Positions 1 through 64,000 of a stretch of DNA of 64,000 bases are shown in pieces. The position numbers and the translations under genes are program-made. The stretch is taken from assembly GCF_902150035.1 (NCBI RefSeq), contig NZ_LR597501.1:62001-126000 (forward strand). Reading direction: 5' to 3'. Numbering within the stretch: position 1 is the first letter of the stretch; each line of letters opens with the position of its first letter. The stretch is from Enorma burkinafasonensis. Its GTDB lineage: Bacteria; Actinomycetota; Coriobacteriia; Coriobacteriales; Coriobacteriaceae. Under the pieces are notes generated by a model that made no database searches, had not been told where the DNA came from, and saw only the letters and a program-made list of their open reading frames with translations.

Positions 1-144
1 GACGTCGGCGACGAACAGGTACAGGAAGACGAACGTCAGCACGAGGCGCAGGACCGTGATGAAGTTCGATATGGTGAAGATTTGGTTCGAGGGGTAATCG
101 GGGGTGCCGATGAGGTCTTTGGTCACCCTCTTCTTACGTCTCAC
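1..144 (-). CDS. pgsA: CDP-alcohol phosphatidyltransferase (likely phosphatidylglycerophosphate synthase), 5' end only
   Basis: Only the first 48 residues are present; the rest lies beyond the left edge. The start is GTG at 144-142, with an AGGAAG/TAGG purine stretch just upstream. After a basic, soluble start (MRRKKRVTKDL) comes FTISNFITVLRLVLTFVFL, which resembles the conserved N-terminal segment and first membrane helix of CDP-diacylglycerol-glycerol-3-phosphate 3-phosphatidyltransferases (typically N-x-LTxLRxxL). That enzyme makes phosphatidylglycerophosphate in the membrane. The CDP-alcohol phosphotransferase signature is not in view, so another CDP-alcohol transferase remains possible. 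Confidence 0.65.
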   Translation of the reverse strand, partial: MRRKKRVTKDLIGTPDYPSNQIFTISNFITVLRLVLTFVFLYLFVADV

Positions 145-232
145 GATGCAAACCTACGCTTCCTAACGAGTACACGCACGTTCTGCATGATACCCATCAT
201 CGGGAAGTCTAGCCAACGGCCGGACCAGATAT

Positions 233-260
233 GAAAAAAGGCACCGGTGTAACCGGTGCC
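233..260 (-). terminator. Rho-independent terminator of tRNA-Pro
   Basis: On the minus strand a perfect GGCACCGGT/ACCGGTGCC stem with a three-base loop is followed by TTTTTT. It lies about 11 nt past the tRNA 3' end and about 90 nt before the next start codon. Confidence 0.9.
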
Positions 261-270
261 CAGGCTGCTC

Positions 271-347
<77 letters not shown>

Positions 348-379
348 AAGCAATGCCGTCTCATCTGACAGCAAAAGAT

Positions 380-408
380 ACTTTACTCAACTCTTCCGCG
401 TTGCGCAA
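380..408 (-). promoter_or_regulatory. Promoter of tRNA-Pro
   Basis: On the minus strand, -35 TTGCGC (403-408), 17-nt spacer, -10 TAAAGT (380-385), about 33 nt upstream of the tRNA. Called by eye against the housekeeping sigma consensus. Confidence 0.6.
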
Positions 409-416
409 GGCCCAAT

Positions 417-1655
417 CTAGAAAAAGCTGACGTCCGCTGTCACGGCCGCGGTGACGGGGCCGCGGAGGGCCTTCGCGCGCAGCAGGATCTCGCGGGCGAG
501 CTCGCCCTTGGTGAGCAGCGGCAGCTCCTCGACGCCTCCGGCGGTGACCCACCAGGCCTTGTCCGTGTCGCTCCCGAAGCCCGAGTCGGCGCGCGAGACG
601 TCGTTCGCCACGATGGCGTCGCATCCCTTGCGCGCGAGCTTCGCCTGCGCGTAGGCCACGGCCTCGTCCGTCTCGGCGGCGAACCCCACCACGACGCGCT
701 CCCCCTTCGCGGCCGCGAGGTCGGCGAGGATATCGGCGGTCTGGGTGAGCTCGAGCGTATCGAGGACATCGATGCCCTTCTTGAGCTTGCGCTCGGCGGG
801 GTGCGCCGGCGTGTAGTCCGCGACAGCGGCGGCGCAGACGGCCATGGTCGCGCCCTCGAAGGCGGCGAGCGCGGCGTCGTGCATCTCGCGCGCCGTCTCG
901 ACGCGCACCACGGCCATGCCGGCGGGAGCGCTCGCCTCAACAGGGCCGAGCACGAGCGTGACCTCGGCACCCATGCGCCGGGCGGCACGCGCGAGCGCGC
1001 ACCCCATCTTGCCTGAGGAGCGGTTGGCGATGTAGCGCACGCTGTCGATGGGCTCGTGGGTGGGACCCGCCGTGATGACGATATGCTCGCCCGTGAGCTC
1101 ATCGGTCGACTCAAGCACGTCGAGCGCCCGGGCGGCGATGTCCTCCGGGTCCGCGAGGCGCCCCTCGGCGACGTCACCGCAGGCGAGGTAGCCCACGCCG
1201 GGGGCGACGACCTCGACGCCGCGGCGCACGAGCACGGCGAGGTTCTCCTGGGTGGCCGCCGCGCGCCACATGTTCACGTTCATCGCGGGCGCGACGAGGA
1301 TGGGCGCCGTCGTGGCGAGGAGCGTCGTCGAGAGCAGGTCGTCGGCGATGCCGTGGGCCATCTTGGCGATGACGTTCGCCGTCGCGGGCGCCACGAGCAC
1401 GATATCGGCCTCCTGCGCGAGCGAGATGTGGTGGATGGGGTCGCTCGGGTCGTCGAAGAGGCCCACCGCCACGGGCTCGTGCGTGAGCGCCCGGAACGTG
1501 AGCGGGTCGACGAAGTGCGTCGCGTGCTCGCTCATGAGCACCTTCACGCGCAGCCCCGCCTTCTGGAGGAGCCGCACGAGCTCGCAGGACTTGTACGCCG
1601 CGATGCAGCCCGTCACGCAGACGAGCGCCGTGCGGCTCGCGGTTGGCTCCCCCAT
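417..1655 (-). CDS. coaBC: Bifunctional phosphopantothenoylcysteine decarboxylase / phosphopantothenate-cysteine ligase
   Basis: 412 aa. Cytosolic enzyme for two consecutive steps of coenzyme A synthesis: cysteine is ligated to 4'-phosphopantothenate (CoaB), then the product is decarboxylated (CoaC). The N-terminal flavoprotein domain starts [19 protein letters not shown] and carries the decarboxylase motifs APAMNVNMW and [12 protein letters not shown]. The C-terminal ligase domain begins at [20 protein letters not shown] and has the KLKKG lysine motif. The ATG at 1655 is chosen because AGGAGG precedes it by 7 nt and it follows the stop of the upstream gene by 2 nt. Last gene of a long overlapping operon, upstream of tRNA-Pro. 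Confidence 0.96.
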
Positions 1656-1657
1656 CG

Positions 1658-2368
1658 TCAGTCCTCCTCGAGGATCAGGATGCGGTGGCAGTAGGGGCAC
1701 TCGGTGATGGCGCCCGCGCCCTTGAGGTCGTTCATCGAGGACTCGGTGAGCGTCATGCGGCAGATCGAGGGGATCGAGCCCGCGAGCCGCTCGACCGCGA
1801 GGCCCTTGTGGCGCTCGAAGGCGCGCTCGTAGCGCTCCTTAAGATCTTGGGACAGCTCGGCCATGAGCTTCTGGCGCAGGCCCTCGCAGCGCTCGATATC
1901 GGCTTGGATGCCCGCGGCGTGGTCGCGCGCGGCCTGCGCGTCGGCGAGAATCGCCTTCTCGAGCCGCGCGATGAACGAGGTGCCCTTGGCCTCGCGCTCC
2001 GATACCTGGGCGAGCTCGGTCTGGTAGTCGTTGCGCTCGAAGGCGATCTTGTCGAGCTCCTTGGCGAGCTGCGAGAGCTCGTACTCGAGGTCCTGCACGT
2101 CGGCGTAGTCCTTCGCGGACGCGGCGTGCTCCTGCGCCGCCTCGATGTCCTTGAGGCAGAGCGACTCCTCCTCGTCGAGCTCGCCGAGGTAGGTCTCGAG
2201 GTCCTTACGGCGGCCCGTCACGCGGCGGAGCTCCTCCTTCGCCGCGGCGAGCGACTTGCGCTTCTGCGCGAGCGCCTTGATCTCGGGCAGGTCGGCGAGC
2301 TCGGAGCGGTGGCGCACGAGCTCAAGGTCGGTCTCCTGCAGTTTGAGCAGCATCTGTCCTTCGCCCAT
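1658..2368 (-). CDS. Coiled-coil protein of the C4-type zinc-ribbon family (DUF164-like), ribbon degenerate
   Basis: 236 aa. Residues about 10-180 are strongly helical and charged, typical of the long antiparallel coiled coil of this family, which is often linked to Nif3-like proteins. Family members usually end in a ribbon with two CxxC pairs. Here only the second (CPYCHRIL) is intact; the first reads SICRM, so its first cysteine is a serine. Function is unknown; a nucleic-acid or protein-binding role is suggested for relatives. Its ATG directly abuts the stop of the Nif3-like gene, so the two are probably translated together. Confidence 0.8.
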   Translation of the reverse strand: MGEGQMLLKLQETDLELVRHRSELADLPEIKALAQKRKSLAAAKEELRRVTGRRKDLETYLGELDEEESLCLKDIEAAQEHAASAKDYADVQDLEYELSQLAKELDKIAFERNDYQTELAQVSEREAKGTSFIARLEKAILADAQAARDHAAGIQADIERCEGLRQKLMAELSQDLKERYERAFERHKGLAVERLAGSIPSICRMTLTESSMNDLKGAGAITECPYCHRILILEED

Positions 2369-3172
2369 TCAGCGAACTCCTTCCATAGCGGTCCACCACG
2401 CACGGGGCGGATCGAATATCTCCACATCGGTCGCGGGGCCCGCAGCCGCGCGCACGGCGTCGGCGAGCACGCCGCAGAAGGGCCGCTCCGAGGCATCGTG
2501 GCCCAGGAGCACGACGCCCACGTCGCGCCCCGCGAGGTCCTGGCAGACATGATAGCCCGCCTCGCCGCATATGACGGCATCGGCGCCGGCGGCGCGCGCC
2601 TGCTCACCGAAACCCCCGAGCGAGCCGCCGAGCACGGCGAGGCGGCGGACGGGCATCCCGGGCTCGCCCCATACGCGCGGCTCGGTCGAGAAGGCCCGCG
2701 CGGAGGCCGCCGCAAGCTCGCCGAGGGTGGTCTCAAGCGGGGCGGAGAGCATGCCGTACCCGATGGCCTCGGCATCGTCCGGGCACTCGATCGAGCCCGT
2801 GGCGACGGTGCCGGTGAGGCGGGCCATGACCTCGCGTACCTCAAGCGATCGGTCGAGATTCGTGTGGAGGGAGATCACGCTCACGCCGTGCCTAACGGCG
2901 CTGAAGACCGCCTCGGAGGCGACGGGGTGCTCGCCCGCCGCGGGCACGAAGGCGCCTGGCGCCTTGAGGTAGACGGGATGGTGCGTGACGAGCACATTGG
3001 CGCCGGAGCGGGCCGTGGCCTCGATCGAGGCGGGCGTCACGTCGAGCGCGACGAGCACGCCCCGCACCTCGTCGGCGGGGTCGCCCACGGAAAGGCCCAC
3101 ATGGTCCCAGTCCTCGGCATGCTCGGCAGGAAAGCGCGCGAGCAGCGCGTCCAGAAGCTCGCGGACCGTCAT
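2369..3172 (-). CDS. Nif3-like dinuclear metal centre hexameric protein
   Basis: 267 aa, normal length for bacterial Nif3/YqfO-type proteins without the extra middle domain. Metal-ligand motifs are visible: THHPVYLK early, and GHDASE near residue 235. These proteins form toroidal hexamers with two metals per subunit, and some relatives act as GTP cyclohydrolase 1 type 2. The true substrate in bacteria is unsettled. The start overlaps the stop of the cysteine desulfurase (ATGA), and the next gene begins immediately after its own stop, so it sits inside a coupled operon. Confidence 0.88.
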   Translation of the reverse strand: MTVRELLDALLARFPAEHAEDWDHVGLSVGDPADEVRGVLVALDVTPASIEATARSGANVLVTHHPVYLKAPGAFVPAAGEHPVASEAVFSAVRHGVSVISLHTNLDRSLEVREVMARLTGTVATGSIECPDDAEAIGYGMLSAPLETTLGELAAASARAFSTEPRVWGEPGMPVRRLAVLGGSLGGFGEQARAAGADAVICGEAGYHVCQDLAGRDVGVVLLGHDASERPFCGVLADAVRAAAGPATDVEIFDPPRAWWTAMEGVR

Positions 3173-4350
3173 GATTCCCTCCCCTCGACGAGCTCGATCA
3201 GTGCGCGCGCGAAGCGCTTGAGGTCGCCTGCGTCGACGCGGTCGTCGAAGGAGATGCGCAGCGACCCGCCCGCCTCGGCATCGGAGAGCCCCATGGCGGT
3301 GAGTACGTGGCTCGCCTTGGTGGAGCCGCTCGAGCAGGCGGAGCCGGCCGAGACGCAGAACCCCCGGCTGTCGAGCCTCAAAATGAGGTCCTCGGACTCC
3401 ATCCCGTCGACGTAGACGGAGACGATCCCCGGCAGGCGCTCGACCGCGCCGGGGTCCCCCATCGTCGCATGGATGCGGCCGCAGGCGAGAAGCTCGCGGT
3501 AGAGCCCGTCTGCGAGCGCCTGGAGCCGCGCGCGCTCGCCCGCGACCCCGGGATGCAAGGCGCGCGCGACCGCGGCCTGCGCGAGGGCGCTGCGCACGTC
3601 CTGCGTGCCGGGGCGGCGGCCAGCCTCCTGCCCGCCCCCGTGCGAGACGGCGGCAAACGGCGTGCCCTGCCTGAGGTAGAGGGCGCTCGAGGCGACGGGC
3701 CCGCCGACCTTGTGGCCGGCGAGCGAGAGCGCGTCGACGCCGAGCTCGTCGACGTCGAAGGGGATGTGCAGATAGCCCTGGATGGCGTCGGTATGGAAGC
3801 AGGCGCCGGCCGCATGCGCAACGCGGGCTAGCTCGGGGAGGGGCTGCACGACCCCCGTCTCGTTATTGGCGAGCATGATGGAGACGAGTGCGACGTCGTC
3901 ACCGAGCAGCGGCTCGAGCGCGGAGGGCAGGACTTTGCCCTGGCGGTCGGGCTTGACGGTATCGACGCTGAACCCGCGCCGCCTGAGCTCAGCCGCGTTG
4001 TCCAGGATCGAATCGTGCTCGATGGCGCTCACGACCACGCGGCAGCGCCCGTGGTCGCGCAGGCGCGCCCCCTCGGCGATGCCCAGAAGCGCGCGGACGT
4101 TAGCCTCGGTCCCGCCGGCGGTGAGCACCACCTCGTGCGGGCGCACGCGCCGACCGAGCGAGGCCGCGAGCGCGCGACGCGCCCCCTCGAGTTCGCGCGC
4201 GGCGCGGCGACCGAGCGAGTGCAGCGAGTTGGGGTTCGCGCCGGCGATGTCGGATGCGTCGTAGGCGGCCATGGCCCCGAGCGCCTCGGGACGAAGCGGC
4301 GTCGAGGCGGCGTAATCGAGGTTCACGGGCACCGGGGCGGCAGCCGTCAT
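3169..4350 (-). CDS. Cysteine desulfurase, class V aminotransferase fold
   Basis: 393 aa. PLP enzyme that removes sulfur from L-cysteine as an enzyme persulfide for Fe-S clusters or tRNA thiolation. Visible: NNETGVVQPL, the PLP-contacting HTDAIQGYLHI, the Schiff-base lysine in SLAGHKVGGP, a GGGQEAGRRPGTQ loop, and the catalytic cysteine loop SAGSACSSG. The loop length suits the IscS/NifS group rather than SufS. No scaffold gene is adjacent, so the sulfur acceptor is unknown. ATG at 4350 overlaps the rpe stop by ATGA. Symbol withheld because IscS and NifS-like paralogues cannot be separated here. Confidence 0.92.
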   Translation of the reverse strand: MTAAAPVPVNLDYAASTPLRPEALGAMAAYDASDIAGANPNSLHSLGRRAARELEGARRALAASLGRRVRPHEVVLTAGGTEANVRALLGIAEGARLRDHGRCRVVVSAIEHDSILDNAAELRRRGFSVDTVKPDRQGKVLPSALEPLLGDDVALVSIMLANNETGVVQPLPELARVAHAAGACFHTDAIQGYLHIPFDVDELGVDALSLAGHKVGGPVASSALYLRQGTPFAAVSHGGGQEAGRRPGTQDVRSALAQAAVARALHPGVAGERARLQALADGLYRELLACGRIHATMGDPGAVERLPGIVSVYVDGMESEDLILRLDSRGFCVSAGSACSSGSTKASHVLTAMGLSDAEAGGSLRISFDDRVDAGDLKRFARALIELVEGRES

Positions 4351-5030
4351 CGGTCGGCACCGGGATTCTTGGCGGCGCAGGCGAGCTCGCGCAGGCGCGC
4401 GATCTCGGCCGCGGGGTCGTCCGCGCCGAAGACCGCGGAGCCGGCCACGAAGGTGTCGGCCCCGAGCGAGGCGACGCGCTCGATGTTCTTGGCGGAGATG
4501 CCGCCGTCGACCTCGATGCTCGGGTGGGCGCCCACGCGCGCGCAGAGCTCCGTCAGGCGCTCGAGCTTCGCGTAGGTGCCCTCGATGAACGACTGCCCGC
4601 CGAAGCCCGGGTTCACGCTCATGACGAGCACCATGTCGAGCTCGGGCAGGATGTCCTCGAGGACCGAGACCGGGGTCGCGGGGTTGAGCACCGCACCCGC
4701 CTGGGCGCCGCGGTCCTTGATGTGCGTGACGGTGCGGTGGAGGTGCGTCGAGGCCTCGGCGTGCACGGTGATGACGTCCGCGCCCGCATCGAGGTACCAG
4801 TCGATGGTCTCGTCGGGGTTCGTGACCATCATGTGCACGTCGAGCGGCACGTCGCATACACGCTTGCAGGCGGCGACCACGCCGGCGCCGAACGTGAGGT
4901 TGCCGGTGAAGTGGCCGTCCATCACGTCGATGTGGATGAGGTCGGCGGTGGCGATGCGCTCGAGGTCGCGGGCGAGATGCGCCATGTCCGCGGAGAGGAT
5001 GGAGGGTGCGATGCGCACGTCATGGGCCAT
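4347..5030 (-). CDS. rpe: Ribulose-phosphate 3-epimerase
   Basis: 227 aa TIM barrel. Interconverts D-ribulose 5-phosphate and D-xylulose 5-phosphate in the pentose phosphate pathway. Signatures: APSILSAD at the N-terminus, IDVMDGHFTGNLTFG, LDVHMMV, VNPGFGGQSF and EVDGGI, with phosphate-binding GSAVFG at the end. The start at 5030 is the ATG beginning MAHDVRIAPS, with AGGTAGCCCC just upstream. It lies 14 nt after gpsA and overlaps the desulfurase start. Confidence 0.96.
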   Translation of the reverse strand: MAHDVRIAPSILSADMAHLARDLERIATADLIHIDVMDGHFTGNLTFGAGVVAACKRVCDVPLDVHMMVTNPDETIDWYLDAGADVITVHAEASTHLHRTVTHIKDRGAQAGAVLNPATPVSVLEDILPELDMVLVMSVNPGFGGQSFIEGTYAKLERLTELCARVGAHPSIEVDGGISAKNIERVASLGADTFVAGSAVFGADDPAAEIARLRELACAAKNPGADR

Positions 5031-5044
5031 GGGGCTACCTTTCT

Positions 5045-6061
5045 CTAGGCGGTCTCGATATCGAGGCCGTAGAACTCCTCGGTGGGGAACCGGTCGATGA
5101 GCATGTGGAGCGCCTCGTCCATCGAGGCGTCGCCGTAGAGGGCCGCCTCGAGCGCGAAGGTGATGGGCGCGTCGACCCCGAGCGAGCGGGCGAGCTGCGC
5201 GGTGCTTCTGGCCGCGACGGCGCCCTCGACGATCATGTGGGTGCGCGCCTGGTACTCGTCGAGGCTCTCGCCGTGCGCGAACGACAGGCCGAAGGTGCGG
5301 TTGCGCGAGTGCGGCGAGGTGCAGGTGGCGATGAGGTCGCCCATACCGGCGAGCCCCATGCACGTCATGGGCCGCCCGCCGCGCGCGTAGACGATGCGGC
5401 TGATCTCGGCCAGGCCGCGCGTCATGATGAGCGCGAGCGTGTTGTCGCCGTAGCCAACACCCGCCGCGATGCCGCAGACGATGGCGATGACGTTCTTCAC
5501 GGCGCCGCAGGTCTCGATGCCGCACATGTCGTCTGAGGTGTAGATGCGGAAGCTCGGCGAGATGAGCAGGTCCTTGAAGAACTCGGCGACCGCCGGGTCG
5601 GCGGCGGCGATGACCGCGGCCGAGAGGCTGCCCTTGCAGATCTCCTCGGCGTGGTTGGGGCCCGAGAGCGCCGCGACGCGCTCCTCCCCGCCCAGCTCCT
5701 CGATCACCACATCGCTCATGAGCTTGCCGGTATCGGCCTCGATGCCCTTGGTGAGCGTGAGCACGGGAACGTGCGCGGGCACCTCGGACGCGGCCGCCCG
5801 CAGCGTCGAGCGGATGAAGGGGGACGGCACGACGACGATGATGCCGTCCGTGCCGGCGAGCGCTGCGGCGAAGTCGCCGGTGCAGGTGACGTTCTCGGGC
5901 AGCGTGTAGTAGGTGAGGTAGAGCGGGTTTCGGTGCTCGCGGTTGATGCCGTCGGGCACCGGCGCGTCATGCGACCAGAGCACCACCTCGTCCGCCTTGG
6001 CGGCGGCCACACCGGATATGGCGGTACCCCACGACCCGGCACCGATGACCGTGACCTTCAT
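5045..6061 (-). CDS. gpsA: NAD(P)-dependent glycerol-3-phosphate dehydrogenase
   Basis: 338 aa, full length. Reduces dihydroxyacetone phosphate to sn-glycerol 3-phosphate, the backbone for phospholipids. The Rossmann fingerprint GAGSWGTA is at residues 7-14. Also seen are LTKGIE, LSGPNHAEEI and the catalytic-lysine region TCGAVKNVIAI, followed by GMGDLIATC. The next upstream gene is plsY (stop and ATG adjacent), so enzyme and acyltransferase for the same lipid step are co-expressed. Confidence 0.96.
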   Translation of the reverse strand: MKVTVIGAGSWGTAISGVAAAKADEVVLWSHDAPVPDGINREHRNPLYLTYYTLPENVTCTGDFAAALAGTDGIIVVVPSPFIRSTLRAAASEVPAHVPVLTLTKGIEADTGKLMSDVVIEELGGEERVAALSGPNHAEEICKGSLSAAVIAAADPAVAEFFKDLLISPSFRIYTSDDMCGIETCGAVKNVIAIVCGIAAGVGYGDNTLALIMTRGLAEISRIVYARGGRPMTCMGLAGMGDLIATCTSPHSRNRTFGLSFAHGESLDEYQARTHMIVEGAVAARSTAQLARSLGVDAPITFALEAALYGDASMDEALHMLIDRFPTEEFYGLDIETA

Positions 6062-6724
6062 CTAGGCCTCCTTCTTGGACCCGAACGAGAGCTTGGACTC
6101 CGTGCCCGCGCGCAGCCGGCCGATGTTGGCGCGGTGCGCCCAGACCACCGACCAGCCGAGCAGCGCCCACACGGCGATGGCCGCGGGCGCGAGATGCGGG
6201 AACGCGACGAACACCGTCACCGGCACGACGGCCGCGGTGACGATGGAGCCCACCGAGACGTAGCGCGTGATGGCCACGAGCACGATGAAGATGGCGAGGT
6301 GCACGATGGCGAGCGGCCAGAAGAAGCCGAAGAGGATGCCCACGCCCGTGGCGATGCCCTTGCCACCGTGGAAGTGCAGGTAGGGCGAGAAGATGTGGCC
6401 GTAGAGGCACGCGAGCGCCACGAGGGCGACCATGAGGTCGACGGGGACCCCGGCGTCCCAGGAGCCGCCAAGCAGCACCTGCTTGGCCGCGACCATGCAG
6501 ACCGTGCCCTTGAGCAGGTCGAACGCGAGCGTGATGGCCGCGACCTTGGGGCCCGCGACGCGCAGCGCGTTGGTGGTGCCGATGTTGCCCGAGCCCTCCT
6601 GCTGGAGGTCCTTGTGCGCGAAGCGCTTGGCGAGGATCTTGCCGAAGGGGATCCCGCAGATGAGGTACGAGACGAGCATGAGCCCGAGCTCGAGGTAGAT
6701 GGCAGTGTCGAGGCCGTGTCCCAT
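6062..6724 (-). CDS. plsY: Acyl-phosphate:glycerol-3-phosphate acyltransferase
   Basis: 220 aa polytopic membrane protein. PlsY moves the acyl group from acyl-phosphate onto glycerol 3-phosphate, the first committed phospholipid step, using the glycerol phosphate made by the adjacent GpsA. The conserved cytoplasmic loops are visible: GIPFGKILAKR, SGNIGTTNALR and FHGGKGIATGVG, with five or more hydrophobic segments. The C-terminus is basic (SKLSFGSKKEA). The stop is directly next to the gpsA ATG. Confidence 0.95.
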   Translation of the reverse strand: MGHGLDTAIYLELGLMLVSYLICGIPFGKILAKRFAHKDLQQEGSGNIGTTNALRVAGPKVAAITLAFDLLKGTVCMVAAKQVLLGGSWDAGVPVDLMVALVALACLYGHIFSPYLHFHGGKGIATGVGILFGFFWPLAIVHLAIFIVLVAITRYVSVGSIVTAAVVPVTVFVAFPHLAPAAIAVWALLGWSVVWAHRANIGRLRAGTESKLSFGSKKEA

Positions 6725-6725
6725 G

Positions 6726-8060
6726 CTACTCCCCTGCCTTCCCGTCGTTCTTGCGCTGGAACCTCAGGCGGATGGGCGTGCCGGCGAAATCGAACTTCTC
6801 GCGCATGCGGTTCTCGATGTAGCGGCGGTACGTGGGGTCCACCAGGTCGGGATGGTTCACGAAGAAGGTGAACGTGGGCGGGTTCACCCCCGTCTGGGTC
6901 ACGTAGTGCATGCGCAGGCGCCGCTTGCCGTCGACGACCGTGTGGCCGAACTCGCGGAGCTCGGTGAGGAAGCGGTTCAGGGCCGACGTGGTGAACTTCT
7001 GGGAGCGGGCGGCGGCCGCCTTGTCGACGAGGCTCCAGATCTTCTCGACCGAGCGGCCGGTGAGCGCGGAGATGCGCAGGTACGGGGCCCACGGCGCGAG
7101 CGTCATGCGACGGTCGACGGTCTCCATGACCTGGGCGCGCCGCTCGTCGTCGGCGAGCAGGTCCCACTTGTTGAGCAGGATCACGAGCGCGCAGCCGCGC
7201 TCGATGGCGAGGTTCGCGACCTTCTGGTCCTGCTCGGTCATGCCGATGCTCGCGTCGACCACAAGCAGCGCCACGTCGGCGCGGTCGATGGCGCGCAGAC
7301 CGCGGACCATTGAGTAGTACTCGACGTTCTCGTAGACGGTGCTCTTCTTGCGGATGCCCGCGGTGTCCACGAGCCGGTAGCGCTTGCCGCCGCGCTCCAC
7401 GTAGGTGTCGATGGCGTCGCGCGTGGTGCCCGCCACGTCGGAGACGATGGAGCGGTCGGAGCCCAGGATCTTGTTGAAGAGCGACGACTTGCCGGCGTTG
7501 GGGCGCCCGATGATGGCCACGCCGAGCGCATCGGGGAACGGCTCCTCGTCCTCGCGCTCGGGCGGCAGCGCGGCGACGACCTCGTCGAGCAGGTCCCCGG
7601 TGCCGTGCCCGTGGTGGGCCGAGATGGGCCGCGGGTCGCCGATGCCGAGCGAGTAGAACTCCCAGAGGCGCTCCTCCTCGCGGTCGGGGTTGTCGAGCTT
7701 GTTCACGAGCAGGAAGATGGGCTTCTTCACGCGCTTGAGCATGCGCGCGACCGACTCGTCCTCCTCGGTGACGCCAACCGACCCGTCCACGACGAAGAGC
7801 ACGACGTCCGCCTCCTCGGCGGCGGCGAGCGCCTGGTCGCGGATCGAGGCGGAGAAGACGTCCTCGCTCTTGAGCGGCTCGATGCCGCCCGTGTCGACGA
7901 GGATGAAGTCGCGGCCGTTCCAGTCCGCGTCATGGTACGAGCGGTCGCGCGTGACGCCGCGGCTCTCGTGCACGATGGCGTCCTGGGTGCGCGCGAGGCG
8001 GTTCACAAGCGTCGACTTGCCGACGTTCGGCCTGCCTACGACGGCTACGATGGGTTTCAT
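6726..8060 (-). CDS. der: Ribosome biogenesis GTPase Der (EngA), tandem GTPase domains
   Basis: 444 aa. Essential GTPase for 50S subunit assembly. Two G domains in series carry GRPNVGKST near residue 8 and GRPNAGKSS near residue 180, each with its own DTGGIE or DTAGIR switch and NKLD/NKWD specificity motif. A KH-like domain follows and ends FAGTPIRLRFQRK. The ATG at 8060 (MKPIVAVVGRPN) has an AAGGAGC upstream. It precedes plsY by a single base and follows the DUF512 gene by 22 nt. Confidence 0.97.
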   Translation of the reverse strand: MKPIVAVVGRPNVGKSTLVNRLARTQDAIVHESRGVTRDRSYHDADWNGRDFILVDTGGIEPLKSEDVFSASIRDQALAAAEEADVVLFVVDGSVGVTEEDESVARMLKRVKKPIFLLVNKLDNPDREEERLWEFYSLGIGDPRPISAHHGHGTGDLLDEVVAALPPEREDEEPFPDALGVAIIGRPNAGKSSLFNKILGSDRSIVSDVAGTTRDAIDTYVERGGKRYRLVDTAGIRKKSTVYENVEYYSMVRGLRAIDRADVALLVVDASIGMTEQDQKVANLAIERGCALVILLNKWDLLADDERRAQVMETVDRRMTLAPWAPYLRISALTGRSVEKIWSLVDKAAAARSQKFTTSALNRFLTELREFGHTVVDGKRRLRMHYVTQTGVNPPTFTFFVNHPDLVDPTYRRYIENRMREKFDFAGTPIRLRFQRKNDGKAGE

Positions 8061-8082
8061 AGAGGCTCCTTGAGCAGATGGG

Positions 8083-9498
8083 CTATACGGTTGTGGCGGC
8101 CAGACCGCGCTCGATGGCGTCCGCGAGCTCGCGCGGCGTCGTGGGGGCGACCCACGCCTGCGCACCCCTGCGGCTAAGCTCGGCCAGAAGCTCATCTTGA
8201 TGATAACCGTCGAGCGTGAGGCCGTCGGCGTTGAACATGACGTCCGGCACAAAGAGCATAACCCCGGAGAGGTCCTCCGGGAGCTGCTCCAGAAGGTCGC
8301 ATCCGCAGATGAGGCCGGTCACGTCGACGTTGCCGCCGAAGTAGCGGTTCTCGATGGCCTCGGCGCGGCCGGGAAGGCCCGCGAGCTCGATGAGGCGCGC
8401 GACGGTCGCGCGGGCTGCCGCACCCGTGACGACGAGCAGGCTGAGCTTCCGGGCCGCGAGCGCGCGGGAGAGGCCCTGCAGCCGCACGGCGTCCCCGGCG
8501 ACGAGCGCATCCGTCTCGTCGAGGTAGCTCCGCACCATGCCGATGCCGTCGTAGTACTGCGGGTAGCCGTCGTAGAGCTCAGCTGTCGGCACCTCGACGC
8601 CCGCATCGAGGTAGAACTCGTCGCCGAGCTGGATGACGGTCCTCCCCCGCTCCAAGCGCATGCGCTCCTGGAAGGGCCGCACCTGCTCGATGACGGCGCG
8701 TGCCGCCGCGGGGTCGTCCGAGAACGACGAGGCGAAGCGCTTCTGGAACCGCGTGTAGCCGAGCGGCACGATCCCGAGGCTCGTCACCGCGGGGCGCTCG
8801 GCGCACCAGGCGAGGGTGCGGTCGAGCTCGGCGCCGTCGTTCTCGCCGGGCAGGAGCACGATCTGCGCGTGGATCTCGATCCCCTCATCGATCAGGCGCT
8901 CAAGGACCTCCATGCCCCGCGCGGCGTTGCGCCCCATGAGGCGGCGGCGCACCTCGGGCGTGACGGCGTGGAGCGACACGTTCATGGGACTCAGCCGGCA
9001 CGTGACGATGCGCTCGACCTCGGCGTCCGAGAGGTTGGTGAGGGTCACGAAGTTGCCCTGCAGAAAGCTCAGGCGGTAGTCGTCGTCGCGGATGTAGAGC
9101 GTACGGCGCATGCGAGGCGGCAGCATGTGCATGAAGCAGAACGTGCAGGCGTTCACGCAGGTGCGCATGCCGTCGAAGACGGCGCCCTCGAAGGTGAGGC
9201 CCCAGTCCTCGCCCGGCAGGCGCTCGAGCGTGCAGCTCTCGCAGGCGCCGTCTGTGGGGTCATGCACCTCGAGCTCCACCTCATCGTCCGAGGCCTCCCA
9301 GAGCCAGGTCACCATGTCGGCGAGGGGCTCGCCGTTCACGCGCGCGATGCGCATGCCCGGCTCGATTCCCGCGTCATAGGCCGGGGAGCCCTCGCGCACC
9401 GCGGTGACGAGCGCCCCTCCCGCGTCCTCGGGCGCGCGCGTGGGCGCGTAGTCGGCGCGACCCTGCGCGTAGGGCGCTTGTGGAGCAGCCGCGCTCAT
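8083..9498 (-). CDS. DUF512 family protein: PDZ-like plus radical SAM domain
   Basis: 471 aa. An N-terminal PDZ-like segment (GSPAYDAGIEPGMRIARVNG, about residues 38-57) is followed by a radical SAM-type cluster motif CVNACTFCF near residue 113 and a C-terminal DUF512 domain. The family is widely conserved and almost always next to der, as here, but no reaction has been assigned. The iron-sulfur cluster and SAM use are inferred from the CX3CX2C spacing. The ATG overlaps the ispH stop by ATGA, so translation is coupled to an isoprenoid Fe-S enzyme. Confidence 0.88.
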   Translation of the reverse strand: MSAAAPQAPYAQGRADYAPTRAPEDAGGALVTAVREGSPAYDAGIEPGMRIARVNGEPLADMVTWLWEASDDEVELEVHDPTDGACESCTLERLPGEDWGLTFEGAVFDGMRTCVNACTFCFMHMLPPRMRRTLYIRDDDYRLSFLQGNFVTLTNLSDAEVERIVTCRLSPMNVSLHAVTPEVRRRLMGRNAARGMEVLERLIDEGIEIHAQIVLLPGENDGAELDRTLAWCAERPAVTSLGIVPLGYTRFQKRFASSFSDDPAAARAVIEQVRPFQERMRLERGRTVIQLGDEFYLDAGVEVPTAELYDGYPQYYDGIGMVRSYLDETDALVAGDAVRLQGLSRALAARKLSLLVVTGAAARATVARLIELAGLPGRAEAIENRYFGGNVDVTGLICGCDLLEQLPEDLSGVMLFVPDVMFNADGLTLDGYHQDELLAELSRRGAQAWVAPTTPRELADAIERGLAATTV

Positions 9499-10340
9499 GG
9501 CCTGAGCTCCCCGATGCGCGCGAGCGCGCGCTCGATATGGCTCTGGGGCGTGGAGGCGCCCGCCGTGATCCCGCAGAGGCCCACGCCGTCGAACCAGGCG
9601 GCGTCGAGCTCCGCCGCGTCCTCGATGTGGTGGGTGTTCGCGCAGCGGGCGCGGCAGATCTCGGCCAGACGGCGGGTGTTGCCGGAGTTCTTGCCGCCGA
9701 TGACGAGCATGCAGCCCGCGCGCTCGGCGAGCTCGGCAGCAGCGCGCTGCCGCTCGCTCGTGGCCTCGCAGATGGTGTTCACGAGCTTGAGCTCCTGCAC
9801 GCGGCGGGAGAGCGCGGACACGACCGCGGCCAGACGGTCGGCGGTCTGGGTGGTCTGCACCACGACGCCCACGCGCTTGGCGAGCTCGATGCCGTCGAGG
9901 TCGGAAGCGTCGCCCACGACCCAGGCCTCGCCGCCCGCGTGGCCCAGGATGCCCTCGACCTCGGGGTGACCGGCCTCGCCCACGACGATGAGCTGATAGC
10001 CCTCCTCGATGAGGCGGGCGGCCGCGTGATGGACCTTCTTCACGTACGGGCAGGTGGCGTCGACGACCTCGAGGCCGCGCGCGCGGGCGCCCTCGATCAC
10101 CTGGGGCACGACGCCGTGCGTGCGCACGATGAGCGTGCCCTCCTGTACATCCTCCAGCCGCTCGGCGAGGCCCACGCTCGCGCCGGCGAGCTCGTCGACC
10201 ACGAGCGGGTTGTGGATGAGCGGCCCCAGCGTGTGCACCGGGCCCTGTGCCCCCTCGGCGGTGGCGGCGGCCAGCTTGAGCGCGCGCTCCACGCCGTAGC
10301 AGGCGCCAGCGTGCTCGGCGACGACGACCTTCATGGACAT
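9495..10340 (-). CDS. ispH: 4-hydroxy-3-methylbut-2-enyl diphosphate reductase
   Basis: 281 aa. Last MEP-pathway enzyme: reduces HMBPP to IPP and DMAPP with a [4Fe-4S] cluster. The three cluster cysteines are C14 (AGACYGVERAL), C97 (ATCPYVKKVH) and C191 (NTICEATSERQ). Also seen are THGV, GHPEVEGILGH and GGKNSGNTRRL. Two ATGs lie 6 nt apart; the outer (10340, MSMKV) is chosen because AAGGTG precedes it at normal spacing. With ispG and dxr elsewhere in the window, it supports an MEP route. Confidence 0.96.
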   Translation of the reverse strand: MSMKVVVAEHAGACYGVERALKLAAATAEGAQGPVHTLGPLIHNPLVVDELAGASVGLAERLEDVQEGTLIVRTHGVVPQVIEGARARGLEVVDATCPYVKKVHHAAARLIEEGYQLIVVGEAGHPEVEGILGHAGGEAWVVGDASDLDGIELAKRVGVVVQTTQTADRLAAVVSALSRRVQELKLVNTICEATSERQRAAAELAERAGCMLVIGGKNSGNTRRLAEICRARCANTHHIEDAAELDAAWFDGVGLCGITAGASTPQSHIERALARIGELRP

Positions 10341-10344
10341 GCGA

Positions 10345-11070
10345 TCACCTTCTGCCCGGGTGCTCGGCGCGCAGCTCGTCGCGGACGGCGTACATGCGGC
10401 GGATGGCCTCGTCCTCGAACCACTGCATGCGGTCGCGGCGCGAGAGGCCCTCGGGCGCATCGGCGAGCGAGAGCCGCTCCCCCACCCGCATCCACGTCTT
10501 CATGGGCCGCATGAGGTGCTTGCCGGCGGGCGTGATGTCGCGGAAGCCGCACACGGCCATGGGGGCGATATCCGCCTTGGCCATCTGGGCGATGAGGGCG
10601 AAGCCGCCGTGGACCTCGACCGGCTGGTCGTCCGTGCGGATGCGCGTGCCCTCGGGGTAGATGAGCACGTCCTCGCCGCGCTGGAGCGCGTGCTGGGCGC
10701 GGCGGAGCGCCTTCATGTCGGCGGTGCCGCGGTCGACGGGGATGCCGCCCACGCGCCCGAAGAACCACTTCACGATAGGGTTCCTGTTGAACTCCGACTT
10801 CATGATGGGCCGGACGCGTCGCCCTGTGCGCACGATGTGCGGCACGAGCGCCACCACCTCGGCCATCGAGGTGTGGTTGCAGATGATGACCGTGCCGGTC
10901 TTGCCGGGCGCGATGAGGGCCTCGGCGTTCTCGACCTTCCAGCGCCACATGAGCTTGGTGAACGCGTAGAGGATCGCGATCACGACATAGTAGAAGACGC
11001 GCAGCGCCACCGGGTAGTCGCGCATGCCGTTGTCGTAGTAGTCCTCGATGCCGTAGCGAAAGAGCTTCAT
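10345..11070 (-). CDS. plsC: 1-acyl-sn-glycerol-3-phosphate acyltransferase family protein
   Basis: 241 aa with one hydrophobic N-terminal segment (residues about 25-42). PlsC-type enzymes add the second acyl chain to lysophosphatidic acid. The glycerophosphate site YPEGTRIR and the GGIPVDRG block are clear. The catalytic block reads NHTSMAE, whereas the family consensus is NHx4D, so glutamate stands where aspartate is expected. Plausible as an active variant, or as an acyltransferase with another acceptor. Its ATG overlaps the cmk stop (ATGA), and ispH starts 4 nt after its stop. Confidence 0.88.
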   Translation of the reverse strand: MKLFRYGIEDYYDNGMRDYPVALRVFYYVVIAILYAFTKLMWRWKVENAEALIAPGKTGTVIICNHTSMAEVVALVPHIVRTGRRVRPIMKSEFNRNPIVKWFFGRVGGIPVDRGTADMKALRRAQHALQRGEDVLIYPEGTRIRTDDQPVEVHGGFALIAQMAKADIAPMAVCGFRDITPAGKHLMRPMKTWMRVGERLSLADAPEGLSRRDRMQWFEDEAIRRMYAVRDELRAEHPGRR

Positions 11071-11753
11071 CGCGCGCGCCTCCCATCGATGAGCTGGGCG
11101 ATCTTCTGCACGACCTCGTCGATCGTGTAGGCGGTGCTGTCGATCACGACGGCGTCTGGGGCAGCCGCGAGCGGCGCCACGTCGCGCGAGGAGTCGAGCT
11201 CGTCGCGGCGCTCGAGCGCCTTAAGCGTGCGGGCGACCTCGTCCTCGAGGTCCTTTGCCGCCACGTCCTCCCCCGCATGGCGCTGGAGCACGCGGCGCCG
11301 GGCGCGCTCCCGCGGGTCGGCGGTGAGGAAGACCTTGACCTCGGCCGCGGGGAACACCACGGTGCCGATGTCGCGGCCCTCGGCCACGACGTCGTGGTCG
11401 TCGGCCGCGGTGCGCTGGTGCGCGAGGAGCGCGCGGCGCACGCCCGGGTAGGCCGAGACCTTCGACACGGTCGCGTCGACCGCCGGCGTGCGGATCTCGC
11501 GGGTGACGTCCTCGCCGTCGACGGCGATGCGCTGGCCGCAGTCGGCGTCGGCCGTGAAGGTGATGACGATATGGCGCGCGAGCTCGCTCACCGCCTCCTC
11601 GTCATCGAGGTCGACGTGGCGCGCGCCGGCCGTGAAGGCGACGGCGCGATACATTGCGCCCGTGTCGAGCTTCTGGAAGCCGAAGCGGCGCGCGACCTCG
11701 CGGGCGATGGTCGACTTGCCGGAGCCGGCGGGTCCGTCGATGGCTATGATCAT
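11067..11753 (-). CDS. cmk: Cytidylate kinase
   Basis: 228 aa P-loop kinase that phosphorylates CMP and dCMP. Walker A is GPAGSGKST at residues 7-15, followed by KLDTGAMYRAVA, the CMP-binding segment, and EGRDIGTVVFP. LID arginines appear in DPRERARRR. Length is standard. The start overlaps the rluB stop by ATGA and its own stop overlaps plsC, a common actinobacterial arrangement (scpB-rluB-cmk). Confidence 0.96.
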   Translation of the reverse strand: MIIAIDGPAGSGKSTIAREVARRFGFQKLDTGAMYRAVAFTAGARHVDLDDEEAVSELARHIVITFTADADCGQRIAVDGEDVTREIRTPAVDATVSKVSAYPGVRRALLAHQRTAADDHDVVAEGRDIGTVVFPAAEVKVFLTADPRERARRRVLQRHAGEDVAAKDLEDEVARTLKALERRDELDSSRDVAPLAAAPDAVVIDSTAYTIDEVVQKIAQLIDGRRAR

Positions 11754-12619
11754 GAACGCGTTCCTTTCCGAATTGCGTCGTCAGAGCGGGTGGGGCTCAC
11801 GGTACGGGCGGCTCCCCCGTCGCCGCCGACCGCGCGCCGCATGGCGTCGAGCTCAGCTGCGGTGAGCGCGCGCCATGAGCCGGCGCCGACGCCCGTAAGG
11901 GCAAGCGGCCCGAAGGTGGGCCGGTGCAGCGCGAGGACCGGGTGGTGGATGGCGCCGAGCATGCGCTTCACCTGGTTCTTGCGGCCCTCGTGGATGGTCA
12001 CCTCGACCAAAGTCGCGCCGCGACGGCACCCGAAGGGGCAGACGGAGCCGCGCGGCGGAGCGTCGAGGATCCGGCAGCGCGCCGGCTGGCACGGCCCGTC
12101 GTCGAGCACGATGCCCGCGCGCAGCGGCTCGAGCTCGGCGTCGCGCACCGTGCCGTCCACAAGCGCTAGGTAGGTCTTGTCGATATGGCGCGAGGGGTGC
12201 AGGAGCGCCTGCCCCAGGTCGCCGTCGGTGGTGAAGAGCAGAAGCCCCGTCGTGTCCATGTCGAGCCGCCCCACCGGGAAGAGCCCCGGGTAGCGCTCGG
12301 TGGGCACGAGCTCGGCGACGGTGGGCCGGCCGTGCGGGTCGCTCATCGTGGTGAGGTAGCCCGCCGGCTTGTTGAGCATGAGGTAGGCGGCCTCGCCGGG
12401 CCACGCCACGCGCGCGCCGTCGACCTCCACCACGTCGCGGTTCACATCGACCTTGAAGCCCAGCTCGCGTGCGACCTCGCCGTTCACGCGCACGCGCCCG
12501 GCCGTCATGAGGCTCTCCGAGCCACGGCGGCTCGCCACGCCGGCGCGCGCCAGGAAGCGCTGCAGGCGCATGGTGTGCGGCCACGCGCCCCCGTCCATGT
12601 CGCGGCTCGCGTCAGTCAT
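11750..12619 (-). CDS. rluB: 23S rRNA pseudouridine synthase, RluB/RsuA family
   Basis: 289 aa. An S4 RNA-binding domain (MRLQRFLARAGVASRRGSE, about residues 17-35) is followed by the catalytic domain with GRLDMDTTGLLLFT, which contains the active-site aspartate. KPAGYLTT and HEGRKNQVKRML are typical of RluB/E/F and RsuA. Exact uridine target not determinable from sequence; RluB is inferred from the scpB-rluB-cmk context. The start at 12619 is preferred over an ATG at 12631 because GAGGAA lies just upstream; it overlaps the scpB end by 8 nt. Confidence 0.9.
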   Translation of the reverse strand: MTDASRDMDGGAWPHTMRLQRFLARAGVASRRGSESLMTAGRVRVNGEVARELGFKVDVNRDVVEVDGARVAWPGEAAYLMLNKPAGYLTTMSDPHGRPTVAELVPTERYPGLFPVGRLDMDTTGLLLFTTDGDLGQALLHPSRHIDKTYLALVDGTVRDAELEPLRAGIVLDDGPCQPARCRILDAPPRGSVCPFGCRRGATLVEVTIHEGRKNQVKRMLGAIHHPVLALHRPTFGPLALTGVGAGSWRALTAAELDAMRRAVGGDGGAARTVSPTRSDDAIRKGTRS

Positions 12620-13322
12620 CGAATTCCTCATCCGTCGCGTTGCCCACGATCATGAGGTCGTCGTCCTCGTCGTAGGCATCGTCTATGAGCTCGCGCTCCT
12701 CCTCGAGGTCCTGCTCGGTCTCCTCGAGAGTGGACTGGATGCTCCTGCCCGAGAGGCGCTCGCGTATGAACTGGCGCGCCTGCTCGTCGGGGGCGAACTG
12801 CTCGAGGTCGGGCAGGTCGCGGGTGGAGCGCAGGCCGAACTTCTCCAGGAAGGCGTTGGTGGTGCCGTAGAGGATGGCCTGGCCGCGCTCGGCGTCGCGG
12901 CCCACCTCGCGGACGAGTCCCTTGTCGACGAGCGACGAGATGACGCCGTCGGAGTTGACACCGCGGATGCCCTTCACGGCCTCGCGCGTCACCGGCTGGT
13001 GGTAGGCGATCACGGCGAGCGTCTCGAGCGCCGCCTGCGAGAGCTTCTGGGTGTCCCACGAGAGCACGAAGGCCTCGACCTGGTCGTGGTAGGCGGGATG
13101 CGTGAAGAGGCGCCAGCCGCCGGCGACCTCGCGCAGCTGGAAGCCGCGCTCGGCCTCCTCGTACTCGACCTTGAGCTCGGCCAGAAGCGAGGCGCACTCG
13201 CCGGGCGTGATGTCGATGGCCTGCGCCAGCGCGCTCGCGCTCACCGGGTCGCTCGACACGAGGAGCAGGGCCTCGAGCGCCGCCTTGGGCGAGAGCGGGT
13301 TCAGCTTGTCCAGGTCCCTCAT
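12612..13322 (-). CDS. scpB: Segregation and condensation protein B
   Basis: 236 aa. Winged-helix kleisin partner that with ScpA and SMC forms the bacterial condensin. Typical segments: KAALEALLLVSSDPVSA, SQAALETLAVIAYHQPVTR and IRGVNSDGVISSLVDKGLV, then GTTNAFLEKFGL. The C-terminus is a long acidic tail (DEDDDL and similar). The ATG at 13322 begins MRDLDKLNPLS and follows AGGGAGG. It lies 46 nt downstream of scpA. Confidence 0.94.
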   Translation of the reverse strand: MRDLDKLNPLSPKAALEALLLVSSDPVSASALAQAIDITPGECASLLAELKVEYEEAERGFQLREVAGGWRLFTHPAYHDQVEAFVLSWDTQKLSQAALETLAVIAYHQPVTREAVKGIRGVNSDGVISSLVDKGLVREVGRDAERGQAILYGTTNAFLEKFGLRSTRDLPDLEQFAPDEQARQFIRERLSGRSIQSTLEETEQDLEEERELIDDAYDEDDDLMIVGNATDEEFDD

Positions 13323-13368
13323 CGAGGGCCTCCCTTGCACGTGGCGACGGATGCGAAAGCGGGGGTCA

Positions 13369-14178
13369 TCACAGCTCGACCTCCTCGATGGCGAGGGCAT
13401 CGCCGGGATGGTAGGCAGGAGCCCCCTCAACGCGGTCGATCGTGATCTCGCCGAAGTTCTCGTCCTGGGCGAGCTTGACCGAGCCGCGCTTGGCGAGCTC
13501 CAGGATGGCGAGGAACGTCGCGACGAGCTGCTCGGTCGTGGCACCCTCGTCGAGGAGCTCGCGGAAGGTGGTATGCGCCCGCGCCATGGTGAAGCGGTCG
13601 ACCGAGGCCACCGTGAGCTCGAGCGGCAGGCGCTTGGGCGCCACGTGCTCCGCCTCGAGCAGGAACGTCTCGCGCCTGCTGTCCAGGTCGGCGCAGATCA
13701 CGGCGAGCCCGCGCAGCGTGATGCCGGCAAGGTAGTCGGGCATGAGGCCCAGAAACTCGGGGTCCGGCCCCGCGACGCGCGGGTGCATGCGCCGCGTCGC
13801 GTCCATGCGGGCGCCGAGCGCCGCGGCGGCGCCCTTGAACTGCTTGTAGGCTATGAGCCGCTGGATGAGGACCTCGCGGAGCGCGTCGCCGTCGAGCCCG
13901 TCGAACTCGTCGTCGGCGTCCTCGTCGTCATCGGCGGCACGGTGCCCGTCATCGGGCACGAGCGATGCGGCCTTGATGTCGAGGAGCGTCGCCGCGACGA
14001 GCAGGAAGTCGCTCGCCACGTCGAGGTCGAGCGCCTCGATGCGCTCCACCTCCTCGAGGTACTGCTCGGTGACCTCCGAGATGGAGATGGCGCCGATATC
14101 GACCTTCTGGCGCGACACCAGCTGGAGCAGCAGGTCGAACGGACCGGAATAGACCTGCGTGGTGACCCGGTACGACAT
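13369..14178 (-). CDS. scpA: Segregation and condensation protein A (kleisin)
   Basis: 269 aa. Kleisin bridging the SMC heads and binding ScpB, needed for chromosome segregation. The N-terminal signature YSGPFDLLLQLVSRQKVDI is intact, followed by VASDFLLVAATLLDIKA. An acidic low-complexity linker (ADDDEDADDEFDG) lies near residues 82-95. The C-terminal winged helix includes TTEQLVATFLAILELAKRG. The ATG at 14178 follows an AAGGGAGGGG stretch. Confidence 0.94.
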   Translation of the reverse strand: MSYRVTTQVYSGPFDLLLQLVSRQKVDIGAISISEVTEQYLEEVERIEALDLDVASDFLLVAATLLDIKAASLVPDDGHRAADDDEDADDEFDGLDGDALREVLIQRLIAYKQFKGAAAALGARMDATRRMHPRVAGPDPEFLGLMPDYLAGITLRGLAVICADLDSRRETFLLEAEHVAPKRLPLELTVASVDRFTMARAHTTFRELLDEGATTEQLVATFLAILELAKRGSVKLAQDENFGEITIDRVEGAPAYHPGDALAIEEVEL

Positions 14179-14249
14179 GCCCCTCCCTTGCGTGCGCTCG
14201 CCCTGGCGCCGGTCGGCGCCCCAACTGGTTTAGTTTAGCGTATCGGTCG

Positions 14250-14921
14250 CTAGAGTACGAAGGAGAGCATCCAGTTGGCGAGCGGATACACGGTGAAATC
14301 GAAATAGACCCCTATGAGGTTGATCCCCGTGAAGGACGGCAGCAGGTAGAGCACGACGATGAGGATGGGCATCGCGTACGCCTGGATGCGCCGGTAGGCG
14401 CGGAGCGCCTCGCCCTTGAGGAAGGGCACGATGATGGTCGAGCCGTCGAGCGGCGGCAAGGGGATGAGGTTGAAGAAGGCGAGGGAGAGGTTGGTCACGA
14501 GCGCCGTGATGAGGAAGCCCGAGAGCGCGTAGGCGACCTCGAGCGGGAGCGCGCCCGCGATGACGGCGGCGCGCAGCGCCCCGTAGAGGGCGGCGAAGAC
14601 CGCGGCGAGGAGCACGTTCGAGACGGGGCCGGCGAGCGCCACGAGCACCTCGTCGCGCTCGGGGTGCTTGAGGTTGCCCAGATAGACCGGCACCGGCTTG
14701 GCGTAGGCGAAGACCGGTCCGCCGGCGAGCATGAGCAGAAGCGGCAGGAGCACCGTGCCGAAGGGGTCGATGTGGTTCAGGGGGTTCAGCGAGAAGCGCC
14801 CCCGCGAGCGCGCCGTGGGGTCGCCGAGCGCGTAGGCAGCGAGCGCATGGGCGCTCTCGTGCACGACGATACCCAAGATCACCGCGACGGCGGAGAGGAG
14901 AAGCGAGATGATGCGGTCCAT
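14250..14921 (-). CDS. Site-2 protease family (M50) membrane metalloprotease
   Basis: 223 aa with about six hydrophobic segments. Zinc ligands: the HESAH form of HExxH in VVHESAHALAAYALGD, and NLIPLPPLDGS, the conserved NxxPxxxLDG motif of YdbD/SpoIVFB-like rhomboid-unrelated M50 enzymes. Member of the small, PDZ-lacking group often found beside scpA. Substrate unknown; intramembrane cleavage of an anti-sigma factor or signal peptide is possible but unsupported here. The ATG at 14921 starts MDRIISLLL. Confidence 0.9.
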   Translation of the reverse strand: MDRIISLLLSAVAVILGIVVHESAHALAAYALGDPTARSRGRFSLNPLNHIDPFGTVLLPLLLMLAGGPVFAYAKPVPVYLGNLKHPERDEVLVALAGPVSNVLLAAVFAALYGALRAAVIAGALPLEVAYALSGFLITALVTNLSLAFFNLIPLPPLDGSTIIVPFLKGEALRAYRRIQAYAMPILIVVLYLLPSFTGINLIGVYFDFTVYPLANWMLSFVL

Positions 14922-14929
14922 GGCGCCCC

Positions 14930-15226
14930 CTAGCGGACCATGCGCGAGACGCGCTGGCAGACGTAGTCGAGCACGAAGCACGTAAGCGCGACGAGGGCGA
15001 AGTCGAACCTGAACACGCCACCGAAGGGCGAGGCGATGACGCCCCAGCCCGCGATGGCCGCGGGCAGCGCGCGCGACAGGTCGACCACGAGCCCGACGAT
15101 GTTGAGCTTGGCCACGAGCCCCGAGAAGCACAGCACGATGACGATGATGCTGAGCGCGATGGCGACGAGCCTGAAGGCCCAGGACAGAACCGAGAGGGTC
15201 ACCGCCGCTGCGTTGCGACTATCCAC
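14930..15226 (-). CDS. Small integral membrane protein, unknown function
   Basis: 98 aa, not recognised. Three hydrophobic segments are visible: about 18-40 ([20 protein letters not shown]), 50-68 and 75-90, with a basic C-terminus (CQRVSRMVR). The start is GTG at 15226, which overlaps the ABC-F stop by 8 nt. Its stop lies 8 nt before the site-2 protease ATG. The tight packing supports a real gene co-expressed with the protease, perhaps as an accessory subunit, though nothing in the sequence proves that. Confidence 0.7.
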
Positions 15227-17246
15227 GTGCCGTCTCCTCCTCGATCGTGGCGGAAAGCTCGAGCCATTCGTCCTCGAGCGCGGGAAGCGCCTGCTTCAGG
15301 CCGTTATATTCCCCAAGCGCCTCGTTGAAGCGCGCCTGGTCGGCATAGAGCTCCTCGGAGGCCATGAGCTCCATGAGCTCATCATATCGGGCGCGCTTGC
15401 GCTCGAGCTCGGATTCGACCTTCTTCAGGCGGTCGCGGGTCGACTTGAGGCGCTTGTTCAGGGCCGCGCGCGCCTCGGCCTCGGCCCGGCGCTGCTCCTT
15501 GGTCTTCTTGCCCTCGCGCGCGGGCGCCTCTCCCCCCTCGTGGTGGCGCCTGAGCGTGCGGGAGCCCTCGGCGGGCGCGGGCGTGGGCGCGGCGGGCTTG
15601 GCCTCCTGCTCCGCCGCGAGGGCGCGCTGCGCCAGGTCCTCGCGTTTGAAGAGGTAGTAGTCGTAGTCGCCGTCGATGACGGTCATCTTGCCGTCGCGGA
15701 TATCGATCACGCGGTTCGCCACGGCGCGCACAAGGTGCTCGTCATGGGAGATGAGGACGAGCGTGCCAGGGAAGTTCTTGAGCGCGTTCTCGAGCATGTC
15801 CACCGAGTCGATATCGAGATGATTCGTGGGCTCGTCGAGGCAGAGCAGCGCCTCGGGCGCCACGAGCATCTTGGCGAGCGCCAGACGCGCACGCTCGCCG
15901 CCCGAGAGCACGCCCACCCGCTTGTCGACGTCGTCGCCTGAGAACAGGAACGCGCCGAGCAAGCTCCGCTGCTGGGGCACCGTCCAGGTGGGCGCCACGG
16001 AGTCGATCTCCTGAAGGACGGTATTCGCCTCTTTAAGCCCTTCGAGCTGGTGCTGCGCGTAGTAGGCCACGCCCACGTTCACCCCGAGGTCGCGCGTGCC
16101 CGAACTCGGCGCTTCGATGCCGGCGAGCATCTTCAGGAGCGTCGACTTGCCCGCGCCGTTGGGGCCCACGAGCGCCACGTGGTCGCCGCGGTAGAGGGTG
16201 AGGTCGATGCCGCTGTAGACGTGCTTGTCCGCATAGGACTTCGACACGCCCTCGAGCTTCACCACCATGTCGCCTGAGCGCGGCGGGTCGGGGAACTTGA
16301 AGTCCACGTGCTTGTGGCCTTCAGGCAGGATCACGAGCTCGCTCTTGATCTGCTCGATGCGGCGCATGCGCTCCTGCGCCTGCGCGGCCTTGGTGGGCTT
16401 GTAGCGGAACTTGTCGACGAAGACCTGCATGTGCGCGATCTCGCGCTCCTGCGCGGCGCGTTTGGCGCGCATCTGCTCGAGGTTGTCCTCGCGCTGCTTG
16501 AGATACGAGCTGTAGTTGCCCGTATAGACCGTGATGCGGCGGTTCTCGAGCGCCGCCACGTGGTCCACGCAGGCATCCATGAAGGCACGGTCGTGGCTGA
16601 CGATGAGCACGGCTCCCTCATAGCTCGAGATAAACGAGCGCAGCCACTGGACGCTTTCGAGGTCGAGGTGGTTCGTGGGCTCGTCGAGAAGCAGCAGGTC
16701 GGGGTGGCGCAGGAACAGCTTCGCGAGCGCGATGCGCATCTGCCAGCCGCCCGAGAACTCGGCGCAGGGCTTGTTGAAGTCCTCCACCGGAAAGCCCAGG
16801 CCAGCTAGGATCTGGCGGGCGTTGCTCTCGAGCTCGTAGCCGCCGAGCCCCTCGAAGCGGTCCTGCACGCGGCCGTATTCATCGAGGAGCGCACTCGGCA
16901 TCTCGCCCGTCTCCCCCGCCTCGGCGATCTTGAGCTGCAGGGCCTCCGCGCGCTCGCCGAGCTCGCGGATCTCGTGTGCGGCAGCCATGACCTCGTCGAT
17001 CACGGGCACGTCGCTCGCGAGCTTCGTCTCCTGCTCGAGGTAACCCACGTTCACGTCCTTCGCGAACGTGATGGAGCCGCCGTCGGCGGTGTCGAGCCCC
17101 ATGATGATCTTCAGAAGCGTGGTCTTGCCGGCGCCGTTGGGTCCCACGAGGGCGAATCGGTCGCCTGGATTCACCTGGAAGGACGCGCCGGAAAAGAGCG
17201 TGCGCGCACCGAAGCTCTTCTCGATCTTGTCTACGTTGAGGATCAT
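15219..17246 (-). CDS. ABC-F family ATP-binding protein (ribosome-associated type)
   Basis: 675 aa with two ABC domains on one chain and no membrane segment, as in ABC-F translation factors. The first has GPNGAGKTT and signature [15 protein letters not shown] followed by DEPTNHLD. The second has GPNGAGKST and [15 protein letters not shown], again with DEPTNHLD. Between them lies the charged interdomain linker, and residues about 560-670 form an Uup-like coiled coil. ABC-F proteins act at the ribosomal E site; some give antibiotic protection, but this resembles the housekeeping type. Start 17246 (MILNVDK) has GGGGTGA upstream; a GTG at 17261 is an alternative. Confidence 0.92.
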
Positions 17247-17301
17247 CTGCTCACCCCGCACACAACGCGCAGCGCATACCGCACTGTGGACCGTTCGATA
17301 A

Positions 17302-17332
17302 GAAAAAGGGCCGGCGATTGCTCCCCGGCCCC
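17302..17332 (-). terminator. Rho-independent terminator of tRNA-Val
   Basis: On the minus strand GGGCCGG-type arms (GGCCGG / CCGGCC, extended by GGGG/CCC) enclose a loop of about 10 nt and are followed by TTTTTC. It lies 11 nt past the tRNA end and upstream of the ABC-F gene. Confidence 0.85.
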
Positions 17333-17342
17333 GTTCATGTAC

Positions 17343-17417
17343 TGGTGGGCGTTACAAGATTTGAACTTGTGACCCCTTCCGTGTGAAGGAAGTGCTCTAC
17401 CCCTGAGCCAAACGCCC
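17343..17417 (-). tRNA. tRNA-Val (anticodon CAC)
   Basis: 75-nt cloverleaf with encoded CCA. Acceptor GGGCGTT/AACGCCC, D arm with GGCTCAGGGGTAGAGC, anticodon stem CTTCC/GGAAG around loop TTCACAC, T arm AGTTCAAATCT. Anticodon CAC reads GUG valine codons. Confidence 0.95.
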
Positions 17418-17438
17418 TTGTGCTTTTCAGCGAACGCT

Positions 17439-17467
17439 ATAGTACCACGCCACTCCCCCGCTGCCAA
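17439..17467 (-). promoter_or_regulatory. Promoter of tRNA-Val
   Basis: On the minus strand, -35 TTGGCA (17462-17467), 17-nt spacer and -10 TACTAT (17439-17444), about 22 nt before the tRNA. Good fit to the housekeeping consensus. Confidence 0.7.
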
Positions 17468-17532
17468 GCCTGAATTTTAGATTCGAGATAATCCGCCATC
17501 TTCGTAAACCTTCAAGATAGATCACGGCGCGT

Positions 17533-18780
17533 TTAGCAAAACGCCGCCGCAAGCGCAGAACAACGGTTTTCGAAGACTGGGGCGAACAAACTAATCTCTG
17601 ATTTCTGACACCCTGCCTTCCTTGCGACCAGCTGCCAGGATCTCATCGCTGTGACGACTCGGCTCACGATGCGACGCGCATCTCCATCCGAGATGCCGCA
17701 CAATGAAGCGAGAGCGCGAAGCCCTTCAATCTCTCCATCAGCTGTCTCCCCATATATCCCCGTAACCCGCGGTTCCGAAAGATCAAGGTTCGGGTTCACG
17801 TCGAAACATGGAGACAGCTTCCAAGCTTGTCCGGATCGTATGAAACCGATGTTGCGCAGGTGGTCATCGGTATTGTGCAGGGCAACATAGAGAACCACAC
17901 GGGTGAATAGGTCGCATAGCGCAGCTTCGGCATCGTTCACCGCGTCGACAAGCGCTTCGGCGAGCTCAGCATAATCACGGAAATCACCATCTTGAGCTTG
18001 AAGCAAGGTCATTGCGCTCATGTAAGGCAGACGTCTCCCCTGGAGCAGGCTATCAGCGCGATCGAAGCGCTCAAGCAGCAATACATCATCGGATCCAATG
18101 GAAACAAGATGGCTCACAGGAACGGACAAACCAACCTTGGCGGCCATGGAAAGGGCAAAATGCTCCCAACGCATGGTATGTACCTCATCGCCTGGATGTG
18201 AGAACTTGGCCAGCAGAAGCCGCGCGCCATCGACCACCGATGCCTTTGGACGAGCTCCACCAAGCGAGCCGGATCCCGCATCAAGCAGAGTCTTGATATC
18301 TTCAACGTCACCAAGTTCAGTAGCTATTCGATTACTCGCCACTAGAAGACGCGGCAACTCGATGCGCGGGGGAACATCCGACTCTGCGGCTAATCGAAGA
18401 CTCGTCCCCGTTTGAGCATAGCGGAGCGCGCCTTGACGGGCGGCATCATGCACGCCAAGGAGATAATCAACGTCATCCAACGTCCGAACGGCTTCGCGTT
18501 CCTCGCGTTGCGAGCGAAGTCTCCTAGAGATGAGGTGCCTCCCCCAACGATCGGGAGCGGAATCGCGAAATACCCCAGGGAGTCCGTCCGTATAGCTTGC
18601 GCTTGCCTGCAAAGGAAGTCCAGGATCGATGCTAAATGCGTCATTAGAGTCAAGATACGCCTCATCGTAGATAAACGAAGTCGACACACGCCCTTTCCTC
18701 AAATTGAAGCGGGCGCGCCCCACGAGGGCATCCTGGCCGTTTTCACCCGTGGAGAGATAGACGTCTACTGAGGGGATCAC
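17533..18780 (-). CDS. hipA: HipA-family serine/threonine kinase toxin
   Basis: 415 aa. HipA toxins phosphorylate a translation component (GltX in E. coli) and induce dormancy; HipB neutralises them. An N-terminal HipA_N-like region spans about 10-110 (GLPGVFRDSAPDRWG at 66-80). The kinase part has the glycine-rich loop GSLGGARPK (171-179), catalytic HNTDDHLRN (302-310) and the metal-binding aspartate in LSPCFDVNPN (322-331). All look intact, so the toxin is probably active. The start is GTG at 18780, overlapping the hipB stop as GTGA, so antitoxin is made first. A hand-counted 60-base block (18061-18120) is 48% GC, below the neighbours, which suggests horizontal origin. Confidence 0.93.
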   Translation of the reverse strand: MIPSVDVYLSTGENGQDALVGRARFNLRKGRVSTSFIYDEAYLDSNDAFSIDPGLPLQASASYTDGLPGVFRDSAPDRWGRHLISRRLRSQREEREAVRTLDDVDYLLGVHDAARQGALRYAQTGTSLRLAAESDVPPRIELPRLLVASNRIATELGDVEDIKTLLDAGSGSLGGARPKASVVDGARLLLAKFSHPGDEVHTMRWEHFALSMAAKVGLSVPVSHLVSIGSDDVLLLERFDRADSLLQGRRLPYMSAMTLLQAQDGDFRDYAELAEALVDAVNDAEAALCDLFTRVVLYVALHNTDDHLRNIGFIRSGQAWKLSPCFDVNPNLDLSEPRVTGIYGETADGEIEGLRALASLCGISDGDARRIVSRVVTAMRSWQLVARKAGCQKSEISLFAPVFENRCSALAAAFC

Positions 18781-19082
18781 ACCTGCCTCCTTACGCGTTG
18801 GGGAAGCTCATGGTCTGCACGAATGCGCCCAATCTCGGTCTCATAGGGGTCGGTCGCCTCGATCACGCGGTCGAGAATGCCGAGTGTGCGACAGATGTTC
18901 AGCACGGTGGCGAAGCTTACCGTGGGGTCGCCGTTCTCGATGCGCGAAAGCGTGCTGCGGGAAACGGCGGCTTTTGCAGCAACCTGTTCAGAGGTGAGCT
19001 TGTGCATCTTCCGCCACGTGGCAAGGTTCTCCCCCACCTGTTTGGCGGCAAGTTTGGTGCGTATGGGGATCGGTCGCTTCAT
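18777..19082 (-). CDS. hipB: HipB-type XRE-family antitoxin and autorepressor
   Basis: 101 aa. A single helix-turn-helix of the Cro/CI type covers about residues 16-70, with LTSEQVAAKAAVSRSTLSRI as the recognition region. HipB proteins bind operators as dimers, repress their own operon and hold HipA inactive. The basic N-terminus (MKRPIPIRTKLAAK) and the short C-terminal tail after residue 75 are unassigned. It is the promoter-proximal gene, directly preceded by a large palindromic control region, which fits autoregulation. Confidence 0.92.
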   Translation of the reverse strand: MKRPIPIRTKLAAKQVGENLATWRKMHKLTSEQVAAKAAVSRSTLSRIENGDPTVSFATVLNICRTLGILDRVIEATDPYETEIGRIRADHELPQRVRRQV

Positions 19083-19090
19083 GAACGATA

Positions 19091-19151
19091 GCCTAACGTC
19101 TGGTATTTAAGACACTATTCTAGATAGTGTAGCATATTCCAGACGTTAGGC
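19091..19151. promoter_or_regulatory. Double concentric palindrome: probable HipB operator
   Basis: Outer perfect inverted repeat gcctaacgtctgg (19091-19103) with ccagacgttaggc (19139-19151), and an inner one acactat (19112-19118) with atagtgt (19124-19130). Both are centred on base 19121. The outer right arm falls in the -35/-10 spacer of the hipB promoter, and the left arm lies between the -10 and the hipB ATG. Binding by HipB is inferred. Confidence 0.75.
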
Positions 19152-19158
19152 ATATCAA
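19131..19158 (-). promoter_or_regulatory. Promoter of hipBA
   Basis: On the minus strand, -35 TTGATA (19153-19158), 16-nt spacer, -10 TATGCT (19131-19136), about 49 nt upstream of the hipB ATG. The spacer contains one arm of the large palindrome, so repressor and polymerase would compete. Confidence 0.65.
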
Positions 19159-19175
19159 GTGTTGTACGAATAGCT

Positions 19176-21062
19176 CTATCGGCAAGTCCTCTTGCGGAGA
19201 CCAGCAGCGACGAGTGCTATGCCGAAGATCCCGGCCAGCGCGCAGGCCATAGGCGCCACGTCGCCCGTGGCAGGGATGGAATCCTCGTTCTTGGCAGGCT
19301 CTTCTTCGCCGCAGAGCGTGCAGACGCCGTCGACGAAATCATGACCGGTAGCGGGGATCGCCTTGCCCTTTGCGATCACGTAGCCGCAGACGGAGCAGAC
19401 CGCGTCGCCCGTGTAGCCGTCCTCGGTGCAGGTCGCGCTCTGCGCACCCTCGACCTTGGGCGCGTGCGCGGCGTGATCGAGCTTGTCGTGGCAGGCCTCG
19501 CACGCGTGCCAGTGGCCGCCCGCGTCTCTCGACCAGACGCCGGCGGGGTCGTGCTCGACCGTCACCGTGCAGGTCGCGGTCTTGTAACCGTCCTCCGTGG
19601 TGACGGTGATGGTGGCGGTGCCCGCGCCCTCGGCGGTAACGTTGCCGTTCGCGTCCACCGTGGCGACACCGGGGGCGCTGCTGCTCCACGTCACCTTCTG
19701 GTTGGTGGCGTCGGTTGGCTCCACCGTGGCGGTGAGGGTGGTCGTCTCCTTCTCCGTCAGGGTCAGGCTGGTTGCGCTCAGCGTCACGCCGGTGACGGAG
19801 ACCGTCTGCTTGGGGTCGATGATCAGGGTGTATTTCCTGCTGTCGCTGCCGCAGCTGTTTTCAGCCTTCACGGTGAAGGTGCTTGTGCCCGCCGTGATGG
19901 GGGTACCGGTAATAGTGTTTCCGTTCAGGCTCAACCCCGTAGGCAGAGAACCGCTGGTGACGCTCCATGTGATCGGTGAGGTGCCGTCGGCCGCAAGGGT
20001 CTGACTGTATTCTTCGTTTACCGTGCCGTTTGGCAGGCTTTCGGTGGTGATGGTGGGGGCATATTTCACTGTACCCGTTATCTTATCTCCACCGGTGAGG
20101 GTGCCGCCATTTACAATTACCTCATGGCTACCCGTGTTCAGGCTTGCCCCGTCCCCGATGGTCAGGCTCTCGCCCTCGCCGATCTCCAAATCCTCCTGCA
20201 AGGTCACCTCGCCGTACACAGTGCCTTCCGTTCCGTCAAAAACGATGCCAGCGCCTGATGGTGTAGGTTTATCGACACGCTCAGCTTCGATTCCGTTTTT
20301 CGCCCGCACGATGGCATTATCGGTGACGGTCAGGCTGGTGGTGGCACCGGTGGCTTGAGATGATCCCACATAAAGCAGTATCCCATCACTGTTTCCAGTG
20401 CCGCTGGCGGTCAGGCTGCCGCCGTCGACGGAAAGAGAGATATTCGGGTAGTTGGTAGCGTACGTGCTGGACATCACATAGACGCCGGCGGCATAATTGA
20501 CATTGGTGCTGCTTGTGACAGCGACATTCTTGATGTTCAGGGAGGCGTTGCCTGTTCCGCTTTTGACAAATATGCCGTGGCTATTTGTGCCGGTAACTAT
20601 GAGACTGCCGTTACCAGTGATATTTAGGGAGGCATCTGTACCGTAGCTATTAGCTGACATCTCAGCATTCACATAGATTCCAAAGTTGCCTGTGATGGTA
20701 TTTTCGCCAATCAGTTCGATGGTCAGGGTAACTGGTTGACCGCTGTTGCACTGAGCATAGATCCCGGCGCCATAAGGAACTGATGAAATACTGTCGTTTC
20801 CCGTGATCGTCGCCCCATTTAAGGTCAGGGTTGCGGTGCTGGGGTCGTATTTGACAGTCCAATCGTTTTCACTGCCATCTACCAGACTACCTTGTGTTGA
20901 ACCTGCTTTTAAGTAGGTTGTCGCATTACCGATTGTAATCTGGTAATTGCCCACATACAGTGTTGTAGGGGCATATTCCGCTACCGCCAGCGCCGTGGCG
21001 GGGAGCGCAACTAAACAGAGCAGTGCCGCAACGAACACGGTCGCAATCGTTCTTTTCAGCAT
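19176..21062 (-). CDS. Sortase-type cell-surface protein with beta-rich, Ig-like and BIG2 domains
   Basis: 628 aa. Signal peptide at 1-26 (MLKRTIATVFVAALLCLVAL, cleavage likely after ATALA). Residues about 30-330 are Gly/Asn/Thr-rich, with repeated short strands (LNITGNGSLIV, LNIKNVAV, SLSVDGGSLTAS), like a right-handed beta-helix or carbohydrate-binding region. A putative Ig domain covers 336-416, a BIG2 domain 421-502, and a Cys/His module 515-585. The C-terminus has IPATGD (596-601), a hydrophobic stretch and RKRTCR: an LPxTG-like sorting signal. The start at 21062 is chosen because GGAGG lies 6 nt before it, whereas for the ATG at 21068 it would abut. Probably an adhesin; ligand unknown. 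Confidence 0.88.
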   Translation of the reverse strand: MLKRTIATVFVAALLCLVALPATALAVAEYAPTTLYVGNYQITIGNATTYLKAGSTQGSLVDGSENDWTVKYDPSTATLTLNGATITGNDSISSVPYGAGIYAQCNSGQPVTLTIELIGENTITGNFGIYVNAEMSANSYGTDASLNITGNGSLIVTGTNSHGIFVKSGTGNASLNIKNVAVTSSTNVNYAAGVYVMSSTYATNYPNISLSVDGGSLTASGTGNSDGILLYVGSSQATGATTSLTVTDNAIVRAKNGIEAERVDKPTPSGAGIVFDGTEGTVYGEVTLQEDLEIGEGESLTIGDGASLNTGSHEVIVNGGTLTGGDKITGTVKYAPTITTESLPNGTVNEEYSQTLAADGTSPITWSVTSGSLPTGLSLNGNTITGTPITAGTSTFTVKAENSCGSDSRKYTLIIDPKQTVSVTGVTLSATSLTLTEKETTTLTATVEPTDATNQKVTWSSSAPGVATVDANGNVTAEGAGTATITVTTEDGYKTATCTVTVEHDPAGVWSRDAGGHWHACEACHDKLDHAAHAPKVEGAQSATCTEDGYTGDAVCSVCGYVIAKGKAIPATGHDFVDGVCTLCGEEEPAKNEDSIPATGDVAPMACALAGIFGIALVAAGLRKRTCR

Positions 21063-21231
21063 CTTCATCCTCCACCCAGCGTGTACGCAGTTGACGCAAC
21101 AGGTCTTGAACCCATTGTTGAGGAGGACGCGCCCTCTTCCCCTACCCGACAAGCGGGGCAATATGGGGAGAGCGGAGACGCAGCGGACACAAATTGCCTC
21201 GCAAAACTTGCTAAAGCGCCCGAAAGCCTGC

Positions 21232-22440
21232 CTACGCCAACATGAATTGCGCCAGATCCTTGCGGCTCGATACCCCGAGCTTACGGAACGCGTTGGACAG
21301 GCACTCCTTCACACGATTCACCGAAAAGCCCATATGCTCGGCAATCTCGGCGTTCGACCAGTTGCGCGAAGCGAGCATGCAGACCGCGAACTCGGTGGTG
21401 GTGAGGTTGTCCGCCACGTCGTCGGCCGTCGAGGGGTTGTGGACGCGCCGCCAGCCGGCGCTGAAGCGGTACGTGATGTCGATCATGCGCTTGAAGTCGT
21501 CCGGCCACGCGGGTTTGATCGCGGCTTCGAGCATGCCACCAAGAAGGCCGTGATGCTCGCCAAAGGGCTGGATGAGGCCGTCCGGGCGCGCGATGTCCCA
21601 GGCGGCGAGGACGTGCTGGCGCGCCTCGTCGGTGCGGCGAAGCGCCATGAGGCTCATGACGGCCGCGAGGTGCAGGTAGATGGCCGGTATGGGATAGAGC
21701 GTATCTGCCATGGCAAAGGCGCCCAGCACGATGCCGTAGCTCTGCTCGTAGGCGCCCTCGAGGTATAGGCGGTGCGCCTTGACGTAACAGGCGAAGAGCC
21801 TAAGGCCGGGCGGCAAGAGCGGGAGCAGGTCGGGTGCGGGTTGTGCGGGCTTAGGTGCAGGCAGATGCAACAGGGCGCTCGCGGCGTTGCCGATGAAGGC
21901 CGCCATGGCCGTTACCTCAGGAGGCGTACCCCCCCCCATTTCGGAATTCAGGTTGCCGAGGGCGCCGTCGAGCGCGAAGCGGGCATCGTTGATGCGGCCG
22001 AGGGTGAGGTTCGAGAACGCGCAGATGAAGCAGGCGGAGAGGCGCGCCTCGGCGTCGGCACTCTTGAGGAGCGGGGCGGCAAGGTCGCGCGCACGCTCCG
22101 CGTCGCCGGAGAAGTAGGCGAGCTCGGCCTGCGCGACGGACGCGCGCGTACCGTTCGCGAGTGAGGCAACAAATGCCTTCGCAGTTCCCGGAGTATAGGC
22201 AGTACCCATAAGCGGCATGAGGTTCTGGAAGGAGGATGTGGGACGTGGGGTTGGTACCTGCGGCGTGGAAGTACGCTCTCCCCTGCGCGGGTCGTCGGGC
22301 TTGACCGTGCCCTCGGGGATGCGCCAGCTGCCGCCGAGCTTCTCGGCACCCGCGATGCGCCCCTGCTTGCAGTAGCGCTGCACGAGGCGCGTCGTCACGC
22401 CCCAGCGACGCGCCGCCTCCTCTGCCGTGATGTAGCGCAT
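21232..22440 (-). CDS. Transcription regulator with N-terminal excisionase-like HTH and C-terminal LuxR HTH
   Basis: 402 aa. Residues 1-45 (RWGVTTRLVQRYCKQGRI and a following GGSWRIP turn) match the small winged HTH found in excisionases and MerR-like proteins. Residues about 100-335 are helical, with TPR-like repeats. Residues 346-402 are a LuxR/GerE domain (LTTTEFAVCMLASRN, NAEIAEHMGFSVNRVKECL). No receiver or autoinducer domain is seen. The ATG at 22440 follows GGGGAG. It is immediately upstream of the surface-protein gene in the same orientation and probably controls it; that is inference. Confidence 0.85.
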   Translation of the reverse strand: MRYITAEEAARRWGVTTRLVQRYCKQGRIAGAEKLGGSWRIPEGTVKPDDPRRGERTSTPQVPTPRPTSSFQNLMPLMGTAYTPGTAKAFVASLANGTRASVAQAELAYFSGDAERARDLAAPLLKSADAEARLSACFICAFSNLTLGRINDARFALDGALGNLNSEMGGGTPPEVTAMAAFIGNAASALLHLPAPKPAQPAPDLLPLLPPGLRLFACYVKAHRLYLEGAYEQSYGIVLGAFAMADTLYPIPAIYLHLAAVMSLMALRRTDEARQHVLAAWDIARPDGLIQPFGEHHGLLGGMLEAAIKPAWPDDFKRMIDITYRFSAGWRRVHNPSTADDVADNLTTTEFAVCMLASRNWSNAEIAEHMGFSVNRVKECLSNAFRKLGVSSRKDLAQFMLA

Positions 22441-22482
22441 GCGCTCCCCTTCCGTGCAATTAGATGCCCTGTGCTTGGAAGC

Positions 22483-22516
22483 AGCATAGCAGAACGAACG
22501 GTTCGTCAAAACGAAC
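22483..22516 (-). promoter_or_regulatory. Promoter and palindromic operator of the LuxR-type regulator gene
   Basis: On the minus strand, -35 TTGACG (22504-22509) and -10 TATGCT (22483-22488) are 15 nt apart; reading the -35 as TTTGAC gives 16. The palindrome acgaac-g-gttcgt (22494-22506) occupies the spacer, and acgaac recurs at 22511-22516. Layout suggests repression or autoregulation. Confidence 0.5.
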
Positions 22517-22546
22517 AGAAAAAGGCCAGGCATCGAGTCTGGCCTT
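22517..22546 (-). terminator. Rho-independent terminator after the CAT-anticodon tRNA
   Basis: On the minus strand AAGGCCAG / CTGGCC arms around a 9-nt loop are followed by TTTTTCTG. It lies 8 nt beyond the tRNA 3' end. Confidence 0.85.
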
Positions 22547-22554
22547 GAAATACT

Positions 22555-22630
22555 TGGTGGGCCCTGGGGGATTCGAACCCTCAACCCAGGGATTATGAGT
22601 CCCCTGCGCTAACCGTTGCGCCAAGAGCCC
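22555..22630 (-). tRNA. tRNA with CAT anticodon (tRNA-Met, or tRNA-Ile2 read after lysidine modification)
   Basis: 76-nt cloverleaf with encoded CCA. Acceptor GGGCTCT/AGGGCCC, anticodon stem GGGGA/TCCCT around CTCATAA, so the anticodon is CAT. A paired first base pair excludes the usual initiator. The loop CTCATAA occurs both in elongator Met and in Ile2 species, so the amino acid cannot be fixed from this copy alone. Confidence 0.9.
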
Positions 22631-22636
22631 GTATAG

Positions 22637-22666
22637 CAAAACGCCCTCCGATTGCTCGGAGGGCGG
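22637..22666 (-). terminator. Rho-independent terminator after tRNA-Ala
   Basis: On the minus strand CGCCCTCCGAG / CTCGGAGGGCG-like arms with a 4-nt loop are followed by TTTTG. Located between the two tRNA genes. Confidence 0.8.
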
Positions 22667-22679
22667 CTGTTCACTTGGG

Positions 22680-22752
22680 TGGAGACGAGGGGGATCGAAC
22701 CCCTGACCTCTTGACTGCCAGTCAAGCGCTCTCCCAGCTGAGCTACGCCCCC
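22680..22752 (-). tRNA. tRNA-Ala (anticodon GGC)
   Basis: 73-nt cloverleaf. Acceptor GGGGGCG/CGTCTCC with the G3-U70 pair that identifies alanine tRNAs. Anticodon stem CTTGA/TCAAG around CTGGCAG gives anticodon GGC. Unlike the other three tRNAs in this window, the discriminator A is followed by CCC, so the terminal CCA is not fully encoded. Confidence 0.94.
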
Positions 22753-22768
22753 AAGCGGTGCGGGAAAT

Positions 22769-22797
22769 AATATACGGGAACTGTCCGGTCATTGCAA
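22769..22797 (-). promoter_or_regulatory. Promoter of tRNA-Ala
   Basis: On the minus strand, -35 TTGCAA (22792-22797), 17-nt spacer and -10 TATATT (22769-22774), about 16 nt before the tRNA. Confidence 0.7.
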
Positions 22798-23171
22798 GCG
22801 GAAATCCCAACTTTTTTGGAATTGTGCGCAACATAGAGACCCCGGCTTTCTCTATCATACGTTCTAACAGGGATTATCATGTGATATCTCTCTAGACTCG
22901 AATAAATCTCAAGCGGTTATCGAATTTCCGCAGTCTGCCGACCTCATATCGACCCAACGAAATACTAGTGACAGATCAGCGTCTCTGCCTCTAGGGCCGC
23001 CACGAATACCCTCCCCGGTGCGGACCCCCTGGAGAGCATCCTGTGTATGGCTTTTACATCCTGTTGGAGCCATATGCACATCTATCGGCCACCGAGATGT
23101 GCAAATAGCTCCAACAGGATCGAGGTTGCATACGCAGGATGCGTTCGGGGGCTACAGGGCGCGTGCCTACA
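22798..23171. other. Gene-free, comparatively AT-rich intergenic DNA
   Basis: No credible reading frame on either strand. The left part (to about 23030) is AT-richer than the flanks and shows no motif I recognise. The right part holds the large hairpin at 23036-23142. It separates the tRNA-Ala promoter from the proS terminator. Confidence 0.6.
23036..23142. repeat. 107-nt interrupted palindrome (long hairpin)
   Basis: Three nested arm pairs share one centre: 23036-23049 with 23129-23142 (14 bp, one G-U-compatible mismatch), atcctgttggagc 23058-23070 with 23108-23120 (13 bp perfect), and tgcacatct 23075-23083 with 23095-23103 (9 bp perfect). The internal loops are symmetric (8/8 and 4/4) and the apical loop has 11 nt. 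No U tract follows on either strand. Function unknown. Confidence 0.85.
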
Positions 23172-23208
23172 CAAGAAAGCGCGCCGGACCCTGAGGGCTC
23201 CGGCGCGC
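23172..23208 (-). terminator. Rho-independent terminator of proS
   Basis: On the minus strand GCGCGCCGGA (23199-23208) pairs with TCCGGCGCGC (23179-23188), and TTTCTT follows. It lies about 32 nt after the proS stop and closes the pyrH-proS operon. Confidence 0.85.
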
Positions 23209-23239
23209 GCTCGCGGTTGGGTGGCTGTGCGCGTCAGGG

Positions 23240-24964
23240 TTACGCGCGGGCAGCCTCGATACGGGAGGCGACGTAGGCGACGACCTCGTCTGCGGGCACG
23301 TCCGCGCGCTCGGCCGTGGCGCGGTCCTTGACCTCGACCGTGCCGTTGGCAAGGCCGCGCTTGCCGACGATGACCTGGTACGGGAAGCCGATGAGGTCGT
23401 TGTCGGCGAACTTCACACCCGGGCGCTCGGCGCGGTCGTCGAAGACGACCTCGACGCCGTTTTCGGCAAGCTCCTCGGCGAGGCGCTCGGCGGCGTCGAA
23501 GGCGTCGCCTTTCTTGTCAAGCGCGATGACGGCGACCTCGTAGGGCGCGACCGAGACGGGCCAGATGATGCCCTGCTCGTCGTGGTGCTGCTCCACGACC
23601 GCGGCGAGCGTGCGCGAGATGCCGATGCCGTAGCACCCCATGTAGAAGGGCTGCTCGCGACCGTTCTCGTCCGCGAAGGTGGCGCCCATCTTGGCGGCGT
23701 ACTTCTCGGTGCCGATCTGGAACACCTGGCCGCACTCGATGCCGCGACCGCCCTTGAGCGGCTCGCCGCAGTGCGGGCAGGGGTCTCCCTCGCGCACCGT
23801 GACGAGGTCCTCCCAGGCGTCGACCGTGAAGTCGCGGCCGGGGCAGGCGCCCGTGAAGTGGTAGTCGACCTCGTTGGCGCCGCAGGTCCACGACTTCGAG
23901 GCCTGAAGCGACACGTCGCACACGAGCCGGATGCCCTCGGGCAGGTTCACGGGCCCGATGAAGCCCTTGAAGAGGCCGTGCTGCTCGAGCTCCTCGTCGG
24001 TCATGAGGTGGTAGTCGCCGAAGAGCTTGGCGGCCTTGATCTCGTTGAGCTCGTGGTCGCCGGGAACGATCGCCACGACGGGGTTGCCCTCGCCGTCAAT
24101 CAAGGCGAGCGACTTGCGCGTGCCGTTCTCGGGGAAGCCGAAGAACGCGGCCACGGCCTCGATGGTGCCGAGGCCCGGCGTCTCGACCTTCTGGAGGGTA
24201 CCGTCACCCGGCCCCTCGCTGACGGCGACCGTGGTCGAGGCGGCCTCGTCGTCAGCCGCGAACCCGCAGTCGCACCACACGAGCGACGCCTCGCCGGCGT
24301 CGGCGAGCGCCATGTACTCGATCGAGGAGTCGCCGCCGATCTCGCCCGAGTCGGCCGCCACGGGCAGCGCCTTGAGTCCGCAGCGCTCGCAGTAGCGCGC
24401 GTAGGCGCCCTTCATGTCCTCGTAGACCTCCTGCAGCGACTCCTGCGTGGCCGAGAAGCTGTAGGCGTCCTTCATGATGAACTCGCGACCGCGCATGAGG
24501 CCGAAGCGCGGGCGCAGCTCGTCGCGGAACTTGTCCTGGATCTGGTAGAGCGTGACGGGCAGCTCCTTGTAGCTCCGAAGCTCGTTGCGCACGAGGTCGG
24601 TGAAGGTCTCCTCGTGCGTGGGGCCCAGGCAGAACGTGCGGTCGTGGCGGTCCTGCATGCGCATGAGCTCGGGGCCGTAGGCGCCGATGCGGTCGGACTC
24701 CTCCCAGAGCTCGGCGGGCGTGAGGATGGGCGCGAGCATCTCCTGGGCGCCGATGGCGTCCATCTCCTCGCGGCAGATGTCCTCGATCTTCCTGATCGAG
24801 CGCCACGCGAGCGGCAGGTAGCTGTAGAGGCCGGCGGCCACCTTGCGGATGAGGCCGGCGCGGAGCATGAGCTTGTGGCTCGCGAGCTCGGCCTCGGCCG
24901 GCTCCTCCTTGAGCGTGGGGGCGTAGAGCCTGGACATCTTCATGACGTGTGCATGCTTTGCCAC
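23240..24964 (-). CDS. proS: Prolyl-tRNA synthetase, bacterial type with editing domain
   Basis: 574 aa class II synthetase. Motif 2 appears in DKFRDELRPRFGLMRGREFIMKD-type sequence (key residues FRDE, RPRFG, REF), motif 3 in GCYGIGISRTLAAVVEQHHD. Between motifs 2 and 3 is the roughly 180-residue INS editing domain (VAAFFGFPENGTRKSLAL), which clears Ala-tRNA-Pro. A C-terminal anticodon-binding domain ends the protein. The start is GTG at 24964 (MAKHAHVMKM) with GGAGG 7 nt upstream. Last gene of the operon, downstream of ispG. Confidence 0.96.
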   Translation of the reverse strand: MAKHAHVMKMSRLYAPTLKEEPAEAELASHKLMLRAGLIRKVAAGLYSYLPLAWRSIRKIEDICREEMDAIGAQEMLAPILTPAELWEESDRIGAYGPELMRMQDRHDRTFCLGPTHEETFTDLVRNELRSYKELPVTLYQIQDKFRDELRPRFGLMRGREFIMKDAYSFSATQESLQEVYEDMKGAYARYCERCGLKALPVAADSGEIGGDSSIEYMALADAGEASLVWCDCGFAADDEAASTTVAVSEGPGDGTLQKVETPGLGTIEAVAAFFGFPENGTRKSLALIDGEGNPVVAIVPGDHELNEIKAAKLFGDYHLMTDEELEQHGLFKGFIGPVNLPEGIRLVCDVSLQASKSWTCGANEVDYHFTGACPGRDFTVDAWEDLVTVREGDPCPHCGEPLKGGRGIECGQVFQIGTEKYAAKMGATFADENGREQPFYMGCYGIGISRTLAAVVEQHHDEQGIIWPVSVAPYEVAVIALDKKGDAFDAAERLAEELAENGVEVVFDDRAERPGVKFADNDLIGFPYQVIVGKRGLANGTVEVKDRATAERADVPADEVVAYVASRIEAARA

Positions 24965-25058
24965 GGGTGTTCCTCCTTGTTGATCGGTTCGAAAGGCGCG
25001 GTATGCGCAGATGTGCTCACGGGACAGCATGATACCGCAGGCGGGAAGAAGGCGCGCG

Positions 25059-26141
25059 CTAGAGGGCGTCGATCTCTGCCATGAGGGCGTCGACGATGTC
25101 CTCCTCGGCCACCTTGCGGATGACCTCGCCGTGCTTGAAGAGCAGCGCGCTCCCCCGCCCGCAGGCCACGCCCACGTCGGCGTCGGACGCCTCGCCGGGG
25201 CCGTTCACCACGCAGCCCATGACGGCGACCGAGATGGGCTTGGCGACGTCGCGCAGCCGCCGCTCGACCTCCTGCGCGATGGGGATGAGGTCGACCTGCG
25301 TGCGCCCGCACGTGGGGCACGACACCAGCTCGGGGCCCCTGCGGCGGAGACCTAAGCACTGGAGGATCCCCCAGGCCACGGGCGGCTCCTCGACGGGGTC
25401 CGCCGTGAGCGAGACGCGCAGGGTGTCGCCGATGCCCTCGGCGAGCAGCACGCCGAGTCCCACCGAGCTCTTGATGGTGCCCGCGAGCGCGGTGCCCGCC
25501 TCGGTCACGCCGAGGTGGAGCGGCACGTGCGGCAGCTCGCGCGAGAGCGCGCGGTAGGTCTCTATCGTGGTGGGGACGCTGTGGGCCTTCGCGGAGAGCA
25601 CGATGTTCGTGAAGCCGCGTTCCTCGAAGTGCCCCACGAAGCGCAGCGACGAGGCGACGAGCTTCTCCGGCTGGGTGAGGTCGTCGCGCGCGGCGATGTC
25701 CTCCTCGAGAGAGCCGGCGTTCACGCCGATGCGGATGGCGGCGCCGGCCTCCCCCGCCGCGTCGATGACCTCGTCGACCTTCTCCCACGAGCCGATGTTG
25801 CCCGGGTTGATGCGGAGCTTCGCCGCGCCGGCGTCGAGCGCCGCGAGGGCGAGCCTGTGGTCGAAGTGGATGTCGGCCACGATGGGCACGGGCGAGGCCT
25901 CGCAGACGGCACGGAAGCCATCGATGGCGTCGCGGTTGGGCAGCGTCACGCGCACGATGTCGCAGCCGCCCCGGGCGAGGGCGCGCACCTGGGCGAGCGT
26001 GGCCTCGGCGTCGGCGGTGGGCGTGCAGGTCATCGACTGCACCACCACGGGCGCTCCCCCGCCGATCGTGACCGACCCCACCTGCACGGGCCTGGTGAGC
26101 GCGCGTGCCGGGACCGCCGTTCCGGAAGCGATATCAGCCAT
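25059..26141 (-). CDS. ispG: 4-hydroxy-3-methylbut-2-en-1-yl diphosphate synthase
   Basis: 360 aa. Penultimate MEP enzyme, converting MEcPP to HMBPP with a [4Fe-4S] cluster. A TIM barrel (VADIHFDHRLALAALDAG, KLRINPGNIG, RIGVNAGSLE) is followed by the reductase-like domain with cluster ligands SCPTCGRTQVDL and MGCVVNGPGEA. Length matches the two-domain bacterial form. It lies 13 nt after rseP, three genes after dxr, so two pathway steps share this operon. Confidence 0.96.
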   Translation of the reverse strand: MADIASGTAVPARALTRPVQVGSVTIGGGAPVVVQSMTCTPTADAEATLAQVRALARGGCDIVRVTLPNRDAIDGFRAVCEASPVPIVADIHFDHRLALAALDAGAAKLRINPGNIGSWEKVDEVIDAAGEAGAAIRIGVNAGSLEEDIAARDDLTQPEKLVASSLRFVGHFEERGFTNIVLSAKAHSVPTTIETYRALSRELPHVPLHLGVTEAGTALAGTIKSSVGLGVLLAEGIGDTLRVSLTADPVEEPPVAWGILQCLGLRRRGPELVSCPTCGRTQVDLIPIAQEVERRLRDVAKPISVAVMGCVVNGPGEASDADVGVACGRGSALLFKHGEVIRKVAEEDIVDALMAEIDAL

Positions 26142-26154
26142 GGTCGTTGCCCCC

Positions 26155-27516
26155 TCACATGATGAAGCGGATTACGTCGTTGCGCAGGACGTAGACGAAG
26201 AGCATCATGAACAGCGCGATGCCCACGTAGGACACGGCGTTTTGCACCTTGAGCGGCAGCTCGCGCCCGATCAGAGCCTGGATGACCTCGATGACGAGCT
26301 TGCCGCCGTCGAGCGGCGGGATGGGCAGCAGGTTCATGAGGCCGAGCGAGAACGAGATGAGCGCGGCGAGCGTGAGGAAGGTGGTGGGCCCGGCCGCGGC
26401 GGCCTGCGCCGACATCACCGAGATGCCCACGATGGAGGTCGAGCTGTCGAGCATCTCCATGGTGTGCTGCGGGTTGAAGAGTGAGAGGATCGACGCGGCG
26501 GTCTGGCCGATGTAGTCGATCGACATCCGGGCGGACTCGATCGGGTCGAGCCGCACGACCTCGGTGGAGATGCCGATGCCTAAAAGCTCGTCGGGGCCGA
26601 GCTCGGCGGTGGCGGCGCGCTCCTCGCCCTCGTGCTCGAAGACGATCTCGAAGGGCTCGCCGTCGCTCGCGGCGTCGAGTGCGTAGACGATGTCCATCCA
26701 GCTCTCCGTGGGCGCGCCGTCGACCGAGAGGATCCGGTCGCCGGCCGCGAGCCCCAGCCCGGCCGCCTGCGACCCCGCCTCGACCGTGCCGACCTCGTTC
26801 ACGTCGAGCGAGACCTCCACGCCCACGATGGAGTAGATGCTCATGAGCAGGAGCAGGCCCGTGAGGAGGTTCACGAGGATGCCGGCGACGAGCATGAACG
26901 CGCGGGCGAAAAAGCCCTTGCCAAGGTAGGTGCGGGAGCGCTCGAGCTCGAGGAAGGCCCCATCGTCCATGGGCGGCACCCAGGGGCTCCCGGCCTCGCT
27001 CGCGTGGCCGCGCTCGAACCGGCGCCCGTCGAGCAGCGTGTTGCCGGCGCGGTCGCGCGCGGGCGCGGCGTAGGTCGAGGGATAGGTTGAGCCGCCGGGG
27101 ACCTCGCCTCTCGAGGCGTCGTAGACCCCGTCGATGGAGCCCCAGCCCATGAGCTGGATGCAGGCCGCGAAGACCTCGTCCTCGTCGAGGGAGAGCTCCT
27201 CGGCGAGCTCCTCGACCGAGACCGTGCCCCTGCGGTGCACTGCACCGAGCACGGCGGCCGCGTGCGGGCTCGTCTCGGGGTCCATGCCGCAGATCATGGC
27301 GTAGCCGCCAAGCAGCAGCGGCGTGACGCCGAAGGTGGTCCCGTTGCGCTTCGAGGTGTGGGCGAGCCGCCAGCGGCAGGGCAGGCCCAGGAAGTACTCG
27401 GTCACGCGCACCCCGCAGGCGCGGGCGGCGAGGTAGTGCCCTCCCTCGTGGAGGAACACCAAACACGAGAGGAGCAGGATGCCCCAGAAGGCGGTCGTGA
27501 GTGCGGAGGCGAGCAA
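26155..27516 (-). CDS. rseP: RseP-type site-2 protease (M50) with PDZ domain and a large N-terminal insertion
   Basis: 453 aa. Intramembrane zinc protease; relatives cleave anti-sigma factors and signal-peptide remnants. HEGGH at 23-27 and LDGG at 402-405 supply the zinc ligands. A PDZ domain covers about 235-310 (AGDRILSVDG), with membrane helices at 8-24, 205-230, 378-398 and 428-446. Residues about 80-195, between the first catalytic helix and the second membrane helix, are an added soluble segment with a winged-helix-like stretch (VSVEELAEELSLDEDEVFAA). The start is TTG at 27516, preceded by AAAGG. It lies between dxr and ispG, the usual place. Confidence 0.92.
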   Translation of the reverse strand: MLASALTTAFWGILLLSCLVFLHEGGHYLAARACGVRVTEYFLGLPCRWRLAHTSKRNGTTFGVTPLLLGGYAMICGMDPETSPHAAAVLGAVHRRGTVSVEELAEELSLDEDEVFAACIQLMGWGSIDGVYDASRGEVPGGSTYPSTYAAPARDRAGNTLLDGRRFERGHASEAGSPWVPPMDDGAFLELERSRTYLGKGFFARAFMLVAGILVNLLTGLLLLMSIYSIVGVEVSLDVNEVGTVEAGSQAAGLGLAAGDRILSVDGAPTESWMDIVYALDAASDGEPFEIVFEHEGEERAATAELGPDELLGIGISTEVVRLDPIESARMSIDYIGQTAASILSLFNPQHTMEMLDSSTSIVGISVMSAQAAAAGPTTFLTLAALISFSLGLMNLLPIPPLDGGKLVIEVIQALIGRELPLKVQNAVSYVGIALFMMLFVYVLRNDVIRFIM

Positions 27517-27583
27517 AGGCTTACCTTTCTCGAGGGATCAGGGGGCGGGCCCGGCGCGCGGGCACGGGGGGGCCGCGGGGCCG

Positions 27584-28744
27584 CTAGCCGGCGATGAGCG
27601 AGCGCGCCCGCTCGCGCGCCCAGGCGTCGACCTCGAGCAGCTGGGCGATCGAGTCGACGGCGACGGCGTCGTGCGCGTCGAGCGTGCGCTCCACGATGTC
27701 GGCGATCGCGGTGAACGTGCAGCGGCGCTCCAGGAAGGCCTCCACCGCGACCTCGTTGGCGGCGTTGAGCACGCACGGCGCGGTACCGCCGGTGCGCCCG
27801 GCCCGCTCGGCGAGGGCGAGGCAGCGGAAGGTCCCGCAGTCGGGCTTGTCGAAGGTGAGGCCCCCGAGCTCGCGGTAGTCGAGGCGCGGCGCGGGCGTCT
27901 CCCAGCGCTCGGGGTAGGAGAAGGCGTACTGGATGGGGATGCGCATGTCCGAGGCGCCCAGGTGCGCGATGGTGGAGCCGTCGGCGAACTCGACCATCGA
28001 GTGGATCTTGGACTCGCGCTGGATGAGGACGACGATGCGGTCGAGGTCGCACCCGAAGAGGTGCATGGCCTCGAGCCGCTCCAGGCCCTTGTTCATGAGG
28101 GTGGCGGAGTCGATGGTGATCTTGGCGCCCATGGCCCAGTTGGGGTGCCTGAGCGCGTCCTCGACCGTGACGCGCTCGAGCTCGAGCGCGGACCAGCCGA
28201 AGAATGGCCCGCCCGAGCAGGTGAGCCAGATCGCATGGACCTCGTCTTTGCGCTCGCCCTCCAGGCACTGATAGATGGCGTTGTGCTCGGAGTCGACGGG
28301 CAGCATCTGCCCGGGTGCCGCGAGCGGCATCAAAAGGTCGCCGCCCACCACGAGCGACTCCTTGTTGGCGAGTGCGAGGCGCTTGCCGGCTTGTAAGGTA
28401 GCGTAGCTCGCCTCGAGGCCCGCGGCCCCCATGACGGAGTTCAGGACGCAGTCGACGTCGTCGCGCGCGACGAGCTCGGCCAAGGCGCCGTGCCCATCGA
28501 GGAGCTCGCAGCCGGAGGGCAGCTCCCCCAGCACGGCATCGTGCGCATGCGCGGGCGCCGTGACGGCTACCGCCCGCGTACCGAACTCGCGGGCCGCGTC
28601 CACGAGGGCCTCGGTCCCGGTGTGCGCCGTGAGCGCGACCACCTCGAGGCGGTCGGCATGCTGGCGGCAGACGTCGAGGGCCTGCCGGCCGATGGACCCC
28701 GTGCAGCCCAGGATGGCGACGCGGAGCCGAGGGGTCTGGATCAT
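27584..28744 (-). CDS. dxr: 1-deoxy-D-xylulose 5-phosphate reductoisomerase
   Basis: 386 aa. First committed MEP enzyme: DXP to MEP with NADPH and Mg2+, the fosmidomycin target. Motifs: NADPH fingerprint GCTGSIGRQ (residues 13-21), ALANKESLV, PVDSEHNAIYQCLEG with metal ligands, the flexible loop SGGPFFGW, and GAKITIDSATLMNKGLE. The ATG at 28744 overlaps the cdsA stop (ATGA). A GC-rich 67-nt spacer separates it from rseP. Confidence 0.96.
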   Translation of the reverse strand: MIQTPRLRVAILGCTGSIGRQALDVCRQHADRLEVVALTAHTGTEALVDAAREFGTRAVAVTAPAHAHDAVLGELPSGCELLDGHGALAELVARDDVDCVLNSVMGAAGLEASYATLQAGKRLALANKESLVVGGDLLMPLAAPGQMLPVDSEHNAIYQCLEGERKDEVHAIWLTCSGGPFFGWSALELERVTVEDALRHPNWAMGAKITIDSATLMNKGLERLEAMHLFGCDLDRIVVLIQRESKIHSMVEFADGSTIAHLGASDMRIPIQYAFSYPERWETPAPRLDYRELGGLTFDKPDCGTFRCLALAERAGRTGGTAPCVLNAANEVAVEAFLERRCTFTAIADIVERTLDAHDAVAVDSIAQLLEVDAWARERARSLIAG

Positions 28745-29646
28745 AGGATGCCTCCGATGGAGAGGAGCAGCTCGGCGGTGATGCAGCCGAAGATGAGCGA
28801 GTCGCAGCGGTCGAGCATGCCGCCGTGGCCGGGCATGAGCGAGCCGGAGTCCTTGACGCCCACGCCGCGCTTGATGCGCGACTCGATGAGGTCGCCGAAG
28901 ACGCCGAGCACAGCCACGACCACGCCGCAGAACACGGCGAAGACGGCGTCGAAGCGGAACATGCCCGTGGCGAGGAGGATGAGCCACACGATGACGGCGC
29001 CCACAACGCCGCCCGCGAAGCCCTCCCAGGTCTTCTTGGGGCTGATGCGCGGGGCCATCTTGTGCCGGCCGATGGCGCGGCCCACGAGGTAGGCGAAGGA
29101 GTCCGAGACCCACAGCGACGCGCAGACGCCCACCGTGAGCACGGCGCCCGGAAGCCCGGGGATCGCGTCGCGCAGAAGCACGATGGCCGAGAGCATGAAG
29201 CCGGTGTAGAGCGGGCCCATGAGGGTCACCGCCACGTCGGCGATGCGCGTTCGCGGCGAGTAGACGTACCAGAGCCCCACCGAGAGGATGAGGATGAAGA
29301 GCAGAGCCGAGAGCAGCACGCCGTCGCCAAGCGCGGCGAGCGGGAAGAGCACCGCGGCGGCGAGGCCCAAGGAGTCGTTGGTGACCTTGCCGTCGCGCTT
29401 GGTCATCTGGAAGAACTCGTGGCAGCACAGCCCGCTCATCACCGAGACGAGGAGCGCCGTCGGGATCGTGCCGAACATGATGCAGCCGATGAAGACGACG
29501 ACGTAGATGAGGCCCGAGGCCACGCGCGCGAGGAACCCGCCCGGAGCCGACGGCGCCGGAGGCAGGTCGGTGCGGGCGCCCTCCTCGGGCTCGGCGACCG
29601 CGACCGCCGTCTCTTCCCTAAGCTCCTCTTCTGTATGCTCGCTCAT
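28741..29646 (-). CDS. cdsA: Phosphatidate cytidylyltransferase
   Basis: 301 aa. Makes CDP-diacylglycerol from phosphatidic acid and CTP, the branch point to PG and cardiolipin; it would feed PgsA at the left end of the window. About eight hydrophobic segments. The signature near the C-terminus is intact: SPKKTWEGFAGG, DLIESRIKRGVGVKDSG and PGHGGMLDRCDS. Residues 1-30 are an acidic, soluble extension. It directly abuts uppS. Confidence 0.95.
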   Translation of the reverse strand: MSEHTEEELREETAVAVAEPEEGARTDLPPAPSAPGGFLARVASGLIYVVVFIGCIMFGTIPTALLVSVMSGLCCHEFFQMTKRDGKVTNDSLGLAAAVLFPLAALGDGVLLSALLFILILSVGLWYVYSPRTRIADVAVTLMGPLYTGFMLSAIVLLRDAIPGLPGAVLTVGVCASLWVSDSFAYLVGRAIGRHKMAPRISPKKTWEGFAGGVVGAVIVWLILLATGMFRFDAVFAVFCGVVVAVLGVFGDLIESRIKRGVGVKDSGSLMPGHGGMLDRCDSLIFGCITAELLLSIGGIL

Positions 29647-30453
29647 CTAGGACACCTCGTGCTCGTGGACCCCTCCGAATCGACGGTCGCGGCCCTGGAA
29701 CGCGAGGATCGCGTCGACGAGCTCCCATCGGTTGAAATCCGGCCAGTAGGTCCTCGTGATATAGAACTCTGAATACGCGGCCTGCCACAGCAGGTAGTTC
29801 GACAGCCTGAGCTCGCCCGACGTGCGGATGATGAGCTCGGGGTCGGGCAGGCCGGCGGTGTAGAGGCGCGCCGCGACGGCGTCCTCGTCGATGGATGCGG
29901 GATCGATCCTGCCCGCGGCGGCGTCCTCGGCGAGCTGCCGCGCGGCCCGGGCGATCTCGGCGCGGGCGCCGTAGTTCACGGCGAGCGCGAGCACCATGCC
30001 CGTGTGGCCCGCGGTCTCGGAGAGGCCGTACTCGAACACCTCGCGCGTGCGCTTGGGCAGCGCCGAGACATCACCCAGAAAGACCACGCGCACGTTCTCG
30101 CGCTTGAGCAGCGGCAGCTCCTCCACGAAGGTCTGGGCGAACAGGTGCATGAGCAGGTTCACCTCGGCCGCGGGGCGCTTCCAGTTCTCGGTCGAGAACG
30201 CGTAGGCCGAGAGCACCTCGACGCCGAGGCGCACGCAGGCGGTGATGATCTCGCGCAGCGACACGATGCCGGCCTTGTGGCCCTCGCCGCGCTTCATGCC
30301 GCGCGCCGTGGCCCAGCGGCCGTTGCCGTCCATGATGCACGAGATGTGCCGGGGTATGCGCGCGCGGTCGAGGGCGTCCATCTCGAGCCCCTCCGGGGGG
30401 TCGGCGAAGAACGTCTCGAACGTGGAGTCGTCGTAGATGTGGTCCGCCCTCAC
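29647..30453 (-). CDS. uppS: Isoprenyl transferase (undecaprenyl diphosphate synthase family)
   Basis: 268 aa. Cis-prenyltransferase that extends farnesyl diphosphate with IPP to the C55 carrier for peptidoglycan. Motifs: MDGNGRWA (catalytic Asp, residues 41-48), GHKAG, STENWKRP, and RTSGELRLSNYLLWQ. The start is GTG at 30453, supported by GGAG 7 nt upstream; the first 35 residues are an extra N-terminal extension. A Met at residue 25 is a possible alternative start. Sits between frr and cdsA, the classical order. Confidence 0.95.
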   Translation of the reverse strand: MRADHIYDDSTFETFFADPPEGLEMDALDRARIPRHISCIMDGNGRWATARGMKRGEGHKAGIVSLREIITACVRLGVEVLSAYAFSTENWKRPAAEVNLLMHLFAQTFVEELPLLKRENVRVVFLGDVSALPKRTREVFEYGLSETAGHTGMVLALAVNYGARAEIARAARQLAEDAAAGRIDPASIDEDAVAARLYTAGLPDPELIIRTSGELRLSNYLLWQAAYSEFYITRTYWPDFNRWELVDAILAFQGRDRRFGGVHEHEVS

Positions 30454-30454
30454 G

Positions 30455-30988
30455 CTAGATCTCCATGACCTCGGCCTCTTTGGCCTTGAGCATATCGTCG
30501 ATCTTCTTGATGTAGGCGTCGGTGTGCTTCTGCACCGCGGCCTGCTCGCGGCGGACGTCGTCCTCGGAGAGGTCCTCGTCGCGCTCGATCTTGCCGTTCT
30601 CGTCGCGGCGGATGTTGCGGATGGAGACGCGGGCGTGCTCGGCGATCTCGCGGCACTCCTTCACCAGGTCGCGGCGGCGCTCCTCGGTGGGCGCCGGGAA
30701 CGGCAGGCGCACGATGGTGCCGTCGCTCGACGGGGTGATGCCCAGGTCGGAGGCGTTGATGGCGTGCACGATGGCGCTCAGGAGCGACTTGTCCCAGGGC
30801 TCCACCACGAGCATGTGCGCCTCGGGCACCTTGACGGCGGCGACCTGCGTGATGGGGGTCGCGACACCGTAGTAGTCGACGGTGATGTCCGAGAGGATGT
30901 TCGCGTTGGCGCGCCCGGTACGGACCTTGGCGAACTCGTGCGAGAGGCTCTCGAGGGTCTTGTCCATGCGGTCGGTGATCTTAGACAC
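30455..30988 (-). CDS. frr: Ribosome recycling factor
   Basis: 177 aa. Splits post-termination ribosomes together with EF-G. The all-helical plus beta domain fold is recognised by SHEFAKVRTGRANANIL, VDYYGVATPITQVA, PSSDGTIVRLPFPAPTEERR and the final helix KKIDDMLKAKEAEVMEI. The start is GTG at 30988 (MSKITDRM), with GGAGG 7 nt upstream. Only 2 nt separate it from pyrH. The N-terminus is about eight residues shorter than in E. coli. Confidence 0.95.
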   Translation of the reverse strand: MSKITDRMDKTLESLSHEFAKVRTGRANANILSDITVDYYGVATPITQVAAVKVPEAHMLVVEPWDKSLLSAIVHAINASDLGITPSSDGTIVRLPFPAPTEERRRDLVKECREIAEHARVSIRNIRRDENGKIERDEDLSEDDVRREQAAVQKHTDAYIKKIDDMLKAKEAEVMEI

Positions 30989-30990
30989 GG

Positions 30991-31710
30991 TTAGTCCTCC
31001 TTGACGACGGTACCGACGGATTCGCCCTTGAGGGCGCGCTTGATGCTGTCCTCGCCCTCGATGCTGAGGACGATGATGGGCATATGGTTGTCCTGACAGA
31101 GTGCCGCGGCCGTGGAGTCCATGACCTGCAGGCCGCGCACGAGCACCTCGTGGTAGGAGATGGAGTCGAAGCGTACCGCGTCGTCGTTGGCCACGGGGTC
31201 CTTGTCGTAGATGCCGTTGACCTTGGTGGCCTTGATGAGGCAGTCCGCGTCGATCTCGCAGGCGCGCAGAGCCGCGGCGGTGTCGGTCGTGAAGTAGGGG
31301 TTGCCCGAGCCCGCGGCGAAGATGACGACGTCGCCCTTCTCGAGGTGGCGCATCGCGCGGCGGCGGATGTAGGGCTCGCAGACCTCGTTCATCTGGATGG
31401 CGCTCATGACGCGGCACTCGCAACCGGCGCGCTCGAAGGCGTCCTGCAACGCGAGCGCGTTCATGATGGTGGCGAGCATGCCCATGTAGTCGGCCTGGGC
31501 GCGGTCCATGCCCTTGGCGGCACCGGCCATGCCGCGGAAGATGTTGCCCCCGCCCACCACGACACCGACCTCGATGCCGTCGTCATGGAGCTCGGCCACC
31601 TGGTGCGCCAAGCGGTCGGTCACGCTCGGGTCGATGCCGTAGCCGCCATCGCCCATGAGCGCCTCGCCGGAGAGCTTCAGCAGCACGCGCTTGTATCGAT
31701 ATTCGGACAA
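30991..31710 (-). CDS. pyrH: UMP kinase
   Basis: 239 aa amino-acid-kinase fold. Phosphorylates UMP to UDP; hexameric, typically GTP-activated and UTP-inhibited. Motifs: [44 protein letters not shown] and [13 protein letters not shown]. The start is TTG at 31710 ([15 protein letters not shown]), with GGAGG 6 nt upstream; no ATG or GTG gives full coverage. First gene of the pyrH-frr-uppS-cdsA-dxr-rseP-ispG-proS operon. Confidence 0.96.
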
Positions 31711-31741
31711 GGGAATCCTCCTTATGGTCGTACCTTACGCC

Positions 31742-31750
31742 ATTCTAACA
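31742..31750 (-). promoter_or_regulatory. Extended -10 promoter element for the pyrH operon
   Basis: On the minus strand TGTTAGAAT (extended TGn plus -10 TAGAAT) lies 32 nt upstream of the TTG start. No good -35 is seen. The rest of 31751-31891 is GC-rich with small inverted repeats such as CCCGGC/GCCGGG and no gene. Confidence 0.45.
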
Positions 31751-31891
31751 AAGCCGACGTAGACCGCCGGGATAATTACGGCTATCGCACAAAGCGACGG
31801 GATGAGCGTGCGCCTGCGCGGCGGCGGGCCCAGTGCGTTTGGGCACATAGGCTTCCCGGCACGCCGGGCAGCAGTCGGAAGCGCGGGGCCC

Positions 31892-33052
31892 TCACGCGCA
31901 GGCGCCCTCCCGGTCATAGACGCACCTGCCGCCCACGTAGGTCGCCTCGAGGTCGAGACCATCGTCCAGAACGAGCATGTCGGCGAGCTTGCCGGCAGCA
32001 ATCGAACCCACCTCGCCGTCGATACCGAGCAGGCGCGCCGGGTTGAGCGAGGCCATGCGCGCGAGCTCGGGCAGGCCGCAGCCCGTGAAGGCCCGCACGT
32101 TCCTGATGGCGTCGAGCTGCGAGATGGCGCTGCCCGAGATGCGCCCGGTCTCGACCACGCGCACGGTGTTGCCGCGCTTGCGGCACCTGAGGTTCGAGAA
32201 CACGTACTCGCCGTCGGGCATGCCGCGGCCGAGCATCGCGTCGGTGATGAGAATGATGCCCTCGCTGCCGCGGGCGCGGTAGGTGGCGAGGATAACGTCC
32301 GGGTCGATGTGGAAGCCGTCGCAGATAAGCTCGGCGTACTCGCCGAGTCCGAGGAGCGCCGCCGTCACGATGCCGGGGTCGCGGTGCGTGTGCTGGCTCA
32401 TCGCGTTGTAGAGGTGCGTGAAGCCGCGCGCGCCGTGCTCGAGGGCGAAGCGCGCCTCGCGGCAGCGCGCGTCGGAGTGCCCGATCATGAGCACCACGCC
32501 CGCCCGCTCGGCCTCGCGGGCGACCTCGAGGTAGCCCGCGCGCTCGGGGGCGGCCGTCATCATCTTGAGCGCTCCGTGCGCCGCCTCGACCATCTCGGCG
32601 AACTCGCGGGCGTCGAAGTCCCTGAGATAGCGCTCGTCCATGAGGGCCTTGTAGGCCGGCGAGAGGAAGGGCCCCTCGGAGTGGACGCCCCAGAAGCGTG
32701 CGCCGGCGGTGCGGTAGGGATCGGGGAAGTCGGCGAGCAGTTCCAGGAGCTCCGCGTGGCTCACGACAGTCAGGCTCGCGAGGAACGAGGTCGTTCCCTC
32801 GGCCGCGAGCCGCTCCCCCACCGCCTCGACGCTCACCTTGGGCTCGCGGATGAAGTCATGGCCCCAGCCGCCGTGGATGTGGATGTCGACCATGCCGCTC
32901 ATGAGCAGAAGGCCCGCCAGGTCCACGGCCTCGAGCTCCCCCGCGTAGCGGCCCTCGCCCACCTCGGCGATGCGCTCGCCGTCGACGACGACGTGGCCCG
33001 CAAACACCCCGCGCGCGGCATCGACGATGCGCGCGTTATCCAACACGAACAT
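31892..33052 (-). CDS. nagA: N-acetylglucosamine-6-phosphate deacetylase
   Basis: 386 aa amidohydrolase. Converts GlcNAc-6-phosphate to glucosamine-6-phosphate, feeding amino-sugar catabolism or cell-wall recycling. Metal and substrate motifs: GMVDIHIHGGWGHDF, GVHSEGPFLSP (the metal-binding Glu), IGHSDA, THLYNAMSQ, CDGFHIDP and ITDAML. The start at 33052 (MFVLDNARIVDA) has GGGGGAGG 5 nt upstream. No nagB or transporter is adjacent. It begins only 22 nt after the tsf terminator. Confidence 0.94.
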   Translation of the reverse strand: MFVLDNARIVDAARGVFAGHVVVDGERIAEVGEGRYAGELEAVDLAGLLLMSGMVDIHIHGGWGHDFIREPKVSVEAVGERLAAEGTTSFLASLTVVSHAELLELLADFPDPYRTAGARFWGVHSEGPFLSPAYKALMDERYLRDFDAREFAEMVEAAHGALKMMTAAPERAGYLEVAREAERAGVVLMIGHSDARCREARFALEHGARGFTHLYNAMSQHTHRDPGIVTAALLGLGEYAELICDGFHIDPDVILATYRARGSEGIILITDAMLGRGMPDGEYVFSNLRCRKRGNTVRVVETGRISGSAISQLDAIRNVRAFTGCGLPELARMASLNPARLLGIDGEVGSIAAGKLADMLVLDDGLDLEATYVGGRCVYDREGACA

Positions 33053-33074
33053 GGCGCCCTCCCCCGGCACATAG

Positions 33075-33104
33075 CAAAGGGGCAGCCCCGAAGGACTGCC
33101 CCCA
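33075..33104 (-). terminator. Rho-independent terminator of rpsB-tsf
   Basis: On the minus strand GGGGCAG...CTGCCCC arms with a TTCG-type apex are followed by TTTG. It lies about 20 nt after the tsf stop and 22 nt before the nagA ATG, so nagA may depend on read-through. Confidence 0.8.
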
Positions 33105-33124
33105 AAAGACGGACTCGCTTGGCT

Positions 33125-33997
33125 CTAGGCCTCGCCGCGGGCGAGACGGTCGAAGCCGGCGACCTTGACGGTGTCGCCGAGCTCCTTGCTGACCTGCTCG
33201 GCGTACTTGGCGATGGTCAGGCTGGAGTCCTTGATGAACTCCTGCTCGTTCAGGACGACGCCCTTGTAGAACTTCTCGAGGCGGCCGATCGCCATCTTCT
33301 CCTGGATGGCCTCGGGCTTGCCGGACTCGGCGGCCTGAGCCATGTAGATGGACTTCTCGTGCTCGACGGTCTCGGCGGGCACGTCCTCGCGCACGGCGCA
33401 GATGGGCGCGGTCGCGGCGACCTGCATGGCCACGTCATGGGCGAAGGCCTTGAAGGCGTCGGCGCCGGCGGTCTCGGGCTTCTCGAAGGAGAACTCGACG
33501 ATGACGCCGATCTTGCCGCCCATGTGGATGTAGGTGGACACGCCGCCGTGGGCGGGCTTGCGCACCGCGAAGCGGGTGATCTTCATGTTCTCGCCGATGA
33601 TGTGGATGAGCTCGGTGAGCGCGGCCTCGACGGTCTCGCCCTCCATCTCGGAGGCGAGGAGCTCCTCGACCGAGGCGGGCTCGGTCTCGGCGACGTGCTG
33701 GGCGAGCTTGGCGGCGAAGCCGGTGAAGGTGGGGTTGGAGCCCACGAAGTCGGTCTCGCAGGCGACCTCGACGATGGCGCCGAGCGTGCCGTCCTCGGAG
33801 ACGTAGGCGCCGATGGCACCCTCGTTGGTGGCGCGGCCGGCCTTCTTGGCGGCGGCGGCCAGGCCGTTCTTGCGGAGGATGTCGACGGCGAGGTCCATAT
33901 CGCCCTCGGCCTCGACGAGCGCCTTCTTGCACTCCATCATGGGCGAGTCGGTCATGTCGCGGAGCTGCTTGACCTGGGCGGCGGTGATGTTGGCCAT
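33125..33997 (-). CDS. tsf: Elongation factor Ts
   Basis: 290 aa. Guanine-nucleotide exchange factor for EF-Tu. N-terminal UBA-like domain ITAAQVKQLRDMTDSPMME followed by CKKALVEAEGDMDLAVDILR, then the core with the TDFV contact motif (CETDFVGSNPTF). Full bacterial length. The start at 33997 (MANITAAQ) has AAGGGA 6 nt upstream. Co-transcribed after rpsB. Confidence 0.97.
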   Translation of the reverse strand: MANITAAQVKQLRDMTDSPMMECKKALVEAEGDMDLAVDILRKNGLAAAAKKAGRATNEGAIGAYVSEDGTLGAIVEVACETDFVGSNPTFTGFAAKLAQHVAETEPASVEELLASEMEGETVEAALTELIHIIGENMKITRFAVRKPAHGGVSTYIHMGGKIGVIVEFSFEKPETAGADAFKAFAHDVAMQVAATAPICAVREDVPAETVEHEKSIYMAQAAESGKPEAIQEKMAIGRLEKFYKGVVLNEQEFIKDSSLTIAKYAEQVSKELGDTVKVAGFDRLARGEA

Positions 33998-34074
33998 GGA
34001 TGTTCCCTTCTTGGACATCGGTTACCTATAGGGGGACCCGCCCCCGGCACGGGGACGGGAAGCGTTGCGTGGCG

Positions 34075-34863
34075 CTACTCGGCGACCTCGGCCTCGGCGG
34101 CCTCGGCCTTCTCGACGGGGGCCTCCTCGGCGGGGAGCTCCTCGCCGGCCATCTCGGCGGCGGTGACCTCGGGCTTGTCGCTACCGGCGATGCAGGCGTC
34201 GGCCATGAGCTCGCACATGAGGGTCACGGCGCTGATGGCGTCGTCGTTGCAGGGGATGCCGATGCCGTTCTCGAAGACCTCGTCGGGATCGGAGTTGGTG
34301 TCGATGAGGGCGATCACCGGGATGTTGAGGCGGCGGGCCTCCTTGATCGCGTTCTCCTCGCGCTTGGTGTCGATGACGAACAGCGCCGCCGGCAGGCCCT
34401 TGAGGTCGCGGGCGCCACCGAGGTTGGCCTGGAGCTTGGCGAGCTCCTTACCGAGCACGGACTGCTCCTTCTTGCCGCGCAGCGCCATGGAGCCGTCGGC
34501 GATCATGCCCTCGAGCTCCTCCATGCGGTTGATGCGCGAGCGGATGGTCACGAAGTTGGTGAGCATGCCGCCGAGCCAGCGCTGGTTGATGTAGGGCATG
34601 CCGCAGCGCTCGGCAGCGGCCTTGACGGGCTCCTGGGCCTGCTTCTTGGTGCCCACGAACAGCACCTTGCCGCCCTTGGCGGCGTTGCGCAGGAAGGTGT
34701 AGGCCTGGTCGGCGTTGATGATGGTCTGCTTGAGGTCGAGGATGTAGATGCCGTTGCGCTCGCCGAAGATGAACGGCTTCATCTTGGGGTTCCAGCGGCG
34801 GGTCTGGTGGCCGAAGTGGCAGCCAGCCTCGAGCAGGGTGCGGATGTTGATCTTGGTAGCCAT
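34075..34863 (-). CDS. rpsB: 30S ribosomal protein S2
   Basis: 262 aa. Signatures LLEAGCHFGHQTRRWNPKM, FGERNGIYILDLKQT and VIALIDTNSDP. The C-terminus is a low-complexity Ala/Glu tail (PAEEAPVEKAEAAEAEVAE). The start at 34863 has AGGAGG 6 nt upstream. It is the first gene of rpsB-tsf and is preceded by a roughly 140-nt leader. Confidence 0.98.
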   Translation of the reverse strand: MATKINIRTLLEAGCHFGHQTRRWNPKMKPFIFGERNGIYILDLKQTIINADQAYTFLRNAAKGGKVLFVGTKKQAQEPVKAAAERCGMPYINQRWLGGMLTNFVTIRSRINRMEELEGMIADGSMALRGKKEQSVLGKELAKLQANLGGARDLKGLPAALFVIDTKREENAIKEARRLNIPVIALIDTNSDPDEVFENGIGIPCNDDAISAVTLMCELMADACIAGSDKPEVTAAEMAGEELPAEEAPVEKAEAAEAEVAE

Positions 34864-35011
34864 GTGAAACCTCCTGTGGTTCGCCTCCGTGCGGGGTCTT
34901 CCCTGCGCGCCAACCTGGATATGTGCTACCGAAACCCAGGCACCACGGCGCGAAAGTAGCCGCACGTGTGTGATGGAACGTGCCGCTTGTGCGGCAACGG
35001 TCGACATGATA
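34864..35011 (-). promoter_or_regulatory. Promoter -10 and untranslated leader of rpsB
   Basis: On the minus strand TGC-TATCAT (extended -10 at 35006-35011) precedes a leader of about 140 nt. Near its start a hairpin TGCCGC-ACAA-GCGGCA (34981-34996) forms. S2 autoregulation through such leaders is known in other bacteria; here it is only suggested. Confidence 0.45.
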
Positions 35012-35085
35012 GCAGAACCGCGGCGCCCACGCAGGGAAAGTTGCGGAACTCACGCATTTGCGCACAAGCCGCCCCGCTCCCCCGT

Positions 35086-35103
35086 CCGGCGGCGCGCCGC
35101 CGG
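35086..35103. repeat. Perfect 18-bp GC palindrome downstream of xer
   Basis: ccggcggcgcgccgccgg, about 50 nt past the xer stop. No U tract follows. It could act as a pausing hairpin; otherwise unexplained. Confidence 0.6.
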
Positions 35104-35151
35104 GCACGCATGCGCTCCCGTGCGCCGGGCGGACGCCCCTCGAATTCCGCC

Positions 35152-36087
35152 TCACCCGCGGGGATGGGCGCCCTTCACGGCCGACTTCAGGCGCTCGGGC
35201 GTGAGGTGGGTGTAGAGCGTCGTCGTGGAGAGGCTCGCGTGCCCGAGGAGCTCCTGCACGCTCCGGAGGTCCGCCCCGCCCGCGAGCAGGTCGGTCGCGA
35301 AGGTGTGGCGCATCACGTGCGGCGTCACGTCGGCGGGGAGGCCCGCGCGCCGGCAGAGCACCCGGAAGCGGTACCTGAGGGCGTTGGCGTCCATGCGGTT
35401 GCCCCGGGCGGAGATGAAGAGGGCGTGCCTGCCGGACGGGTCCTCGCGCCTGCCCGCCTGGGCGAGGAGCTCCCCGCGCGGCCCCGCGAGGTAGGCGCGG
35501 ACGGCATCCGCGGCCGCGCGGTAGATGGGCACGATGCGCTCCTTCGACCCCTTGCCGAAGAGCCGCACCGTGCGGGCGCTCAGGTCGACCGACTCGATGT
35601 CGAGGTGTGAGAGCTCGGATATGCGGGCTCCCGTCGCGTAGAAGAGCTCAAGCATCGCCCGGTCGCGGGCCCCCTCGGGACCTGCGGGGTCGGGCGCGTC
35701 GAGGAGCGCGCGCATGTCCCGCGCCCCGACGGTCTTGGGCAGCGACTTGGGCACCTTGGGCATCTGCACGGCCTCGGCGGGGTTCAGGGACACCGCACCG
35801 GCGAGGACCGCCCACGAGAAGAAGGAGCGGATCGCCGAAAGGTGGGCAGAGACCGTCCGCGGCGCGTAGCGCGCCGCCTTGAGCTCCGCGAGGTAGCGCC
35901 TGAGGCCGCGCACTCCCGGGTCGAGGGCGTCCGTGCCCGTGCGCTCCGCCCAGGCAAGGTAGGCGTCGAGATGCCCCTGGTAGGCGCGGACCGTCTCGGG
36001 CGAGAAGCCCTCGAAGCCCGCTATGTGGGCGATGAAGTCGTCGACCGCCTCGAACGCGCGGGCGTCCCGCGCATCCGCCTCAGCCAT
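35152..36087 (-). CDS. Tyrosine recombinase of the XerC/XerD type
   Basis: 311 aa. N-terminal SAM-like core-binding domain (about 1-100) and C-terminal catalytic domain with the full set of residues: Arg in ATGARISELSHL, the lysine turn LFGKGSKERIVPI, HVMRHTFATDLL, LGHASLSTTTLYTHL (catalytic Tyr). Such enzymes resolve chromosome dimers at dif. The start at 36087 overlaps the trmFO stop by 8 nt, and no integration-module neighbours exist, so a housekeeping Xer is favoured over a phage integrase. XerC and XerD cannot be told apart here. Confidence 0.9.
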   Translation of the reverse strand: MAEADARDARAFEAVDDFIAHIAGFEGFSPETVRAYQGHLDAYLAWAERTGTDALDPGVRGLRRYLAELKAARYAPRTVSAHLSAIRSFFSWAVLAGAVSLNPAEAVQMPKVPKSLPKTVGARDMRALLDAPDPAGPEGARDRAMLELFYATGARISELSHLDIESVDLSARTVRLFGKGSKERIVPIYRAAADAVRAYLAGPRGELLAQAGRREDPSGRHALFISARGNRMDANALRYRFRVLCRRAGLPADVTPHVMRHTFATDLLAGGADLRSVQELLGHASLSTTTLYTHLTPERLKSAVKGAHPRG

Positions 36088-37423
36088 CGCGGCGGCACCC
36101 GTCGAAGAGCTCGGGCCGCGTCGAGAGATAGGCCTCGAGGTCGCGCTCGGCGCGCTCGGCATAGGCGGCGTAGCGCTCGCGCTTGCCGCGGCGGCGCCCG
36201 TCTTCAAGCGGCGGCACCAGCCCGAAGTTCACATGCATGGGCTGGTACCCCTCGGTCGCGGGGTCGGTGGCGTAGGCCATAAGCGACCCCAGGGCGCCCG
36301 TCGCGGGAAGGCTCACGGGCTCGGCGCCCGTGAGCTCCGCGTAGGTGTTCAGCGCGGCGAGCAGGCCCGAGGCGATGGCCTCGGTGTAGCCCTCGGTGCC
36401 CGTGATCTGGCCCGCCAGGCGCACGCGGGTGCCGGGGACCGCGAAGGTGCGGTCGAGCACATGGGGGCTGTCGAGGAAGGTGTTGCGGTGCATGACGCCG
36501 AAGCGGAAGAACTCCGCCCCCTCGAGCCCCGGGATCATCCTGAAGACGCGCTTCTGCTCGCCGAAGGTGAGGTTCGTCTGGAAGCCCACCAGGTTGTAGG
36601 CCGTGCCGTCAGCGTTCTCGGCGCGCAGCTGCAGCGCAGCCCACGGCCTTCTGCCCGTCCGCGGGTCGGTGAGCCCCACGGGCTTCATCGCGCCGAAGCG
36701 CAGCGCGTCGCGCCCCGTGCGCGCGACCTCCTCCGCCGGCTGGCAGGCCTGGAAGAGCCCGCCCTTGTCGAAGCCGTGCTGGACCACGCGCTCGGCCGTG
36801 ACGAGGGCGTCGATGAAGGCCTCGTACTCGTCGCGGTCCATGGGCGCGTTCAGGTAGTCGCCACGGCCGGCCTCGTCGTAGCGCGACTGCCTGAAGAGCA
36901 CGTCCATGTCGAGCGTGGCGGCATCCACGATGGGTGCGGCGGCGTCGTAGAACGAGAGCGCCTCGCCGCCCACGAGATCGAGCAGCCGGTCGCTGAGCGC
37001 CGGCGAGCAGAGCGGGCCGGCCGCGATGACGACCGGGCCCTCGGGGATCTCCGTGACCTCCTCGCGCACAACCTCGATGAGGGGCTCCGCGGCGATGCGC
37101 TCCCCCACGAGCGCCGAGAAGCGGTCGCGGTCGACAGCGAGCGCGCCGCCCGCGGGGACGGCCGCCTCGTCCGCGCACGAGAGCAGGACCGACCCCATGC
37201 GCCTGAGCTCGGCCTTGAGCAGGCCGGCCGCGCTGTCGGGGCGCGTGGACTTGAGCGAGTTCGAGCAGACGAGCTCCGCGAAGCCGCCCGTGCTGTGCGC
37301 GGGCGACATCGTCTGGGGCCGCATCTCGAAGAGCCGCACGGGGACGCCCCGCGCCGCGAGCTGGAGCGCGCACTCGCTGCCCGCGAGCCCGCCCCCTACG
37401 ACCGTCACCGTATCCGTTGCCAT
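36080..37423 (-). CDS. trmFO: Methylenetetrahydrofolate-tRNA-(uracil-5-)-methyltransferase
   Basis: 447 aa flavoenzyme that makes ribothymidine at position 54 of tRNA using methylene-THF and reduced FAD. FAD fingerprint VVGGGLAGSECALQLA at residues 8-23. Also FEMRP, the catalytic-Cys block ELVCSNSLKS, QACQPAEEVARTG and GQITGTEGYTEA, all typical of the TrmFO/GidA-small family. It sits 12 nt after dprA and overlaps xer. Confidence 0.96.
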   Translation of the reverse strand: MATDTVTVVGGGLAGSECALQLAARGVPVRLFEMRPQTMSPAHSTGGFAELVCSNSLKSTRPDSAAGLLKAELRRMGSVLLSCADEAAVPAGGALAVDRDRFSALVGERIAAEPLIEVVREEVTEIPEGPVVIAAGPLCSPALSDRLLDLVGGEALSFYDAAAPIVDAATLDMDVLFRQSRYDEAGRGDYLNAPMDRDEYEAFIDALVTAERVVQHGFDKGGLFQACQPAEEVARTGRDALRFGAMKPVGLTDPRTGRRPWAALQLRAENADGTAYNLVGFQTNLTFGEQKRVFRMIPGLEGAEFFRFGVMHRNTFLDSPHVLDRTFAVPGTRVRLAGQITGTEGYTEAIASGLLAALNTYAELTGAEPVSLPATGALGSLMAYATDPATEGYQPMHVNFGLVPPLEDGRRRGKRERYAAYAERAERDLEAYLSTRPELFDGCRRDG

Positions 37424-37435
37424 CGAACAGCCTCC

Positions 37436-38380
37436 TCATCGTCGCTGCACCCCATTGTGACCCAAGGCCGTCCGCGCGTGAAGTGATGCTTTCGTGGCGA
37501 TGTAGCGCCCGTCGATCCCCTGCTCGATGGCGCCCACCGCGGTCATGTCGCCCAGAAGCTCGAGCGCGGCGCGGATGTCGCAGCCCAAGAGCGCCGCCAC
37601 GTCATCTGACCTTAACGGGCTCGCCACGACCGCGTCGAGCACGCGGTCCCACCTGCGGTCCCGGTGGCGTGCGGGCGACGCCGTCCCGTGCGGCCTGCGC
37701 AGCCGCCCGTAGATACGCGAGATCGCCATCTCGAGGGCCTCCTCGTCGGCGATGCAGCAGGCGCCGATGCCTATGAGGTAGTTCGCGCCGCGCGACTGGG
37801 ACGAGAAGATGGACCCGGGCACGACCAGGACCTCGTGGCCGAGCTCGATGGCGGCCTCGGCGGTCGAGAACGTGCCGGAGGGCAGCCCCGCCTCGCCGAT
37901 GAAGGTCGCCTGCGAGAGCGCCGCGATCACCCGGTTGCGCTTGGGGAAGAGGAACCGCTGCGGCTGCGTGCCCCAGGGCGCCACCGAGACCACGGCGCCG
38001 CCCGCCGCGAGCGTCCGCTCGATGAGGGCCTCGCTCGACCGCGGGTAGACGACATCGGCGCCCGTGCCCAGAACGATCACGTGACTGCCCCCGGCATCGA
38101 GCGCCGCCATGCCGGCGGCGCAGTCGCAGCCGCGCGCCCCGCCCGAGACCACCTGCAGGCCCGCCTCGACCGCGAGGCGCGCCGCGAGCTCGGTCGTCGC
38201 GAGCCCGTAGGGCGTGGGCATGCGCGAGCCCACGACGGAGAGCGAGGGCACGGCGAGCGCGTTCGGGTCGCCGCGGACGAAAAGGACGCGGGGCGCGTCC
38301 GCGAGCGCCGCGACGGAGCGGGGGTAGCGCGCGTCCCCATACCGGATCTCCAAGCCGTCTGACGGCACCTCGCTGCTCAT
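37436..38380 (-). CDS. dprA: DNA-processing protein DprA
   Basis: 314 aa. DprA binds incoming single strands in natural transformation and loads RecA. The Rossmann-like core is present (LSVVGSRMPTPYGLATTELA, VVSGGARGCDCAAG, VLGTGADVVYP, VVPGSIFSSQSRGANYLI). A C-terminal winged helix (SDDVAALLGCDIRAALELLG) follows. The N-terminal helix-hairpin domain of longer DprA proteins is missing, so this is the short form. In VSGGARGCDCAAG the usual ID..AH end is altered. The start at 38380 has AAGGAGG upstream and overlaps comM. Confidence 0.92.
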   Translation of the reverse strand: MSSEVPSDGLEIRYGDARYPRSVAALADAPRVLFVRGDPNALAVPSLSVVGSRMPTPYGLATTELAARLAVEAGLQVVSGGARGCDCAAGMAALDAGGSHVIVLGTGADVVYPRSSEALIERTLAAGGAVVSVAPWGTQPQRFLFPKRNRVIAALSQATFIGEAGLPSGTFSTAEAAIELGHEVLVVPGSIFSSQSRGANYLIGIGACCIADEEALEMAISRIYGRLRRPHGTASPARHRDRRWDRVLDAVVASPLRSDDVAALLGCDIRAALELLGDMTAVGAIEQGIDGRYIATKASLHARTALGHNGVQRR

Positions 38381-39885
38381 GTGGGCCTCCTTCCCTGAAA
38401 GACGCCGGCCTCGAGCACGTGCGCCTCCCCCACTTCCTCGCACTCGTCGATATCCGCGATGGCGCGGGCGATACGGCAGAGCCTCGCGACGCCGCGCCCC
38501 GTGAGGCTCCCCCGCCGCGCGAGGCCGAGGATCGCCGCCTCAGCCTTACGGTCGAGCGCGCAGCCGCGAAGCGCCCGCGAGCCGCTCCGGCTGTCCTCGG
38601 CGGACGCCCCGTCCCCGGCGCGCGCCCGCCTCCATGCCCTGAAGGCGCGCCCGCCCGCGACGGCCCGCTTGAGGTCCGCGGTCGAGAGGCCCTCGGCGCC
38701 CTGCACGATCAGCTCAGGGTCGGGCCGTGCGACATCGACGATGAGGTCGATGCGGTCGATGAGCGGCCCCGCGAGCCGCGCGCGATAGCGCTCGATCGCC
38801 GCCGCGGAGCACGTGCAGGCGATGGCCCGGTCGCCCAGATACCCGCAGGGACAGGGGTTGCTCGCCGCGAGGAGCTGGAAGCGCGCCGGGAAGCGGTACA
38901 TCCCGTCCGCGCGCACGATGCGCACGCAGCCCTCCTCGATCGGCTGGCGGAGCGCCTGGAGCACGCCAGGCGGGAACTCGCCGAGCTCGTCCAGGAAGAG
39001 CACCCCGCCGTGCGCGAGGCTGATCTCGCCCGGGCGCACCGGCCTGCCCCCGCCGATGAGGCCCGCTGAGGAGACGCTGTGGTGCGGGTTCCTGAAGGGG
39101 CGCACGCCGGCGAGGAGCGCGTCTATGGGCTCGCCCGCCACCGAGTGGATGCTCAGGGCCTCCTGCTGCTCGAGCTCGTCGAGCGCGGGCAGGATCGAGG
39201 TCATGCGCACCGCGAGCATGGTCTTGCCCGAGCCCGGGGCCCCGACCATGAGCATGCCGAGCTCCCCGGTGGCGGCGATGGCGATGGCGCGCTTCGCCGT
39301 CTCCTGGCCCACCACGTCGGCGAAATCAAGAGGAGCGCCCGTGCTGCCGGGCGCGCACGCCGCTGTGACCTCGCGCACCGCGTCCTTGACGCCCGCGGCG
39401 AGCCTACCGAGGTCGGGCAGGCAGCGATGGAGCGCCCCGGCGATGGGCACGTGCTGGCCATCTCGCGCCCCCACGAGCACGAGCTTCCTGTCGCGGGCGA
39501 GCAGCTGGTAGGCCACCTCCCCCTTCACGGGGTTCACGGTGCCGTCGAGCGCGAGCTCGCCCACGAAGAGGCAGTCATCGAGCCCGTTCAAGGGAATCTG
39601 CCCCGAGGCCGCGAGGATGGCGACCGCGATGGGGAGGTCGAGCCCCGACCCGGTCTTGCGCATGTCGCTCGGGGCGAGGTTCACGACGATGCTCCGGCGC
39701 GGGATGTCGAAGCCCGCCGACCGCAGCGCCGAGCGGACCCTCCCGCGCGACTCCTGGACCGAAATGTCGGCCATCCCCAGAATCGACATGCCGGGGAGCC
39801 CCTGGCTCATCGACACCTCGACCGTGACCGGCACGGCCTCCACGCCGCGGATGCACGCCGCGTGCACGGCGAAGACCGCTCCCAT
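38377..39885 (-). CDS. comM: YifB/ComM family Mg-chelatase-like AAA+ ATPase
   Basis: 502 aa. ComM is a hexameric helicase that promotes branch migration during natural transformation. N-terminal Lon-like fold (VTVEVSMSQGLPGMSILGMAD, VVNLAPSDMRKTGSGLDLPI), Walker A GAPGSGKTM, Walker B GGVLFLDELGEF, a zinc-type cysteine cluster NPCPCGY...CTCS, and a C-terminal helical Mg-chelatase domain. Sits between yraN and dprA. Stop and start overlap as TGATG with yraN and ATGA with dprA. Confidence 0.94.
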   Translation of the reverse strand: MGAVFAVHAACIRGVEAVPVTVEVSMSQGLPGMSILGMADISVQESRGRVRSALRSAGFDIPRRSIVVNLAPSDMRKTGSGLDLPIAVAILAASGQIPLNGLDDCLFVGELALDGTVNPVKGEVAYQLLARDRKLVLVGARDGQHVPIAGALHRCLPDLGRLAAGVKDAVREVTAACAPGSTGAPLDFADVVGQETAKRAIAIAATGELGMLMVGAPGSGKTMLAVRMTSILPALDELEQQEALSIHSVAGEPIDALLAGVRPFRNPHHSVSSAGLIGGGRPVRPGEISLAHGGVLFLDELGEFPPGVLQALRQPIEEGCVRIVRADGMYRFPARFQLLAASNPCPCGYLGDRAIACTCSAAAIERYRARLAGPLIDRIDLIVDVARPDPELIVQGAEGLSTADLKRAVAGGRAFRAWRRARAGDGASAEDSRSGSRALRGCALDRKAEAAILGLARRGSLTGRGVARLCRIARAIADIDECEEVGEAHVLEAGVFQGRRPT

Positions 39886-40340
39886 CACACGCCCTCTTCC
39901 TCGTGCAGGACGTCGTAGAAGTGGTCGACGCGCGCCTCGCCGCCGCCCACGAGCTTGATCGCGATCACGTCGAAGCGCAAATCGAGCACCGGGTAGCGGT
40001 CCATGAGATAGCACGATGCGATGCGGCGGTAGCGGAGCCGCTTGCGCTCGTCGACCCCCTCCTCGGGGAAGAGCTCGCGCCGTGCGGCCGCGCTCTCAGC
40101 GCGCCTCGTCTTGACCTCGATGAGGACCACCGCCTCCTCGACGCGGTCGTAGGCGATGAGGTCAGCCTCGCCGGCGGGGCAGCGGTAGTTGCGCTCCAGG
40201 ATCTCGTAGCCGCGCTCCTCGAGGTAGCTCGAGGCGATGAGCTCGCCTATCGTTCCCACCTCGTGCGCGCTCAGGGTGTCCAGGAGGCTCTCGGGGCCCG
40301 CTTGGGGCGGACGTTCCTGCCGGTGCGATCCTTGTGCCAT
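39885..40340 (-). CDS. YraN family (UPF0102) putative endonuclease-like protein
   Basis: 151 aa. The restriction-endonuclease-like core is recognised by GELIASSYLEERGYEILERN, CPAGEADLIAYD and VVLIEVKTRR, giving an E..D..ExK-type site. Residues 1-25 are an added, probably disordered start. No activity is established for the family. It heads the yraN-comM-dprA-trmFO-xer operon, consistent with a DNA-processing role. Confidence 0.9.
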   Translation of the reverse strand: MAQGSHRQERPPQAGPESLLDTLSAHEVGTIGELIASSYLEERGYEILERNYRCPAGEADLIAYDRVEEAVVLIEVKTRRAESAAARRELFPEEGVDERKRLRYRRIASCYLMDRYPVLDLRFDVIAIKLVGGGEARVDHFYDVLHEEEGV

Positions 40341-40503
40341 GGTGGCTCCTTCCCTTGGGGTGGAACCATCATCCCCGGAGCATCTGACCGCTTTCGCGCC
40401 GGATTCTCACCGCAATCAAACCGGGACCTCACGGCGACCTTCCCCCGTTCGTATCGCAGCAGCACAACGTGAGCTGGCAGACACGTCAGGTGCGCACGAA
40501 CCC
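40341..40503 (-). other. Structured intergenic region between rnhB and yraN
   Basis: 163 nt without a gene. On the minus strand, GTTCGT and CGCA just after the rnhB stop can pair with TGCG and ACGAAC about 45 nt on. Further down, CGC-GAAA-GCG forms a GNRA-type tetraloop hairpin within GGCGCGAAAGCGGT. It may be a leader RNA of the yraN operon or rnhB 3' end structure. Confidence 0.4.
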
Positions 40504-41292
40504 TTAGAAGAGGCGCTCGGTCTCCAGGAAGTTTCCACAGAAGCTCACGCGATGCTCCTCGGTGAGCCCGTGCGCCTTGATGGCGGCGATGTGCTCGGCC
40601 GATGCGTAGCCCTTCGATTCGGCGAAATGGTAGCCGGGATAGAGGGCGTCGAGCTCGACCATGTGGGCGTCGCGGGTCACCTTGGCGACGATTGAGGCGG
40701 CCGCGATGCAGGCCACGCGCGCGTCGCCGTGCACGATGTCGCGCTCGTTGGGAACCGCGCCCAGGGGGTTGCCGTCCATGAGCACGCAATCGGGCTCAAG
40801 ACCGCAGTCCTCGACGGCGCCGGCGACCGCGCGCTTGAGGCAGGCGGCCATGCCCCAGCGGTCGATGTCCGCCGCCGGTATGCTGCAGATGCCGATGGCG
40901 ACCGCGACCTCGGCGATGCGCGCGGCGATAAGCTCGCGGCGCGCCGGCGTGAGCTGCTTGGAGTCGTTCAGCCCCTCGATCTGGGGCTCCATGGGAAGGC
41001 AGACGGCGCAGACGGTCAGGGGCCCCGCGACCGACCCGCGGCCGACCTCGTCCACGCCCACGATCACGCCCTCGCCGCCGAGCTCGGCCATCGTGCGGTA
41101 CATGGCGTCCACGCGCTCGCGCCGGGCGAGCTCGCGCCCACGCCGCCGCTCGGCGCGCTCGCAGGCCTTGCGCACCTGGATGCGCGGGTCGTCGCGGTAG
41201 CGCTCGATGAGCTGTGCGAGTTCCTCGAGCGGGGCGCTCGCCAGTTCCGCCGCGATCTCGGCCGCCTTGGCCGTGCTGTTCTGGTTCGCCAT
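40504..41292 (-). CDS. rnhB: Ribonuclease HII
   Basis: 262 aa. Removes ribonucleotides and RNA primers from RNA-DNA hybrids. Catalytic carboxylates in GVDEVGRGSVAGP (two of the DEDD set) and LMDGNPLG; the family motif AAASIVAKVTRDAHM and the GYHFAESKGYAS block are complete. Residues 1-70 are a charged helical extension ahead of the core. Follows the rplS terminator by 17 nt. Confidence 0.95.
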   Translation of the reverse strand: MANQNSTAKAAEIAAELASAPLEELAQLIERYRDDPRIQVRKACERAERRRGRELARRERVDAMYRTMAELGGEGVIVGVDEVGRGSVAGPLTVCAVCLPMEPQIEGLNDSKQLTPARRELIAARIAEVAVAIGICSIPAADIDRWGMAACLKRAVAGAVEDCGLEPDCVLMDGNPLGAVPNERDIVHGDARVACIAAASIVAKVTRDAHMVELDALYPGYHFAESKGYASAEHIAAIKAHGLTEEHRVSFCGNFLETERLF

Positions 41293-41309
41293 CGATACCC
41301 CCGGGGTTG

Positions 41310-41336
41310 AAAAAAGGGCCGCCTCGCGGCGACCCT
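41310..41336 (-). terminator. Rho-independent terminator of rplS
   Basis: On the minus strand GGGTCGCC-GCGA-GGCGGCCC stem-loop followed by TTTTTT. It lies about 22 nt after the rplS stop and only 17 nt before the rnhB ATG. Confidence 0.88.
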
Positions 41337-41358
41337 TCGCTCATCAATGCGATGCGGC

Positions 41359-41700
41359 CTAGCGCTTCTCGGGGATGCGGGCGGCCTTGCCGATCTTGTC
41401 GCGCAGGTAGTAGAGCTTGGCGCGACGCACGCGGCCGTGGCGCACGACCTCGAGCTTGGCAATCTTGGGGCTGTGAAGCGGGAACGTGCGCTCGACGCCC
41501 ACGCCGAAGGAGATCTTGCGGACGGTGAAGGTCTCGCGGGAGGAGCCGCCGCTCATGCGGATGACGTCGCCCTGGAAGACCTGGATGCGCTCGCGGTCGC
41601 CCTCCTTGATGCGGTAGTGCACCTTGACGTTGTCGCCGACGCGGACCTGCGGGATGTCCTCGCGGATCTGCTGACGCTCGATAGCGCGGATGTAATCCAT
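41359..41700 (-). CDS. rplS: 50S ribosomal protein L19
   Basis: 113 aa, full length. Located at the 30S-50S interface. Family signatures: [49 protein letters not shown] and the basic [18 protein letters not shown] end. Has its own promoter and terminator, so it is probably a single-gene transcript with some read-through into rnhB. Confidence 0.98.
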
Positions 41701-41770
41701 TTCTCGTTCCTAACTCTTCTCCAGAGGTGCCGCGCGCGTACGCCGACACATGGGTTGGACAAACGGTATT

Positions 41771-41798
41771 AGTATACGCAAACGCCCGAGCGTGGCAA
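41771..41798 (-). promoter_or_regulatory. Promoter of rplS
   Basis: On the minus strand, -35 TTGCCA (41793-41798), 16-nt spacer and -10 TATACT (41771-41776), about 70 nt before the ATG. Confidence 0.75.
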
Positions 41799-41915
41799 GT
41801 GCCTAATTGCAATTGCCGCCTTAGCCCGCGTTCGACCACGTCGAGACCACAACCGCGCGGGCCTCCATCGTGGCATCTTGCCCGGACCGCAACCGGCGCG
41901 ACGGCCGGGTATAAG

Positions 41916-42062
41916 TCCATATCCATGTATCTCGAGAAGCTTTCACCCGCATCGGCTCCTCAAGGTACCGACAAATGGACGTTCCGAGCGTGAATCTCAG
42001 GATATTTATCCATTTGTATGTACCTCGATGAAATGGCCTTCACCGAGATACAGAGATATGGA
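41916..42062. repeat. 147-nt interrupted palindrome between ppdK and rplS
   Basis: Outer arms tccatatccatgtatctcg (41916-41934) and its near complement (42044-42062), 17 of 19 matching. Inner arms aggta (41963-41967) with tacct (42021-42025), and acaaatgga (41971-41979) with tccatttgt (42009-42017), separated by a symmetric 3/3 loop. The apical loop has 29 nt. The rest of this 490-nt gap (41701-42190) holds the rplS promoter and the ppdK terminator; I see nothing else in it. Confidence 0.8.
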
Positions 42063-42138
42063 CATCCGTCGGGGGGCCGGGAGAGGCCCCGGGCTGCGAT
42101 GCGCGGCGCCGACGGGAGCATGCTGGCGGAACATGGGA

Positions 42139-42165
42139 AGGCGGGGCCCGGCCGGGGCCCCGCCT
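42139..42165 (-). terminator. Probable terminator of ppdK
   Basis: Ten-base perfect stem ggcggggccc / gggccccgcc with a 5-nt loop, 26 nt after the ppdK stop. The U tract is very short (TTCCC), so efficiency is uncertain. Confidence 0.55.
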
Positions 42166-42190
42166 CAAAGAGCAAGCCGACTATGCGCCG

Positions 42191-44935
42191 CTACGCGAGC
42201 TCGGCAAGCTTCGCCTGGGCGGCGGCCAGGCGCGCGATGGGCACGCGGTACGGCGAGCAGGAGACGTAGTCGACGCCGGCCACGTTGAAGAGGCCCTTGA
42301 TCGACGCGGGATCGCCGCCGTGCTCGCCGCAGACGCCGCAGGTGAGCTCCGGCTTCACGGACCTCCCCTTCTCGACCGCCATCCGTACGAGCTCGAGCAC
42401 CGCTTGGTCGATGGTCTCGAACGGGTTGCTCGCGAGGAGCTTCCTGTGCAGGTAGATGGGGATGAACTTGGACTCCGCGTCGTCGCGCGAGAACCCGAAG
42501 GTCGTCTGCGTGAGGTCGTTCGTGCCGAAGCAGAAGAAGTCGGCGTGCGCCGCGATGGCGTCGGCCGTGAGGCAGGCGCGCGGCAGCTCGAGCATGGTGC
42601 CCACCGGGATGTCAAGCGCGACACCGTACTCGCGGGCGACCTCCTCGATCACCTGCTCGCAGACGGCGCGCATCTGCACCTGCTCGGCCTCGAGCGAGAC
42701 CAAAGGCACCATGACCTCGGGCCGGGGCGCGAGATGCTCGTCGCGGATGAGCTGCGCCGCGGCGCTCGCGATGGCGCGCACCTGCATGAGCGGGAGCTCC
42801 GGGAAGACGAAGGAGAGGCGCACGCCGCGCAGGCCGAGCATGGGGTTCATCTCGGCCATGCCGTCGATGCGGCGCAAGCGCGCCTTGAGCGCATCGAGCT
42901 CCGAGGCGGGCGCGCCCTCGTCGGCGCGGCGCTCGATGGCGACCTCGAGGGCGCGCGGGTCGTCGAGGAACTCGTGGAGCGGCGGGTCGATGAGGCGCAC
43001 GACCACGTCGCGGCCGTCCATGGTCCGAAACATCTTGAGGAAGTCGTCGCGCTGCACGCCGAGGAGCTCCGAGAGCGCGCGCTCGCGCGTCTCGGCGTCG
43101 TCGGAGAGGATGAAGGACTGGATGATCTCCTTGCGCTCGCCGAGGAACATGTGCTCCGTGCGGCAGAGTCCGATGGCCTCGGCGCCGAACCCGAGCGCGA
43201 GCTCGGCGTCCTCGGGGTTGTCGGCGTTCACGCGCACGTGGAACGGGTGGCTCGCGCCCGGGCGCAGGCGGATCTCGTCGGCCCATCCGAGGATGGTCTC
43301 GAGGTCGCCTGTGAGCTCGGCGCGCTTGAGCGGCACCGCGCCCGCGACCACGATGCCCTCGGTGCCGTCGATGGAGATGGTGTCGCCCTCGTGCAGCACG
43401 AGGTCCGTCCCCTCCACGCGCACCTCCTTGGCGGCCGCGTCGATGCGGAAGGCCTCGACGCCGCAGACGCACGGGGTGCCCATGCCGCGGGCGATGACGG
43501 CGGCGTGGCTCGTCTTGCCGCCGTGGCTCGTGAGGATGCCCTCGGCCGCGACCATGCCCTTGAGGTCGTCGGGGTTGGTCTCCCAACGGACGAGCACCAC
43601 GGGCACGCCCTCGGCGGCGCGGCGCACCGCGTCATCGGAGCTGAAGACGATCTCGCCCACCGCGGCGCCGGGGCTCGCATTGAGACCGCGGGCGAGCACC
43701 TCGGGCGCGGCCTCGGTGTCGAACTGGGGATGGAGCAGCTGGTCGAGCTGGGCGGGGTCGATGCGGCGCACCGCCGTCTCGCGGTCGATGAGGCCCTCCT
43801 CGACCATGTCTATGGCGATGCGCAGGGCCGCCGTCGCCGTGCGCTTGCCCACGCGGGTCTGGAGCATCCAGAGCTTGCCCTGCTCGATGGTGAACTCGAT
43901 GTCGCACATGTCGCGGTAGTGGCCCTCGAGGATCTGGAAGATGCGCTCGAGGTCGCGCGCCGCCTCGGCGAGCGCGGGGTAGCTCCCCATCTCCTGGATG
44001 GGCTGCGTGTTGCGGATGCCGGCGACGACGTCCTCGCCCTGCGCGTTGATGAGGAAGTCGCCGTAGCGCACGTTGGCGCCGTTGGCGGGGTCGCGCGTGA
44101 AGGCGACGCCGGTCGCCGAGGTCTCGCCCTTGTTGCCGTAGGCCATGGCCTGCACGTTCACGGCGGTACCCAGGTCATCGGGGATGGCGTTGCGCTTGCG
44201 GTAGAGGCAGGCGCGCTCGTTCATCCAGCTGCCGAACACGGCCTCGATCGCGAGGCGGAGCTGGACGGCGGGGTCCTGGGGGAAGCGCACCGTCCCGTCC
44301 ACGACGAGCTCGGGGTGCTCGGCGGCGGAAACGTTGGCGCGGAAGATCTCCTTGAACTCGCCCACGAGCTCGAAGAGGTCGTCGGCGGAGAGCTCGGCGT
44401 CGCTCTTCACGCCCGCGACGAGGCGCTTCTCGGTGAGAGCGTTCTCGAAGAGGTCGGCGTCGACGCCCATGACCACGTCGGAGAACATCTGGATGAAGCG
44501 GCGGTAGGAGTCCCAGACGAAGTGAGGGTCGCCGGTCTGCTTGATGAGGCCGGATGCCGCCTCGTCCGTGAGGCCGAGGTTCAGCACGGTGTCCATCATG
44601 CCGGGCATCGAGAACGGCGCGCCGGAGCGCACGGAGACCAGAAGCGGGTCCTCGGCGTCGCCGAGGCGCCGGCCCGCTCGGCGCTCGAGGTCGCAGGTCG
44701 CCTCCTCGATCTCGTCCAAGGCGCCCGCGGGCCAGACGTCGCCGGCACCCGAATACTCGACGCAGGTCTGGCACGTGATGGTGAAGCCGCCCGGGACGGG
44801 CAGCCCCAGACGGCACATCTCGGCGAGGTTCGCGCCCTTGCCGCCGAGCACGTAGTTCATGCGCGCCGAGCCCTCGGTCACATCCCTCCCCTCGGCATCG
44901 CATCCGAACCGGTACACCCGTTTCACATCGCTCAC
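42191..44935 (-). CDS. ppdK: Pyruvate, phosphate dikinase
   Basis: 914 aa. Reversibly converts pyruvate, ATP and phosphate to PEP, AMP and PPi; in anaerobes it often runs as a PPi-saving glycolytic step. N-terminal ATP-grasp (YVLGGKGANLAEMCRLGLPV, SVRSGAPFSMPGMMDTVLNL). Swivelling domain with phosphorylated His in LTSHGGKTSHAAVIARG; the Thr before it is the regulatory phosphorylation site. C-terminal PEP/pyruvate barrel with catalytic Cys in TCGVCGEHGGDP. The start is GTG at 44935 with GGGGGAG upstream. Its regulator lies just upstream. Confidence 0.97.
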   Translation of the reverse strand: MSDVKRVYRFGCDAEGRDVTEGSARMNYVLGGKGANLAEMCRLGLPVPGGFTITCQTCVEYSGAGDVWPAGALDEIEEATCDLERRAGRRLGDAEDPLLVSVRSGAPFSMPGMMDTVLNLGLTDEAASGLIKQTGDPHFVWDSYRRFIQMFSDVVMGVDADLFENALTEKRLVAGVKSDAELSADDLFELVGEFKEIFRANVSAAEHPELVVDGTVRFPQDPAVQLRLAIEAVFGSWMNERACLYRKRNAIPDDLGTAVNVQAMAYGNKGETSATGVAFTRDPANGANVRYGDFLINAQGEDVVAGIRNTQPIQEMGSYPALAEAARDLERIFQILEGHYRDMCDIEFTIEQGKLWMLQTRVGKRTATAALRIAIDMVEEGLIDRETAVRRIDPAQLDQLLHPQFDTEAAPEVLARGLNASPGAAVGEIVFSSDDAVRRAAEGVPVVLVRWETNPDDLKGMVAAEGILTSHGGKTSHAAVIARGMGTPCVCGVEAFRIDAAAKEVRVEGTDLVLHEGDTISIDGTEGIVVAGAVPLKRAELTGDLETILGWADEIRLRPGASHPFHVRVNADNPEDAELALGFGAEAIGLCRTEHMFLGERKEIIQSFILSDDAETRERALSELLGVQRDDFLKMFRTMDGRDVVVRLIDPPLHEFLDDPRALEVAIERRADEGAPASELDALKARLRRIDGMAEMNPMLGLRGVRLSFVFPELPLMQVRAIASAAAQLIRDEHLAPRPEVMVPLVSLEAEQVQMRAVCEQVIEEVAREYGVALDIPVGTMLELPRACLTADAIAAHADFFCFGTNDLTQTTFGFSRDDAESKFIPIYLHRKLLASNPFETIDQAVLELVRMAVEKGRSVKPELTCGVCGEHGGDPASIKGLFNVAGVDYVSCSPYRVPIARLAAAQAKLAELA

Positions 44936-45078
44936 GATACTCCCCCTTTCGGCAGCCCCATGCTGCGATCGCTATACGATGTCCCGCCGGTCGGCGGGTA
45001 TGGGGAAACTATAGGGAGCGACGGCGCCCGCGCTCCGCAGAGGATGTGTGCACCCGTCGACGGGGGATTCGGGGGCTT

Positions 45079-45176
45079 AAACGGTAGGATGAATGGAGTC
45101 TCCGTGTAGTTCTTTTCAGAAAGATTGCCTGCTTATGGAGGGTCTATGTAGCAGTCTGCCATATTACCTACCATTT
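45079..45176. repeat. 98-nt interrupted palindrome upstream of ppdK
   Basis: Arms aaacggtagg (45079-45088) and cctaccattt (45167-45176), one mismatch in ten, followed inward on both sides by a symmetric 4/4 loop and a second pair atgg (45093-45096) / ccat (45159-45162). The interior is about 62 nt. It would lie in the ppdK leader or promoter region. Weaker than the other two such elements. Confidence 0.5.
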
Positions 45177-45178
45177 TG

Positions 45179-45204
45179 GGTGGCATCAGGATACCGATAC
45201 CACC
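45179..45204 (-). terminator. Stem-loop at the end of the PPDK regulator gene
   Basis: ggtggcatc / gataccacc arms (one G-U pair) with an 8-nt loop, starting within the stop codon. No U tract follows (CAAAATGG), so it may stabilise the mRNA end rather than terminate. Confidence 0.4.
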
Positions 45205-46049
45205 TATCGGGCGGCCCTGCGGGCGCGGGCGGCGAGGATGCGCTCGAGACGGGCGGAGATCTCTGCCGCGGACTCCTCGATGGCCTTGCCGTCGGTGCGC
45301 ACCACGAAGCAGCCGATCCGGCGCATGAGCGCGTGCGCGCTCTCGAGCTCGCGGGCGATATGCTCCGGGTCGGCGTAGCTCGGCGCGACGGCGCGGGCGA
45401 GCGGGCCCTCCAGCCGCTCGGTGCGGCGGCTCGCGATGACCTCGGTCGTGGAGAGCAGCCCGAAGACGCGGGCAGGGTCGACGTCGAAGAGCTCGCGCGG
45501 CGGCTCGACGCCGGGGACGAGCGGAATGTTCGCCACGCGGTAGCCCTGGAGCGCCAGATACATGGAGAGCGGGGTCTTGGACGTGCGCGACACGCCGATG
45601 AGGACGATGTCCGCCTGGGTGAGGTCCTCGGCGCCCGCGCCGTCGTCGTGCTCGAGCGTGAACTCCATGCAGGAGATGCGGTGGAAGTAGCGCTCGTCCG
45701 TCTGGTGGATGACGCCGGGGATACCGAGCGGCTCCGCGCCGCTCAGGCGCGCGAGCAGCCCGAGTGCCGGCCCCATGAGGTCGATGCCGGGAACGCCGAG
45801 CTCGTCGAGGAGCCCGCAGACGGCACCGCGGAGCTCGGGCCCCACGATCGTATGGAAGACGGCCGCGGGGCGCCCCGGGACGCCGTGGCGCGCGAGATGG
45901 GCCTCGACCTGCGAGGCCTCCTCCACCTTGGGAAGGCGCACGATCTCGAAGGTGCCGGGGGCGAACTGGCCCGCCGCCGCGAGGACGACCTCGCAGGCGG
46001 TGTCGCCGAGGGCGTCAGAGACCACGTGGATGGTGGGCCGGGCTTCCAT
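45204..46049 (-). CDS. ppsR: PPDK regulatory protein (kinase/pyrophosphorylase, DUF299)
   Basis: 281 aa. Bifunctional enzyme that inactivates PPDK by ADP-dependent phosphorylation of a threonine next to the catalytic His and reactivates it by phosphorolysis. P-loop-like GVSRTSKTPLSMYLALQGY near residue 150, with IHVVSDALGDTA at the start and FHRISCMEFTLEHDDG in the middle. The start at 46049 has GGGAGG 5 nt upstream. The neighbouring ppdK, 268 nt downstream, is the evident target, so a PPDK rather than PEP synthase role is inferred. Confidence 0.94.
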   Translation of the reverse strand: MEARPTIHVVSDALGDTACEVVLAAAGQFAPGTFEIVRLPKVEEASQVEAHLARHGVPGRPAAVFHTIVGPELRGAVCGLLDELGVPGIDLMGPALGLLARLSGAEPLGIPGVIHQTDERYFHRISCMEFTLEHDDGAGAEDLTQADIVLIGVSRTSKTPLSMYLALQGYRVANIPLVPGVEPPRELFDVDPARVFGLLSTTEVIASRRTERLEGPLARAVAPSYADPEHIARELESAHALMRRIGCFVVRTDGKAIEESAAEISARLERILAARARRAAR

Positions 46050-46096
46050 GGGTACCTCCCTGGTCAGGACCGTGCGGTGCGGCACGGGAAACGGCA

Positions 46097-46136
46097 GGAC
46101 GCCCCGGCCCCTGCGCAAGCGGGAACCGGGGCGTCC
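46097..46136 (-). terminator. Terminator-like hairpin after glyS
   Basis: Perfect 11-bp arms ggacgccccgg (46097-46107) and ccggggcgtcc (46126-46136) with an 18-nt loop, 22 nt past the glyS stop. Downstream bases on the minus strand are TGCCGTTT, a poor U tract. Confidence 0.6.
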
Positions 46137-46158
46137 GAGCGGTCCATGATGGGCGCGC

Positions 46159-48255
46159 CTACTTCTTGCGGGCGAGCTCGCCGATGTTAGCGACCCCGTC
46201 GAAGACGGAGGCGAAGCGGTTGAGCAGGCGCAGGCGGTTGGTGCGCAGCGCCTCGTCGTCGTCCATGACGAGCACGTCGTCGAAGAAGCGGTCGATGGGC
46301 TCGCGGAGCGCCGCCAGCGCCGCGATCACGCCGGTGAAGTCCTTGGCGGCGAGCGCGTCGTCCACGCTCGCGCGGGCGGTCGCGGTCGCGTCGAGGAGCG
46401 CGCGCTCGGCGTCGCCGAGCAGCGTCTCGTCGATCGTATCGCCGAGCTCGGCGTCGGCGAGGTGGCTCGCACGGGCGTAGGCGGTGGCGAGGTTCTCGAA
46501 CGCCTCGGGGTCATGCGCGCGGGCGTCCTCGAGGGCATGCGCGAGCGCGAGGTAGTCGACGGGCGTCACTACGGAGCCCTGCGAGACGGCGGACACGGTG
46601 TCAGGCGAGATGCGCTCGTCGCGGGCGATCTGCTCCATGCGGCCCTTGATGAAGGCGCACACGGCGGAGGCGACCTCGTTATGGTCGAACTCGATGCCCT
46701 GGGCGGCGTAGGCGCGAAGCGCGGCGCCGACGAGGTCCTCGTAGCCGCACTTCAGGCGGTCGCGCAGGATGTTCAGCACGCCGATGGCGCTCCGGCGCAG
46801 CGCGAAGGGGTCCTTGGAGCCGGTGGGCGGCTCGCCGATGGCGAACATGCCCGCGATGGTGTCGAGCTTGTCGGCCACGGCGACGACGCAGCCCTCGATG
46901 CCCTTGGGCAGGGAGTCGCCGGCGAAGCGCGGGCGGTAATGGTCGCGGATCGCGTGGGCCACGGCCTCGTGCTCGCCGGCGGCGAGCGCGTAGTAGCCGC
47001 CCATGACGCCCTGCTGGCTCGTGAACTCGATGACCGCGCTCGAGACGAGGTCGGCCTTGCAGAGGTGCGCCGCACGAATGGCGTCGGCGCTCACGATCGC
47101 GTCGCAGCCCGCGGCGCGGGCGATCTCGCCCGCGAGCTCCTCGATGCGCTCGCTCTTCTGGAGCACGTTGCCGAGCTTCTCCTGGAAGCCCACCTGCGCG
47201 AGGCGGCCGCGGAACTCCTCGAGCGGGACCTTCAGGTCCTCGTCGTAGAAGAACTTCGCGTCGTAGAGGCGGGCGCGGACCACGCGCTCGTTGCCGTCGA
47301 CGATGCGCGCCGCGTTCTCGGGCTTGCCGTTGCCCACGACCACGAACTCGCGCGTGAGCGCGCCCGTGGCGTCGTAGATCGGGAAGTAGCGCTGGTTGGA
47401 GAGCATGGACTCGCAGATGATCTCATGCGGGACATTGAGGAACTCCTCGTCGAAGGCGCCCACGAGCACCGTCGGCCACTCGCAGAGGTTCACGACCTCG
47501 TCGAGCACCTTCTTGGGCGTGTCCACGTGCGCGCCGCCGCGCTCGGCCTCGATGCGCTCGATGCCCTCCGCGATCACGGCGCGCCGGCGCTCCTCGGAAA
47601 GGACGCCCGCGGCCTCGAGGACCTGCTCGTAGACGGCGGGCTCGGCGACCGCGTGCTCGCCGGGGCCCAGGACGCGGTGGCCGCGCGTGGTGTTGCCGGA
47701 GACCACGTCGGCATAGCGCACCGGCACGACGTCGCCGCCCAGAAGCGCGCAGATCCAGCGGATGGGGCGCACGAACGTCTCGTGCGTGGAGCCCCAGCGC
47801 TGGCTGCGGTAGTTGGGCCACTGCAGGCCGGCGATGGTCTTCTCGCAGAGAGCAGCGAGCAGCGGCGCCGCGGGCTGCGAGGGGACGCTCTTCTCGGCGA
47901 AGACGTACTCGCGGCCGTCGGTGTCCGCGCGGCGCGTGAGCTCGGCGGCGGTCATGCCGAACTTGCGGGCGAAGCCCTCGGCGGCCTTGGTGGGCGCGCC
48001 CGTGCCGTCGAAGGCGATCTCGGCGGCGGGGCCGCGGCGCACCTCGTGCACCTCATCGGTCGCGGTCGCGACGGCGTCGACGATCACGGCCAGGCGGCGC
48101 GGCGTGGAGAGCACGCGCACCTCCCCGTGGGCGAGGCCCGCCTCGTCAAGGCCGCGCTCGACCATGGGCCCGAGCTGCTTCACGGCGTTCATGAGCGGTG
48201 CCGAGGGCATCTCCTCGCACCCGATCTCGAACAGGAAATCGCGGGTATCGGCCAT
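46159..48255 (-). CDS. glyS: Glycyl-tRNA synthetase beta subunit
   Basis: 698 aa, the usual length for the beta chain of the alpha2-beta2 GlyRS. Recognised by FLFEIGCEEMPSAPL at the N-terminus, HETFVRPIRWICALLGG, GHRVLGPGEHAV, LSNQRYFPIYDA and VADKLDTIAGMFAIG. An HD-like region and an anticodon-binding C-terminal domain follow (ALREPIDRFFDDVLVM). The start at 48255 (MADTRDFLFEIG) has GGGGAGG upstream and lies 1 nt after the glyQ stop. Confidence 0.96.
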   Translation of the reverse strand: MADTRDFLFEIGCEEMPSAPLMNAVKQLGPMVERGLDEAGLAHGEVRVLSTPRRLAVIVDAVATATDEVHEVRRGPAAEIAFDGTGAPTKAAEGFARKFGMTAAELTRRADTDGREYVFAEKSVPSQPAAPLLAALCEKTIAGLQWPNYRSQRWGSTHETFVRPIRWICALLGGDVVPVRYADVVSGNTTRGHRVLGPGEHAVAEPAVYEQVLEAAGVLSEERRRAVIAEGIERIEAERGGAHVDTPKKVLDEVVNLCEWPTVLVGAFDEEFLNVPHEIICESMLSNQRYFPIYDATGALTREFVVVGNGKPENAARIVDGNERVVRARLYDAKFFYDEDLKVPLEEFRGRLAQVGFQEKLGNVLQKSERIEELAGEIARAAGCDAIVSADAIRAAHLCKADLVSSAVIEFTSQQGVMGGYYALAAGEHEAVAHAIRDHYRPRFAGDSLPKGIEGCVVAVADKLDTIAGMFAIGEPPTGSKDPFALRRSAIGVLNILRDRLKCGYEDLVGAALRAYAAQGIEFDHNEVASAVCAFIKGRMEQIARDERISPDTVSAVSQGSVVTPVDYLALAHALEDARAHDPEAFENLATAYARASHLADAELGDTIDETLLGDAERALLDATATARASVDDALAAKDFTGVIAALAALREPIDRFFDDVLVMDDDEALRTNRLRLLNRFASVFDGVANIGELARKK

Positions 48256-48256
48256 C

Positions 48257-49165
48257 TTACGCCACCTCCCCTTCGCAGGCGTCAGCGCGCTCGCCGGCGA
48301 CCTCGGCGAGGTAGGCCTCGCAGCACGCTTTGGCGACCGTGCGCACGCGCAGGATGTAGTTGGCGCGCTCGACGGCGGAGAGCGCGCCGCGCGCGTCGAG
48401 GATGTTGAAGGCATGGCTGCACTTCATGACGCAGTCGTACGCCGGCAGGGGCAGGCGCGCGTCGAGGCAGGAGTGGCACTCGGCCTCGTAGTCGTCGAAC
48501 TTCTGGCGCATGAGCTCGACGTCGGCCACCTCGAAGTTGTAGGCCGAGAACTCGCGCTCGTTCTCGAGGAACACGTCGCCGTAGGTCATGGGCGTGCCGT
48601 CGGGCAGATAGCTCCACACGAGGTCGTAGACGGAGCTCACGCCCTGGATGTACATCGCGAGGCGCTCGAGGCCGTAGGTGATCTCGACGGGCACGGGGTC
48701 GACCTCGATGCCGCCCACCTGCTGGAAGTAGGTGAACTGGGTGACCTCCATGCCGTTCAGCCAGACCTCCCAGCCAAGGCCCCAGGCACCGAGCGTGGGG
48801 CTCTCCCAGTCGTCCTCGACGAAGCGGATGTCGTGGTCGGCCGGGTCGAGGCCGATGGCCTTGAGCGAATCGAGGTAGAGCTCCTGGCTGTCGGCCGGGG
48901 AAGGCTTGAGCAGCACCTGGAACTGGTAGTAGTGCTGCATGCGGTTGGGGTTCTCGCCGTAGCGGCCGTCGGCCGGACGGCGGCACGGCTGCGCGTAGCA
49001 GGTGCGCCAGGCGGCGGGACCGAGCGAGCGCAGGGCCGTGGCGGTGTGGAACGTGCCGGCGCCGACCTCGGAGTCGTACGGCTGCATGATGACGCAGCCC
49101 TGGCTCCCCCAGTAGCGCTGCAATCCCAGGATGATGTCCTGGAAGGTACGCGTCGTGGCATCCAT
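48257..49165 (-). CDS. glyQ: Glycyl-tRNA synthetase alpha subunit
   Basis: 302 aa catalytic chain of tetrameric GlyRS. Signatures [44 protein letters not shown]-type sequence ([18 protein letters not shown]), [16 protein letters not shown] and [15 protein letters not shown]. The start at 49165 (MDATTRTF) is favoured because GGAGG precedes it, while the ATG at 49198 has none. No T-box-like leader is evident in the 93-nt gap to lepB. Confidence 0.96.
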
Positions 49166-49258
49166 CAGATGCTCGACCTCCTCCTCATCGTGATACATAT
49201 GGTGACTATGGTAGCGGATGCGCGCGGCTCTCGGCGCAAGAACCGCTCTGTTAACCGG

Positions 49259-49819
49259 CTAGACCGCGCCGATGCGGTTGAGCGGCCAGTAGCGGAAGAC
49301 GACGACGGCGATGAGGTCGTCCTCGGACACGGCGCCGAAGTAGCGCGAGTCGGCGGAGTTCTCACGGTTGTCGCCCATGACCCACACGCAGCCCTCGGGC
49401 ACGGTGAAGGGGTAGCCCACCGAAACGCCCTCGGCCTGGTTGGCGAGCGGGTAGGACGAGCCCTGCGCGTAGTCCTCGTCGAGCGGCACGCCGTCGACGA
49501 CCACGCGGCCGTCCTCGAAGTCGACCGTCTGGCCCGCGGTGGCGATCACGCGCTTGACCAGAATGTCGTGGTCGGAGTCGCCGTCGGGGTTGTGGAAGAC
49601 CACGATGTCGCCCGCCTGGACGCCCATGCCGGCGTTGAGCGTGACCTTCTGCGCGATCACCTGGTCGCCGACCTCGATGGTCGATTCCATGGATCCCGTG
49701 GGCACGCGGTAGGGCTCCACCACGAAGGTGCGCAGGAAGATGAAGAACGCGAGGACCAGAACGAGCGTCAGCAGCCACTCGAGCGCGCCTCGCACGATGG
49801 AATGGAGATGGGGTACCAC
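49259..49819 (-). CDS. lepB: Signal peptidase I
   Basis: 186 aa membrane serine protease that removes signal peptides from secreted proteins. One N-terminal membrane helix (LLTLVLVLAFFIFLRTFVVE). Catalytic Ser in PTGSMESTI near residue 43 and catalytic Lys in ILVKRVIATAGQ; box E GDNRENSADSR. The start is GTG at 49819, preceded by TAGGAG. It ends the rpsP-khpA-rimM-trmD-lepB operon and would process the window's secreted surface protein. Confidence 0.95.
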   Translation of the reverse strand: MVPHLHSIVRGALEWLLTLVLVLAFFIFLRTFVVEPYRVPTGSMESTIEVGDQVIAQKVTLNAGMGVQAGDIVVFHNPDGDSDHDILVKRVIATAGQTVDFEDGRVVVDGVPLDEDYAQGSSYPLANQAEGVSVGYPFTVPEGCVWVMGDNRENSADSRYFGAVSEDDLIAVVVFRYWPLNRIGAV

Positions 49820-49828
49820 GAATCGCTC

Positions 49829-50590
49829 CTACTCTGTCGGTTCCTCACCATGGTAGCGCGAGATGAGCTCCTCCGCATAGGCGCGCTCCTCGGCCGTGAG
49901 CTCGGCTGTAGCGATGAGGTCCGGGCGCCAGCGGCACGTGCGCTCGATGGCGTCGCGCCGGCGCCAGCGGGCGACCTTCGCGTGGTCGCCGGAGAGCAGC
50001 ACCGGGGGCACGCCGTGGCCCTCGAAGTCGGCCGGGCGCGTGTACTGCGCGTACTCCAGAAGGCCGCCGCCCTCGCCGGTCGCGAAGGACTCGTCCACAG
50101 AGCTCAGCTCGTCGCCGAGCGCGCCAGGGAGCAGCCGCACGACGGCGTCGGTCACGACCATGGCGGCGAGCTCGCCGCCGGTGAGCACGTAGTCGCCGAT
50201 GGAGAGGCGCTCGTCGGCGAGCTCGTAGGCCCGCTCGTCCATGCCCTCGTAGCGCCCGCAGACGAAGAGCAGCCGCTCGCAGCCGGCCAGCCGCTCGGCA
50301 ATCCGCTGCCTGAAGGGCTCGCCGCAGGGCGTGAAGAAGACCACGTGCGGCCGCGGGCCCGCAGCCGAGATGGCGCGCACGGCCTCGAAGATCGGCGGGG
50401 CCTTCATGAGCATGCCCTGCCCGCCGCCGAACGGCGCGTCATCGACGGTGCGGTGGCGGTCGTGCGTCCAGTCGCGCAGGTCGTGGGCACGGAAGTCGAA
50501 GATGCCCGCCGCGCGCGCCCGCCCCAGGATCGAGGTGGACATGACCGGCTCGAACATCTCCGGGAAGACCGAGAGCGTCTCGATGAGCAT
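49829..50590 (-). CDS. trmD: tRNA (guanine-N1-)-methyltransferase
   Basis: 253 aa SPOUT methylase that makes m1G37 and prevents +1 frameshifting. The trefoil-knot SAM site is visible: CGRYEGMDERAYELA and IGDYVLTGGELAAMV; DAPFGGGQGMLMKAP is the family signature. The stop lies 9 nt before lepB and the start directly abuts rimM. Confidence 0.96.
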   Translation of the reverse strand: MLIETLSVFPEMFEPVMSTSILGRARAAGIFDFRAHDLRDWTHDRHRTVDDAPFGGGQGMLMKAPPIFEAVRAISAAGPRPHVVFFTPCGEPFRQRIAERLAGCERLLFVCGRYEGMDERAYELADERLSIGDYVLTGGELAAMVVTDAVVRLLPGALGDELSSVDESFATGEGGGLLEYAQYTRPADFEGHGVPPVLLSGDHAKVARWRRRDAIERTCRWRPDLIATAELTAEERAYAEELISRYHGEEPTE

Positions 50591-51139
50591 CTAGGCCTCC
50601 CCCGCCGCACTTGCGCCGGAAGACGGCTCGGCATCGATGAGGCCGTCGAGCGCGCGGACCCGTATGGGGCCCTCCTCGGGCAGGTCGAGCACCACCTCGT
50701 CGATGACGGGCAGAAGGACCGCTCCATAGGCGCCCTCAACGGACCACACGTCGTTCGCGGGCGTCTCGATGACCTCGGCGATGGTGCCGAGCGCGCCGAA
50801 GCGCTCGTCGACGACCGCGCGGCCGATGAGGTCGTCCCACGCGACGTCGAGGGCGCCCAGGTCGAGATCGTCCTCGCAGGCGAGCAGGTAGCAGCCCACG
50901 ATGCCCTCGGAGGCGTTCAGGTCGTCCACGCCCTCAAGCGCGATGCGATAGCCCGACAGCGCCTCCTCGACCGCCTCGATGACCGTGAAGCGCTCGCGGT
51001 CGAGCGCGGGCGGGGTGAGCGCGACGGCGAGGCCGGGCTCCATAAGAGGGGGAAGGCCCCGCACCGGCAGTGCGACGACCTCCCCCGCTTTCCCGTGGGT
51101 CCTGACCACACGGGCTATGTTTCGATAGCGTACCGTCAA
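50591..51139 (-). CDS. rimM: Ribosome maturation factor RimM
   Basis: 182 aa. Assists 16S processing by binding S19. N-terminal RimM beta-barrel (IARVVRTHGKAGEVVALPV) and C-terminal PRC-barrel (IGRAVVDERFGALGTIAEV, DEVVLDLPEEGPIRVR). The start is TTG at 51139 (MTVRYRN); no ATG or GTG would include the conserved N-terminus, and the ribosome-binding site is weak (CGGGTAG). It lies 4 nt after khpA, so reinitiation is likely. Confidence 0.93.
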   Translation of the reverse strand: MTVRYRNIARVVRTHGKAGEVVALPVRGLPPLMEPGLAVALTPPALDRERFTVIEAVEEALSGYRIALEGVDDLNASEGIVGCYLLACEDDLDLGALDVAWDDLIGRAVVDERFGALGTIAEVIETPANDVWSVEGAYGAVLLPVIDEVVLDLPEEGPIRVRALDGLIDAEPSSGASAAGEA

Positions 51140-51143
51140 CGTG

Positions 51144-51428
51144 CTACCCGAGGATCTCGACCTCGACCGCGGTGCCCAGACGGGCAGCCAGGGCGCGGGC
51201 GAGCGTGCGGATAGCCTTGATGGTCCTGCCGCGACGGCCGATGACCTTGGCCACGTCGGCCTCGGCGACCGTGATCTCGATGACCGACGAGCGCTCGCCG
51301 TCGATCACCTCGAGGCTCACGGAGTCGGTATCGTCGACGATGCTCAAGACGAGGTACTCAACCAGATCGGCGATGCGATCGGAGAGCTCGGCCTCGGTTG
51401 CGGCGGAAGCCGCCAGCTCCTCGGCCAC
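51144..51428 (-). CDS. khpA: KH-domain RNA-binding protein KhpA
   Basis: 94 aa. A single KH domain, with GxxG loop IGRRGRTIKAIRTL near residues 63-76, fills the C-terminal half; the N-terminal 20 residues are Ala/Glu-rich. KhpA proteins bind RNA together with KhpB/EloR and affect cell size in Gram-positives. The GTG start at 51428 follows rpsP by 5 nt, in the standard rpsP-khpA-rimM-trmD order. Confidence 0.93.
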   Translation of the reverse strand: MAEELAASAATEAELSDRIADLVEYLVLSIVDDTDSVSLEVIDGERSSVIEITVAEADVAKVIGRRGRTIKAIRTLARALAARLGTAVEVEILG

Positions 51429-51433
51429 AGCGC

Positions 51434-51781
51434 CTACTCCTCGGTGGACTCGGCGGCCTCGACCTCAGCGGCGGCCTTGGCGGCCTCGGCTTCCTTGGCG
51501 AGCTGCTTCTTGGACTTCTTGACCTCGGTCTCGGTCTTCGGGCCCTCCTCGGCGGCCTTCATGAGCGCCTTGACGGCGTCGGTGGGCTGGGCGCCCTTGG
51601 CCTGCCACTCGGCGATCTTCTCGAGGTCGAGGCTGATCGTCTTGGGAGAGGTCAGCGGGTTGTAGCGGCCGACCTCCTCGATGAAGCGGCCGTCGCGCGG
51701 CGAGCGCGAGTTGGCGACGACGATGCGGTAGTACGGACGCTTCTTAGAGCCGTGACGGGCAAGGCGAATCTTGACTGCCAA
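51434..51781 (-). CDS. rpsP: 30S ribosomal protein S16
   Basis: 115 aa. Core [19 protein letters not shown], then [18 protein letters not shown] and [20 protein letters not shown]. The Ala/Glu/Lys-rich tail is longer than in E. coli, as in many actinobacteria. The start is TTG at 51781 (MAVKIRL), since GGAGGAG lies 8 nt upstream and S16 normally begins MAVKIRL. First gene of its operon, with two candidate promoters. Confidence 0.97.
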
Positions 51782-51800
51782 TGAAAACTCCTCCAACCAT

Positions 51801-51815
51801 GCAGCATGATGCTGC
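51801..51815. repeat. Palindrome in the rpsP leader
   Basis: gcagcat-g-atgctgc, perfect 7+7 arms, 20 nt upstream of the rpsP start and next to its Shine-Dalgarno. In RNA it would form a five-pair stem with a five-base loop. Possible translational control site. Confidence 0.5.
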
Positions 51816-51837
51816 GCTTACGGACAAACAGGTTGTA

Positions 51838-51866
51838 ATGATACGCCAACGGATGGAGCAGGTGAA
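51838..51866 (-). promoter_or_regulatory. Proximal promoter of the rpsP operon (P2)
   Basis: On the minus strand, -35 TTCACC (51861-51866), 17-nt spacer, -10 TATCAT (51838-51843). Moderate match. Confidence 0.45.
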
Positions 51867-51910
51867 GTGGCAGCCGCCAACTTCTTCGGTAGTTCCGCAG
51901 GCACCTCCAC

Positions 51911-51938
51911 ATATTACGCAAGATTTCCGCGATTGCAA
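51911..51938 (-). promoter_or_regulatory. Distal promoter of the rpsP operon (P1)
   Basis: On the minus strand, -35 TTGCAA (51933-51938), 16-nt spacer, -10 TAATAT (51911-51916), about 130 nt before the TTG start. Good match. Confidence 0.65.
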
Positions 51939-51994
51939 GGCGCCGCGCGAACAATGCGCAAATCGCGACAGCTGCGCCTCCCCCGCGCGCAGGG

Positions 51995-53284
51995 TCACTT
52001 TGCGGGCTTGTTCTGGTTCAGGAACTTGTCGGCGCGGACCAGGTCCTCGCCGAAACGCGCCGCGCGGCCGAAGCCCACCGACGCGTCGCCGAAGCGCTCG
52101 CGCACGCGGTCGACCGCGACGGAGAGGTCGCGCCGGTCGCTTGCGACGGCGCCGCGCTCGTCGACCTCGCAGAAGAGATCGGTCTGGATACCGGAGGCGG
52201 CCTTGAAGTCGCTCACGCCGATGCCGAGCAGGCGGATGTGCATGCCCTCGCGCCAGACCTCGTCCATGAGGCCGAGGGCGGCCTCGACGAAGATGTTCTC
52301 GTCGTCGGTGGGGCGCGCGAGCTTGCGCTGGATGGTGCGGCCCTCGCCGTAGGAGAACTTGATCTTGACGGTGACGGTCCTGCCGGCGAGCCCGCGGCGC
52401 CGAAGGCGCCTGCCCACGGTCTCCCCCAGAAGGTGCAGGGCCGCGTCGACGTCGCGCCGGTCAGTGAGGTCGCGCGCGAACGTGCGCTCGTTGCTCACCG
52501 ACTTGACCTCGTCCTCGACGTCCACCGCGGTGACGGCGCTCGCCTCGAGCCCGCGGGCGCGCAGGCGCATCTGCTCGCCGTTCACCCCGAAGACCGCGCC
52601 GAGCACCCCGCGGGGCGCCTCGGCGAGCTGGCCCAGGGTGTGGATGCCGGCCTTCTTGAGCGCCGCCTCGGCGCTCTTCCCGATCCCGCTCATCGCGCGC
52701 ACCGGCAACGGGGCGAGGAAGCTCTCCTCCGTACCGGGTAGCACCACGGTGAGCCCGCGCGGCTTGTCGCGGTCGCTCGCGATCTTGGCGACCGTCTTGC
52801 TCGTGCCGAGCCCGATCGAGCACGTGATGCCGAGCTCGCTCACGCGCCGCGCAATCCGCTGCGCGATGGCGACGGGGCTCTCGCGGGCGAAGCGGCCGGG
52901 CGTCACGTCGAAGAACGCCTCGTCGATCGAGACCTGGTCGACGTAGGGCGTCTCGTCGGCGAGGATGGCCATGACCTGGGCGCTCATCTCGCGGTAGCGG
53001 TCGAAGTGCCCATGTGTCCAGATCGCGTCGGGGCAGAGCCGGCGCGCCTGCGCGGACGGCATCGCCGAATGCACGCCATAGGTGCGGGCCTCGTAGGAGG
53101 CCGTCGACACCACGCCGCGCTCGTCGGCCGCACCGCCCACGATGACGGGCTTGCCGCGCCATTCGGGATGGTCGAGCTGCTCGACGCTCGCGAAGAACGC
53201 GTCGAGGTCCATGAGGCCGATCGCCGACCCCTCCCATGCCCCGAAGAGCCCCTCGAGGCCGCCTATGCCGCCCGTGCCCCCCAC
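51995..53284 (-). CDS. dinB: DNA polymerase IV (Y family)
   Basis: 429 aa error-prone translesion polymerase. Palm motifs MDLDAFFASVEQ and VSIDEAFFDVT carry the catalytic carboxylates; CSIGLGTSKTVAKIASDRDKP and the helix-hairpin LPVRAMSGIGKSAEAALKKAG follow. The little-finger domain lies after residue about 245. The C-terminus NQNKPAK is basic and lacks a clear clamp-binding QxxLF motif. The GTG at 53284 gives a Gly-rich start of 24 residues; no strong ribosome-binding site marks it, so the true start may be further in. Confidence 0.93.
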   Translation of the reverse strand: MGGTGGIGGLEGLFGAWEGSAIGLMDLDAFFASVEQLDHPEWRGKPVIVGGAADERGVVSTASYEARTYGVHSAMPSAQARRLCPDAIWTHGHFDRYREMSAQVMAILADETPYVDQVSIDEAFFDVTPGRFARESPVAIAQRIARRVSELGITCSIGLGTSKTVAKIASDRDKPRGLTVVLPGTEESFLAPLPVRAMSGIGKSAEAALKKAGIHTLGQLAEAPRGVLGAVFGVNGEQMRLRARGLEASAVTAVDVEDEVKSVSNERTFARDLTDRRDVDAALHLLGETVGRRLRRRGLAGRTVTVKIKFSYGEGRTIQRKLARPTDDENIFVEAALGLMDEVWREGMHIRLLGIGVSDFKAASGIQTDLFCEVDERGAVASDRRDLSVAVDRVRERFGDASVGFGRAARFGEDLVRADKFLNQNKPAK

Positions 53285-53294
53285 CGGCTCGTTC

Positions 53295-53768
53295 TTAGTC
53301 GAGGTCGAGCTCGAGTGCGGGCGCGGCGCCCCAGAGCTTCTCCAGGCGGTAGTACGAGCGCGCCTCGGGCGTGAACACGTGCACGAGGACCGAGCCGTAG
53401 TCCATGAGGATCCAGGTGCGCTGGTCGCGGCCCTCGATGGAGAACGGGTGCTCGCAACAGCTCGTGGCGACCTTCTCCTCTACCTCGTCGACGAGGGTGT
53501 CGACCTGGCGGTTGTTGGCGCCCGTGGCGATCACGAAGTAGTCGCAGACGTCGGAGAGCTCGGTCAGGTCGAGGACGACGATGTCCTCGGCCTTCTTGGC
53601 GGACATCGCCTCGGCCGCGACGCGCGCGACCTCACGGGCGGAGACGCCCGCAGAGGAGAGCGAGGCGGCGCTGCGCTCGACGGATGCCACGGAGTCCTCG
53701 TGCGCGGGGGCCGCGGCCTCAAGCGCCTCGTCGGCGGCGTCGTTCAGGATCTCGATATCGTTTGCCAT
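53295..53768 (-). CDS. rsfS: Ribosomal silencing factor RsfS
   Basis: 157 aa. Binds L14 and blocks subunit joining when nutrients are low. Core AAEAMSAKKAEDIVVLDLTE, SDVCDYFVIATGANNRQVD and WILMDYGSVLVHVFTPEARSYY (typical D-G-V-H-F..R-Y). Residues 1-40 are an acidic, Ala-rich extension not needed for the fold. Placed after yqeK, as in many Gram-positives (nadD-yqeK-rsfS). Confidence 0.95.
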   Translation of the reverse strand: MANDIEILNDAADEALEAAAPAHEDSVASVERSAASLSSAGVSAREVARVAAEAMSAKKAEDIVVLDLTELSDVCDYFVIATGANNRQVDTLVDEVEEKVATSCCEHPFSIEGRDQRTWILMDYGSVLVHVFTPEARSYYRLEKLWGAAPALELDLD

Positions 53769-53789
53769 GGTCTGCCTTTCTGGTCGGTC

Positions 53790-54411
53790 CTAGCGCTTCT
53801 GCGCGAGCGCGTAGCGGTTGTAGATGGGAAGTGCCGTGGGGTACAGGTAGCGGCCGCCGCCGATGACGTAGACGAGCCCCTGCGCGAAGCAGGTGAAGAA
53901 GAGCCGCTCGAGGTCGACCTCGCCCACGAGCGCGCGGAGGTCGTCGGCGTAGCTGCCGCGCCTCCCGGGCTCGATGGCGTCGGCCACGAAGACCACCATG
54001 TCGAGCGGCCCCATGTCGAGGGCGCCCACCGTGTGCCTGTCGATCGCCTGGAAGACCGCGCGGTCGAGCTCGGGGAAGAGCTCGGGCAGCTCGCGCGCGG
54101 CGACAGGCCCGTGGAGCAGCGGCGCGGCGAGCGCGGGCGACCCCTCGATGGGGATGCGGTAGCGCACCGCGCGGGCCACGAGCTCGCCATCCTCGACGAC
54201 CTTGTCCCAGTCGTGGAGGAACCCCGCCGCCGCGGCATCGAAGGCGTCCACGCCATAGGTGCGCGCGAGCCCCACCGCCGTGCGGGCGACGCCGAGCGAG
54301 TGGACATGGCGCCGGGGCTTCTCCTTCATGCGCACGGCGAGCAGCCCCTCGATGCGCTCGAGAGCCGTAAGCTCCGCGCCCGTGAACCCGAGCTCGGCGC
54401 TCACCGATACC

Positions 54412-54425
<14 letters not shown>
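53790..54425 (-). CDS. yqeK: YqeK-type HD-domain hydrolase
   Basis: 211 aa. HD-domain metalloenzyme; YqeK relatives split diadenosine tetraphosphate symmetrically. Metal ligands: RHVHSLGVARTAVGLA, GFLHDWDK (the usual HDxxK), LLHGPVAA and AIDRHTVGA, followed by FVADAIEPGRRG, the family signature. The start at 54425 overlaps the nadD end by 14 nt. Context with nadD (NAD synthesis) and rsfS is the standard one. Confidence 0.92.
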
Positions 54426-56906
<2,481 letters not shown>

Positions 56907-56933
56907 GTCTCGTACCTACTCTCTCTGAGTGCG

Positions 56934-57308
56934 CTACTCGGCTACGGGAGCCTCGGCCGGAGCCTCCGCTTCCTTGGTGGTCTTGCGGGCGGCGCGCGAC
57001 GTAGCCTGCACCTTGGTGATCTTCACCTTGGTGAGCTGCTGGCGGTGACCCTTGAGGCGACGGTAGCGCTTGCGCTTCTTGAACTTGAAGACAAGCTGCT
57101 TCTCGCCCTTGAACTGGTCGACGATCTCAGCCGTGACCTTGGCCTTGGCAAGCTTAGCGGCGTCGGTGACGATCTTCTTGCCGTCGTTCAGGAAGATGAC
57201 GGGAAGCTCGACCTTGGAGCCGACCTCGCCCTCGATCTTCTCGACGGTAATCACATCATCCTGCGCGACCTTGTACTGCTTGCCGCCGGTTGAAACGATT
57301 GCGTACAT
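56934..57308 (-). CDS. rplU: 50S ribosomal protein L21
   Basis: 124 aa. MYAIVSTGGKQYKVAQDDVI, FKGEKQLVFKFKKRKRYRRL and GHRQQLTKVKITKV identify L21. A 20-residue Ala/Glu tail follows the normal end. The start at 57308 has AAGGG 7 nt upstream. Own strong promoter; first gene of rplU-rpmA. Confidence 0.98.
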   Translation of the reverse strand: MYAIVSTGGKQYKVAQDDVITVEKIEGEVGSKVELPVIFLNDGKKIVTDAAKLAKAKVTAEIVDQFKGEKQLVFKFKKRKRYRRLKGHRQQLTKVKITKVQATSRAARKTTKEAEAPAEAPVAE

Positions 57309-57348
57309 TTGATAGCCCTTCATGCATCTGGTAGTGCAACAGCCGAAT

Positions 57349-57377
57349 ATAGTAGCAGCAGGTCGAAACCCCGTCAA
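57349..57377 (-). promoter_or_regulatory. Promoter of rplU-rpmA
   Basis: On the minus strand, -35 TTGACG (57372-57377), 17-nt spacer and -10 TACTAT (57349-57354), about 41 nt before the rplU ATG. Among the best matches in the window. Confidence 0.75.
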
Positions 57378-57420
57378 CAGATATTCGCAGAGTCTCCGCA
57401 ACCTGCCTTGCCGCCCCGCA

Positions 57421-58173
57421 TCAGAGCGGCGGGACGTGCCCGCCCCGCTCGTCGAGTCCGTACTGCGCGACGCGGTCCACGCGGTAGCGCTCGAAGCGGA
57501 CGAGGTCCTGGATCCCCGTGGACTCGATCGGGACGTCCGGCTCGCCGCGGAGCTCGGCGTCGAGGGCGGCGAGGAGGATCTCGGGCCTGAGCGCGCCCTC
57601 GTTGTCCAGGTAGGTCTCGAGCTCGAGCACAAGGTCGCCGGTGGCGGCGTCGGGGTGCACGGCGAAGCCCGTGAGCGTGCGCGCGAGGTCGAGCCGCTTG
57701 GTCTTGCGGCCGCGCAGGTAGGGGATCTCGCCGCGGGCGCGGACGACCTCGAGCGCGCGGGTGAGCTCGTCCGCCGAGACGCCCCCGCCCGCGCACGGCG
57801 TGAGCGCGATGGCGTAGTCGGCACGCGTGATGAAGGCCGTGAGGGCCGCCGCGCGCACGTCGACGTAGCCGGCCTCTTGGGGCGCGAGGCCGACTGGCGT
57901 CGCCGCCGCGAGCCGTGCGAGCGCCTCGGGTGCCGGGACGAGCTCGGTCATGAAGAGGTCGTACCACTCGCACGACGAGCCCGTGCCCACCGGCAGCGCC
58001 GCCGAGAAGCCGGCGCGCAGGTGGGGCGAGAAGCCCTGCGTGACCGCATAGGGCAGCCCCGCGCGGCGCACGGAGCGCTCGATGGTGTGCATGACCTCGA
58101 GGTGGCCGAGGTACCTCAGCCGCCCCTCCTTTACGTAGCGCCCGCGGAGCCTGAACAGGCACTGCTCGCTCAT
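57421..58173 (-). CDS. DUF2344 family (TIGR03936) protein
   Basis: 250 aa. N-terminal LFRLRGRYVKEGRLRYLGHLE with the conserved HTIERSVRRAGLPYAVTQGF and PHLRAGFSAALPVG. These proteins are nearly always encoded with, or fused to, the large TIGR03960 radical SAM protein, here directly upstream with an ATGA overlap. The biochemical role is unknown; the linkage with rplU-rpmA is common and suggests an RNA or ribosome-modification role, which is inference. Confidence 0.88.
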   Translation of the reverse strand: MSEQCLFRLRGRYVKEGRLRYLGHLEVMHTIERSVRRAGLPYAVTQGFSPHLRAGFSAALPVGTGSSCEWYDLFMTELVPAPEALARLAAATPVGLAPQEAGYVDVRAAALTAFITRADYAIALTPCAGGGVSADELTRALEVVRARGEIPYLRGRKTKRLDLARTLTGFAVHPDAATGDLVLELETYLDNEGALRPEILLAALDAELRGEPDVPIESTGIQDLVRFERYRVDRVAQYGLDERGGHVPPL

Positions 58174-60047
58174 GATCGATCACCTGCCAGAACGTTCGAG
58201 GCGCCGAGCGTGGGGCAGATCCCGCAGCCCGTGCACGAGGCGCGCGTGCAGTCCGCGGTGGTCTCTCCCGCGAGCGCGCGGCGCCACTCGCGCTCGAGGA
58301 ACCCGCGGGACTCGCCCGGGCTCACGTGCTCCCAGGGGAGGCGCCACGAGAGCTCGAAGGGCTCGGTCGCGATGCGGCGCAGGTCCATGCCCGCCTCCTC
58401 GGCGGCATCGAGCCAGCGCTCGAGCGAGAACTGCTCGGTCCAGGCATCGAAGCGCGCGCCCCGGCGCCAGGCGCCCATGATGACGGGCGTGAGGTCGCGG
58501 CCGGCGCGCGAGAGCGCCGCCTCGATGAGCGAGGTCGACGCGTCGTGGTAGTGGACGCGCACCTGGCGGCTGCGCACGCTGTCGACGAGGAGCTGCTGGC
58601 GGCGGCGCACCTCGGCGTCGTCGAGCTGGCCGCACCACTGGAACGGCGTGTGCGCCTTGGGGATGAAGACCGAGACCGAGACGGAGACAGAGATGCCGCC
58701 GCGCTGGCCCTTGGGGACGACCTCGTGCGCGATGTCGACGACGCGATCGGCGAGGTTCGCGATGGCGACGATGTCCTCGTCGCGCTCGCCGGGCAGCCCC
58801 ATCATGAAGTAGAGCTTGATGCGGCGCCATCCGGCCCCGAAGGCCGCGCGCGCGGCGCGCTCGAGGTCGTCCTCGGTGACGTTCTTGTTGATGACGTCGC
58901 GCAGGCGCTGGCTGCCCGCCTCGGGCGCGAAGGTGAGGCCGCCCTTCTTCTCGCCCGCCACCTCGAGCGCCATGTCCACCCCGAAGGAGTCGAGGCGCTG
59001 CGAGGGGATCGAGACCGAGATGCCCGTGTCGGCGAGGCCCCGGTTGAGGCGGCGGAGCACCTGCGCGCAGCAGGAGTGGTCGGTCGTGGAGAGCGAGGTG
59101 AGCGAGACCTCGTCGTAGCCCGTGCGCTCGAGGCCGCGCGTCACCGCCGCGACGATCTGGTCGGGCGTGCGCTCGCGCACGGGGCGGTAGGTCATGCCCG
59201 CCTGGCAGAAGCGGCAGCCGCGCGCGCAGCCGCGCAGGATCTCGATCGAGAGGCGGTCGTGCACGAGCTCGGCGTAGGGCACCACCGTCTGGCTCAGGGG
59301 GTCCGTGGCGCCGAAGTCGGCGACCACGCGCTTGTAGACGACCTCGGGCACGTCCTCCCCCGCCCGCGGCACGGTGTAGCCGTGCTCGGTGCAGGGGCCC
59401 TCGTGCGACACCTCGTAGAGCGAGGGCACGTACGTGCCGGGGATGCGTGCGAGCTCGCGCAGGATCTCCGCGCGCGAGGCGCCCGCGTCGCGCAGTCGCT
59501 CGTGCGCGCGGCAGACCTCGACGATGGACTCCTCGCCCTCGCCGATGAGCATGGCGTCGAAGAAGGCGCAGATGGGCTCGGGGTTGTAGACCGAGGGCCC
59601 GCCCGCGATCACGAGCGGGTCGTCCTCGCCGCGCTCGGCGGAAAGAAGCGGGATGCCCGCGAGGTCGAGCGCCTCGAGGTAGTTGGTGCAGGCCATCTCG
59701 TGCGGGACGTGGAAGCCCACCACGTCGAAGGACGAGACGGGCGCGGCGCCCTCGAGCGAGAGAAGGGGCACACCGGCCTCGCGCATGCGGTCGGCCATAT
59801 CGACCCAGGGCACGTAGGCGCGCTCGCACGCGATGCCCTCCTGGCCGTTCAAGATCTTGTAGAGAATCGCGAGGCCCTGGTTGGGCAGGCCCACCTCGTA
59901 GGTGTCGGGGTAGATGAGGCAGGCGCGGTAGGACGCCTCGCCGCCCGCGAGCGCGCCCCATTCGTGGTCGAGGTAGCGGCTCGGCTTCTCGACCTGCGCG
60001 AGCAGGAGCTCGAGCTCGGAGAACCTATCTTCGTAGACGGTACGCAC
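58170..60047 (-). CDS. Radical SAM protein of the TIGR03960 family
   Basis: 625 aa. An N-terminal B12-binding-like region (ACLIYPDTYEVGLPNQGLAI, VIAGGPSVYNPEP, IGEGEESIVEV) precedes a radical SAM core with RGCARGCRFCQAG (CX3CX2C) near residue 285, and GGLTFAPEAGSQRLRDVINK. A cysteine group near the C-terminus (CTRASCTGCGICP) could hold a second cluster. The start is GTG at 60047. Substrate unknown; the pair with DUF2344 is the family rule. Confidence 0.9.
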   Translation of the reverse strand: MRTVYEDRFSELELLLAQVEKPSRYLDHEWGALAGGEASYRACLIYPDTYEVGLPNQGLAILYKILNGQEGIACERAYVPWVDMADRMREAGVPLLSLEGAAPVSSFDVVGFHVPHEMACTNYLEALDLAGIPLLSAERGEDDPLVIAGGPSVYNPEPICAFFDAMLIGEGEESIVEVCRAHERLRDAGASRAEILRELARIPGTYVPSLYEVSHEGPCTEHGYTVPRAGEDVPEVVYKRVVADFGATDPLSQTVVPYAELVHDRLSIEILRGCARGCRFCQAGMTYRPVRERTPDQIVAAVTRGLERTGYDEVSLTSLSTTDHSCCAQVLRRLNRGLADTGISVSIPSQRLDSFGVDMALEVAGEKKGGLTFAPEAGSQRLRDVINKNVTEDDLERAARAAFGAGWRRIKLYFMMGLPGERDEDIVAIANLADRVVDIAHEVVPKGQRGGISVSVSVSVFIPKAHTPFQWCGQLDDAEVRRRQQLLVDSVRSRQVRVHYHDASTSLIEAALSRAGRDLTPVIMGAWRRGARFDAWTEQFSLERWLDAAEEAGMDLRRIATEPFELSWRLPWEHVSPGESRGFLEREWRRALAGETTADCTRASCTGCGICPTLGASNVLAGDRS

Positions 60048-60056
60048 AGGCGCCCC

Positions 60057-60962
60057 CTAGCGCGCCGGGGCGACGGCGACCGAGGCGCCCTCGGCGCCCG
60101 CGTGCCCGCGGATGCGACCGAGAAGCGAGCGGATGGCGTCGTTCGCCGCGGAGTAGTCGACCCCGCGCCCGTAGATGCCGGCGAGCGCGCACCCCATGCC
60201 ATAGGTGCCCGCGGCGGCGATGGCGGCCTTCACGATGAAGGAGCCGTGCGGGATGAGGCGGCAGACGCCGCGGGCCACGGAGCGCAGCGCGACCGCGCAG
60301 GCGATGACGCCCGCGACCTCGTAGCCGCGCTCGGGCTCGAGCCGGTAGCCGAAGATCGAGCTCAGCTTGAGCGCCATGCCGATCTGGGCGACGGTCATGA
60401 CCGGGAAGTCGGCGCCCGGGATGAACACGAGCGCACCGGTCGCCATGTTGGCGAGCGCGCACGACGTCACGATGCGGTTGACCGCGGCGATGCGCATGAA
60501 GGGGAAGTTCGCGGCGAAGGCCACGTCCTTCTCCGTGCGGTCGAGGATCCAGCGGGCGAGCGTCTCGAGCAGGTAGGTCTTATCTGTCGCGGCGATGAGC
60601 CCGAGCATGGGCGTATCGGCCTTGATGAAGGGCACCTCCACGCTCGACTCGGCGACGACCGCCACGGGCGCCCCGGCGACGAGGAGCTCGCGCACGGCCC
60701 CCTCGAGGCGCGCGGACCCGCAGGAGAGCACGAGCACGACATCGGTGTCGGCGCGCGGCTCGAGCGGCTTCTCGGTGATGCGCTCCACGCGCACGAGCGC
60801 CGAGGTGGTCTCGGGCACGAACGCGTCGCGGACCGTCTCGACGAGAAACGGCGTCACGCTCCGGTCGAGGTAGACCGCCACGCGCACCGGCGTGTCGGAA
60901 TCGCGCTTGGTGGAGACGCCCACCTTGAGCGCCTGGGCGAACATGTCGAGGGGGATACGCAT
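60057..60962 (-). CDS. Membrane-associated protein with DUF697-like C-terminal domain
   Basis: 301 aa. The N-terminal half (1-140) has alternating strands and helices without a P-loop. The C-terminal half resembles DUF697/YcjF-type domains: PGADFPVMTVAQIGMALKLS, IFGYRLEPERGYEVAG and PHGSFIVKAAIAAAGTYGMG, with two or three hydrophobic stretches. In relatives this domain follows a GTPase; none is fused here. It lies between rodA and the radical SAM gene, 10 nt from each, so may belong to the elongation cluster. Function unknown. Confidence 0.7.
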   Translation of the reverse strand: MRIPLDMFAQALKVGVSTKRDSDTPVRVAVYLDRSVTPFLVETVRDAFVPETTSALVRVERITEKPLEPRADTDVVLVLSCGSARLEGAVRELLVAGAPVAVVAESSVEVPFIKADTPMLGLIAATDKTYLLETLARWILDRTEKDVAFAANFPFMRIAAVNRIVTSCALANMATGALVFIPGADFPVMTVAQIGMALKLSSIFGYRLEPERGYEVAGVIACAVALRSVARGVCRLIPHGSFIVKAAIAAAGTYGMGCALAGIYGRGVDYSAANDAIRSLLGRIRGHAGAEGASVAVAPAR

Positions 60963-60971
60963 TGCAACACC

Positions 60972-62171
60972 TCACTGAGCCGCATGGCGACGCCATATGG
61001 ATTGGATGATACCGATGACCATGCACTGCACGAGCATGGACGACGATCCGAAGCTGATGAACGGCAACGGAATGCCGGTGATGGGCATGAGCCCGATGCA
61101 CATGCCGATGTTCTCGAAGATCTGGAAGAGCCACATGCCCACGAACCCCACGCACACGAGCTTGTAGAACAGCGACTCGCAGCGGATGGCGACGCGGATC
61201 GTCGAGAACATGAGCAGGGCGAAGAGCGAAAGCAAAAGGAACGCGCCGGCGAACCCGAAGGTCTCGCTCAAAAGCGCGAACACGAAGTCCGTATGGGACT
61301 CGGGCAGAAAGCCCGCCGCGGACTGCGTCGCGTTGCCGAGCCCCTTGCCGAAAAACCCGCCCGAGCCCACGGCGATGAGCGACTGCTGCAGGTTGTAGCC
61401 CGCGCTCGAGGTGTCCGACTCGGGGTCGAGGAAGACGAGCAGGCGGTTCATCTGGTAGTCCTGGATGAGCGAGTTCTCGTCGCCGACGATGCCGTCGACG
61501 ATCGAGTCGGTCGCCAGGATGAGCGAGACGAGGCCGATGATGATCGCGAGCGTGGCGAGGACCCATTCCTTGCGCGCACCGCTCATCATGATGATGATCG
61601 CGCCCGAGACGAACACGACGAGGCTCGAGCCCAGGTCGCCCTGGATGATGACGCAGACGAAGGGCACGGCGAGCATGCCGCAGAGCTTCAGGTACTCCTT
61701 CACGGAGTCGATGCTGCCGTGGTACTGCGCGCCGAGCGCCGCCATGTAGAAGATGGTGACCACCTTCACGAGCTCGACCGGCTGGAAGTTGAGGCCGATG
61801 AGCGGGATCTTGATCCACCCGGTCATGCCCATCGCCGTGACCGAGAGGCCCGGCACATACGGCAGGAAGATGAGCACGATGTCCACGACCATGAGCGTGC
61901 TCGACATGTTGGCGAGGTTCGACAGGTCGAGGTTCCACATCACGACGGCAAGCCCCGCGCCGAGGCCGATGCCGAGGAGGTGCCGGGCGAACGAGGCCTC
62001 GGGGTTGGTGAGCGACGCCGACCAGATGATGAGCGTGCCGTAGGCCACGAGCCCGATCCACGCCGCGAGCACGCCCAGGTGCACCTGCTGGCGGAACGTG
62101 CTCCTGGAGGAGCTCATCTTCTTGTTGACGTGCTTCAGGCTGCTCGCCTGGGCGCCCTGCTTGGCCGGCAT
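60972..62171 (-). CDS. rodA: RodA-type SEDS peptidoglycan glycosyltransferase
   Basis: 399 aa, about ten membrane segments. SEDS proteins polymerise lipid II; RodA works with PBP2 in side-wall growth. Motifs: FQPVELVKVVTIFYMAAL, IIQGDLGSSLVVF (catalytic Asp region), LGNATQSAAGFLPESHTDFV (conserved extracellular loop, H-T-D-F), and PLPFISFGSSSMLV. RodA rather than FtsW because mrdA is directly upstream (12 nt). The N-terminal 30 residues are basic and cytoplasmic. Confidence 0.93.
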   Translation of the reverse strand: MPAKQGAQASSLKHVNKKMSSSRSTFRQQVHLGVLAAWIGLVAYGTLIIWSASLTNPEASFARHLLGIGLGAGLAVVMWNLDLSNLANMSSTLMVVDIVLIFLPYVPGLSVTAMGMTGWIKIPLIGLNFQPVELVKVVTIFYMAALGAQYHGSIDSVKEYLKLCGMLAVPFVCVIIQGDLGSSLVVFVSGAIIIMMSGARKEWVLATLAIIIGLVSLILATDSIVDGIVGDENSLIQDYQMNRLLVFLDPESDTSSAGYNLQQSLIAVGSGGFFGKGLGNATQSAAGFLPESHTDFVFALLSETFGFAGAFLLLSLFALLMFSTIRVAIRCESLFYKLVCVGFVGMWLFQIFENIGMCIGLMPITGIPLPFISFGSSSMLVQCMVIGIIQSIWRRHAAQ

Positions 62172-62183
62172 GGATGCACCTCC

Positions 62184-64000
62184 CTATCTGGTCTGGTCGG
62201 TCGTGGTGACGGGGACGTCGTCGGGATCGTCGTAGATGACGCCGAGGACGTGGCGGATCGCGTACATGGCCGTCGAGGCGCCGAAGCCGCCCTCCTCGAG
62301 GAGGCAGGCGATGACGTACTTGGGGTCGTCGGCGGGCGCGTAGACGATGAACCACGCGTAGGGGTCCTCGTTGTTGCGCTCGCCCGTGCCCGACTTGCCC
62401 TCGACGAGCACGGAGAGGTTGTTGAAGTGCGCGGCGCACGAGGGGCTCTCCTCGTAGATGACGCCGCGCAGGCCCGCCTTCACGAGCGCGAGGTCGTCCT
62501 CGGAGTTGATGGACGCGGTCAGCCGCTCCTTCGTGCCCGTCTCGTTGTAGAGGTAGGCGTCTCCGCTCCCGTCGCGCGCGACGGCGGAGAGCAGGATATG
62601 GGGCGTCTGCTCGAGGCCGCCCATGGCGATGCCTGCGTAGGCCGTCGCCATCTGGAGCGGCGTGACCAGGATGTCGCCCTGGCCGATGACGATGTTCGTC
62701 ATGTCACCGGGATTCCAGGCGCGATCCTGCTCGGAGTAGTCGGAGAAGTGCTCGTCCTTCCACGCGGCGTCGGGCACGCGGCCCGCGGCCTCGGCGGGAA
62801 GGTCCACGCCGGTCTTGGAGCCCAGGCCCCAGCGGCGGAACATCTCCTGCAGGCCCTCGGGGTGGTCCTTGTCGTAGAAGAAGTCCTTGCCCATGTCGTA
62901 GAAGACCGGGTCGCACGACCAGGTGATGCCGCCCTGCAGGTTCAGGGTGCCGTGGCCGGAGTGGTTCCAGCACCACTTGCCGTACTCCTCGCCGTTGCCC
63001 GTCCACCAGCCGGTGCAGGTGGTGGTGCGCGTCGCAGGGTAGATGCCGTACTCGAGCCCGGCGAAGGCCGAGAAGGGCTTGATGGTCGAGGCCGACATGT
63101 ACTGGCCGCTCACCGCGCGGTTGAGCAGCGGGTTTCCGCTCTCCTCGCTGTTGAGCTCGGCCCATACGTCCGACGAGACGCCGCCCACGAAGACCGAGGG
63201 GTCGAAGGTGGGCGCGCTCGCGAGGCCCAAGATCTCGCCGTTGGTGCAGTCGAGGCACAGGCACGCGCCGTTGCGCGCCTCGCCGTAGCCCGCCTGCTGC
63301 GAGATGTTGATGGCGTAGGCGAGCCCCTCCTCGCAGGCGCGCTGGATGGTCAGGTCGAGCGTGAGCTTGATGTCGGTGCCCGCGCGCGGCGGGACCTCCC
63401 CCACCTGGCCGGTGACGTTGCCCACCGAGTCGACCGTGACGGTCTGCTCGCCGCGGATGCCCTGCAGGAGGTTCTCGTACTGGCTCTCGACGCCGGCCTG
63501 GCCCACGATGTCGCCGGACTGGTACTCGATGGCGCTCGCCGTGTCCTCGCCCGCGTCGATGCGCTCCTGCTGGGCCTGGAGCTGCTCTTGGGTCACGGTG
63601 CCGGTGTAGCCGAGCACGTGGCAGGCGAGCGAGCCGTACGGGTACTCGCGCTCCGTGCGGTCCTCGATGTAGACGCCCGGGAACTCGCCAGCGTGCTCCT
63701 GGATGTAGGCGACGGTCGAGCGGCGCACGTCGGTGGCGATGGTGTGGCGCGCCTGGGCGCCCTCAGTGTTGTCCTGGATGTTGCGCATGACCGCGATGTA
63801 GGGCATGCCGAGCACGTTCGCGAGGTGCCGCACGAGCACGGTGTCCTCGCGCAGGTCGCGGTAGGCGGTCACCGCGAGCGAGGCGCGGTTGCGCACGAGC
63901 TCCACGCCGTTGCGGTCGAGGATGCGCCCGCGCGGGGCGGCCGTGGTGACGGTCCTGGTCTGGTTCTTGACGGCGAGCTCGTCGTAGTGGTCCGAGCTCA
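62184..64000 (-). CDS. mrdA: Penicillin-binding protein 2, transpeptidase (5' end outside window)
   Basis: At least 605 residues; the gene continues past the right edge, and the N-terminal membrane anchor is missing. The visible start reads ...SDHYDELAVKNQTRT...APRGRILDRNG, the dimerisation-domain motif. Catalytic SxxK is in MSASTIKPFSAF, the SxN-type site follows in the GKWCWNHSG region, and the third motif is KSGTGE (KTG variant). D,D-transpeptidase of cell elongation, partner of RodA next door. Confidence 0.95.
   Translation of the reverse strand, partial: SSDHYDELAVKNQTRTVTTAAPRGRILDRNGVELVRNRASLAVTAYRDLREDTVLVRHLANVLGMPYIAVMRNIQDNTEGAQARHTIATDVRRSTVAYIQEHAGEFPGVYIEDRTEREYPYGSLACHVLGYTGTVTQEQLQAQQERIDAGEDTASAIEYQSGDIVGQAGVESQYENLLQGIRGEQTVTVDSVGNVTGQVGEVPPRAGTDIKLTLDLTIQRACEEGLAYAINISQQAGYGEARNGACLCLDCTNGEILGLASAPTFDPSVFVGGVSSDVWAELNSEESGNPLLNRAVSGQYMSASTIKPFSAFAGLEYGIYPATRTTTCTGWWTGNGEEYGKWCWNHSGHGTLNLQGGITWSCDPVFYDMGKDFFYDKDHPEGLQEMFRRWGLGSKTGVDLPAEAAGRVPDAAWKDEHFSDYSEQDRAWNPGDMTNIVIGQGDILVTPLQMATAYAGIAMGGLEQTPHILLSAVARDGSGDAYLYNETGTKERLTASINSEDDLALVKAGLRGVIYEESPSCAAHFNNLSVLVEGKSGTGERNNEDPYAWFIVYAPADDPKYVIACLLEEGGFGASTAMYAIRHVLGVIYDDPDDVPVTTTDQTR

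Follow-up and report, generated by a model that had tools for sequence, protein, structure and literature searches.

In Escherichia coli K-12, HipB represses its own operon with HipA as the co-repressor, and the hipBA promoter contains four palindromic HipB operators, O1–O4, with the sequence TATCC-N8-GGATA. These operators are located at −125, −97, −58, and −30, and their centres are accordingly 28, 39, and 28 bp apart (PMC3920265). The assembly of HipA, HipB, and the operators in E. coli has been linked to persistence, and hipA7 is thought to disturb the HipA dimerization at the promoter (PMC7029023). In Caulobacter crescentus, a series of inverted repeats precedes hipBA1 and hipBA2, at intervals described as consistent with the E. 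coli complex (PMC7029023). In the tricistronic hipBST operon of Legionella pneumophila, which also encodes HipS, the HipB-type protein binds to imperfect inverted repeats 5′ of the operon, in the form of three 18-nt sites separated by 53-bp gaps (PMC10653801).

The locus analysed here, in a 64-kb stretch of DNA (hereafter called the “window”), has the layout of a hipBA type II toxin–antitoxin system, in which the gene for an HTH antitoxin lies immediately 5′ of the gene for a HipA-family kinase, with the hipA start at 18780. Unlike the Legionella hipBST operon, it is bicistronic and its HipA retains the N-terminal domain: the Couple_hipA domain is inside the 415-aa kinase, and no gene separates hipB from hipA. 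The hipB product scores below the curated cut-offs of the NCBIfam antitoxin models (TIGR03070, 44.5 bits versus 71.65; HipB equivalog, 23.4 versus 79), and is predicted to be a divergent HipB outside the E. coli-type equivalog. The next gene upstream (19176–21161, minus strand) encodes a Big_2/He_PIG Ig-like protein whose end carries a sortase-like motif (IPATGD) and a hydrophobic tail. Beyond it, the open reading frame at 21232–22584 (minus strand) encodes HTH_17 and LuxR-type GerE domains; its listed start overlaps the tRNA gene at 22558–22630, so the gene probably starts further downstream.

Features of the hipBA locus and its promoter region (window coordinates)
Feature	Position	Strand	Description
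hipA	17533..18780	-	415 aa, HipA-family kinase; Couple_hipA and HipA_C domains above cut-off
hipB	18777..19082	-	101 aa, Cro/C1-type HTH antitoxin/repressor; HTH_31/HTH_3 domains
Outer palindrome arm, proximal	19091..19103	-	CCAGACGTTAGGC; O2 outer half-site and flanks
Candidate operator O2	19094..19117	-	TAGTGTCT TAAATACC AGACGTTA, centre 19105.5; in hipB leader
Inner palindrome	19112..19130	-	ACACTAT-5-ATAGTGT, arms 19112–19118/19124–19130; two inner half-sites face to face
Linker between O1 and O2	19118..19124	-	7 bp, TCTAGAA; 4/7 bases variable in two relatives
Candidate operator O1	19125..19148	-	TAACGTCT GGAATATG CTACACTA, centre 19136.5; contains −10 box
Predicted promoter	19131..19158	-	TTGATA-16-TATGCT; −10 within O1
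Outer palindrome arm, distal	19139..19151	-	GCCTAACGTCTGG; O1 outer half-site and flanks

The earlier note described the promoter as two concentric palindromes, and its coordinates and bases are exact: the 13-bp outer arms and the 7-bp inner arms are perfect, with a common centre at 19121. The promoter it named is also the sole sigma70-like match in 700 bp (shuffle mean, 0.2). In a repeat search, both palindromes merge into one 28-nt inverted repeat (19091–19118/19124–19151), with 82% complementarity and a 5-nt gap between its arms. Within the window, just one further place has a perfect 13-bp arm lying no more than 40 nt from its symmetry centre, and three places in all, this one included, combine two distinct perfect runs of 7 bp or longer about a shared centre (11390.5, 19121, and 23089). 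The four-half-site score of the hipB promoter at 31 bp has a p-value of 0.005 against dinucleotide shuffles. The symmetry is real and exceeds chance, but concentric palindromes alone are not unique within the window. Positions 23060–23120, between proS and its neighbour, hold another long inverted repeat, imperfect and devoid of a T-run, in which perfect runs of 13 and 9 bp are centred at 23089.

What do the two palindromes represent? From their base identities, they are best read as the four half-sites of two predicted HipB operators of the same kind, O1 and O2. On the hipB strand, the order is TAACGTCT-GGAATATG-CTACACTA, TCTAGAA, and TAGTGTCT-TAAATACC-AGACGTTA. In a 24-bp frame that was picked after the sequences were seen, O1 and O2 are mirror-imaged imperfect palindromes, each with an 8-bp core (the N8 format), at a distance of 31 bp from centre to centre. 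Taken from each operator centre outward, both outer half-sites read AGACGTTA, and the inner ones read AGACACTA and CTACACTA. The outer half-sites share 8/8 bases with each other and the inner half-sites share 6/8, while the outer and inner half-sites share 6/8 in O2 and 4/8 in O1, in which a strong outer half-site is paired with a weak inner one. Since O2 mirrors O1, the outer half-sites match each other, as do the inner half-sites, and two concentric palindromes thereby arise. The 13-bp outer palindrome comprises the outer half-sites together with GCC/GGC and two bases of the core. Two palindromic sites of the same sequence kind, O1 and O2, thus precede hipB. The palindromes are therefore not of unrelated sequence, as had been supposed, and the idea of HipB dimers bound in different registers at one spot gives way to two symmetry centres, 19136.5 and 19105.5, in place of 19121.

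This arrangement resembles that of E. coli K-12 in having palindromic hipBA promoter sites built around an 8-bp core, that of C. crescentus in the series of upstream inverted repeats, and that of L. pneumophila in the imperfection of the repeats. It differs from E. coli K-12 in the number of sites (two versus four), the 31-bp distance, the half-site AGACGTTA, and the mirror-imaged, imperfect form of the sites. The distance here and in the relatives is 31 bp, and not the 28 bp between neighbouring centres of an E. coli-type array.

We compared the 93-bp promoter with those of two close relatives, L003 and L009, in which HipB is 100% and 97% identical, respectively. Among the three loci, 26 of the 93 bases are variable: none of the 32 half-site bases, including those of the weak inner half-site, versus 26 of the 61 bases elsewhere (P = 1.5e-6 for the whole 93 bp; P = 0.0012 for the 55-bp element alone). 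Seven of the variable bases are in the cores and the linker, and 19 are in the flanks. In both relatives, the end of a gene similar to the 19176–21161 gene is likewise located 5′ of hipB.

Next, we gathered HipB relatives throughout the class by profile and, at every spacing, scored their promoters for sets of four half-sites resembling one another. Applied to E. coli K-12 as a positive control, the scoring yields 28 and 39, which match the known sites. Among 54 non-redundant class promoters, 31 bp ranks first of 22 spacings in 35. The mean score at 31 bp is 32.9, as compared to 24.2 for dinucleotide shuffles (z = 23.9), while z stays at or below 6.1 for the rest of the spacings between 15 and 50. 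The best spacing is different in the other 19 loci, in some of which the start is badly placed or the upstream region is cut short; L035, L045, and L062 favour 30 or 32 bp. Thirteen of the relatives scored belong to other actinobacterial classes; for these, the mean is 35.8 at 31 bp and 28.2 at the next best spacing, and 31 bp is the best in 10 promoters. A weaker form of the signal is seen in 21 plasmid relatives, most of them from Pseudomonadota, with HipB identities of 28–53%: the mean is 31.1 at 31 bp versus 26.0 at the next best spacing, and 31 bp comes first, alone or in a tie, in 13. Some of the 21 are near kin of each other and do not count as independent events. In one of the plasmid loci, L114 from Thiothrix, where 31 bp is tied with 21 bp, the HipB-like gene adjoins DUF1778/GNAT genes instead of hipA.

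The earlier note had asked whether both palindromes are conserved together at related hipB loci, and had regarded a lack of the symmetry there as evidence against HipB. The operator pair at 31 bp is kept, whereas its mirror relation is common but not constant: L027, L029, and L038 have direct-repeat versions instead. The role of HipB is not refuted by this comparison. Paired palindromic HipB operators are known, and the variant described here is the 31-bp rule with the mirrored layout. We found no such rule for HipB operators in the open literature, a search whose reach did not extend to the main experimental HipB-operator papers.

Which protein binds to these sites? Different recognition helices go with different half-site consensus sequences: HipBs with SR(S/A)T(L/I)SR are accompanied by AGACGTTA-like half-sites and those with SVPTVRK by TTTCTGTTA, while the 31-bp spacing is unchanged. 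This link follows the phylogeny, which alone would also make the sites and helices co-vary. Moreover, the highest-scoring 31-bp operator pair of all the promoters is that of L011, yet no hipA is present within about 1.5 kb; therefore, the sites go with hipB. The helix-linked half-sites and the hipA-less loci favour HipB itself as the probable binder. Further downstream of hipB in L011 (genome G046) is a RelE-like gene. In L086 and L087 (G097 and G068), no recognisable hipA is present in about 1.5 kb downstream of hipB, and an aldo-keto reductase-like gene is next. A relaxed operator pattern provided no evidence of a wider regulon in the genome, with 152 matches versus 209 for the reversed control, per strand; one match with a single mismatch is located elsewhere, at G000:C4:12648. 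No HipB relative was found in phages, and a phage origin was rejected for this reason.

Could the symmetry function in RNA rather than in DNA? The 61-bp inverted repeat could form a hairpin in read-through transcripts from the upstream surface-protein gene, and thereby end or process the mRNA or hide the hipB ribosome site. Consistently, a scan of the interval between the two genes revealed nothing terminator-like, and the 93-nt region folds with −34.1 kcal/mol (z = −6.5 versus shuffles). However, the repeat has neither a T-run nor an Rfam match. In a transcript from the predicted promoter, the distal arm would precede the start, leaving a leader with a z-value of only −0.6 against shuffles. 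Among 44 relatives, the median RNA z-value is −2.05, with just 22 falling under −2, yet the 31-bp operator signal is there, and the direct-repeat relatives cannot form the hairpin at all. We thus consider this explanation very unlikely, and reject the hairpin as a conserved entity, since the leader folds no more stably than its shuffles and half of the relatives lack a strong fold.

The proposal that two different regulators act at one spot, one on each palindrome, is less probable still. The outer and inner arms indeed differ at first sight, but they belong to one motif as its half-sites, neither set varies in the close relatives, and many divergent hipB loci have the pair at the same 31-bp distance. 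From the earlier interpretation, the hipBA autoregulatory promoter and the two HipB dimers are retained, while the unrelated sequences, different registers, and two regulators are abandoned. Long palindromes are often mobile, but the insertion of a mobile or repeated palindromic element into the promoter has a negligible chance and was rejected, because a 121-bp query matches the genome at the single hipB locus only (once per strand, by its own symmetry), and among 197 relatives it matches only the hipB locus of two other genomes.

The region is thus very probably the autoregulatory operator of hipBA, with two mirrored 24-bp pseudo-palindromes of the same kind, 31 bp apart, each accommodating one HipB dimer. 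We propose that one dimer, with or without HipA, would bind to each of O1 and O2. As the centres are separated by 31 bp, or about three turns of B-DNA (10.5 bp per turn), both dimers would be on the same face of the DNA. There, they could touch or be bridged, possibly by HipA as in E. coli, and with such contact or bridging within reach, the binding would probably be cooperative. The dimer on O1 would cover the −10 box and block RNA polymerase, and the dimer on O2, in the leader, would strengthen the repression.

It also seems reasonably likely that repression in a large, multi-phylum HipB branch employs a two-dimer assembly with a fixed 31-bp geometry, unlike the 28 bp of E. coli. The distance would be set by direct HipB–HipB contact (or by kinase bridging, where the kinase is present), because the spacing is fixed while the half-sites change, even without hipA nearby. 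From a 31-bp spacing that is fixed across phyla, a different assembly geometry is predicted for most of the HipB relatives in the branch; the rule also offers a simple means to find and annotate their operators. The natural pairs of recognition helices and half-sites should be useful for studying specificity changes in HTH antitoxins.

A HipB-like domain, comprising the HTH and a conserved PKRVRK tail, is also fused to an alpha-amylase catalytic domain in a protein of 540–550 aa, encoded in two Coriobacteriia genomes (L128:2-1648, minus strand; L129:1374-2999, plus strand). L129 may carry a weak 31-bp operator pair, and L128 does not. Judging from open frames of 500–700 aa, the fusion is probably present in other Coriobacteriia as well.
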